Source: Phormidium pseudopriestleyi FRX01
Lineage (GTDB): Bacteria; Cyanobacteriota; Cyanobacteriia; Cyanobacteriales; Laspinemataceae
Assembly (NCBI RefSeq): GCF_017313335.1
Contig: NZ_JAFLQW010000516.1
Location: forward strand, 1-34,095
DNA length: 34,095 bases
Reading direction: 5' to 3'
Shown: positions 1-34,095 of the stretch, piece by piece
Numbering within the stretch: the first letter of the stretch is position 1
Layout: each line of letters starts with the position of its first letter
Notes under the pieces: generated by a model
What the model saw: the letters and a program-made list of their open reading frames with translations, nothing else
Databases searched by the model: none
Told to the model about the DNA's origin: nothing
Program-made: the position numbers and the translations under genes

Positions 1-112
1 AGTCTACAATTTTGGCTCTACCTTCCTTGATTAATATCCTCGCTTTTCGGGGGGTGGTCGGCATTAAGGCTCGACCGAGTTGATTGATGACGCAAACTTT
101 GGGTTGATTCAT
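1..112 (-). CDS. IscB-type RRXRR-domain protein, N-terminal fragment (cut by window edge)
   Basis: The minus strand opens with ATG at 112-110 and stays open for 37 codons to the window edge. The visible peptide begins MNQPKVCVINQLGRALMP and continues with TTPRKARILIKEGRAKIV. This is the pattern of the RRXRR/PLMP domain at the N-terminus of IscB-type RNA-guided HNH endonucleases, where 'PLMP...KAR.LL..GKA.V' is the usual signature. The RuvC and HNH domains would lie outside the window, so IscB, IsrB (no HNH) and a decayed copy cannot be told apart. Stops lie in frame just upstream of the ATG, so this is the true N-terminus. No clear Shine-Dalgarno precedes it. The hairpin-rich stretch about 180 bases upstream fits the omega RNA that accompanies this family. 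Confidence 0.7.
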   Translation of the reverse strand, partial: MNQPKVCVINQLGRALMPTTPRKARILIKEGRAKIVD

Positions 113-289
113 GTAATTAAACTAGATAGAGTTCATCAGCTTTCGCTGTTGTTTTCTTCGCCAATGTTTACTCAGGTTTTAAAACTGCAACACTTCTTTT
201 CTGCCAGAGAAGATGTTTAATTACAGTTCGCAGTGTCCAGAACTAGAAAACGGATTGTCAATCCTAAATTCTGAAGTGCCTATGTATTC

Positions 290-485
290 TGAGGAAACGT
301 AGTATCCCTGACATGACGGGATACTGAGGCGTCGGACGTACTTCTTGATTAATTAAGAAGCCCACACCATACTGTACTCAGTTGGTGTGTGGAGTCGTCA
401 CGGTCACCAAACCGTAGAGGCTGATGCAACCCATCCCTAGGTTCGTGAGTAGGGGTCATTCTGAATGTACACCACTCAACACGAT
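290..485 (-). ncRNA. candidate omega RNA / HEARO RNA upstream of the IscB-like gene
   Basis: Five hairpins sit close together upstream of, and on the same strand as, the IscB-like gene. Plus-strand stems are 301-308/318-325 (8 bp, perfect), 341-346/355-360 (6 bp), 363-369/383-389 (7 bp), 400-404/411-415 (5 bp) and 435-439/450-454 (5 bp). HEARO (HNH endonuclease-associated RNA and ORF) RNAs are known to be compact structured RNAs just 5' of IscB genes, with the guide at the RNA 5' end. The guide would therefore lie at higher plus-strand coordinates, beyond about 485. The boundaries are estimates. I have not matched the sequence to a covariance model, so the identity rests on position, strand and stem density. 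Confidence 0.55.
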
Positions 486-855
486 CCCGAGGGGTTAGGG
501 GTTAGGGATGATACATCACTCGCCTCATGAACCCTGGTAGATTTGCCCCTTGAGTTGCATCCTGATGGAAAAATTGTTGAGGGCGATCGCTCGTCGGATG
601 GGTCGGAATTATTCGGAATAATGACGATATTCTACTGGCAACCGTCGGATCCTGCATGAGAAAATTCACTGATTCTGAATGGGGGTCCTTCGTTCCAGTT
701 TCAGTCAGCGTTTCCTTGGACCGAAATTTCCCGTCTTAAACTGTCCCCGTTGGACGGATATTTTTGGCCCTAACAAACCCAGCTTCTAGTTCTCCCCGAC
801 ACAATTGGTTTGGTGAATGCGGTGAAAGGTTAACGGAAGGTTGAGCCGATCGCGG
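486..855. other. gap between candidate omega RNA and histidine kinase gene
   Basis: I see no convincing coding frame here. The part nearest the RNA has a short telomere-like tandem (two GGGGTTA units plus GGG, 491-507) and would include the guide and the outer end of the IscB element if that reading is right. One HIP1 octamer lies near 583. The rest is downstream of the minus-strand kinase gene, and no clear terminator hairpin was found. Confidence 0.4.
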
Positions 856-3351
856 CTAGATTGAGTCTTTGGAAATCACGGGTAATTCAATAATGAATTC
901 ACATCCCCCTTTGAGTAGATTTTCAAAAGTCAAGCGGCCATGATGTCGGTCTACGATAATTTTATAGGCGATCGATAAGCCTAATCCTTTGCCACTCCCC
1001 ACAGGTTTGGTGGTAAAAAACGGATCGAAAATTTTGGTTTGATGTTGGGGGAGAATGCCACATCCGGTATCCAGAATCCGAATTTGCACCCACTCTCCCG
1101 TAGGGAGGTAACGGGTTTCACTGGGAAGGAGAGTATCCACGGGGAGATCAGCTTGAGCAATCACTGTAGTGGTGATGGTAATTTGCCGATCGCCCAAATG
1201 ATTCAAGGGGAAATTCGCCCCATTTTCCCCCCGATCAGGCAGTCCAATGGCATCGATCGCATTGGAAAACAAATTCATAAACACCTGATTAAGTTGTCCC
1301 GGATAGCAACATAATCGGGGAATATTTTCATAGCATTTAATCACCTCGATATCATGGAGACGATGGGCCAATAAAATCAGGCTACTATCAATCCCTTCAT
1401 GAAGATTAACCCATTTGAATTCAGCTTCATCTAATCGGGAAAAGTTGCGTAAAGTCAAAACAATTTCACGGACCCGTTCAGATCCTTCTTTCATGGAGTG
1501 AAGGATTTTTGTTAAATCGGTCTGAATAAAATTGATATCGATTTCCGCTTCAAATTCAGCAATGGATTGGGGAACGGGGTTCACATGTTCACGATAACGC
1601 TCTAGGAGTTCTATAATCTCGTGGCTGTAATTAGCAATGTGAGGAAGATTGCCATAAATGAAATTAATCGGATTATTAATTTCATGGGCAACACCGGCAA
1701 CCAATTGACCTAAGCTAGACATTTTTTCGCTTTGAACCAGTTGGAATTGAGTGTCATGAAGGGAAGCAATTAATTCAGTTTTTTCATCCAGGGCTTTTTT
1801 AAGTTGTTTAGCTTGCGATCGCGCTTGACGAGCTTGGTCCTGAGTGCGTTGATATAACTGAGCCTGAGCAATCGCAATTCCTAGGTGTAAGGAAATCGAT
1901 TCCATCGCTGAAACTTCATCTTCATGCCAATCGTAAGATTGGGGTTTGATTGCCGAAACATGACCTAATAAAGTTTCTCTGTGCCATATCGGAATACTTA
2001 ATAAACTGCCAATTTGAAGTTGTTGAAACAGGAGATGATCTCGTTCTCCAAAATCTGAATTTTGAGTATTGGAGATAGCCGTAACTTCTTGGCCGAGTAA
2101 ACTTTGAATCAACCCCGACTCAAACTGAAATAGCTTAATTTCTATTCCTACACCCAGAGGATGTTCATCCAGGGAACTCGATTGATTGGGACGACAGACT
2201 CGGTGAGTAATTCGCAGCGATCGACAGAGGTGGTGGATGCTTTCTATTAAAGAAGTCGGTGTGGAAAACAAGATTAAATCGGCTTGAGTGAGGGTTAACA
2301 ACTCAGATAAGGCCGTCTCAATCGTGCGATCGAGATTTAAAGAGGTCCGAATTCGTCCGGCGATTCGGTTCAGAACTTGTTCCCGTTGGGCGTGTTTTTT
2401 GGCTTGGATATAATGCCTGACATTCCCTAGGGCAACTGCTGCCTGTTGTGCTACCATTTCAGCAAATTTCAGTTCGGACGGGTTCCACAAATGACAAACC
2501 CCGGTGTAACTCAGATAAACCGTGGCGATCGCTTCATTTTGGGAGAGGATTGGCACCATCAATGTAGACTGGAACCCGGAACAATGCAGCAGCAAGCGCT
2601 CTACCTCGGGCATCACTGCCGTTTCTGTATCCCCCACCACCCAAGGACTTTTCTGCGATCGCAAAGTATTCCACTCTTTCAATCCCTCCACTCGCAACGG
2701 GACTCTAATTTCCCGATGGCGCCGGGGTGACTCTGGGGATGCCTCCAAGGGATGATAAACCGCCATCTCCATCAAGGTTTGTTCCTGGAAATCATGGAGG
2801 ATTAAACCCGCAGAGTCTGCCTCAAAGACATCACACATTTCCTGCACGATCGCCTCATAAATCTCCGTTTCATCCAAGGACCCATGAATTGCTTTGGCGA
2901 TCGCATTTAAACGCTGTGGCGATAAAACTTGTTCTCCCTCCCCTGGGGGTTGTTCACGGCGATCGCGATTTTTTTCAGAGAGATTTCTATGCGCTTGTGG
3001 GGATTTCCCTGTTCCAGGAATTGCCGTTAAGGATTGAAAATTTTCGGCTTCACCGTGTTCCTCACCGGCTATATTTTTATTCACATAGACAGAGGTAGAA
3101 ATCTCCTCCCAGGAGGATTGTCTTTTTTCACAACACAGTTGCTTGACTTTAGCAACTGTCCCTCGGTCAATGTGGCCTAAAAACTCCAAACAATCCAGCC
3201 AACCGGCAGTCCAGGCGGCATTTTCAGCCTCGTTACTCCCTAGGTGCAAGTGGGTTGGTCGCCCCAGGAGTTCGGCGATCGCCACTCGTCGTGATGTTCG
3301 GTTCGCAGAACCGACCTCATGGGGGTCAAACGGAAAAATATCTGCATTCAT
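856..3351 (-). CDS. soluble GAF-GAF sensor histidine kinase
   Basis: This 831-residue protein has the full histidine-kinase core at its C-terminus. The H-box is around His556 (VAHEINNPINFI), the N-box around 688-702 (NQVFMNLFSNAIDAI), the G1 box is DTGCGI at 761-766, the F-box is FDPFF at 775-779, and the G2 box is GSGKGLGLS at 785-793. Two GAF-like sensory domains precede it, roughly residues 150-310 and 325-500, followed by a coiled linker at about 500-545. There are no transmembrane segments, so it should act in the cytoplasm and may sense a ligand or chromophore through GAF. I see no GAF chromophore Cys that I would trust. The first 140 residues are not recognised and include a charged low-complexity stretch. 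No receiver domain or adjacent response-regulator gene exists, so the partner is unknown. The start is the first ATG of the frame. Confidence 0.9.
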   Translation of the reverse strand: MNADIFPFDPHEVGSANRTSRRVAIAELLGRPTHLHLGSNEAENAAWTAGWLDCLEFLGHIDRGTVAKVKQLCCEKRQSSWEEISTSVYVNKNIAGEEHGEAENFQSLTAIPGTGKSPQAHRNLSEKNRDRREQPPGEGEQVLSPQRLNAIAKAIHGSLDETEIYEAIVQEMCDVFEADSAGLILHDFQEQTLMEMAVYHPLEASPESPRRHREIRVPLRVEGLKEWNTLRSQKSPWVVGDTETAVMPEVERLLLHCSGFQSTLMVPILSQNEAIATVYLSYTGVCHLWNPSELKFAEMVAQQAAVALGNVRHYIQAKKHAQREQVLNRIAGRIRTSLNLDRTIETALSELLTLTQADLILFSTPTSLIESIHHLCRSLRITHRVCRPNQSSSLDEHPLGVGIEIKLFQFESGLIQSLLGQEVTAISNTQNSDFGERDHLLFQQLQIGSLLSIPIWHRETLLGHVSAIKPQSYDWHEDEVSAMESISLHLGIAIAQAQLYQRTQDQARQARSQAKQLKKALDEKTELIASLHDTQFQLVQSEKMSSLGQLVAGVAHEINNPINFIYGNLPHIANYSHEIIELLERYREHVNPVPQSIAEFEAEIDINFIQTDLTKILHSMKEGSERVREIVLTLRNFSRLDEAEFKWVNLHEGIDSSLILLAHRLHDIEVIKCYENIPRLCCYPGQLNQVFMNLFSNAIDAIGLPDRGENGANFPLNHLGDRQITITTTVIAQADLPVDTLLPSETRYLPTGEWVQIRILDTGCGILPQHQTKIFDPFFTTKPVGSGKGLGLSIAYKIIVDRHHGRLTFENLLKGGCEFIIELPVISKDSI

Positions 3352-3524
3352 CAGAATTTTACCTCATGTTATCATTGATAATAATTATTTATGTTGTTCT
3401 GCTTTTTGTCCACTTTATATTTATTTTATATTTGAAACCCCTCATCAGGTTATGTTATAAGAAGAGAGGGTTCCCTTCGTGTCAAAACCAATCCGTTTCC
3501 AACCCTCTTTAAAGTGAATCCCTC

Positions 3525-4175
3525 GTGAACTCCTCTTTCACGTCCCCAACCCATCACCATACCCCTGCCTCTGAGCCATCCTCGGGAGGTGAATCTCGCT
3601 TTGCCATCCGGGCCGCCCAAGCCAAAGATCTCAGCAGCATCGCCGAAATTTTGGTCGATAGCTTTCATTCTCGCGAAGGACTCGGGGGCTGGCTGTATCC
3701 CATCTTGCGCCTCGGCATTTATGAAGATTTGCGAGTGCGACTGCGATCGAGCTCGTCCCATTGTATCTGCTTGGTAGCCGTCGTTCCCCAACCGGAATCG
3801 CCCTCCTGCTATGAATCCGCCCTGGACTCCCCATCGGGGAATTGCGTGATTGTTGGCACCGTAGAAATGGCCTTGCGCTGTATCAACCCTTGGACCTTGG
3901 GAATGACCCAGTATCCTTACTTGTCCAATTTAGCCATTGGTGACTCTTATCGCCGCCAGGGGGGAGCCCGTCAATTGCTGCAAGCTTGCGAAGGCATCGC
4001 CCTGGATTGGGGATTCCAGGACCTTTACCTGCACGTTCTCGAAAATAATCGACCGGCAAGACGACTTTATTACAAAGAAGGCTATCGAATTCACTCCATT
4101 GAGTCTGGGTGGGGTCCTTGGTGTTTCGGGCAACCCAAACGAATGCTTTTGCACAAGGCACTCCATCGCAATTGA
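3525..4175 (+). CDS. GNAT-family N-acetyltransferase
   Basis: This 216-residue protein carries the acetyl-CoA binding motif A of the GNAT fold at about residues 132-155 (LSNLAIGDSYRRQGGARQLL, with the R/Q-x-x-G-x-G/A phosphate-binding loop at 143-148). Motif B follows at about 168-187 (LHVLENNRPARRLYYKEGY). This C-terminal pattern is typical of the plastid/cyanobacterial GNAT proteins that acetylate protein N-termini or lysines; the substrate here cannot be read from sequence. The frame has no ATG near its beginning, so the start is taken as GTG at 3525. The first 24 residues are Ser/Pro/His-rich and probably disordered. It is divergent from the histidine kinase across a 173-bp AT-rich gap that presumably holds both promoters. 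Confidence 0.8.
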   Translation: MNSSFTSPTHHHTPASEPSSGGESRFAIRAAQAKDLSSIAEILVDSFHSREGLGGWLYPILRLGIYEDLRVRLRSSSSHCICLVAVVPQPESPSCYESALDSPSGNCVIVGTVEMALRCINPWTLGMTQYPYLSNLAIGDSYRRQGGARQLLQACEGIALDWGFQDLYLHVLENNRPARRLYYKEGYRIHSIESGWGPWCFGQPKRMLLHKALHRN

Positions 4176-4484
4176 GGTCAGGCGATCGCCTCATCTAAAA
4201 GGCCCGTTCAGAACCGGGAAGATCTAGCGGATTTCTTCACAAAATTTATACCGATTAGCAACCAATTTGGACGATGAAACCCGGATTCTTCTCCGACGGA
4301 TTGAATACGTTACCAGCGTCCTAGCAACGACACTCCTTCTTTTTGACAAGCAGTGGGCAGAGTGTAATCCCCTAATTTTAAAATGAACTGACTATCCAAA
4401 CTGACTCGGTTTATCTTCTTTTTACGGCGCTCCCCGGCCTGTTTTTGAAGAGGGAGACTGTTACTTTTAAAGGGGTAAAAATTT

Positions 4485-4513
4485 TTGAGAGACAGGTCAA
4501 CCCGCCTTAAAAT
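4485..4513 (+). promoter_or_regulatory. sigma-70-type promoter for the HTH protein gene
   Basis: TTGAGA (4485-4490) and TAAAAT (4508-4513) are separated by exactly 17 bases, a good match to a housekeeping promoter. It would give a leader of about 145 nt before the ATG at 4664. The rest of the 4176-4663 gap has a HIP1-centred palindrome just after the acetyltransferase gene and nothing else I can name. Confidence 0.5.
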
Positions 4514-4663
4514 AGAAAAGCGAGTTTACCTGTCGAATCAGGGAATGATAAACAAGAGCAAAAATTTATTCCTTAAATTTGGGGACTTTTCTAACCCCAT
4601 CTTGTAGTCAGGAGTTGCCCGGTTTAGATGTAGTGATTTTCGGCATGAGAAGGTAACCCTCAA

Positions 4664-5260
4664 ATGACTCAACACAAACATGAGGACCGGAACCAAAATA
4701 CAGAGGCCCAAGGATCTAATCCCTTGGGTCCCATTCCGTCTGAGTGTCCCGATCGCCCCACAGCTAAAGGCGAGACGGGCAATCCTTCTCGTGCCTTAAT
4801 TAAATACGCTCATAGTGCTCAAATCTTGACTCAACTCAATAGCGGCCAGCTATTTGTCGTGGACAGTCGCCGTCGCTGTGGATTGATTGTCTACAAGCGC
4901 TTTCATGCGGAGTTCGTGGGTCCCGGGGCCGCCGTTGGAGGCATTTTTGATATTGAGTGTCAGCAAACGATTCCCGTGGGGGATCTGGTGTTGCTCTATC
5001 CAGAGAGTTACGAAGAACGGCAAAAGGCATTTGCAATTCGCCGCCATTGGATTCGATTAATGGAACAGCTAACGGTACAGCCGGTATCATTGCAGCGGAC
5101 TCAAATGCTACTGACTCAGTTTCAGCATTATTTCGATCGCGAAACCGTGATCCGACTCCCCGATGAGGCGATCGCCCGATTAGTTGGGGTCCTCCCTCAA
5201 ACGGTGCGAACCATCCGCCGCTTAGAACAAAAGTCCCCGGTTAAGGTAGCTGCACTTTAA
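4664..5260 (+). CDS. putative HTH DNA-binding regulator, function unknown
   Basis: The product is 198 residues. The first 40 are polar, Pro/Glu-rich and probably disordered. The middle (about 45-135) alternates short beta-like hydrophobic stretches. The C-terminal 35 residues contain a helix-turn-helix-like stretch at about 166-187 (LPDEAIARLVGVLPQTVRTI) like the recognition helices of Crp/Fnr-type regulators. I do not recognise the N-terminal part as a cyclic-nucleotide barrel, so membership of the Crp family is only a possibility. The start is supported by GAGAAGG at 4647-4653, ten bases before the ATG. It stands alone behind its own promoter with a long leader, and a palindromic element follows it. 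Confidence 0.6.
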   Translation: MTQHKHEDRNQNTEAQGSNPLGPIPSECPDRPTAKGETGNPSRALIKYAHSAQILTQLNSGQLFVVDSRRRCGLIVYKRFHAEFVGPGAAVGGIFDIECQQTIPVGDLVLLYPESYEERQKAFAIRRHWIRLMEQLTVQPVSLQRTQMLLTQFQHYFDRETVIRLPDEAIARLVGVLPQTVRTIRRLEQKSPVKVAAL

Positions 5261-5289
5261 GGCGTCGCGGAGGGTGATAAACCAGGTTT

Positions 5290-5420
5290 TATAGCGGTTC
5301 GGTGGACTCATTCGCGTACAGACATTTAAAGGAGTGCGAGCATCTTGCTCCCTATTATCAATAGCGAGCAAGATGCTCGCACTCCTAAGTTGTACGCGAA
5401 TAACGGTGGTCACCGCTATA
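5290..5420. repeat. 131-bp MITE-like palindromic element, complete copy
   Basis: The ends are inverted repeats (TATAGCGGT at 5290-5298 and its complement ending at 5420). Nested inside are ATTCGCGTAC/GTACGCGAAT and a 20-bp inverted pair beginning GGAGTGCGAGC around a short AT-rich loop (about 5331-5385). The whole element can fold as one long hairpin. It contains no gene. Related partial copies lie near 19725-19786 and 26720-26810, which shows it is a dispersed family. Confidence 0.7.
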
Positions 5421-5500
5421 TGACCAACTTTCTGCCAATCCCCAGCAAATTTAGGCCAAAAACCCAGTTTCTTGTTCCTGGAATCTGCGTTGTGGAGGGT

Positions 5501-6649
5501 CTAATCTCCAAAATTGAATTCCTGCAAACGGGATAAAGTGCGTTGATTTTCCTCCGGTGTACCGACGGTAATTCTTAAACCGCCCCCGGTGTGACGAATC
5601 AGAGTCCCTTGGGCCTTGAGTTCCTCGGTGATGCGAGTCAGCATTGGACCGATCGCCCCTTTGTCCTGGAGATTCGGGCGCAGGTAAATAAAGTTAGCTG
5701 CACTCGGCCATAGGCGAAATTTTTGCAAGGGTTGCAATCTTTCCAGGAGGCGATCGCGCTCGCTTAAAATTTCGGGAATGGCGCTATTGAGTTCATGACG
5801 ATGGGCGATCGCCACCGATGCGGCAGTCTGGGAGAATGCTGGGAGGTTGTACGGCAGGCGGACTTTTTCTAGGGTCGCGGTGAGTTCCGGATGGGCGATC
5901 GCATATCCCACCCGCAAGGCCGCCAAACGAAAGGCTTTAGAAAAGGTCCGCATAATCACCCAATTCGGATGCTGGAGTAACTCACTCACCACACTCGTCT
6001 GACTAAATTCAAAATACGCCTCATCGATCACCACCAAAATATTCGGCGGCAAACTGCGAATCCAATTGAGTTCCGCAGGGCTTAAAGCATTAGCGGTGGG
6101 GGAGTTTGGATGGACGACAAAGACGACCCGAACCGGGGGATTTTGGGTATTGGCGATTGCCGCCTGTGCTGCTGGGATATCGATTTCAAAGTTCGTCTCG
6201 TTGCGTCCCACTTCCACTACGGGAATGCCCAGGGTTTGGGCTAAAATCCCATACATAGAAAACGTGGGATGGGCGACCAAAACCGACCCTTCACCCCCCA
6301 GACAAGTGGCAATCAGTAAAGAGCGAATCAGTTCGTCGGAACCATTGCCGAGGGAAATATGGGTCGCGGCGATGGGCGAACTTGCCAGTTGAGCTGATTC
6401 GTTCACATATTCGGCGATCGCTTGCTTTAAGGGGGCATGACTCCCATCGGGATAGCGATTCGTTTCAATCTCCTGTTGATAGGTCCATGCCAGCTTTTCT
6501 TTGAGGGCCGCAGGCAAGTCGTAGGGACTTTCATTGGTATCCACCCGATCAATTTGGGCAGGTTTCCCCCGAGGGGAATCGATAGTGCCCCCCGGGTGGG
6601 GAGTATAGGCAATTAGTTGAGCCAGATCTGAGCGAATAAAACTCAGCAT
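5501..6649 (-). CDS. hisC: histidinol-phosphate aminotransferase
   Basis: HisC converts imidazole-acetol phosphate to L-histidinol phosphate using glutamate and PLP, in histidine synthesis in the cytoplasm. The 382-residue protein shows the fold-type I aminotransferase residues: NESPYDLP near the start, Asn182 in HPNSPT, Asp209 and Tyr212 in IDEAYFEF, the Schiff-base Lys238 in [15 protein letters not shown], Arg246, and Arg359 in the C-terminal GGLRITVG. Length and the N-terminal [13 protein letters not shown] are typical of the cyanobacterial form. An Arg follows SKAF where Gly is commoner; this should not affect catalysis. The start is ATG at 6649. It is divergent from ino1 and is not in a his operon, which is normal in cyanobacteria. 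Some aromatic aminotransferases share this fold, so histidinol phosphate is the likely but not the only substrate. Confidence 0.88.
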
Positions 6650-6912
6650 AGAATTGTAGAACCATTACAAAGCCGCAATTGGGTGACAAGCACCACTGTC
6701 TTTAGTATCGGTCTTTGAGTCTACTTCGGGCAATAGGCTTTTTTGCATCAAGGGTATTTTGGGGTCAGGATGCGGCAGTTGAGGCGATCGCCCGCCTTGG
6801 GGAACTCCCCTCTAGGTTGTTGTACTATTTCATGACATCAATCGGTTGGGGCAAAGAGTATGGAATCATTCTGTCAGAGCCAACCCTTGCATAAATACTC
6901 TAGAATGTTAAG

Positions 6913-6989
6913 GAGATAGCAAAAGGCTATTCTCTGATTACCGAGGGTTGTGGATCCGGTTTATCCAACTGGGACTGCACTTAACCCTC
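6913..6989 (+). promoter_or_regulatory. structured leader upstream of ino1 (possible cis-regulatory RNA)
   Basis: The 474-bp gap before ino1 holds two adjacent folds on the sense strand. The first is an 8-bp hairpin (6913-6920 with 6926-6934, one bulge). The second is a closed domain with a 7-bp outer stem (GAGGGTT 6943-6949 with AACCCTC 6983-6989) enclosing a 5-bp hairpin (6951-6955/6963-6967). I do not recognise a known riboswitch. A TTGACA at 7080-7085 is a possible -35 element, but its -10 partner is poor and it sits very near the start codon. Whether the folds are transcribed is not shown. Confidence 0.3.
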
Positions 6990-7123
6990 ATAAAGACAAA
7001 GCAGGCTTGAACAGACAACTTCGGAGGCAGCCCGGTTAACCCCCTGATTTTCCCTCCGTTAGTTATGTTATTGTAAACGTTGACAATTTCGACAAATGCA
7101 AGTACGCGAGACGGGGACTGATT

Positions 7124-8227
7124 GTGGAAAAAATTAAACTAGCGATCGTAGGCGTTGGCAACTGTGCTAGCTCATTGGTACAGGGAATTTACTTTTATAA
7201 AGATAAGACTTCTGAAGAAGCGATCGGGTTAATGCACTGGGATATTGGCGGGTATGAACCGAACGATATCGATGTGGTCGCCGCTTTCGATATCGACCGC
7301 CGAAAAGTCGGCCAAGATGTCTCTAAAGCTATCTTTGCTGAACCCAATTGTACGATGGTTTTCTGCGAAGATATTCCCGAAATTGGCACGAAAGTCAGCA
7401 TGGGAAGAATCTTAGATGGGGTCTCCGAGCATTTAGTCAATTATGCAGACAAATATACCTTCATCCCGAGTGATGCCCCCGAACCAACCCGAGATGATGT
7501 CATTGCTATTTTAAAAGAATCCGGCACTCATGTTCTCGTGAATTATCTCCCTGTGGGGTCGGAAGAAGCGACGAGTTTTTATGCCGAATGCTGCCTAGAA
7601 GCTGGGGTGGCTTTTGTCAATTGCATTCCGGTCTTTATTGCTAGTAATCAGTTGTGGGCGGATAAATTTGAATCGCGCAATATTCCGATTGTAGGCGATG
7701 ACATTAAATCCCAGCTTGGGGCGACGATTGTTCACCGGATGATTTCTGACCTGGCGAAAAAAAGAGGGGTCAAAATCGAACGGACCTATCAACTCAATAC
7801 CGCCGGAAATACGGATTTCTTGAATATGTTAAATCGCACCCGCTTAAAGTCTAAAAAAGAATCGAAGACAGAAGCGGTCCAGTCAGTTTGTGAAACTAGA
7901 TTGGACGATGAAAATATTCATGTGGGACCGAGTGATTACGTCCCTTGGCAAAAGGATAATAAAGTCTGTTTTATTCGGGTGGAAGGCAAACTCTTCGGAG
8001 ATGTGCCGATGAACATTGAAATGCGGCTGTCCGTGGAGGATTCGCCGAACTCCGCCGGGGTGGCGATCGATGCGATTCGTTGCTGCAAATTGGCCCTCGA
8101 TAGCGGTAAAGGAGGGGTGCTTTATTCTCCCTCTTCCTACTTCATGAAGCATCCTCCCAAGCAATATCCCGATGGCGATGCCTACCGGATGACCGAGGAA
8201 TTTATTAACGGATTTAGAGAGTATTAA
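7124..8227 (+). CDS. ino1: myo-inositol-1(3)-phosphate synthase
   Basis: This enzyme cyclises glucose 6-phosphate to inositol 3-phosphate with bound NAD. The 367-residue protein starts with the NAD-binding loop (AIVGVGNCASSLVQGI, about residues 7-22). It contains the family's NTAGNTDFLNML motif (about 226-237), the lysine-rich KSKKESKTEAV stretch just after, and the C-terminal SAGVAIDAIRCCKLALDSG. It resembles the shorter bacterial and actinobacterial class rather than the roughly 500-residue eukaryotic one. The start is GTG at 7124; no earlier start fits the family. A kinase of the PfkB family follows after 116 bp on the same strand, and a CDP-alcohol phosphatidyltransferase lies beyond it. 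Together these suggest use of the product in inositol lipid or inositol metabolism. Confidence 0.92.
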   Translation: MEKIKLAIVGVGNCASSLVQGIYFYKDKTSEEAIGLMHWDIGGYEPNDIDVVAAFDIDRRKVGQDVSKAIFAEPNCTMVFCEDIPEIGTKVSMGRILDGVSEHLVNYADKYTFIPSDAPEPTRDDVIAILKESGTHVLVNYLPVGSEEATSFYAECCLEAGVAFVNCIPVFIASNQLWADKFESRNIPIVGDDIKSQLGATIVHRMISDLAKKRGVKIERTYQLNTAGNTDFLNMLNRTRLKSKKESKTEAVQSVCETRLDDENIHVGPSDYVPWQKDNKVCFIRVEGKLFGDVPMNIEMRLSVEDSPNSAGVAIDAIRCCKLALDSGKGGVLYSPSSYFMKHPPKQYPDGDAYRMTEEFINGFREY

Positions 8228-8239
8228 TCAACTCCCCAT

Positions 8240-8269
8240 CGCCTCATTCTTGACGAGTGGGGCGAGGAT
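8240..8269 (+). terminator. candidate terminator after ino1
   Basis: A 10-bp stem with two G-U pairs (8240-8249 with 8255-8264, loop TTGAC) is followed within a few bases by a T-run. It lies between ino1 and the PfkB gene, so some transcripts may stop before the kinase. Confidence 0.4.
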
Positions 8270-8343
8270 TTTTGGAAATTTGAGCCGGTTTAACCCCCTA
8301 CTTTTGCCATCCCTGTCTCCCCCAATCTTGCCTAAATTATCGA

Positions 8344-9216
8344 ATGTTTGATGTTTTTGTAATCGGTCATGTGACTCAGGACCGGATTAAAATTGATGGA
8401 AAAATTGTCCAAGAAATGGCGGGAGGGACGGCTATTTATACCGCGATCGCCTTAAAAACCTTGGGGTTAAATGTGGCAGTGTTAACGAAAACCTCTCGTC
8501 CAGACCGAAGTCATCTGTTAGAAGAATTAAAAACTCGGGGCATTGCGGTTTTTTGGATCGAAAGCCCCGAAACGACACAGTTTGAAAATAGTTATCAGCG
8601 CGATCGCCTCGATAGTCGCCAACAAAGAGTTCAGGCTATTGCTTCCCCCTTCACTCCCCAAGACTTAGGCCAAATTCAAGCCCGAATCTTCCATTTGGGC
8701 GCACTCACCAATCAGGATATGTCCCTGGAATTTCTGCAAGCCGTTTTTGCAACAAAAGCCTTAATTTCTTTAGATGGACAAGGCTTTTTACGGCAAGTCA
8801 TTAATCAAAAAGTCCAGGCAACGGACTGGGCCGAAAAACGAGGAGGATTGGCAGGAGTAGATATTTTGAAAGTGGATATCCAAGAGGCCCAACTGCTATC
8901 AGGAAAAACCGCCATATCCCCCGGGGCGATCGCCCTGAATCAGTGGGGAGTTCGAGAAGTCTTAATCACCGCAGGGAGTCAAGGATCTTGGGTTTATCAA
9001 TCCGGTACTCTGGAGCAAATTCCCGCCTTTGCACCCACTACCTCGGTCGATCCAACCGGCTGCGGAGATACCTACATCGCCGGTTATTTATATTCTCGAT
9101 TAACCGGAGAACCCAGTCATCTTGCTGCCAGATTTGCTGCCCAAGTTGCCACCCGCAAACTGGAAAATTTCGGTCCCCTCCGGGAGTGGCAAACTCCTGA
9201 ATCAATCCCGGGTTAA
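8344..9216 (+). CDS. PfkB-family carbohydrate kinase (possibly inositol kinase)
   Basis: This 290-residue ribokinase-fold enzyme has the N-terminal substrate region GHVTQDRI...AGGTAIYTA (about 8-34) and the C-terminal PfkB signature DPTGCGDTYIAGY (236-248), in which Asp242 is the catalytic base and GCGD forms the anion hole. It transfers phosphate from ATP to a sugar or polyol hydroxyl in the cytoplasm. The short form with a GH.T.D opening resembles the plant and archaeal PfkB members that phosphorylate myo-inositol. With ino1 immediately upstream, inositol is a reasonable guess, but the substrate is inferred from context only. The start is ATG at 8344, 116 bp after ino1. The stop lies just before a strong bidirectional terminator. 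Confidence 0.8.
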   Translation: MFDVFVIGHVTQDRIKIDGKIVQEMAGGTAIYTAIALKTLGLNVAVLTKTSRPDRSHLLEELKTRGIAVFWIESPETTQFENSYQRDRLDSRQQRVQAIASPFTPQDLGQIQARIFHLGALTNQDMSLEFLQAVFATKALISLDGQGFLRQVINQKVQATDWAEKRGGLAGVDILKVDIQEAQLLSGKTAISPGAIALNQWGVREVLITAGSQGSWVYQSGTLEQIPAFAPTTSVDPTGCGDTYIAGYLYSRLTGEPSHLAARFAAQVATRKLENFGPLREWQTPESIPG

Positions 9217-9233
9217 AAATATTTGGGGGATTA

Positions 9234-9268
9234 ACAAACCGATAGATTAGCCCATCTGTCGGTTTTGT
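9234..9268. terminator. bidirectional terminator between convergent genes
   Basis: Arms at 9234-9247 and 9254-9268 pair over about 14 bases, with one wobble and a one-base bulge, around the loop TAGCCC. The stem is flanked by A-rich and T-rich sides that suit both directions. It sits in the 78-bp gap between the kinase and the phosphatidyltransferase. Confidence 0.65.
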
Positions 9269-9294
9269 CAGACCCTTGAAACCCGACGGGTGGA

Positions 9295-9882
9295 TTATTC
9301 CTCTACCGGATGCGTGACCCGATAAACATGGATAATCCGCTGTAAACTGGTCAATAAACTGGCGATCGCCAGGACCCACAACGCCACCGGCAACTGATCC
9401 ACAATTAAACCCACCGCCATCACAATCACCCGAGGCAGTCGGGGAAACCACCCCACCTTGCACTCAATCTTCAATCCTTCTGCCCGAGCACGGGTATAAC
9501 TGACCATTTGTGACCCCAGCAGGGCCAACAGACAAATCGGAATCGACGGATAGTCTTGACGGTGGATCAATAAAATTGTGATGCCAATTAAGATGGCCCC
9601 TTCAGAAAATCGGTCTAAAACGGAATCAAAAAACGCCCCAAACGCATTCTGTTGATTGAGTAATCGGGCAACGGTCCCATCGATCGCATCCAAAGGCATC
9701 GCGATCAATCCCATTAACAATCCCCCCCACAACGGTTGATTATTGGCAATTACCCCTGCCGCCACAATATTCAACAACAAGCTCAACAGTGTAATCGTAT
9801 TGGCAGAAATGCCCAGTTTTGCAATCCCCTTGGCAATGGGTTCAACGAGAAATTTCGTGCGATCGCGCGCCCAAGTCTCCAC
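9295..9882 (-). CDS. CDP-alcohol phosphatidyltransferase, inositol-phosphate-type candidate
   Basis: The 195-residue integral membrane enzyme has the complete family motif D-x2-D-G-x2-A-R-x8-G-x3-D-x3-D (Asp65, Asp68, Gly69, Ala72, Arg73, Gly82, Asp86, Asp90). These residues bind two metal ions and CDP-diacylglycerol. About five to six hydrophobic helices are visible. The later SYTRARAEG (128-136) and the Gly/Arg-rich GWFPRLPRVIVM (144-155) resemble the phosphate-binding arginine region of archaetidyl- and phosphatidylinositol-phosphate synthases more than standard PgsA. Phosphatidylglycerophosphate synthase remains the main alternative. The start is GTG at 9882, preceded by AAAGGG nine bases upstream. 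It is convergent with the ino1-kinase pair, which supports, but does not prove, inositol phosphate as acceptor. Confidence 0.82.
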   Translation of the reverse strand: METWARDRTKFLVEPIAKGIAKLGISANTITLLSLLLNIVAAGVIANNQPLWGGLLMGLIAMPLDAIDGTVARLLNQQNAFGAFFDSVLDRFSEGAILIGITILLIHRQDYPSIPICLLALLGSQMVSYTRARAEGLKIECKVGWFPRLPRVIVMAVGLIVDQLPVALWVLAIASLLTSLQRIIHVYRVTHPVEE

Positions 9883-10078
9883 AACTACTAACCCTTTAGA
9901 CTGAATTTTGATTTAGCTATGTTAACCTTACCAACCCAATTCCGGCGAAAACGGGGACGGATATAAGGTTAAAACCCCCGCCGGTTGAGGCGTCAGTCAT
10001 TTCCCCTAATCCCCACCCCCATCCAATCAAAACCGATCGCGTTTACCCTAGATGTTGACTCAACCCTCAAACCTGATC

Positions 10079-10909
10079 ATGACTCAGACGAATCCGATCA
10101 TTTCTGCCGAATGGCTATCCCAACACCTAGACGATCCGCAAATTGCGATCGCCGATTGTCGCTTTTCCCTCGCCGATCCTGAACTGGGACAACAACAGTA
10201 TCTCCATCACCATATTCCCGGTGCTCACTATCTGCACCTCAATCGCGATTTATCTTCAATAGTCCAACGACATGGCGGACGACATCCCCTCCCCGATCCA
10301 GAACTATTCGCCCAAAAATTAGGGGCGATCGGGGTCACATCTCCAGAAGTCTTACTCGTGGTTTATGACGACTCCCGATTTGCCTTTGCCGCCAGACTCT
10401 GGTGGTTACTCCGCTATCTGGGACATGATCGCGTTGCCATTTTAGATGGCGGATTTAAAGGGTGGCAAGCTGGGGGATATCCCGTAACGGATGCGATTCC
10501 TCGGTCGAATTTGGGCACCTTTTCTCCTCAAATCCGCCCCGATCGCCTCGTGGATATCGAAACCGTCAAAACCCGGTCCCCATTGCCCTCCGTCGCCCTC
10601 ATCGACTCCCGAGAACGCGATCGCTACCTCGGTAACCATGAACCCATCGACCCGATCGCCGGTCACATTCCCGGTGCACTCAACTATCCCTGGCAAGAAG
10701 TCACCGACGAGAATGCCCAAGTTAGACCCCACAGCGACCAAGTACAACGCTGGGCTGATATTGCCGGTTCCGAGGAAATTATCGTCTATTGCGGGTCCGG
10801 AGTCACTGCCTGCGTGAATCTCCTCTCCCTGGAAATGGCAGGAATTCCCAACGCCAAACTCTACGCCGGAAGTTGGAGTGATTGGTGTTCCTATCAGGTT
10901 GAGGACTAA
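10079..10909 (+). CDS. sseA: sulfurtransferase, 3-mercaptopyruvate type (tandem rhodanese domains)
   Basis: Two rhodanese domains lie in tandem: an inactive N-terminal one and a C-terminal one with the catalytic loop CGSGVTA, its Cys at residue 238 from this start. CGSGVTA is the loop of 3-mercaptopyruvate sulfurtransferases, whereas thiosulfate sulfurtransferases usually carry CRKGVTA. It should transfer sulfane sulfur from mercaptopyruvate to thiols or cyanide in the cytoplasm. Other family marks are the HIPGAHYL and HIPGALNYP motifs and LDGGFKGWQAGG between the domains. ATG at 10079 gives the usual family N-terminus (ISAEWLSQHL soon after); an in-frame ATG at 10052 would add nine residues, and neither has a clear ribosome site. 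The gene is followed by two hairpins. Confidence 0.88.
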   Translation: MTQTNPIISAEWLSQHLDDPQIAIADCRFSLADPELGQQQYLHHHIPGAHYLHLNRDLSSIVQRHGGRHPLPDPELFAQKLGAIGVTSPEVLLVVYDDSRFAFAARLWWLLRYLGHDRVAILDGGFKGWQAGGYPVTDAIPRSNLGTFSPQIRPDRLVDIETVKTRSPLPSVALIDSRERDRYLGNHEPIDPIAGHIPGALNYPWQEVTDENAQVRPHSDQVQRWADIAGSEEIIVYCGSGVTACVNLLSLEMAGIPNAKLYAGSWSDWCSYQVED

Positions 10910-10946
10910 TACTAAATCCGGTTGTCAAAGACCTACTTTCCTCTCT

Positions 10947-11008
10947 AGCCCGCGTAGGGGTCTACGGGCTTTGTTAGTATAGCCCCACCCTTGAGGGTGC
11001 GGGTTTTT
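10947..11008 (+). terminator. tandem hairpins ending the sulfurtransferase unit
   Basis: The first hairpin (10947-10970, AGCCCG...TAG paired with CTACGGGCT, two-base bulge) runs into TTTG. The second (10983-11003, CACCC/GGGTG core with outer C/G pairs) is followed by TTTTT at 11004-11008 and is the better intrinsic terminator. Confidence 0.6.
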
Positions 11009-11071
11009 GCGTGAACTTGCACCAGTCCATGTCAAAATCAAGCTAAATTAGCCTCAAAACTGAACCGAATT

Positions 11072-11821
11072 ATGACCATGATTCCTGCTTTAGACCGTGC
11101 CTTTCAACAAGGACGTGCCTTAAAAATTATCACCGGATTGACCAACTTTGACGCCGATCGCGTTGCCACCGTCGTTCGGGCCGCCGATCGCGGGGGTGCG
11201 ACCTTCATCGATATTGCTGCCGATCCGGCTTTAGTCAAATTAGCCAAAAAGTTGACCAACTTACCAATTTGTGTGTCTGCTGTCGAACCGGAAAAATTTG
11301 TAGCCTGTGTAGAAGCCGGTGCAGATTTAATTGAAATTGGTAACTTTGATGCCTTCTATGCAATGGGTCGGCGCTTTGAAGCCGCTGAAGTGCTACAACT
11401 GACTCGCGAAACCCGCGCCTTACTGCCGAATATCGTCCTGTCTGTCACCGTTCCTCATATTTTGGAACTGGATCAGCAAGTGGATCTAGCTGAGGAATTG
11501 GTGAAAGCCGGTGCCGATATTATCCAAACTGAAGGCGGTACCAGCAGCAATCCCGTTCACCCCGGCATCTTAGGGGCGATCGAAAAAGCAGCACCTACTT
11601 TGGCTGCTGCCTCCGCCATTTCCCGGGCAGTTTCTGTGCCGGTTCTGTGCGCCTCGGGAATTTCTACGGTAACGGCACCGATGGCGATCGCCGCTGGTGC
11701 CGCTGGGGTAGGCGTCGGTTCGGCAATTAACCGCCTGGATAATGAACTCGCGGCGATCGCAGGAGTGAAGAGTCTAGTAGAAGCCTTATCCACGGTTAGC
11801 CGTTCCCCCATCCACGCCTAA
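11072..11821 (+). CDS. ycf23: Ycf23 / DUF561 TIM-barrel protein
   Basis: This 249-residue protein matches the DUF561 (Ycf23) family, found in cyanobacteria and encoded in some algal plastids. Its repeating beta-alpha pattern (KIITGLTNFDADRV, ATFIDIAADPALVK, PICVSAVEP, GADLIEIGNFDAFY, GADIIQTEGG, PVLCASGIS, GVGVGSAINR) is that of a TIM barrel with a C-terminal phosphate-binding Gly-rich loop, similar to ThiG/dihydroorotate-type enzymes. The reaction is unknown. No partner gene is adjacent; the previous unit ends in terminators and a palindromic repeat follows. The ATG at 11072 is used; ATG at 11078 would also fit. Confidence 0.9.
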   Translation: MTMIPALDRAFQQGRALKIITGLTNFDADRVATVVRAADRGGATFIDIAADPALVKLAKKLTNLPICVSAVEPEKFVACVEAGADLIEIGNFDAFYAMGRRFEAAEVLQLTRETRALLPNIVLSVTVPHILELDQQVDLAEELVKAGADIIQTEGGTSSNPVHPGILGAIEKAAPTLAAASAISRAVSVPVLCASGISTVTAPMAIAAGAAGVGVGSAINRLDNELAAIAGVKSLVEALSTVSRSPIHA

Positions 11822-11860
11822 TCTTGGGGTGAGTCGGGCTGGTTGCAATCACTTGTGAAG

Positions 11861-11921
11861 AAACGACTGAAGTCGTTACTACGAACAGAAGAGATGTTTG
11901 TAGTAACGACTTTAGTCGTTT
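11861..11921. repeat. 26-bp inverted repeat element (ACGACTnnAGTCGT family)
   Basis: Arms at 11861-11886 and 11896-11921 are almost exact complements around a 9-base loop, and each arm contains its own small palindrome. A partial copy lies at 30761-30801. It is a non-coding dispersed element in the gap before the phosphatase gene. Confidence 0.65.
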
Positions 11922-12036
11922 ATCCCCATCAGAATCTAAAAAATAGCCACTACAGTGTGTTTCAGTTACAACTGAGTTAAAACCAAAGGTTAATCGGCTT
12001 GATCATGTCAAACAATTTATATTTAAAATCCTCCCC

Positions 12037-14520
12037 ATGCTTACCCAGTCTTCTCCCACCCCAATGCCGCCACCCCAGAACCCGATGCCCTTGAGTCGCC
12101 CTCGATTCCAATCCCTGGGGAAATTTCGCCTTCGCACGGTTCTAGTGGTTCCATTTATTATTCCAGTCTTGATCTCAACTGGACTGGTGGGGTGGTTGTC
12201 CTTTCGTAGTGGACAGCGAACCGTGAATGAACTCGCCAGTCAACTGCGGGGGGAAATTGCACGGAGAGTGCGAGAAGAGGTGCAGCGTTATTTAGATCGA
12301 CCCCATTTGGTGCATCATATTAACGCTCAAGTGTTTCGCCAAAATAGAATTGATTTAGAAGACCCGGATGTGCTGCTGGAGTATTTTTGGGAACAAAGTC
12401 GCGAGTTGTTGGACTTGGGGACGATCGCCTATGCCAATGAACGGGGGGAGGTTGTCGGAGTCAACCCCTTAGAACATTATCTGGTGTTGTCCCATGAGCG
12501 AACTGGGAGGAGTTTGCGGCGCTATGCTCCCAGGGATGACGGGACAAGGGGGGAATTGCTCCGGGAACGTCCTAACTATGATGCCCGAACTCGTGCTTGG
12601 TATCAACAGGCGGTGAAGGAGGGGAGGCCAATTTGGACAGACATTGAACCCAGTGCGATCGGGCAAAGGCTGGATATTTCTGCGGTGTATCCGGTTTATG
12701 ACGGCGATCGCCGTTTCCTGGGGGTACTGTTATGTGATCTCCCCCTCTCGGGAATCAACCAGTTTTTAGAAACGCTCAAGATTGGCAAAACAGGCGAGGC
12801 CTTTATCCTCGAAAGCAATGGTTTACTCGTTGCCACATCCACGCAAAAAGCTACTTTGATTCCGGGACGCAATGGGGAGGAACCTCAACGTCTGCCTGCC
12901 ACTGAGAGTCAAAATCCTCGCTTAAATGCAGCCCTCAATGCCTTAACCGTTCAGTTTGGGTCTTTGGAGAATATTAAGCAATCTCAGGGGGTGGAATTTT
13001 TCCGGGAAGGTGCAAGGCACTTTGTGGAAGTAATGCCGTTTCGGGACGATCGCGGAATTGATTGGTTGATTTTAGTGAGCATACCAGAAGCGGATTTCAT
13101 GGAGGAAATTCATGAAAATACTCAGCAGACGGTGGTGCTTTGTTTGCTGGCCCTGATGGTCTCGATTTCCTGTGGGATGGCGATCGCTCAATGGATTTTA
13201 CAGCCGATTCTCCGGGTGACGCAATCATCTGAACAAATCGCTAACGGCCAACTCGATCGCCATGTTTATGCCCGAGGCATTATTGAACTGGAAAAACTGG
13301 CGGACTCTTTTAACCAAATGGTTGATCAGCTAAAAGGCTCTTTTAGCTCTTTAGAGCAAGCAAACCAGGACCAGACCCATCACGAACAAGAATTGGCCGC
13401 TTCCAAAGAACAGCTTGAGGCCGTTTTAAATGCGGTTCCTGGTTCGATTTCTTGGATTAATTCCAGTGGAACTTATCTCGGGGTGAATCGTTATCTGGCC
13501 GATAGCTTGAATTTAGACCCGGAAGACATGGTGGGCCAAAAAATTGGGTTCTCCCAAAATAGTCATGAGTATGCTGACTTTATGCAGCAGTTTCTCAACA
13601 GTTCTGCTCTCTGTGCATCTCAGGAAATTCGCATTTTGGTTCAGGGTAAACCCCGGTATTACTTAATGGTGGTGCAGAAATATCAGCAAGGGACGGCGAC
13701 TGTATCCGTTGGGATTGATATTAGTGAATGGCGCTATGCTCAACAAGAGAGCGAGAAGCTCAAAGGGGAAAATATCCGGATGAGTGCTGAACTGGAAGTC
13801 ACTCAACAACTGCAAAAAATGCTGTTACCCAAACCCGAGGAATTAACCGCCATTGACGGGTTGGAAATTGCGGCTTTTATGGAAAATGCCGAGGAAGTGG
13901 GGGGAGACTATTACGATGTTCTGAATTATAATGGGGTGGGGACGATCGCGATCGGGGATGTTACGGGACATGGACTCGAAAGCGGCATCCTCATGGTCAT
14001 GACTCAAACCGCAGTTCGCACCCTTAAAGAGAGTGGCGAAACCGATCCGGTGAGGTTTTTAGACATCCTCAACCGCACGATTTATCAAAATGTACAACGC
14101 ATGAATACGGATAAAAATCTCACTTTAGCCCTCTTAAACTATCATCAGGGCCAAGTGAGGATTAGCGGCCAACATGAGGAAATTCTGGTGGTCCGTGCGG
14201 ATGGTCACATCGAGCAGGTGGATACAATGGATTTAGGGCTACCCATTGGGTTAGATGAAGACATTACGGAGTTTATTGCTCAGATTTGTGTGGAACTTAA
14301 GTCCGGAGATGGCATTGTTGTTTATACCGATGGAATTACTGAAGCTAAAAATAAACAAAAGCAACGATATGGAGTGAATCAATTGTGTGACATCATCAGT
14401 CAGCATTGGCACCAATCTGTAGAGGAAATTCAACAGGCGGCGATCGCTGATGTCCGAAAGTACATCGACGGACAAAAAATGCTGGATGATATGACTTTGG
14501 TCGTTATTAAACAAAAGTAG
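12037..14520 (+). CDS. membrane sensor phosphatase: Cache-HAMP-PAS-SpoIIE (PP2C)
   Basis: The 827-residue protein has a membrane helix at about 33-55, an extracytoplasmic Cache-like domain at about 65-355, and a second helix at 364-388. HAMP follows at about 386-438, then a PAS domain at about 455-565 and a C-terminal SpoIIE/RsbU-type Ser/Thr phosphatase at about 585-825. The metal-binding acids are in place: GGDYYDV (Asp624), GDVTGHG (Asp641) and YTDGITEA (Asp765). An external signal would be relayed to the phosphatase, which dephosphorylates a STAS-domain antagonist. A GHKL-like gene and a STAS gene follow directly, the three parts of a partner-switching circuit. The start is ATG at 12037 with no clear ribosome site; the first 30 residues are Pro-rich. 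Confidence 0.92.
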   Translation: MLTQSSPTPMPPPQNPMPLSRPRFQSLGKFRLRTVLVVPFIIPVLISTGLVGWLSFRSGQRTVNELASQLRGEIARRVREEVQRYLDRPHLVHHINAQVFRQNRIDLEDPDVLLEYFWEQSRELLDLGTIAYANERGEVVGVNPLEHYLVLSHERTGRSLRRYAPRDDGTRGELLRERPNYDARTRAWYQQAVKEGRPIWTDIEPSAIGQRLDISAVYPVYDGDRRFLGVLLCDLPLSGINQFLETLKIGKTGEAFILESNGLLVATSTQKATLIPGRNGEEPQRLPATESQNPRLNAALNALTVQFGSLENIKQSQGVEFFREGARHFVEVMPFRDDRGIDWLILVSIPEADFMEEIHENTQQTVVLCLLALMVSISCGMAIAQWILQPILRVTQSSEQIANGQLDRHVYARGIIELEKLADSFNQMVDQLKGSFSSLEQANQDQTHHEQELAASKEQLEAVLNAVPGSISWINSSGTYLGVNRYLADSLNLDPEDMVGQKIGFSQNSHEYADFMQQFLNSSALCASQEIRILVQGKPRYYLMVVQKYQQGTATVSVGIDISEWRYAQQESEKLKGENIRMSAELEVTQQLQKMLLPKPEELTAIDGLEIAAFMENAEEVGGDYYDVLNYNGVGTIAIGDVTGHGLESGILMVMTQTAVRTLKESGETDPVRFLDILNRTIYQNVQRMNTDKNLTLALLNYHQGQVRISGQHEEILVVRADGHIEQVDTMDLGLPIGLDEDITEFIAQICVELKSGDGIVVYTDGITEAKNKQKQRYGVNQLCDIISQHWHQSVEEIQQAAIADVRKYIDGQKMLDDMTLVVIKQK

Positions 14521-14543
14521 CTTATAAAGGAGTTCAGACGGTT

Positions 14544-15134
14544 ATGAGTGAAATATTCGGAGACTTTCTTCACGATTTACCTCCCGGGCATGATTATTTA
14601 GATATTGGCTTTTCCGCTAACTCTCGCCCGATTAAAACCCGTTGGCGGAATAATTTATTATCGGCTCATTTTATTGCGGAGTATCTAGCTACCTTTTTGC
14701 CCATTGATGATGATGAAATTAATGCTAAACGCCGCGAACAAGACTACAAGGGTTCCGTCAGTTATATCGCCAATGAACTGTTAGAAAACACGATGAAATT
14801 TCATAGTTCCACGGATGAATATCCAGTGAGATTCGGGATTCATTTCCTCGAAAATCCGGAAAATAAAATTGTTTTAATGTCAAGAAACACCGTCACACTA
14901 GAAGCAGGCGATCGCTTTAAAACCTTTATTGATGAACTGCTTTCCTCGGACCCGCTAGAGTTATATCTGAAACATCTGGAAGAGAATGCGGAAGATGAAA
15001 ACAGTCAAAATTCCGGGTTGGGATTTCTAACCATGATTACTGACTACTCGGCCAAGTTAGGTTGGAAATTTGACCCCATCCCCAATCATCCCAATCTCAT
15101 GCTGGCAACGACCTTAGTTCAACTTGTTTTATAA
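14544..15134 (+). CDS. GHKL-like regulator/kinase of partner-switching module (SiaB/Slr1658-like)
   Basis: The protein has 196 residues. YIANELLENTMKFH (about 74-87) is an N-box like those of GHKL ATPases and anti-sigma kinases, and GLGFLTMITDYSAKLGW (about 153-169) looks like the later glycine-containing segment. The ATP lid is poorly conserved, as in the DUF6272/SiaB-type proteins. By position it should be the kinase or binding partner that opposes the phosphatase upstream and acts on the STAS protein downstream. The gap from the phosphatase stop is only 23 bp, with AGGAG at 14528-14532, so the two are clearly co-transcribed. Whether it binds ATP, or only holds its partner, cannot be decided here. 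Confidence 0.75.
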   Translation: MSEIFGDFLHDLPPGHDYLDIGFSANSRPIKTRWRNNLLSAHFIAEYLATFLPIDDDEINAKRREQDYKGSVSYIANELLENTMKFHSSTDEYPVRFGIHFLENPENKIVLMSRNTVTLEAGDRFKTFIDELLSSDPLELYLKHLEENAEDENSQNSGLGFLTMITDYSAKLGWKFDPIPNHPNLMLATTLVQLVL

Positions 15135-15214
15135 CTTTAGGGATGGATTTTAACCAGAATGAGTCCCGTTCAGGTAAAATTTAACCAGAGCACCTGCTCC
15201 GGAGGCAAGAGAAG

Positions 15215-15568
15215 ATGAATTTTCAAGAAATTAAAGGTGAAGACTATAGTGTACAGTATGTTCCGGAATCGGAAACGGTTAAAATTCAAGGGGAACTCAG
15301 TCTTACGGGGTCAGCAGATTATGCGCCGATCGCCCAGTTACTGAACGAGATTGCTGAACTGAATCCCCCCACGATTACCCTAGACCTTAAAAAGCTGGAG
15401 TTTCTGAATAGTTCGGGGATTAGTATGCTTTCTAAGTTTGCGATCGCTATGCGAAAAAAGAAAACAATTCAACTGGCCGTAATCGGTTCTGATGAAATTG
15501 CGTGGCAACGCAAGTCACTACAAAATCTCCTCAAACTTTGTCCCAACTTACAGTTAACTCTAGAATAA
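15215..15568 (+). CDS. STAS-domain anti-sigma-factor antagonist-like protein
   Basis: This 117-residue single-domain protein has the STAS fold pattern: beta strands VKIQGELSL and TITLDLKKLEFLNSSGISML, then helix KFAIAMRKKK and strand IQLAVIG. Ser69/Ser70 in LNSSGISML occupy the place of the regulatory phosphorylated serine of SpoIIAA/RsbV. The phosphatase two genes upstream should remove that phosphate and the GHKL-like protein should add it or bind the protein. GGAGG at 15201-15205 sits nine bases before the ATG. An 80-bp gap separates it from the previous gene. It resembles the cyanobacterial Slr1659-type regulators. The final target (sigma factor, cyclase or other) is not encoded here. Confidence 0.85.
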   Translation: MNFQEIKGEDYSVQYVPESETVKIQGELSLTGSADYAPIAQLLNEIAELNPPTITLDLKKLEFLNSSGISMLSKFAIAMRKKKTIQLAVIGSDEIAWQRKSLQNLLKLCPNLQLTLE

Positions 15569-15615
15569 CCGCTATTTTTCGGAAAAAATACCCTCAGCCT
15601 TGATGTCGAAAAATT

Positions 15616-15653
15616 CAATGAACAAAACCTACAACAGCGGGTTTTGTTCATTG
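15616..15653. terminator. strong hairpin between convergent STAS and aminopeptidase genes
   Basis: A perfect 14-bp inverted repeat (15616-15629 with 15640-15653) encloses a 10-base loop. Read on the minus strand it is followed by AATTTTT, so it suits the aminopeptidase transcript best; on the plus strand the T-run is weak. Confidence 0.65.
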
Positions 15654-15702
15654 CATAATTCCAAGGATTCAGATGCACCCGACTTGATGGCAACTCACCC
15701 CC

Positions 15703-18297
15703 TTATTTAGTTTTCGCTTCTAAATGTTCCAACCGACTGCGGAGTTCCTGGTTTTCTTTCTTAATTTGGTCAAATTCTTGGCGTAATTGCTTCACCGCTT
15801 TATCGGACCCAATATTTTTCTCAACCTTAGAAACCGCTTCTTCCGCAACGCGACGAACTCGGCCATCGGGAGTGGCATCGGCTAAACTTTGTAAAATCCC
15901 GATCGCCTTGGGTGTCTCCATTTGTCCCAATGCCGATGCTACCGCAACTTGAGTTAGGAAAAAGGTTTCCGCAGATAAGTCCGAGAGACGGTCCAAAATG
16001 CGCTCTAAATTGCCCGGGGTTTGACCCGTAGAAATGCCACCAAGGGCGCGAATTGCCGCTAATCGCAAGGGTTGGGGGACACCATTAGCGGTATAGTTCA
16101 AAATAATATTGAGGGCATCTTCCGAAGTTTTGAGCTTGCTTAAGCCGGAAATTGCCCCACTGCGAACCACTTCATTCCATCCGGCGCGTTCATTCAACAC
16201 CTGTTGTAACCGGGCGATCGCATCCCCTTCATCCAGCGGTTCGTTCCGTTTTCCGGCACAGATTGAGGCGACTGCTCTTGCCGCTGCCGCTTCCACATTA
16301 TAACTCACATCTCCCCGTTCCAACACTAGGGCGATCGCCTGATAGCTTTCCGGAGTTTTATGATGCGCCAATGTCTCCACCACCGCATATCGCACCCGCG
16401 CATCTTCATCCTCTAACCCACCGATTAACTGTTCAAATCCTTGGTCCAGTTTAATCTTTCCAAGTTGTTTCGCCACCTCTAAACGCACCCCCCAAAACTG
16501 TTCGGTTTTTAAAGCAGAACCAAGGGCTTTAACCGCTTCTAATCCGCCTTTTTTCGCTAAAGCAACAGCCGCATAAATCCGCGACACCGGGTCTGAGTCG
16601 CCCTGTAACTGCGCTTTCAATTCAGCAACGGGATATTCTAACTGCACCGTTTTGAGGGTAGCATTGCCCACATCAAAGCTAATATAACTCGGCTTCTCCT
16701 CCAGGGGAAAGTAAAAACTCTGTTCCCGCTGATTCACTCGCACCGTAAAGGTTTTCAGAGGTTCGCCACTTTTGTATCCAAATCCAATAGGAATTTTTAG
16801 GTCAAATAACTCCTTCTCATTCCCTTTTTCTCCGGTAGTTTTGACATGACTTTGAGTGACGGTGACTTTCGCCAGTTTGCTGTCTCCATCCCAGTTATAG
16901 GAAACTTTATAATCGGGATGACCACCACGATACACATATTGGTCAAACAAAAACATCAAATTTCGACCCGTGGCCTTTTCAATGGCCCGCAACAAGTCCA
17001 CCGTTTCTACAGTTTGATGGGCGTTATCATTAACAAAGGTATGAATCGCTTTAAAGAACAGTTCATCCCCTAACTCAGTGCGAATCATGTGATAAACACA
17101 AGCGCCTTTTTCATACAAGTGACGATCATAGAGTTCGATCGCCTCCCGATAAACATGAGTGACAATCGGTCGCCGATAGCGGGTTTTATCTTCATTCAAA
17201 TAACTCCGCGCTTCATTCAGCAAATAATAAGCCGCATCTTCTGGACCATATTCTTCATGAGTCCATAAAACCTCAGCATAAGAGGCCATCCCTTCTTTAA
17301 TCCAGGCATGAGACCAATGTTTAATCACCACTAAATCCCCAAACCACTGGTGGGCGAGTTCATGGGCGACTAAACTTTCGGTGCGTTGGTTATCCAGTTG
17401 GGCGCGTTCATCCAACAGACAGCGATCGGTCAGCAGGGTGGTTGAAGTATTTTCCATCCCTCCGAAGATAAAATCTTCCACGCAAACTTGAGCGTATTTG
17501 GGATAAGGATAAGCATAGCCAAAAGCCTGACTAAAATACTCCATCATGCGCGGCGTTTTGCCCATACTGCGACGGGCATCTTCTTCGCGACCTTTGGCTA
17601 CATAATAAACCACAGGTTTGCCGTTCCATTCGTCGCAAATTTCAGCAAAATCCCCCACAGCTAAGGTCATTAAATAGGTGGGATGAACCTGTTTTTGGAA
17701 CCAATGATAAATTTTATCGCTGCCTTCTTCTTCGGTGGAAATCAGTTCCCCATTAGAAATCGCCAAGTAGGGTTTGGGAACCCGAATTCGCATTTCTGAG
17801 GTGGCGAGTTGTCCAGGGTAGTCAAAGCAGGGAAACCAGAAGCGGGAATCTTCATCTTCCCCTTGGGTCCAAACTTGGACGGATTTATTGGGATAATGGG
17901 CATCTGGGGCGATAAAATAAATGCCACGCTGGGGCTGTTCAACGCCGTAGGTGACGATTAGAGTGAGGGGGTTTTCTGCTTGCGTGGGTTGGGTGAGGTG
18001 AATTTCTAACCGTTCGCCGTCATAATCAAAGGGTTGGGGAATATTGCTGACGGTGACTTCCTGAATATTTAGGTTTACGGCATCTAAAGTCAGGCAGTCA
18101 ATGCCAGTTCTCACGGGCATCAGTCGAATGCTGCAAGTCCCTTGATAACTTTGATGGGCCAGGTCAAGGACCAAATCTAAACCGATATGTTCGACTTGTC
18201 CAGGGCGATCGGGGTTGTAATGGGGTTTGGCCCCCGGTAGTTCAAAGGTTTTATGACCGTTGTTTTCTGTATCAAAATAAGAGTATTGGTTTGACAT
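15703..18297 (-). CDS. M1-family zinc aminopeptidase with C-terminal HEAT repeats
   Basis: The enzyme removes N-terminal residues from peptides. Counting from this start, the substrate-binding GGMEN motif is at about 279-283, and the zinc site HELAHQWFGD has His312, Glu313 and His316, with the third ligand Glu335 in KEGMASYAE. Instead of the usual ERAP1-like C-terminal domain, the last third (about 590-840) shows alpha-helical repeats of HEAT/PBS-lyase type (DEDARVRYAVVETLAHH and similar), ending in a short coiled coil. The ATG at 18297 gives the N-terminus MSNQYSYF; the frame also extends to a TTG at 18333, which lies inside the likely leader. There is no signal peptide, so it should be cytoplasmic. 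Confidence 0.9.
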   Translation of the reverse strand: MSNQYSYFDTENNGHKTFELPGAKPHYNPDRPGQVEHIGLDLVLDLAHQSYQGTCSIRLMPVRTGIDCLTLDAVNLNIQEVTVSNIPQPFDYDGERLEIHLTQPTQAENPLTLIVTYGVEQPQRGIYFIAPDAHYPNKSVQVWTQGEDEDSRFWFPCFDYPGQLATSEMRIRVPKPYLAISNGELISTEEEGSDKIYHWFQKQVHPTYLMTLAVGDFAEICDEWNGKPVVYYVAKGREEDARRSMGKTPRMMEYFSQAFGYAYPYPKYAQVCVEDFIFGGMENTSTTLLTDRCLLDERAQLDNQRTESLVAHELAHQWFGDLVVIKHWSHAWIKEGMASYAEVLWTHEEYGPEDAAYYLLNEARSYLNEDKTRYRRPIVTHVYREAIELYDRHLYEKGACVYHMIRTELGDELFFKAIHTFVNDNAHQTVETVDLLRAIEKATGRNLMFLFDQYVYRGGHPDYKVSYNWDGDSKLAKVTVTQSHVKTTGEKGNEKELFDLKIPIGFGYKSGEPLKTFTVRVNQREQSFYFPLEEKPSYISFDVGNATLKTVQLEYPVAELKAQLQGDSDPVSRIYAAVALAKKGGLEAVKALGSALKTEQFWGVRLEVAKQLGKIKLDQGFEQLIGGLEDEDARVRYAVVETLAHHKTPESYQAIALVLERGDVSYNVEAAAARAVASICAGKRNEPLDEGDAIARLQQVLNERAGWNEVVRSGAISGLSKLKTSEDALNIILNYTANGVPQPLRLAAIRALGGISTGQTPGNLERILDRLSDLSAETFFLTQVAVASALGQMETPKAIGILQSLADATPDGRVRRVAEEAVSKVEKNIGSDKAVKQLRQEFDQIKKENQELRSRLEHLEAKTK

Positions 18298-18352
18298 GGT
18301 GATGAATCTATCTTTAAGACTGAATTTCAGCAATTGAGCTAATGAACGCTAT

Positions 18353-18382
18353 TTTATACAGGGTAACGTTTTGCCGTGATAA
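18353..18382 (-). promoter_or_regulatory. candidate promoter of the aminopeptidase gene
   Basis: On the minus strand TTATCA (18382-18377) and TATAAA (18358-18353) are 18 bases apart. The start point would fall near 18346, about 50 bases before the ATG at 18297. Confidence 0.4.
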
Positions 18383-18505
18383 TCACCACCCTGGATAGAT
18401 GGCAGCAGGGGTAACCTGGGCATGGTCTCGACTGGGGGGAGGGCGGTTTTTTGCGCCGATGGTGGTGGGTTGTGGATATCTTTCTGATGGGGTTAAGAAT
18501 TGGGA

Positions 18506-19510
18506 ATGAGCTATGGGATAAGGGATTCAGAGTTTAACGATAACACAGACTGGGTGTTGGGCATTGATGGCGGAGGGACGAAGACGGTTTGCTTGGTGAT
18601 GGATGAAACGGGGACGATCGCCGGACGGGGTGAGGCAGGGCCGTCGAATTATCAAACGATTGGGTTGGCGGCAGCAGCAGAGTCAATCTCACAGGCGATC
18701 GCAAGCGCTGTGAATGCTCTCCCTGGGGTGGCGATCGCTGGAATTGGCGTGGGATTGGCCGGGGTGGGACGTTCGGAAGATGTCCAGGTTGTGCAAGGAT
18801 TGGTGGCGGGTTTGTCCCAGGAGAGTCCCCTGCCGATTCGCTGGAATCTGCGTTCTGAGGGGGTGGTGGTGACTCATGACTGCGCGATCGCCTTGGTGGG
18901 AGGGACGGGATCGGCCTCTGGGGTGGCGATCGTCGCCGGTACGGGTTCGATCGCCTATGGTTGCAACTCTCAGGGAGAGAGTAAACGCGCCGGGGGTTGG
19001 GGGTATCGATTTGGGGATGAAGGCAGTGGATATCAGATTGCAGTCGCCGGGTTGCGTGCGGCGGCGCGATCGCATGATGGCCGAGGACCCAAGACCTTAC
19101 TCACGGATTCTTTATTAGATTACCTTAATCTGAACGAGTTAGAAGACCTAATCGAAGTCATCTATCGCCGGGGATGGGGTGTGACCGAAATTGCGGCATT
19201 ATCTCCCCTGATTGATCGCGCTGCTGCCGCAGGGGATGCGATCGCTACTCAGATTCTGGAGGATGCGGCAGCAGAGTTAGTCCTGACGACTCAAACCGTT
19301 GCCTCGGCCCTCTTTAAGCCGGATCAGGCATTTGAGGTAGTCACCATTGGCGGAGTCTGGCGCAGTGTCTGCCATTTGGGCGATCGATTCCGTGAGTCCC
19401 TTCGCACCCAATTTCCTCGGGTTCAAGTCATCTCCCCCCGCCATGAACCCGCCTATGGTGCCGGTTTGTTGGCCCTGGAACGTCTCGGCAAGGGGGTACT
19501 GTCCCCCTGA
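18506..19510 (+). CDS. BadF/BadG-type ATPase, N-acetylglucosamine-kinase-like
   Basis: This ASKHA-fold sugar kinase homologue of about 334 residues has GIDGGGTKTVCLV as the phosphate-1 loop near residue 20. VTHDCAIAL and VAGTGSIAYG (adenosine/phosphate-2 region) lie in the middle, followed by GGWGYRFGDEGSGYQIA, the signature of N-acetylglucosamine kinases. It probably phosphorylates an amino sugar such as GlcNAc or a MurNAc derivative in cell-wall recycling. glmU lies about 5 kb further on but is not linked. The ATG at 18506 is preferred to a TTG at 18500. The last codons and the TGA stop lie inside a repeat unit (GTCCCCCTGACAAGG) that recurs 126 bases later. Confidence 0.83.
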   Translation: MSYGIRDSEFNDNTDWVLGIDGGGTKTVCLVMDETGTIAGRGEAGPSNYQTIGLAAAAESISQAIASAVNALPGVAIAGIGVGLAGVGRSEDVQVVQGLVAGLSQESPLPIRWNLRSEGVVVTHDCAIALVGGTGSASGVAIVAGTGSIAYGCNSQGESKRAGGWGYRFGDEGSGYQIAVAGLRAAARSHDGRGPKTLLTDSLLDYLNLNELEDLIEVIYRRGWGVTEIAALSPLIDRAAAAGDAIATQILEDAAAELVLTTQTVASALFKPDQAFEVVTIGGVWRSVCHLGDRFRESLRTQFPRVQVISPRHEPAYGAGLLALERLGKGVLSP

Positions 19511-19641
19511 CAAGGGTAAATTTTTTACTTCCGGTCCCCGGACCTTGCCAAGGTCCGGGAACCGTCGCTGAAGTTAATAGTAAGGCGAATCACCATAAAC
19601 GTAAAAACCCGACTCTTGTAAGTCCGGTCCCCCTGACAAGG
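19501..19641. repeat. direct repeat pair flanking an 11-bp palindrome
   Basis: GTCCCCCTGACAAGG occurs at 19501-19515 and again at 19627-19641. Between them, 19537-19547 and 19549-19559 form a perfect 11-bp inverted repeat around one base, which may end the upstream gene's transcript. The first unit includes the stop codon of the sugar-kinase gene. Confidence 0.6.
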
Positions 19642-19693
19642 ATAAGTTTTTTATAGCCCGTCTTGTCTGAGGTACAGATGCTATTAATTATTA

Positions 19694-19786
19694 AGACAAG
19701 CGAGCAAGATGCTCGCTTGTCTGTGGAGCGAGCAAGATGCTCGCACTCCAAAAAAATGTATGCGAATAACAATGGGAATTGCTATA
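19694..19786. repeat. compound palindrome including half of the MITE-like element
   Basis: A perfect 13-bp hairpin (19694-19706 with 19710-19722) is followed by the right half of the TATAGCGG-type element. That half has the GAGCAAGATGCTCGCACTCC core, then ATGCGAATAAC, and ends in GCTATA at 19786. The gap 19511-19928 holds these repeats and no gene. A C-rich remnant with weak inverted symmetry lies at about 19816-19865. Confidence 0.6.
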
Positions 19787-19928
19787 GCAATCCTAAATGA
19801 TTTATGACATATATAGCTCCCCTCTCCCCCTTTGGGCCGCCGACGAGAAAGGGGTGAGGGCATTCCACAACTGATTTAGACTGGCTATAACAGTTAAACT
19901 ACGTTTCCCAATCTGGAGTGGGTTTAAT

Positions 19929-21950
19929 ATGAACCTAGAACGAGATTCTAAAGCGGTGTATCGACAGATTCGGAATTATCTCGTGGGTCGCTTCCTCGGT
20001 GCAACTCGGGATGAAACCTTGCTGCAAGAAACGATAAAATGCTTATTTTGTAAGCTGTATTTTGAGGAAAATCCGTCTTTATTTGACCCGAGTTATGACC
20101 CAACAAGTGTAGAGGCGATCGCCCATCGATATCATCAGTCTTTTGAGCAACTGCGGCGGCTTTTGCCGACCCTCTTTCCCCCAGAGCAACGCTTGCTTCT
20201 CGACTCACAAAGTCTGGCTCAAATTGATACTCTACTGAATACTGCTGACTTGGACACCCCAGTTCATGACCCCTTTGGAGATATTTATGAAGTGTTTATG
20301 GGGTCGCAGGTTCGGGGACAGGAGGGGCAGTTTTTTACGCCGCTGAATGCGATCGGCTTACTGGTGGCCTTAGTCAATCCCCTTCCCGGAGAAATGCTCA
20401 TTGACCCAGCTTGTGGCGCTGGTGGATTTTTAAGTGTGGCCGTTCAGCATTTAAAAGCATCTGGAGCCTCTTTTCAACAAATTCTCTCTACAGTTTTTGG
20501 GCTGGATAAAGACCACTATCTCGCCGGATTAGCAGCGACCCGTTTATCTCTTTTGATACTCCAATCAGCTCAGGTCTTTTGTGCGGATTCCCTCGCTTGG
20601 CAACTGGAAGCTCTTGCCCCAAGTTTTTCTAACAATCCTGATAAAAATCCATCAAATTCCCAACCTTTCCCCTTCCCAACTCAGGTCGGTGAATTTGATA
20701 TTGTCCTGACGAATCCTCCCTTTGGGAGCCGCATTGTTGCCGCATCTCCCCAGGTCCAGGCCACCTTTGAACTGGGATATCAATGGCGGTTAGAAAAAAA
20801 TAGTCAAGCTTTTGAAAAACTACCTAAATTGCAATCTTCCGTTCCGCCCCAGGTCTTATTTATGGAACGATGTTTATCCCTAGTTCGGCCCGGAGGTCGG
20901 ATTGGAATGGTCGTTCCCGAAAGTTTGATTTCTAGCAAAACCTATCGTTATGTGGTGGATTATATCCATGCAAAATCTATCATTAAAGCCGTGATTGGAA
21001 TGCCCGATGTGTTATTTAAAATATCGGGAAAAGGTGGAACTCATACCAAAACTTGTCTACTTTTATTACAAAAAAAATCTGGGAAAACAGCAGAGGACGA
21101 AAGCAATCAATCTATTTTTATGGCAGAGGCTCAATGGTGTGGACGGAATAGCCGGGGTCAACCCATTGACCGAGATGATTTACCGGAAATTGCTGCCCGC
21201 TACCGAGACTATGAACAAGGTCTTTTAACGAAACCGAATCAGTTAGGGTATTGGATGACCTGCGATCGCATTCAAAATGGCATTTTAGCCCCGCATTATT
21301 ACAACCCTGCTGCAATTTCAGAATTATTTTACCTCCAAGACAGTCATGACTTGATTTCTATGGGAGAGTTGATATCCGCCGGGATGATCGAGGTCAGCAG
21401 TGGCGATGAAGTGGGAAAATTAGCCTACGGAACGGGCAATATTCCCTTTGTGCGTACTTCGGATATTTCTAATTGGGAAATTAAGGCCGACCCCAAACAT
21501 TCGGTGAGTGAAGCAATTTATCAATCCTTGGCCGAAAAACAGGACATCCGGGAAAGGGATATTTTGATGGTACGCGATGGCACTTATTTAATTGGAACTT
21601 GTGCGTTGATTACCGCCGATGATACGCGCATTCTTTATCAAAGTCATTTCTATAAATTGCGCGTTCGGGAAACCTGTCCGTTATGTTGTTATTTGTTGTT
21701 AGCAGCCCTAAGTTCGGGACCTGTGCAAAAACAAATCTTGGCAAAGCGTTTAACCCAGGATATTATTGATTCTCTGGGGAATCGAATTCAAGAGTTGATT
21801 TTACCGATTCCCAAGGATAAAAGACATCGGGAGAAGATCTCGCAGATGGTTAAGCAGACGATTCAACACCGAATAGAAGCTAAAAAATTGGCCCGCCAAG
21901 CTTGTTTAGAATTAGTGGCAGGATCTAACCCGGACTTATGGAAGAAATGA
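19929..21950 (+). CDS. orphan N6-adenine DNA methyltransferase with C-terminal specificity domain
   Basis: The 673-residue protein combines a type I HsdM-like N-terminal helical part (about 1-130), an N6-adenine methyltransferase domain and a C-terminal target-recognition half (about 445-640). The methyltransferase domain has the AdoMet motif DPACGAGGF at 159-167 and the catalytic NPPFG at 262-266. The recognition half is HsdS-like, with hydrophobic SSGDEVGKLAYGTGNIPFVR near its start. Fusion of methylase and recognition domain lets it modify DNA without a separate S subunit. No endonuclease motif (PD-(D/E)XK) or helicase gene is visible in it or beside it, so it is more likely a regulatory or solitary methylase than half of a restriction system. 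Its stop overlaps the next gene. GGAG lies about 11 bases before the ATG. Confidence 0.87.
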   Translation: MNLERDSKAVYRQIRNYLVGRFLGATRDETLLQETIKCLFCKLYFEENPSLFDPSYDPTSVEAIAHRYHQSFEQLRRLLPTLFPPEQRLLLDSQSLAQIDTLLNTADLDTPVHDPFGDIYEVFMGSQVRGQEGQFFTPLNAIGLLVALVNPLPGEMLIDPACGAGGFLSVAVQHLKASGASFQQILSTVFGLDKDHYLAGLAATRLSLLILQSAQVFCADSLAWQLEALAPSFSNNPDKNPSNSQPFPFPTQVGEFDIVLTNPPFGSRIVAASPQVQATFELGYQWRLEKNSQAFEKLPKLQSSVPPQVLFMERCLSLVRPGGRIGMVVPESLISSKTYRYVVDYIHAKSIIKAVIGMPDVLFKISGKGGTHTKTCLLLLQKKSGKTAEDESNQSIFMAEAQWCGRNSRGQPIDRDDLPEIAARYRDYEQGLLTKPNQLGYWMTCDRIQNGILAPHYYNPAAISELFYLQDSHDLISMGELISAGMIEVSSGDEVGKLAYGTGNIPFVRTSDISNWEIKADPKHSVSEAIYQSLAEKQDIRERDILMVRDGTYLIGTCALITADDTRILYQSHFYKLRVRETCPLCCYLLLAALSSGPVQKQILAKRLTQDIIDSLGNRIQELILPIPKDKRHREKISQMVKQTIQHRIEAKKLARQACLELVAGSNPDLWKK

Positions 21951-22843
21951 TGCCATTGACTCCTCAAGAGACCTCCGATGGGTCTTTTACGTTTTATTCA
22001 CCGGAATTTGGCGAACTGTTTCACTCGTACCACGGGGCGCGCCAAGAGGCGCGGTGTAAATTTGTAGAACCGACGGAGTTAGCCGAAAAAGCCAAAAAGC
22101 CAGTGGTGCGGTTGCTTGACTTGTGTTATGGATTGGGGTATAATACTGCATCAGCATTAGAGACGATTTGGTCAATTAATCCAGCTTGTGTGGTGGAGTG
22201 GGTTGGGTTGGAATTGGATAGCTCTATTCCCCAAGCGGCGATCGCGATCGGGTTACTTAAAAGTTGGCACTCGCCTATTCCCGAACTTCTAGCCGCACTG
22301 GTTAGCCCAAAGGCAGACGGTGAATCTATGGTGTCGAGGACTTTGACGGCCCCTCAGTTCCAAGGGACCTTATGGCTAGGAGATGCCCGAAACACCATTC
22401 AACAGGTGGTGAATCAAGGGTTTGAAGCCGATGCCATATTTTTAGACCCTTTTTCCCCTCCGAATTGTCCGCAACTGTGGACAGTTGAGTTTTTAGGGTG
22501 GGTGGCGCGCTGTTTGAGTCCGACGGGAAGATTGGCGACTTATTCTTGTTCAGCCTCGGCGAGAACGGCTTTAATGACGGCAGGATTAAAAATTGGGGCC
22601 ACTGCGCCGGTGGGCCGGCGATCGCCAGGAACTGTGGCGAGTTTTTGCGATCGCGATTTACCTCCTCTTTCCCCCCAAGAACAGGAACATCTCCAAACTC
22701 GGGCGGCAACTCCCTACCGTGACCCCAACCTGTCGGATTCAGCGGAGGAAATTCGGCAACGGCGTCAACAGGAACAAAACTTATCCCAGTTAGAACCCAC
22801 CTCTAGTTGGAAAAAAAGATGGACCAGGATTGCAGGAAAATAG
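21938..22843 (+). CDS. mnmD: MnmC-type tRNA U34 methyltransferase (stand-alone MnmD/DUF752)
   Basis: This enzyme adds the last methyl group of 5-methylaminomethyl-2-thiouridine at the wobble base of some tRNAs, using AdoMet. The protein (up to 301 residues) has the family opening GSFTFYSPEFGELFHSYHGA and EARCKFVEP, the AdoMet loop LLDLCYGLGYNTASA, the catalytic-region LDPFSPPNCPQLWT, and GRLATYSCSASAR near the end. The FAD oxidase half of E. coli MnmC is absent, as in Aquifex. The C-terminal 60 residues are charged and probably disordered. It overlaps the end of the DNA methylase gene: ATG at 21938 is inside that gene, and ATG at 21947 forms an ATGA overlap with its TGA, so translation is coupled. 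Confidence 0.83.
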   Translation: MEEMMPLTPQETSDGSFTFYSPEFGELFHSYHGARQEARCKFVEPTELAEKAKKPVVRLLDLCYGLGYNTASALETIWSINPACVVEWVGLELDSSIPQAAIAIGLLKSWHSPIPELLAALVSPKADGESMVSRTLTAPQFQGTLWLGDARNTIQQVVNQGFEADAIFLDPFSPPNCPQLWTVEFLGWVARCLSPTGRLATYSCSASARTALMTAGLKIGATAPVGRRSPGTVASFCDRDLPPLSPQEQEHLQTRAATPYRDPNLSDSAEEIRQRRQQEQNLSQLEPTSSWKKRWTRIAGK

Positions 22844-23194
22844 CCCGGGATCAGCAATTTTGGAGGCGATCGCTTTATTTAAAAGGGCAGATAGTCAGCC
22901 GATTAGGGAGCCCCGACCCAGATCAACCTGATCGGCCCGCTATAATCGAAAGGGCGATGAAGGTAAAATCTCATCAAGCTCAATCCCAGAAACTTTACAT
23001 TTTTTAAAAAAGATGGGCCAGACCGGAAAAACTCCGGCATCCTTTATAAAGTCTCTGTAAAACAGCAGATTTTTTAAACAAACGCGGTCCAAATAATGTA
23101 AAGATAGTCAGAGATAGTACCAAAAGCGATTAATTTACTAAGTCGCTTGACGCAGAACTAGCTAATAGAAATACTCAGAGCAAGGTGTTTGTCT
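22844..23194. other. gap upstream of the HD-GYP regulator
   Basis: No credible gene was found. A perfect TATAAT is at 22941-22946 without a good -35 box. A second candidate has TTGACG (23147-23152) and AATACT (23170-23175), 17 bases apart and close to the regulator's start codon. A small CCGGA/TCCGG hairpin lies near 23027. Confidence 0.35.
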
Positions 23195-24256
23195 GTGAAC
23201 TTCCTTGATGCAGAACAGTCCAAAATTCTCGTCGTAGATGATCATCCAGCCAGCCGGATGACGGCAGTGGCTCTTTTGTCCGTAGAAGGGTATGAAATTC
23301 TGGAAGCAGACAGTGGCCCTAGTGCCCTGGCTTGCGTGAAGGAAACCCAGCCCGATTTAATTCTGCTGGACGTGATGATGCCTGGAATGGATGGATTTGA
23401 GGTGTGCCGCCATCTGAAACAAGATGAGCAAACCCGCCTGATTCCCATCATTTTCGTAACCGCACTCAACGATCGCCGATCGCGGATCCGGGGGATTGAA
23501 GCTGGAGGTGATGACTTCCTGACTAAACCCTTCGATCATCTAGAACTAGCCGCCCGAGTGAAATCCCTGGTCCGCCAAAAACGGCTCAATGAGGACCTCG
23601 ACCATGCGGAACAAGTCCTCTTTTCCATTGCCGGGACGGTGGAAAGCCGAGACCCCAATACCGGGGATCACTGCGAACGCTTAGTCTCTCGCGGACAAGC
23701 GTTTGGCGAGTTTCTCCATCTTTCCCGCAATGAAATTCGCAATTTAATGTGGGGGGGATACCTCCATGACATCGGCAAAGTGGGGATTCCCGATGCGGTG
23801 TTACTCAAAACCGGGAAACTCACCGCCCAAGAGTGGGAAATCATGAAACAGCACGTGGTGATTGGGGAGAAAATTTGTCTACCCCTGCGAACTATGCGCG
23901 GCGTCCGTCCTCTGATTCGCCATCATCACGAACGATGGGATGGGACGGGATATCCTGATGGGTTGGTGGGGGATGAAATTCCCTCCATCGCCCAAGTGTT
24001 TCAAGTGGTGGACATTTATGATGCCCTCACCAGCGAACGGCCCTATAAACAGGCGTTTACCTCTGACAAGGCCCTGGAAATTATTGCCGAAGAAACGGCG
24101 AAGGGATGGCGTAACCCGAAACTGGTGGAAAAATTTACGGCTTTTATTCGGATCACGGAGATGGAAGAACCGGCAAGGGCTGTCAATCGCATCTCCCTGT
24201 TGGAATCAGAGGAACCCGCTGAGATCGCCGGAAGTTGGCGGATTGCCAATGGCTAG
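23195..24256 (+). CDS. response regulator with HD-GYP cyclic-di-GMP phosphodiesterase domain
   Basis: A receiver domain fills the first 125 residues, with acidic pocket VVDDH, phospho-acceptor Asp59 in LLDVMMPGMDG and Lys111 in LTKPF. An HD-GYP domain follows (about 140-325) with HDIGK (His191, Asp192), the HHHERWDGTGYPDG motif around 243-256, and VVDIYDALTSERPYK. All the expected metal ligands seem present, so it should hydrolyse cyclic di-GMP when phosphorylated. No kinase gene adjoins it. The frame opens at TTG 23189, but AAGG(TG) at 23182-23187 is correctly spaced only for GTG at 23195, which I use. Confidence 0.92.
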   Translation: MNFLDAEQSKILVVDDHPASRMTAVALLSVEGYEILEADSGPSALACVKETQPDLILLDVMMPGMDGFEVCRHLKQDEQTRLIPIIFVTALNDRRSRIRGIEAGGDDFLTKPFDHLELAARVKSLVRQKRLNEDLDHAEQVLFSIAGTVESRDPNTGDHCERLVSRGQAFGEFLHLSRNEIRNLMWGGYLHDIGKVGIPDAVLLKTGKLTAQEWEIMKQHVVIGEKICLPLRTMRGVRPLIRHHHERWDGTGYPDGLVGDEIPSIAQVFQVVDIYDALTSERPYKQAFTSDKALEIIAEETAKGWRNPKLVEKFTAFIRITEMEEPARAVNRISLLESEEPAEIAGSWRIANG

Positions 24257-24325
24257 GCCCCGGATTTCCCCGGGGCGATCGCCCAACAACTGCGGCGATC
24301 GTCCGGTCATTGTGGATCAGCTTGC

Positions 24326-24353
24326 TTCAAGAGAGCGGAAACCGCGCTATACT
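24326..24353 (+). promoter_or_regulatory. weak promoter candidate for glmU
   Basis: TATACT at 24348-24353 is a good -10 box. TTCAAG at 24326-24331, 16 bases upstream, is a poor -35. The start point would fall about 20 bases before the ATG of glmU. Confidence 0.35.
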
Positions 24354-24380
24354 CCGTTGAGATTAACGGGCTGAAAGAAA

Positions 24381-25739
24381 ATGTTAGCAGTAGCGATTTT
24401 AGCCGCTGGACGCGGGACACGCATGAAATCAGACCTACCCAAGGTCTTACATCCTTTGGGCGGGCGATCGCTCGTTGAACGGGTACTCGATAGTCTCTCG
24501 GCAATTCAACCTGACCGACGTTTAATTATCGTCGGCTATCGAGGTGAACTCGTCCAAAACGAACTGATCCAACGATTCTCTGATTTAGAATTTGTCGAAC
24601 AAACCGAGCAATTAGGAACGGGTCACGCTGTCCAACAGGTGATTCCCTATTTAAAAGAATTTACCGGGGATTTCTTGGTCCTAAATGGCGATGTCCCCCT
24701 CTTACGACCCGAAACTATTGAGCGGCTGCTAAATACCCACAAAGAACAAAAGAATGCCGCCACCATTCTGACCGCGCAACTGCCAGATCCTCAAGGGTAT
24801 GGTCGGGTCTTTTGTGACAGTGAAAACCTGCTCAAGGAAATAGTCGAAGACCGAGACTGCACCGCCACTCAAAAGCAGAATCGACGCATTAATGCCGGGG
24901 TTTACTGCTTCCATTGGCCGGATTTAGCTAAGGTTTTACCCCAATTAAAATCAGAAAACGATCAGGCAGAATATTATCTGACATATGCGGTTAATTACTT
25001 AAATCCCGTGCGGATTTTAGATGTGGAGGATTATCAGGAAATTCTCGGCATCAACGATCGCAAGCAATTGTCAACAGCCTATCAAATTTTGCAGAGTCGG
25101 ATCAAAGATGACTGGATGGCCGCTGGGGTCACTCTCATTGACCCGGATAGCATTACCATCGATGATACGGTGACCCTCGCCCCGGATGCCATCATCGAAC
25201 CCCAAACCCACCTGCGCGGCCAAACCACCATCGGTTCCGGTTCTCGCATCGGTCCCGGGACGCTGATTGAAAATAGTCAGATTGGGGATCAGGCAACCGT
25301 TTTATACTCGGTGATAACGGATAGCACGGTGGCAGGGGGAACAAGAGTCGGACCCTACGCTCACTTACGCGGTCAAGCCCAGGTGGGAGAAGGCTGCCGA
25401 ATTGGGAACTTTGTAGAATTGAAGAATACAAAGTTAGGAAATCGCACCAATGTATCTCACTTATCTTATTTAGGCGATACCACCACGGGCGATCGGGTCA
25501 ACATCGGCGCTGGAACGATTACCGCCAATTACGACGGCGTAAATAAACATCCCACTCAAATCGGCAGTGGGACTAAAACGGGTTCTAATAGCGTCTTAGT
25601 TGCGCCGGTCAAAATCGGCGAAAACGTCACGATTGCGGCAGGTTCTACGATTACCGACGATGTAGAAGATGGCAGCTTGGCGATCGCCCGCGCCAAACAA
25701 GTAGTCAAAAAAGGCTGGAAACTGAAGCCGAAGGAGTAG
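24381..25739 (+). CDS. glmU: bifunctional GlmU: glucosamine-1-P acetyltransferase / GlcNAc-1-P uridyltransferase
   Basis: GlmU makes UDP-GlcNAc, the precursor of peptidoglycan and other envelope sugars, in the cytoplasm. The 452-residue length is normal. The N-terminal uridyltransferase domain has [20 protein letters not shown] (about 6-25), the [11 protein letters not shown] nucleotide-binding stretch and LNGDVPLL with the metal-binding Asp. The C-terminal half is a left-handed beta helix of hexapeptide repeats ([20 protein letters not shown] and so on), with the acetyltransferase active-site region around [19 protein letters not shown] and [13 protein letters not shown]. Both activities should be intact. 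The start is ATG at 24381. The gene appears monocistronic, followed by palindromic repeats. Confidence 0.96.
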
Positions 25740-25769
25740 GAAACTAGCCCTGTCAAGGTGTATTTGTAG

Positions 25770-25864
25770 GGGCGCAATGCTTGCGCCCATGTAGTAAGCA
25801 ATTGTAGGGTGGGCAATGCCCCGTCCTTCTGTTCGGTGGGCAGTGCCCACCCTACAATTACTAC
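25770..25864. repeat. double palindrome downstream of glmU
   Basis: One hairpin is GGGCGCAA/TTGCGCCC (25770-25788, loop TGC). A second, larger one has perfect 15-bp arms at 25801-25815 and 25844-25858, with a further GTAGTAA/TTACTAC pairing outside (25791-25797 with 25858-25864). This is a common form of dispersed cyanobacterial intergenic repeat; the first hairpin may also terminate glmU. Confidence 0.6.
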
Positions 25865-25906
25865 AATTACTGTATCATTAACCTTAGCAGCGCCTTGAGG
25901 ATGATT

Positions 25907-26368
25907 ATGGAAGAAATACTCGCTTTAAAAGACTTGCTGCGAAGCGGAGATATTCAAGGTTCCCTCGCCCTTGTCGAACTCCTCGAAGAAATGAGCAAAC
26001 AAGACATTATCGATACCATTCGCAGTTATGCCATTGTTTTGTTACTGCACTTGATCAAACAGCAAGCAGAACAACGCACAACTCGTTCTTGGGATGTCTC
26101 AATTCGTAATTCACTGCGGGAAATTCAACGCAAAAATAAGCGGCGTAAGTCAGGGGGTTATTATTTGACCCGGGAGGAGTTATGGGAAACCTTGGAGGAC
26201 GCATTTCTCAATGCGATCGATGAAGCATCCCTGGAAGTGGCAGAAGGACTTTATGAACCCGAAGAGTTAGAAAAGCGGGTGAGGCGATCGCAAATTCTCC
26301 ATCACGCTTTAGACTTAATCCTACCTCCAGAAACCCTCGATTCCCCAACCTCTCCAGAAACTCGATAA
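25907..26368 (+). CDS. DUF29-family protein
   Basis: The product is about 153 residues and predominantly helical. VELLEEMSKQDIIDTIRSYAIVLLLHLIKQQAEQ followed by RTTRSWDVSIRNSLREI is the core pattern of DUF29, a family abundant in cyanobacteria and without known activity. The C-terminal third is acidic. The frame opens at TTG 25895, but GAGG at 25897-25900 fits ATG at 25907. There is no obvious partner; a membrane miniprotein gene follows after 40 bp on the same strand and may be co-transcribed. Confidence 0.75.
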   Translation: MEEILALKDLLRSGDIQGSLALVELLEEMSKQDIIDTIRSYAIVLLLHLIKQQAEQRTTRSWDVSIRNSLREIQRKNKRRKSGGYYLTREELWETLEDAFLNAIDEASLEVAEGLYEPEELEKRVRRSQILHHALDLILPPETLDSPTSPETR

Positions 26369-26408
26369 ACTAGAAAAGGGCGTCTTGTCTTTATTCTGGA
26401 GTCACATC

Positions 26409-26576
26409 ATGGTTTGGTTATTCTCGCTATTCTTTGTTTTACTGTTAATTTCTGCGACCCCATTACTCGGAACCTTGAAGGTTAGGTGGTCCTTTGAAAT
26501 TATGGTGGGATTATTCGCCTTTTTTGCCGTGGCAGGTTGGGCCTTGTTTTTGGGATATTCTCTATTGTTTCAGTAA
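26409..26576 (+). CDS. two-helix membrane miniprotein, unknown function
   Basis: The product has 55 residues and two hydrophobic segments (about 2-21 and 32-54), separated by a short basic loop (LKVRW). There is no signal cleavage site or motif that I recognise. TGGAG at 26397-26401, seven bases before ATG 26409, supports this start over the TTG at 26385. It probably sits in the plasma or thylakoid membrane. Its position 40 bp after the DUF29 gene suggests, but does not show, joint transcription. Confidence 0.6.
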   Translation: MVWLFSLFFVLLLISATPLLGTLKVRWSFEIMVGLFAFFAVAGWALFLGYSLLFQ

Positions 26577-26593
26577 CCCAGTAGTAATGATAA

Positions 26594-26618
26594 TCCCGCC
26601 AGAGTTTCTCTGACGGGA
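26594..26618. terminator. stable hairpin after the miniprotein gene
   Basis: An 11-position stem (26594-26604 with 26608-26618) has one mismatch and a TTT loop. No long T-run follows, so it may be an RNA-stability or weak terminator element. Confidence 0.4.
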
Positions 26619-26719
26619 CTGATTCGTATAAGTATCCAGACCTTCTGTCAATTTATGATGACAGCTTAATCATTTGGTCTGAAGTTCAGCACCCAACTTT
26701 CTTTTGATGCGCTTCAGTC

Positions 26720-26810
26720 TATAGCGGTTCCCAGAGTTATTCTTGTACATTTTTGGAGTGCGAGCATATTGAAAAGCTCTTGACAATAGCGAGCAAGATA
26801 CTCGCACTCC
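26720..26810. repeat. MITE-like element, left part and core (third copy)
   Basis: It begins with TATAGCGGTT, like the complete copy at 5290, and continues TTATTCTTGTACAT and GGAGTGCGAGC. It then has the core reverse arm ending GCACTCC at 26810. The right terminal repeat is missing, so it is decayed or truncated near the isoaspartyl peptidase stop. Confidence 0.65.
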
Positions 26811-26841
26811 TCAACCCGGTTTCTGGTCCCCTTGAGCTAAC

Positions 26842-27777
26842 CTAGGCGATGCCGACACCCATTTCTGGACTCATTTCCAAGGCATCACCGATCGCATCGC
26901 CGGTGTGATAGGCAGTGAGAATCACCTCACAAGTTTTACCCCAGGCGATCGCACCTGTAGCATCAATCCCGATCGCCCCAAAATCCCTTTTATTCCGTTC
27001 CGCCTCCGTAAACGATCGCTCAAAGGCATTCATTAACGATAATCCATCCGTCACACGCACCACAATTCGCGCCGCGAGACACTCATCAATAATATCTTCC
27101 CCAATCCCCGTACAACTAATTCCCGCCTTGGGATTGGCGTAATTTCCCGCAGGCATTGCCGAATCACTGACGCGCCCGATCCGCTCAAATCCTTTCCCTC
27201 CCGTAGAAGTTCCTGCGGCAATTTTACCCTCGTGATCCAGTACCACAACCCCAATCGTTCCCCGTCCCGAGGATTCTGCCACCACATTCGCCATACTGCG
27301 GGAAAAATTATCTTTGCGTTCCTCCATCCACTCCTGCAACCGCTTATCCGTCAGGGGATTATGAATTGGCAGTTGCAATTCTCGCAACAATTCCGCTGAA
27401 CCCAAATCCGACAACACGCGATCGGGGGAATTCTGTAAAAATAAGGCTAAATCGATGGGATTTTTAACCCGAGATACATTAATGGTGCCGCTAAAGCGTT
27501 GCAACGTGCCATCCATTAACGCGGCACTCATCCGAATTTGTCCGTCAGATTGCAACACCGAACCCGTCCCCGCATTAAAACGGGGTTCATCTTCCAGGAG
27601 TTGGCATCCGCGCACCACCGCTTCCGTGGCAGAGGCCCCTTGCATTAACAGACCATACACTTCCTCTATAATGGTATGGAGGGAGCCGCGCACCGCTTCA
27701 AGTCCACCTTTATCTTTAAGAGAGTTACCCGCGCCACCGTGAATAATCAGCTTGGGTTGTACCGCACCCGTTGTCAT
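26842..27777 (-). CDS. iaaA: isoaspartyl peptidase / plant-type L-asparaginase
   Basis: This N-terminal-nucleophile hydrolase cleaves isoaspartyl dipeptides and asparagine. The 311-residue precursor should cut itself before Thr174 in SSGRGTIGVVVL, making Thr174 the catalytic nucleophile of the beta subunit. Supporting residues are in AAGTSTGGKGFERIGRVSDS (Thr190, Thr192, Arg202, Asp205) and CTGIGED. The N-terminal IIHGGAG and FNAGTGSVLQ are also typical. It helps recycle damaged proteins and possibly cyanophycin-derived beta-Asp-Arg dipeptides, as its cyanobacterial homologues do. The start is ATG at 27777. It stands alone on the minus strand. Confidence 0.93.
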   Translation of the reverse strand: MTTGAVQPKLIIHGGAGNSLKDKGGLEAVRGSLHTIIEEVYGLLMQGASATEAVVRGCQLLEDEPRFNAGTGSVLQSDGQIRMSAALMDGTLQRFSGTINVSRVKNPIDLALFLQNSPDRVLSDLGSAELLRELQLPIHNPLTDKRLQEWMEERKDNFSRSMANVVAESSGRGTIGVVVLDHEGKIAAGTSTGGKGFERIGRVSDSAMPAGNYANPKAGISCTGIGEDIIDECLAARIVVRVTDGLSLMNAFERSFTEAERNKRDFGAIGIDATGAIAWGKTCEVILTAYHTGDAIGDALEMSPEMGVGIA

Positions 27778-27880
27778 GAATTCAGCCTCTGCCTTCGGTT
27801 AATATCCAATCTTTCATGGTAACGCAAAGGGTATCCTTTGCCAGCCTGAAATTGGGGCATTTTGGGGAGATTTCCCTGGT

Positions 27881-28042
27881 TTATTCTAGGGATTGAGCTT
27901 GGGAACGGCGACGGCGACAGCGTTCCGAGCAATATTTCACCTCATCCCAACAATCCGCCCATTTTTTCCGCCAGGTAAAGGGGCGTTGACAGACGGGGCA
28001 GATTTTTTCTGGAAAGTCAGCTTTTGCTCGGACTCGGCCCAT
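27881..28042 (-). CDS. DUF2256 small zinc-ribbon-like protein
   Basis: The product has 53 residues. The peptide FPEKICPVCQRPFTWRKKW followed by WDEVKYCSERCRRRR is the DUF2256 pattern. Four cysteines in two pairs (CPVC and CSERC) probably bind zinc, and the tail is strongly basic, so nucleic-acid or ribosome contact is possible. Function is unknown in the family. The start is ATG at 28042. The 153 bases between its stop-proximal end and iaaA would not be expected to hold more than a promoter. Confidence 0.85.
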   Translation of the reverse strand: MGRVRAKADFPEKICPVCQRPFTWRKKWADCWDEVKYCSERCRRRRSQAQSLE

Positions 28043-28113
28043 AAGGGTTTATTCTGGCTGCTGTTTGGGTTGTATTATAACAGGACTTACGCCATCGGTA
28101 ACATCGAACCCTA

Positions 28114-28180
28114 AATGTAGAGGCGATTCGCGAATCGCCTCTACATTATCCTCGTGACGTGGCTGAAGCGCGTCACGAGG
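28114..28180. repeat. two adjacent palindromes downstream of selO
   Basis: A perfect loopless 34-bp palindrome (28114-28147) is followed by a 10-bp hairpin (28150-28159 with 28171-28180, 11-base loop). Together they lie between selO and the DUF2256 gene, both on the minus strand. The second hairpin could end the selO transcript, though no T-run follows. Confidence 0.65.
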
Positions 28181-28195
28181 AATTTATTGGAGTTA

Positions 28196-29668
28196 TCACG
28201 CCTTAATTTGGGTCAACAAATCATAAAATGGTTGCCAATTATCTTCCTGCGCGATCGCTTCCCAAATCGCCTCAATTTTGGGCCGGAGCACCACCGTTTC
28301 TGGATTATATTTTGCCATCCGTTCTCGCATTTGCTCTAAATCCGATGTTGCCACAAACTGCAATAAATGGAAGTAGGCTTGTTGCCAAGACTCGAACAAT
28401 TCTGAAGTAGTTTCCAGAGTGCCAAAAATGCAGTCACTTTTTTCCCGCCACTCTGGAGAAAACTGCTGCCTGAGTTGCCAAAAGAACTCCGGATACTCCA
28501 CCTGAGACTCACCCAAAAGTTGCAGGGTTAATTGCACCAACTCCGTTGCTGCCTCTTCCGGCATTTCTTCTCCAAATCCCAACTTACTCAGCATCAATTT
28601 ACGATATTCTCGATTATAATGCTCGTAATATTCCTCTAATGCGGCTTCCATATCTGCCTCATTTATCGCCGCCTTTAACGGAACTTGCAACATTTGCAGA
28701 TTCCAGCGACAGATGGCGGGTTGATTGCCGTAACTGTAGCGACCATAATAATCAAAGTAAGCGGCTGTAAACTTTAAGTTGTAGGTGGGAATAAAGGCAA
28801 AAGGTCCATAATCAAAACTTTCCCCGGTGATGGACATATTGTCGGTATTTAACACCGCATGACAAAATCCGGCTGCCATCCATTGTGCCGTTAATGTAGC
28901 CACCCGTTGCACCAGTTCTTGATAAAATCGAGCGTATTTCTCTTTCGGGTTTCCCAGGCCGGAAAGTAAGGGCGGCATGGTATCATTGAGATGGGGATAA
29001 TAATGGACGATGACCCAATCTAAGAGTTTTGCAATTAAATCTTTTCGTCCTAAATAGTGCAATCGTTCAAAGGTGCCAAATCGGATATGCGATTCACTAA
29101 AGCGGATCATCACGGACGATCGCGTAGGAGAGGGTTCATCTCCTCGCCACAATTGTTCGCCGGTTTCAACTAAGCTTAAACAGCGAGAAGTTCTGACTCC
29201 CATTCGATGCAACATTTCCGCCGCTAAGACTTCTCTGACTCCTCCTTTTAGGGTTAACCTTCCATCGGCATGACGAGAATAAGGGGTTCTGCCACTGCCT
29301 TTGGTGCCGAAGTCGTAGAGTTTGCCATCGGTCCCCCGGACTTGAGCGTAGACAAAGCCCCGTCCATCGCCTAAATTGGGATTATATTCGCCAAATTGAT
29401 AGCCATGATAACGCAGGGCTAAAAACGGTCGAACGCCTTGAAAATAGCCAAATGCTTCGATAAAATCTTCATCGGTTACAGTTGAGGGTTCTAATCCTAA
29501 TTTTTGTAATAATTCGTCATTACGAAACCGGAGAAGATGCTGGGGAAATTCAGCAGCCGGAACGATATCGTAGTAGTCTTCCCCCAAGGATTCTAGGGCG
29601 GTTTCCAGGTTAAGGGACAGAAAGGGATTGGCGCGTTTTGGAGTTTGAGCGGAGTCAGCAACAGTCAT
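28196..29668 (-). CDS. selO: SelO (YdiU) protein adenylyltransferase
   Basis: This pseudokinase-fold enzyme transfers AMP from ATP to Ser, Thr or Tyr of target proteins; in other organisms it acts in redox stress. The 490 residues show the family motifs in order: YGYQFG-type [18 protein letters not shown] (about 89-106), [16 protein letters not shown] and [13 protein letters not shown] (about 125-155), and [23 protein letters not shown] (about 270-292), with the metal-binding Asn and Asp. The C-terminal Sec or Cys tail seen in some SelO proteins is not present; the protein ends LLTQIKA. The start is ATG at 29668. It is a single gene on the minus strand between the CP12-like gene and DUF2256. 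Confidence 0.94.
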
Positions 29669-29930
29669 AAAAGCAACGGTTCTTTACATTGTCTGATTCT
29701 ATTTTAATCTATTTTAATGTTTTGGAAGGATAAATGAGGTGCAGTTCCCCGGAAAAGCTTTCAGGGCGGTGTTTTAGAGGGTTTGAAACCTTTCGCAATA
29801 AAGTGTTACGGTTATTTACACCCCAAGGTCGGGTGGTCAAGCTACAATACAAGTATGAGGTTTGCTCGAAGGAATTGACTAGAGTCGGGTGCTTGAGAAA
29901 CCTATTGATTTTTGGATGAGGTAATCCGTC

Positions 29931-30233
29931 ATGGCTCAAGTTTTAACTAGAACCCAAAGGCTCGCAAATACCCGGAATCATGAAGCAAATCCCAAGGGGA
30001 ATCAAGGCAATTTTATTCCCCTGAGCTTACGCATTGAAATGGCACGGGATGAAGCCAGGGCGATCTCCACAGCAAAAGGCATTGAATCTCCCGAAAGTGC
30101 GGTAGCTTGGGATATTGCGGAGGAACTCCTCAGCGTCGCAGCCCGCAGAAGAACCCAAGAACCAAAATCAGCTTTTGAACGCTACTGTTTAGAGCATCCA
30201 GGTGCTTCAGAAGCTCGAATTTACGATGTTTAA
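29931..30233 (+). CDS. CP12-like protein lacking three of the four redox cysteines
   Basis: CP12 is a small disordered protein that, when oxidised, ties GAPDH and phosphoribulokinase into an inactive complex, switching off the Calvin cycle. This 100-residue protein keeps the CP12 core AWDIAEEL (59-66; canonical AWDxVEEL), the preceding EARAI and the C-terminal FERYC...SEARIYD layout. The N-terminal disulfide pair is replaced by Ser46 and Ser56. Of the C-terminal pair only Cys86 remains, with Ala95 in place of the second. It also has a basic N-terminal extension of about 35 residues. It therefore cannot form either canonical disulfide. It may be a redox-insensitive variant or a binder of other partners. 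The identification rests on motif spacing. A terminator follows. Confidence 0.75.
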   Translation: MAQVLTRTQRLANTRNHEANPKGNQGNFIPLSLRIEMARDEARAISTAKGIESPESAVAWDIAEELLSVAARRRTQEPKSAFERYCLEHPGASEARIYDV

Positions 30234-30259
30234 TTTTCCAGTAAAATAGTTGATTTGGT

Positions 30260-30292
30260 AGCTCAATCTTACTCTACGGATTGGGCTTTTTT
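30260..30292 (+). terminator. intrinsic terminator of the CP12-like gene
   Basis: A 9-bp stem with one wobble (30260-30268 with 30279-30287) is followed by TTTTTT at 30287-30292. Confidence 0.8.
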
Positions 30293-30519
30293 GGGTTTAT
30301 TTTTTATATTAATAATTATTACAATTCAGTAAATTTCGTCCAAAATGCGGTATAGGCGGTATAGCTATTGACCTCAACTGCCGGAAACTCTGTTGTCAGC
30401 GATCGCAATCAGGTTAAAGTATGATATCGATCGCAGGGTAGTCATGAATGCGATCGCACCCAAATCCCACTCTTGCCGCCAGAATTGAAAGAATTATTTA
30501 CTAACTCTCTTTAACCATT

Positions 30520-30720
30520 ATGAAAATTTTGGATAGCAAGCACCCAAAACCCCTGGAAGAATTATTTGGTGATATCTTGTTCTCCGGCAAGATGACCCGG
30601 AGCGATCGCTATCGCCTCCGCATGGCAATCTTACGCAACTCTCTGACTGAGGAACATCAAGATATAATCAATCGCCTAATCTACAGCACTAAACGCGGCA
30701 GACTCCGCATGATGGATTAA
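30520..30720 (+). CDS. small conserved-looking protein, unknown function
   Basis: The product has 66 residues and is strongly helical and basic. KPLEELFGDILFSGKMTRSD is followed by an Arg-rich helix (RYRLRMAILRNS) and EEHQDIINRLIYSTKRG. I do not recognise a named family, though the compact amphipathic layout looks like a protein-binding or DNA-binding helical mini-domain, and I believe similar proteins occur in other cyanobacteria (from memory). There is no strong ribosome site before ATG 30520 (an AT-rich CTTTAACCATT precedes it). The 286-bp gap upstream has a terminator and two HIP1-like sites. No partner gene adjoins it. Confidence 0.65.
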   Translation: MKILDSKHPKPLEELFGDILFSGKMTRSDRYRLRMAILRNSLTEEHQDIINRLIYSTKRGRLRMMD

Positions 30721-30760
30721 TCAAATTCTCAATGTTCAACATCACAACTTCAGTTTCATA

Positions 30761-30801
30761 GTTCGTAGTAACGACTTCAGTCGTTATCTTTCAGTCGTTA
30801 T
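30761..30801. repeat. partial copy of the ACGACTnnAGTCGT repeat
   Basis: GTTCGTAGTAACGACTTCAG (30761-30780) matches an arm of the element at 11861-11921. A second CAGTCGTTATC follows, giving a decayed hairpin between the small gene and yidD. Confidence 0.55.
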
Positions 30802-30897
30802 CCAACGGAGCTCAGGTGCATCAGAAAATCAGTTAATCAATAGGATGAGAGAGTTATCTATCTGACGCACCTTGCCGCTTTCGGTTTATTTTTGGAG

Positions 30898-31137
30898 TCA
30901 CACTGATTCAGTCGGTTTTTCAGGCATCTCGGGAACAGGGTCATATCCTCCCGGATGTAACGGATGACAGCGCAACAGACGACGGAATGCCATCCATCCC
31001 CCCTGCCTGGGTCCAAAACGGTCGATCGCCTCTATGGCATATTGAGAACAAGTGGGATGAAATCGACAAGTGGGCGGAAATAAGGGAGAAATTAACAGTC
31101 GATATCCTCGAATTAACCGAATCATCAGCCATTTCAT
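30898..31137 (-). CDS. yidD: YidD membrane protein insertion efficiency factor
   Basis: This 79-residue protein has the invariant YidD core: an amphipathic N-terminal helix ([17 protein letters not shown]), then [15 protein letters not shown], then a Gly-rich segment and [16 protein letters not shown]. All three family cysteines are present. It binds the inner face of the membrane and helps YidC-type insertion. In many bacteria it lies in the rnpA-rpmH cluster, but here it is alone. The start is ATG at 31137. Confidence 0.93.
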
Positions 31138-31208
31138 AACTTAATCAAATAGAGAATTGCAACGGTTTATTTATTTTGACTCGTTCTGGGACTCCCTGGG
31201 GATTTTAT

Positions 31209-31275
31209 AGAAACCGGGTTTCTGACTCCAGTCTGTGCCTACACCCATCAAATCAAGGTTAGAAACCCGGTTTCT
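31209..31275. repeat. 15-bp inverted repeat, AGAAACC/GGTTTCT family
   Basis: AGAAACCGGGTTTCT (31209-31223) and its exact complement (31261-31275) enclose 37 bases; each arm is itself nearly palindromic. It is non-coding, in the divergent gap between yidD and the phytol kinase gene. Confidence 0.6.
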
Positions 31276-31375
31276 TCTCCTCAATCCCGGGAAGTTCTAA
31301 AATTTTTATAGCGTGGCGATCGCCCAATGGCCTCAATCCCCTACACTCATAGAAACCTTTAAGATGTTGTAGTCA

Positions 31376-32083
31376 TTGAATTCTGTGTTGACTTCTCTAT
31401 TCCCATTAGAATCCATTTTACCCCTGGGGTTACAAGTAGCAGCCGTTGGTTTGTGGTTGGGGTTGCTACTGATTATTGCGGAGGGGTTGCATCGTTTTAC
31501 CCAAACTGATTCCGAAGTGGTTCGCAAGGTCGTTCATATTGGCACCGGCAATGTGATTTTGTTGGCATGGTGGCTACAGATTCCCGGTTGGGTGGCGATC
31601 GCTGCTTCTATTATAGCCGGGGCGATTGCCCTAATTTCTTATAAGTTTCCGATTCTCCCGGGAATTAATGGTGTGGGACGTCAAAGTTTAGGAACATTTT
31701 TCTATGCCATTAGTATCGGCATCTTGGTGGCCTGGTTTTGGCCGTTACAACTTCCCCAATATGCTGCGATCGGCATTTTAATCATGACTTATGGAGATGG
31801 TTTAGCCGCTTTAATCGGTCAGCGGTTCGGTCAGCATCCCTATCAATTTTGGGGAGAAAAGAAGAGTTGGGAAGGGTCCGCTACAATGGCTATAGTTAGT
31901 TTTATTGTCACAGCTTCTATCTTAGCGATCGTAGAGGGAAATCTCTGGAACATTGGGGTGATTGCCCTTTTGGTGGCTGGTATAGCGACGGTTTTAGAAG
32001 CTTTTTCTAAATGGGGGATTGATAATCTAACCGTTCCTATTGGGAGTGCCGGGTTATGCTTTTTCTTGCATCAAATTTTGTAA
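31376..32083 (+). CDS. phytol/polyprenol kinase-family integral membrane protein (VTE5-like)
   Basis: The 235-residue protein has about six to seven membrane helices. Its family motifs are RKVVHIGTGN (about 50-59), GTFFYAISIGI, TYGDGLAALIGQRFG (about 138-152) and WGEKKSWEGSATM (about 159-171). These match the CTP-dependent polyprenol kinase family of dolichol kinase and the plant VTE5 phytol kinase. In cyanobacteria the likely role is to phosphorylate phytol released from chlorophyll so it can be reused for tocopherol or chlorophyll. Diacylglycerol kinase-like activity is an alternative. The start is unsure: TTG at 31376 opens the frame, and GTG at 31385 or TTG at 31388 would also preserve the first helix. 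Confidence 0.85.
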   Translation: MNSVLTSLFPLESILPLGLQVAAVGLWLGLLLIIAEGLHRFTQTDSEVVRKVVHIGTGNVILLAWWLQIPGWVAIAASIIAGAIALISYKFPILPGINGVGRQSLGTFFYAISIGILVAWFWPLQLPQYAAIGILIMTYGDGLAALIGQRFGQHPYQFWGEKKSWEGSATMAIVSFIVTASILAIVEGNLWNIGVIALLVAGIATVLEAFSKWGIDNLTVPIGSAGLCFFLHQIL

Positions 32084-32145
32084 GAGTGTTCCCTAGAAAC
32101 TTCCTCTAAACTGGAGAGGGTTTGTGTCAAATTTTCCATAAAAAG

Positions 32146-32180
32146 AACCCCATCAGGATGGATATGGATGGGGTTTGTTT
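32146..32180. terminator. terminator between convergent genes
   Basis: A 9-bp stem (AACCCCATC 32146-32154 with GATGGGGTT 32167-32175) is followed by TGTTTT on the plus strand. The A-rich left flank gives T-rich sequence on the minus strand, so it can serve both genes. Confidence 0.75.
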
Positions 32181-32244
32181 TAGGTAGTTCAACTAAGTTT
32201 AACACTCAGGTTTTGTTACTCTCCTGTTTTACTAAGACCTAGGA

Positions 32245-32385
32245 CTATTCTTGTTCTCGCTTGGGGTCACCCTCAAAGGGTTGAACCCCGGTTTCTGGAT
32301 ATTTGTCATCGTTGGGGCCAAAGATTCGAGCTGCTGCTTCTGAGACTTGCTGGAAAAAGTCACTAATGGTTTTTGAAAGATTCAT
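32245..32385 (-). CDS. 46-residue acidic miniprotein, unknown function
   Basis: ATG at 32385 is preceded by AGGAG (minus strand, 32397-32393) at eight-base spacing, which decides this start over an upstream ATG that would add 17 residues. The peptide has an amphipathic helix (ISDFFQQVSEAAARIFG) and a polar acidic tail with NDDKYPETGVQPFEGDP. I do not recognise the family, although the PxTGVQPFEG tail looks like a conserved cyanobacterial motif from memory. Upstream, 32398-32800 has no gene I can support, only HIP1-type sites and AT-rich sequence. Confidence 0.6.
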   Translation of the reverse strand: MNLSKTISDFFQQVSEAAARIFGPNDDKYPETGVQPFEGDPKREQE

Positions 32386-32800
32386 AGTAAAACTCCTGAT
32401 CAGGTTTATTGAGGTTAACCGAGTCAGCGATCGCAATCCCTAGACCTCGTTACTTTTTACTTTACCTGAGTTCTTCAGGAAGCGGTCACTTTTGCAATAT
32501 TTTTTAGGATAACTTATTAGTTCGCAATAGTTGAATCCAGGAATTAACCGGAATGGGGCGCTGGGATGGGGTGACAATTTATGACGATTTGAAATTACCA
32601 GGATTTCGCATTAAATTATAGCATATTTGTTGTTAATTCGGTCTTGTTCTTTCAACCCAGCTCAGAGGAATGCCCTCGGGAAAAAGATTGGACCCTAGAT
32701 TTTTAATGAATTCCACCATAACCCAGGTCGGAAAAATTGCCGAAAATCCCAGGATTTGTAGGCGATCGCCCACAAATTCTAGGAGGTTAATCCGGATCCG

Positions 32801-32830
32801 GTGACAGATTTTGGTAAATGCCACTATAAT
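32801..32830 (+). promoter_or_regulatory. strong sigma-70 promoter of pncB
   Basis: GTGACA (32801-32806) and a perfect TATAAT (32825-32830) are 18 bases apart. The start point would be near 32837. AAGGAAG at 32850-32856 is a ribosome site eight bases before the ATG at 32864. Confidence 0.65.
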
Positions 32831-32863
32831 TGAACAAACCCCTCTCAGCAAGGAAGCTGGCAC

Positions 32864-34095
32864 ATGGCAACTGCCACTGAACCCAATGATCTCAATCCGC
32901 AACCCCCTGACCAAGCGGGTAAAGACGGATCAGAACTGACTGTTGTCCCAGAAGACTATAGTCTGTTGACCGATCTCTATCAATTGACAATGGCCGCCTG
33001 TTACACCGGGGAAGGTCTTGACGGCAGAACCGCCAGCTTTGAGCTGTTTGTTCGCAAACTTCCGGAAGGCTTCGGTTATTTAATTGCAATGGGGTTAGCT
33101 CAAGTCTTTGAGTACCTAGAGCAATTCCGGTTCACCGAGGCGCAGATTGCCAGTTTGCAAGCCACTGGAATTTTTTCCAGGGCCTCTGATAAATTTTGGT
33201 CACTCCTGGCCGATGGACGGTTTCAGGGTAATGTTTGGGCGGTTCCCGAGGGAACGGCAGTCTTTGCCAATGAACCTTTGCTGCGGGTGGAGGCTCCCCT
33301 GTGGCAAGCTCAAATCGTCGAAACCTATTTACTGAATACAATTAATTATCAGACCCTTGTCGCCACGCGATCGGCTCGCATTCGCGATGTCGCCGGTCCC
33401 ATCGCCTCAATTTTGGAGTTTGGCACCCGACGAGCCTTTAGTCCTCAAGCCTCGCTGTGGGCCGCACGCGCTGCTTTGGCAGCCGGAATGGATGCCACCT
33501 CGAATGTGTTGGCCGCCCTCAAATTAGGTCGAAAACCTTCGGGAACGATGGCTCACGCCCTGGTGATGGCCCTCTCGGCGACGGAAGGGAGTGAGATGCA
33601 GGCGTTTCGAGCGTTTCAGCATTATTTTCCCGGTTCTCCCTTACTCATTGATACTTATGATCCCATTGAAGCGGCCCGGAAAATCGCCGATCGCCTCCAA
33701 GCTGGAGAAATGGAAGTGGGAGGAGTGCGCCTGGATTCCGGGGATTTAGTCCAATTGTCCAAACAGGTCCAAGAACTGCTTCCCGATGTCCCCATTTTTG
33801 TGAGTGGGGATTTGGATGAGTGGAAAATTGCCGACTTGAAAGCCTCCGGTTGTCCCATTGATGGCTTTGGCATCGGGACTAAGTTAGTCACAGGTACTCC
33901 CGTGAATGGGGTGTATAAAATTGTAGATATTGATGGCGTGCCGGTGATGAAAAATTCTAGCGGCAAAGTCAGCTATCCCGGACGAAAGCAGATTTTCCGA
34001 CGCTATCAGGATGGACAGATTGTGGGCGATCGCCTGGGATTGGTCAGTGAGCAACTTCAATCCGGTGAAGTGCCGATGATGCAGCTTCTGTTCAA
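32864..34095 (+). CDS. pncB: nicotinate phosphoribosyltransferase, 3' end beyond the window
   Basis: The enzyme joins nicotinate and phosphoribosyl pyrophosphate to nicotinate mononucleotide in NAD salvage. From ATG 32864 the frame is open for 410 codons to the right edge. Recognisable parts are SLLTDLYQLTMAACY and FELFVRKLPEGFGYLIAMG near the start, then ETYLLNTINYQTLVATRSAR, EFGTRRAFSPQAS (with the catalytic-region Arg residues), KPSGTMAHALVMA, LLIDTYD and GGVRLDSGDL. Family proteins are usually around 400-460 residues, so little is missing. The first 30 residues are polar and outside the conserved domain. Start, ribosome site and promoter all agree. No stop is visible before the edge. Confidence 0.93.
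   Translation, partial: MATATEPNDLNPQPPDQAGKDGSELTVVPEDYSLLTDLYQLTMAACYTGEGLDGRTASFELFVRKLPEGFGYLIAMGLAQVFEYLEQFRFTEAQIASLQATGIFSRASDKFWSLLADGRFQGNVWAVPEGTAVFANEPLLRVEAPLWQAQIVETYLLNTINYQTLVATRSARIRDVAGPIASILEFGTRRAFSPQASLWAARAALAAGMDATSNVLAALKLGRKPSGTMAHALVMALSATEGSEMQAFRAFQHYFPGSPLLIDTYDPIEAARKIADRLQAGEMEVGGVRLDSGDLVQLSKQVQELLPDVPIFVSGDLDEWKIADLKASGCPIDGFGIGTKLVTGTPVNGVYKIVDIDGVPVMKNSSGKVSYPGRKQIFRRYQDGQIVGDRLGLVSEQLQSGEVPMMQLLF

What the first reader, a model, noticed from the sequence alone, without database searches (positions are those of the whole stretch)
1..485. IscB-type RNA-guided nuclease locus at the window edge with a candidate omega RNA
A 37-codon RRXRR/PLMP N-terminus on the minus strand is preceded by about 165 bases holding five hairpins on the same strand. 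This is the arrangement known for IscB and its omega/HEARO RNA. The nuclease body is outside the window, so it could be active IscB, HNH-less IsrB, or a relic.
Basis: partly seen in the sequence, partly recalled or inferred. Interest (0 to 1): 0.62.

Follow-up and report, generated by a model that had tools for sequence, protein, structure and literature searches.

The report
IscB element edge with guide RNA
The window begins inside a known type of bacterial jumping gene that carries a small RNA-guided DNA-cutting enzyme (IscB, the presumed ancestor of Cas9) and its guide RNA; related genomes still hold the same spot without the insertion, so the element's exact edge, its guide and its likely recognition motif (CTAAA) can be read directly.

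Summary
Window 2-112 (-) is the 37-codon start of an IscB, cut by the contig edge. Window 146-401 (-) is a complete ωRNA scaffold (HEARO, RF02033, 80 bits, E 2.3e-16, just under the 83-bit gathering score). In seven congeners the same site is empty, and homology begins exactly at base 402 (406 in one). So the element edge is ωRNA base 1, the guide is host DNA (402-417), and six clean empty sites read guide|CTAAAA. Congener flanks located the element's other end on contig C182. It holds a matching subterminal hairpin and, in frame, NVSKVQPLLRRGGVCEVIN*, the C-terminus of ~445-aa cyanobacterial IscBs with HNH. Only the nuclease middle (~1.2 kb) is missing from the assembly. The genome carries at least 22 HEARO RNAs of two types. 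Empty sites for 19 give CTAAA for the window type (8 of 9) and ATGA for the other (7 of 10). Six are complete 475-535 bp elements without an IscB. This is a well-resolved new member of the IscB/OMEGA group of IS200/IS605 elements. HNH-less IsrB is unlikely but not excluded. Cleavage, expression and mobility were not tested.

The parts
1..401 (-). ωRNA-side (in IS605 terms, right-end) part of an IscB-carrying IS200/IS605-type element; continues beyond the contig edge, its other end on contig C182:8571-8874
   Evidence: Congener homology begins exactly at 402 in six genomes and at 406 in a seventh; the other flank and element end are on C182
2..112 (-). First 37 codons of IscB (PLMP domain, MNQPKVCVINQLGRALMPTTPRKARILIKEGRAKIVD), open at the contig edge
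   Evidence: Pfam RRXRR 28.8 bits; guided_IscB positions 1-31; up to 75% identical to cyanobacterial IscBs
146..401 (-). ωRNA (HEARO) scaffold, 256 nt
   Evidence: RF02033 80 bits, E 2.3e-16, full model; compensatory changes in 19 of 35 pairs
402..417 (-). Guide segment (16 nt, CTACGGTTTGGTGACC), host DNA abutting the element
   Evidence: Lies directly 5' of ωRNA base 1; its homologue in six congeners is followed by CTAAAA
361..392 (+). Subterminal hairpin (CCCACACCATACTGTACTCAGTTGGTGTGTGG), also the 5' stem of the ωRNA; resembles the hairpin at the far end of the element
   Evidence: Folding of both tips with DNA parameters
402..855 (.). Host intergenic DNA, conserved in congeners; insertion site between a histidine kinase and a response-regulator gene
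   Evidence: 81-86% identity in seven congeners; genes

Best explanation
This is one end of an IS200/IS605-type element that carries an ωRNA and an IscB RNA-guided endonuclease, inserted between a two-component kinase gene and a regulator gene of a cyanobacterium. Shown by sequence: the element sits exactly between a host 16-mer and the motif CTAAAA. Transcription across the element's edge would place that host 16-mer as the guide at the 5' end of the ωRNA. Inferred: a Y1 transposase acting in trans excises the element as single-stranded DNA and reseals guide and CTAAAA. The ωRNA-IscB complex then recognises guide plus CTAAA on the element-free chromosome and cuts it, and repair from a sister copy restores the element. 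The occupied site is safe because the base after the guide is the element (GTGAC), not CTAAA. Small elements lacking IscB in the same genome could be kept the same way by an IscB supplied in trans.
For: HEARO hit covering the whole model and RRXRR N-terminus. Exact empty sites in congeners. The other end, on C182, adjoins the same CTAAAA and encodes NVSKVQPLLRRGGVCEVIN*, matching L126 NVSKVQPIKKRSGLC and L122 ALSKVKPLKRRGGICEQQT. Relatives have HEARO directly upstream of IscBs of about 445 residues, and the two tested have RRXRR and HNH. Eight of nine window-type empty sites start CTAAA, against 0.0014 per position in the window. OrufIscB recognises NTAAA (PMC13180657). Both tips carry matching hairpins with a bulged base, as in IS200/IS605 ends (own knowledge). 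A Y1 transposase gene is present in the genome.
Against: About 1.2 kb of the nuclease gene is missing, so RuvC and HNH residues of this copy are unseen and it could be a relic. HEARO scores 3 bits under Rfam's gathering score. No transposase is linked to the element. No expression, cleavage or excision data. C327's empty site does not read CTAAA in congeners, and C27 and C44 read CTCAA in one congener each.
Confidence: 0.85

Rival explanations
1. The element encodes an HNH-less IsrB that only nicks the non-target strand.
For: Among solved structures the 37-residue N-terminus is closest to DtIsrB (25.8 bits vs 19 for OgeuIscB). The middle that would hold HNH is missing.
Against: The nearest cyanobacterial relatives of the N-terminus (up to 75% identical) that were tested have HNH. 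The C-terminus matches those IscBs. The tested IsrBs use NTG-type motifs (PMC9581776), not CTAAA. Scaffold is 256 nt, against roughly 300 nt for the DtIsrB ωRNA.
Confidence: 0.06
2. The locus is a decayed relic: the ωRNA persists but the IscB gene is broken.
For: Most HEARO copies in this genome have no IscB beside them, and C309 has an IscB start that breaks after about 17 codons. The middle is unseen.
Against: Start and end of the frame are intact. C182 and C376 carry 99% identical far ends that stop at the same base, suggesting a recent repeat whose shared middle was lost in assembly rather than in evolution.
Confidence: 0.2
3. The insertion is a domesticated riboregulator of the neighbouring two-component genes rather than a mobile element.
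For: It lies about 70 bp upstream of a response-regulator start, on the same strand.
Against: All seven congeners with the site lack it. At least 18 further copies stand at unrelated sites with the same edge rule.
Confidence: 0.03

Closest known systems
OMEGA IscB-ωRNA systems (OgeuIscB, OrufIscB)
   Same: ωRNA directly 5' of the nuclease gene, guide at the ωRNA 5' end, PLMP N-terminus; inferred CTAAA fits the NTAAA of OrufIscB
   Different: Cyanobacterial lineage, at most 75% identical to its nearest N-termini; motif read from empty sites, not from an assay; nuclease middle unseen
HEARO RNA, RF02033
   Same: Full-length model match, same position upstream of the ORF
   Different: 3 bits below gathering score; longer internal hairpins (256 nt vs 211 model positions)
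IsrB (DtIsrB, 8dmb)
   Same: Closest solved N-terminus
   Different: HNH-bearing relatives and CTAAA rather than NTG-type motif
IS200/IS605 elements with TnpB
   Same: Asymmetric ends with hairpins, no target duplication, motif next to one end and guide next to the other
   Different: Guide at the 5' end of the ωRNA and a Cas9-like nuclease; no linked tnpA

Membership tests
IscB (OMEGA) | PLMP/RRXRR N-terminal domain | tested here: met
   28.8 bits vs cut-off 25, positions 1-31 of 174
IscB (OMEGA) | RuvC I-III, bridge helix and HNH | not testable with these tools
   Middle of the gene absent from the assembly; relatives have RRXRR and HNH
IscB (OMEGA) | C-terminal region of IscB type | tested here: met
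   C182 end reads NVSKVQPLLRRGGVCEVIN*, matching L126 and L122; only 19 residues
IscB (OMEGA) | ωRNA immediately upstream, same strand | tested here: met
   HEARO 401-146, 80 bits, E 2.3e-16; below the 83-bit gathering score
IscB (OMEGA) | Guide is host DNA abutting the element, with a target-adjacent motif restored on excision | tested here: met
   Empty sites in congeners read guide|CTAAAA
IscB (OMEGA) | RNA-guided cleavage | not testable with these tools
   Needs biochemistry
IS200/IS605 superfamily | Subterminal hairpins at both ends, no target-site duplication, fixed motif at one end | tested here: met
IS200/IS605 superfamily | Y1 transposase | tested here: inconclusive
   None linked; one full-length Y1 gene elsewhere, C155
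IsrB | RuvC without HNH | tested here: inconclusive
   Region missing; tested relatives have HNH

The most novel reading that the evidence does not exclude
One cyanobacterial genome hosts two separate IscB-ωRNA families (CTAAA and ATGA motifs), each serving a set of roughly 480-bp elements that carry only a guide RNA. Those elements would be retained at their sites by nucleases supplied in trans from one or a few full-length copies.
Probability: 0.45. Interest if true: 0.5.

Novelty: new member of a known kind. Interest (0 to 1): 0.36.

Why it matters
Empty sites in congeners let guide and target-adjacent motif be read from genomes alone. They give a prediction (guide plus CTAAA for one type, ATGA for the other) that can be tested with two purified complexes from one host. 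The many ωRNA-only elements make it possible to ask whether an RNA-guided nuclease maintains non-autonomous relatives in trans.

Tried and rejected
Rfam at gathering threshold gave no hit; the relaxed scan did. BLAST against plasmids and phages found nothing. A class-wide search with the 37-residue N-terminus at E <= 1e-6 found only the window itself; that limit was too strict for so short a query, so the negative is not informative. IsrB was considered because of the PDB ranking and set aside. The missing IscB middle was sought in the genome with a full-length relative and not found. The original papers on HEARO and on IscB/ωRNA are not in the paper library, so what is said of them rests on memory.

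Full report
What is in the window. The window starts at the edge of contig C305 of a 678-contig assembly. On the minus strand, 2-112 is an open frame of 37 codons running off the contig. It matches the start of Pfam RRXRR and of NCBIfam guided_IscB. Upstream of it, 401-146 (-) matches the whole HEARO/ωRNA model with 80 bits and E 2.3e-16, 3 bits below the curated threshold. An alignment with 14 further copies and relatives shows compensatory changes in 19 of 35 predicted pairs.

The exact edge. Seven genomes of the same genus contain the neighbouring host DNA at 81-86% identity but not the element. In six of them homology starts at base 402 and in one at 406. Base 401 is therefore the last base of the element and the first of the ωRNA scaffold. 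The 16 bases next to it, read on the minus strand (CTACGGTTTGGTGACC), are host DNA and in guide position. In the six congeners with a clean junction the sequence following the guide is CTAAAA. The seventh (L044) has local tandem repeats and no clean junction.

The other end of the element. The congener flank beyond the insertion was used to search the own genome and hit contig C182. There the host flank runs to ...GGTTTTTAG, then 304 bases of element follow up to the contig end. On the ωRNA strand this stretch opens in frame with NVSKVQPLLRRGGVCEVIN and a stop. The last residues of cyanobacterial IscBs read NVSKVQPIKKRSGLC (L126) and ALSKVKPLKRRGGICEQQT (L122). So both ends of one IscB gene are in hand and about 1.2 kb between them is missing. 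A second contig, C376, carries a 99% identical far end that stops at the same base and adjoins CTAAAT. The likely reason for the gap is that the middle is a repeat that was collapsed and lost as a short contig; this is inference. A search with a full-length relative found no other piece of it.

Relatives. A scan of genome contigs with the N-terminus gave 53 loci. The cyanobacterial ones are up to 75% identical, and the intact ones encode about 441-459 residues from the match. The two tested carry RRXRR and HNH above cut-off. HEARO sits directly upstream in all eleven loci examined, L126 being weakest at 40.9 bits. One relative, L122, matches the solved IscB structures at E about 1e-36. In Symploca the sequence after the far tip is CTAAA, CTAAT or CTGAA in three copies.

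The genome as a whole. HEARO hits number 19, and five more contigs begin inside a window-type copy, while RRXRR is found only twice: in the window and in C556, which has HNH but is cut by its contig end. For 22 copies the guide-side flanks were searched in the seven congeners. Empty sites were recovered for 19, with the junction at the scaffold start or within three bases of it. Window-type copies read CTAAA in eight of nine (C27 and C44 in one of two congeners each; C327 differs in congeners but has CTAAAA at its own far edge). The other type reads ATGA in seven of ten, with C295 GTGA, C542 ATTA and C556 GTGG. CTAAA occurs at 0.0014 per position in the window, so eight by chance would have probability about 2e-23 if independent. 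Six copies are complete elements of 475-535 bp between both edges and contain no IscB: C244, C100, C338, C90, C327, C255.

Mechanism. Both tips of the window element fold into similar hairpins with a bulged base, and most of the small elements show hairpins at both tips too. On the opposite strand the far tip follows TTTAG, the complement of the motif, which is how IS200/IS605 transposases choose sites (established knowledge). Excision would rejoin guide and CTAAAA and expose the site to the ωRNA-IscB complex. Guide-dependent cutting of the emptied site followed by repair from a sister copy is the model put forward for this group (own knowledge); here it is inferred. The motif fits OrufIscB (NTAAA, PMC13180657), and the purines at positions 3 and 4 fit OgeuIscB (NNRR, PMC9640706). 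DtIsrB uses NTGA and other tested IsrBs NTG or NTGG (PMC9581776), which speaks against IsrB for the window type.

Limits. Catalytic residues of this copy are unseen, no transposase is linked (one full-length Y1 gene, C155), and nothing was tested for expression or activity. From memory, ωRNA-only loci and ATGA/GTGA insertion sites of HEARO elements in a cyanobacterium have been described before; those papers were not available. The finding is therefore filed as a well-resolved new member of a known kind.

Noticed in passing
window 402-3351 and L052:3-2927: The insertion lies between a GAF/HisKA histidine kinase (856-3351 -) and a response-regulator/hybrid kinase whose ATG is about 70 bp downstream on the same strand, so it may affect that gene's expression.
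   Followed up: partly
L052:3068-3213 (C182): The noncoding far part of the window element contains an interspersed repeat with dozens of copies elsewhere in the genome (58 matches to the 304-bp query).
   Followed up: no
L021 (C309:5806-6036): A canonical-type ωRNA is followed by an IscB start (MSNYALVIDTNKQPLSR) that breaks off after about 17 codons, a truncated IscB relic.
   Followed up: partly
L103 (G005:C146) and G002:C1:6070139, 5903306: Congeners carry 417-421-residue frames that match only the RRXRR part of the IscB model (positions 3-157), possibly HNH-less IsrB.
   Followed up: no
L122:92-2202: In Microcoleus sp. FACHB-61 the related IscB-ωRNA element stands next to an array of about 19 tRNA genes on the opposite strand.
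   Followed up: no
C27:951-1209 (L002): A 93% identical copy of the window ωRNA ends at the scaffold's 3' end with no recognisable far tip, perhaps a partial deletion.
   Followed up: partly
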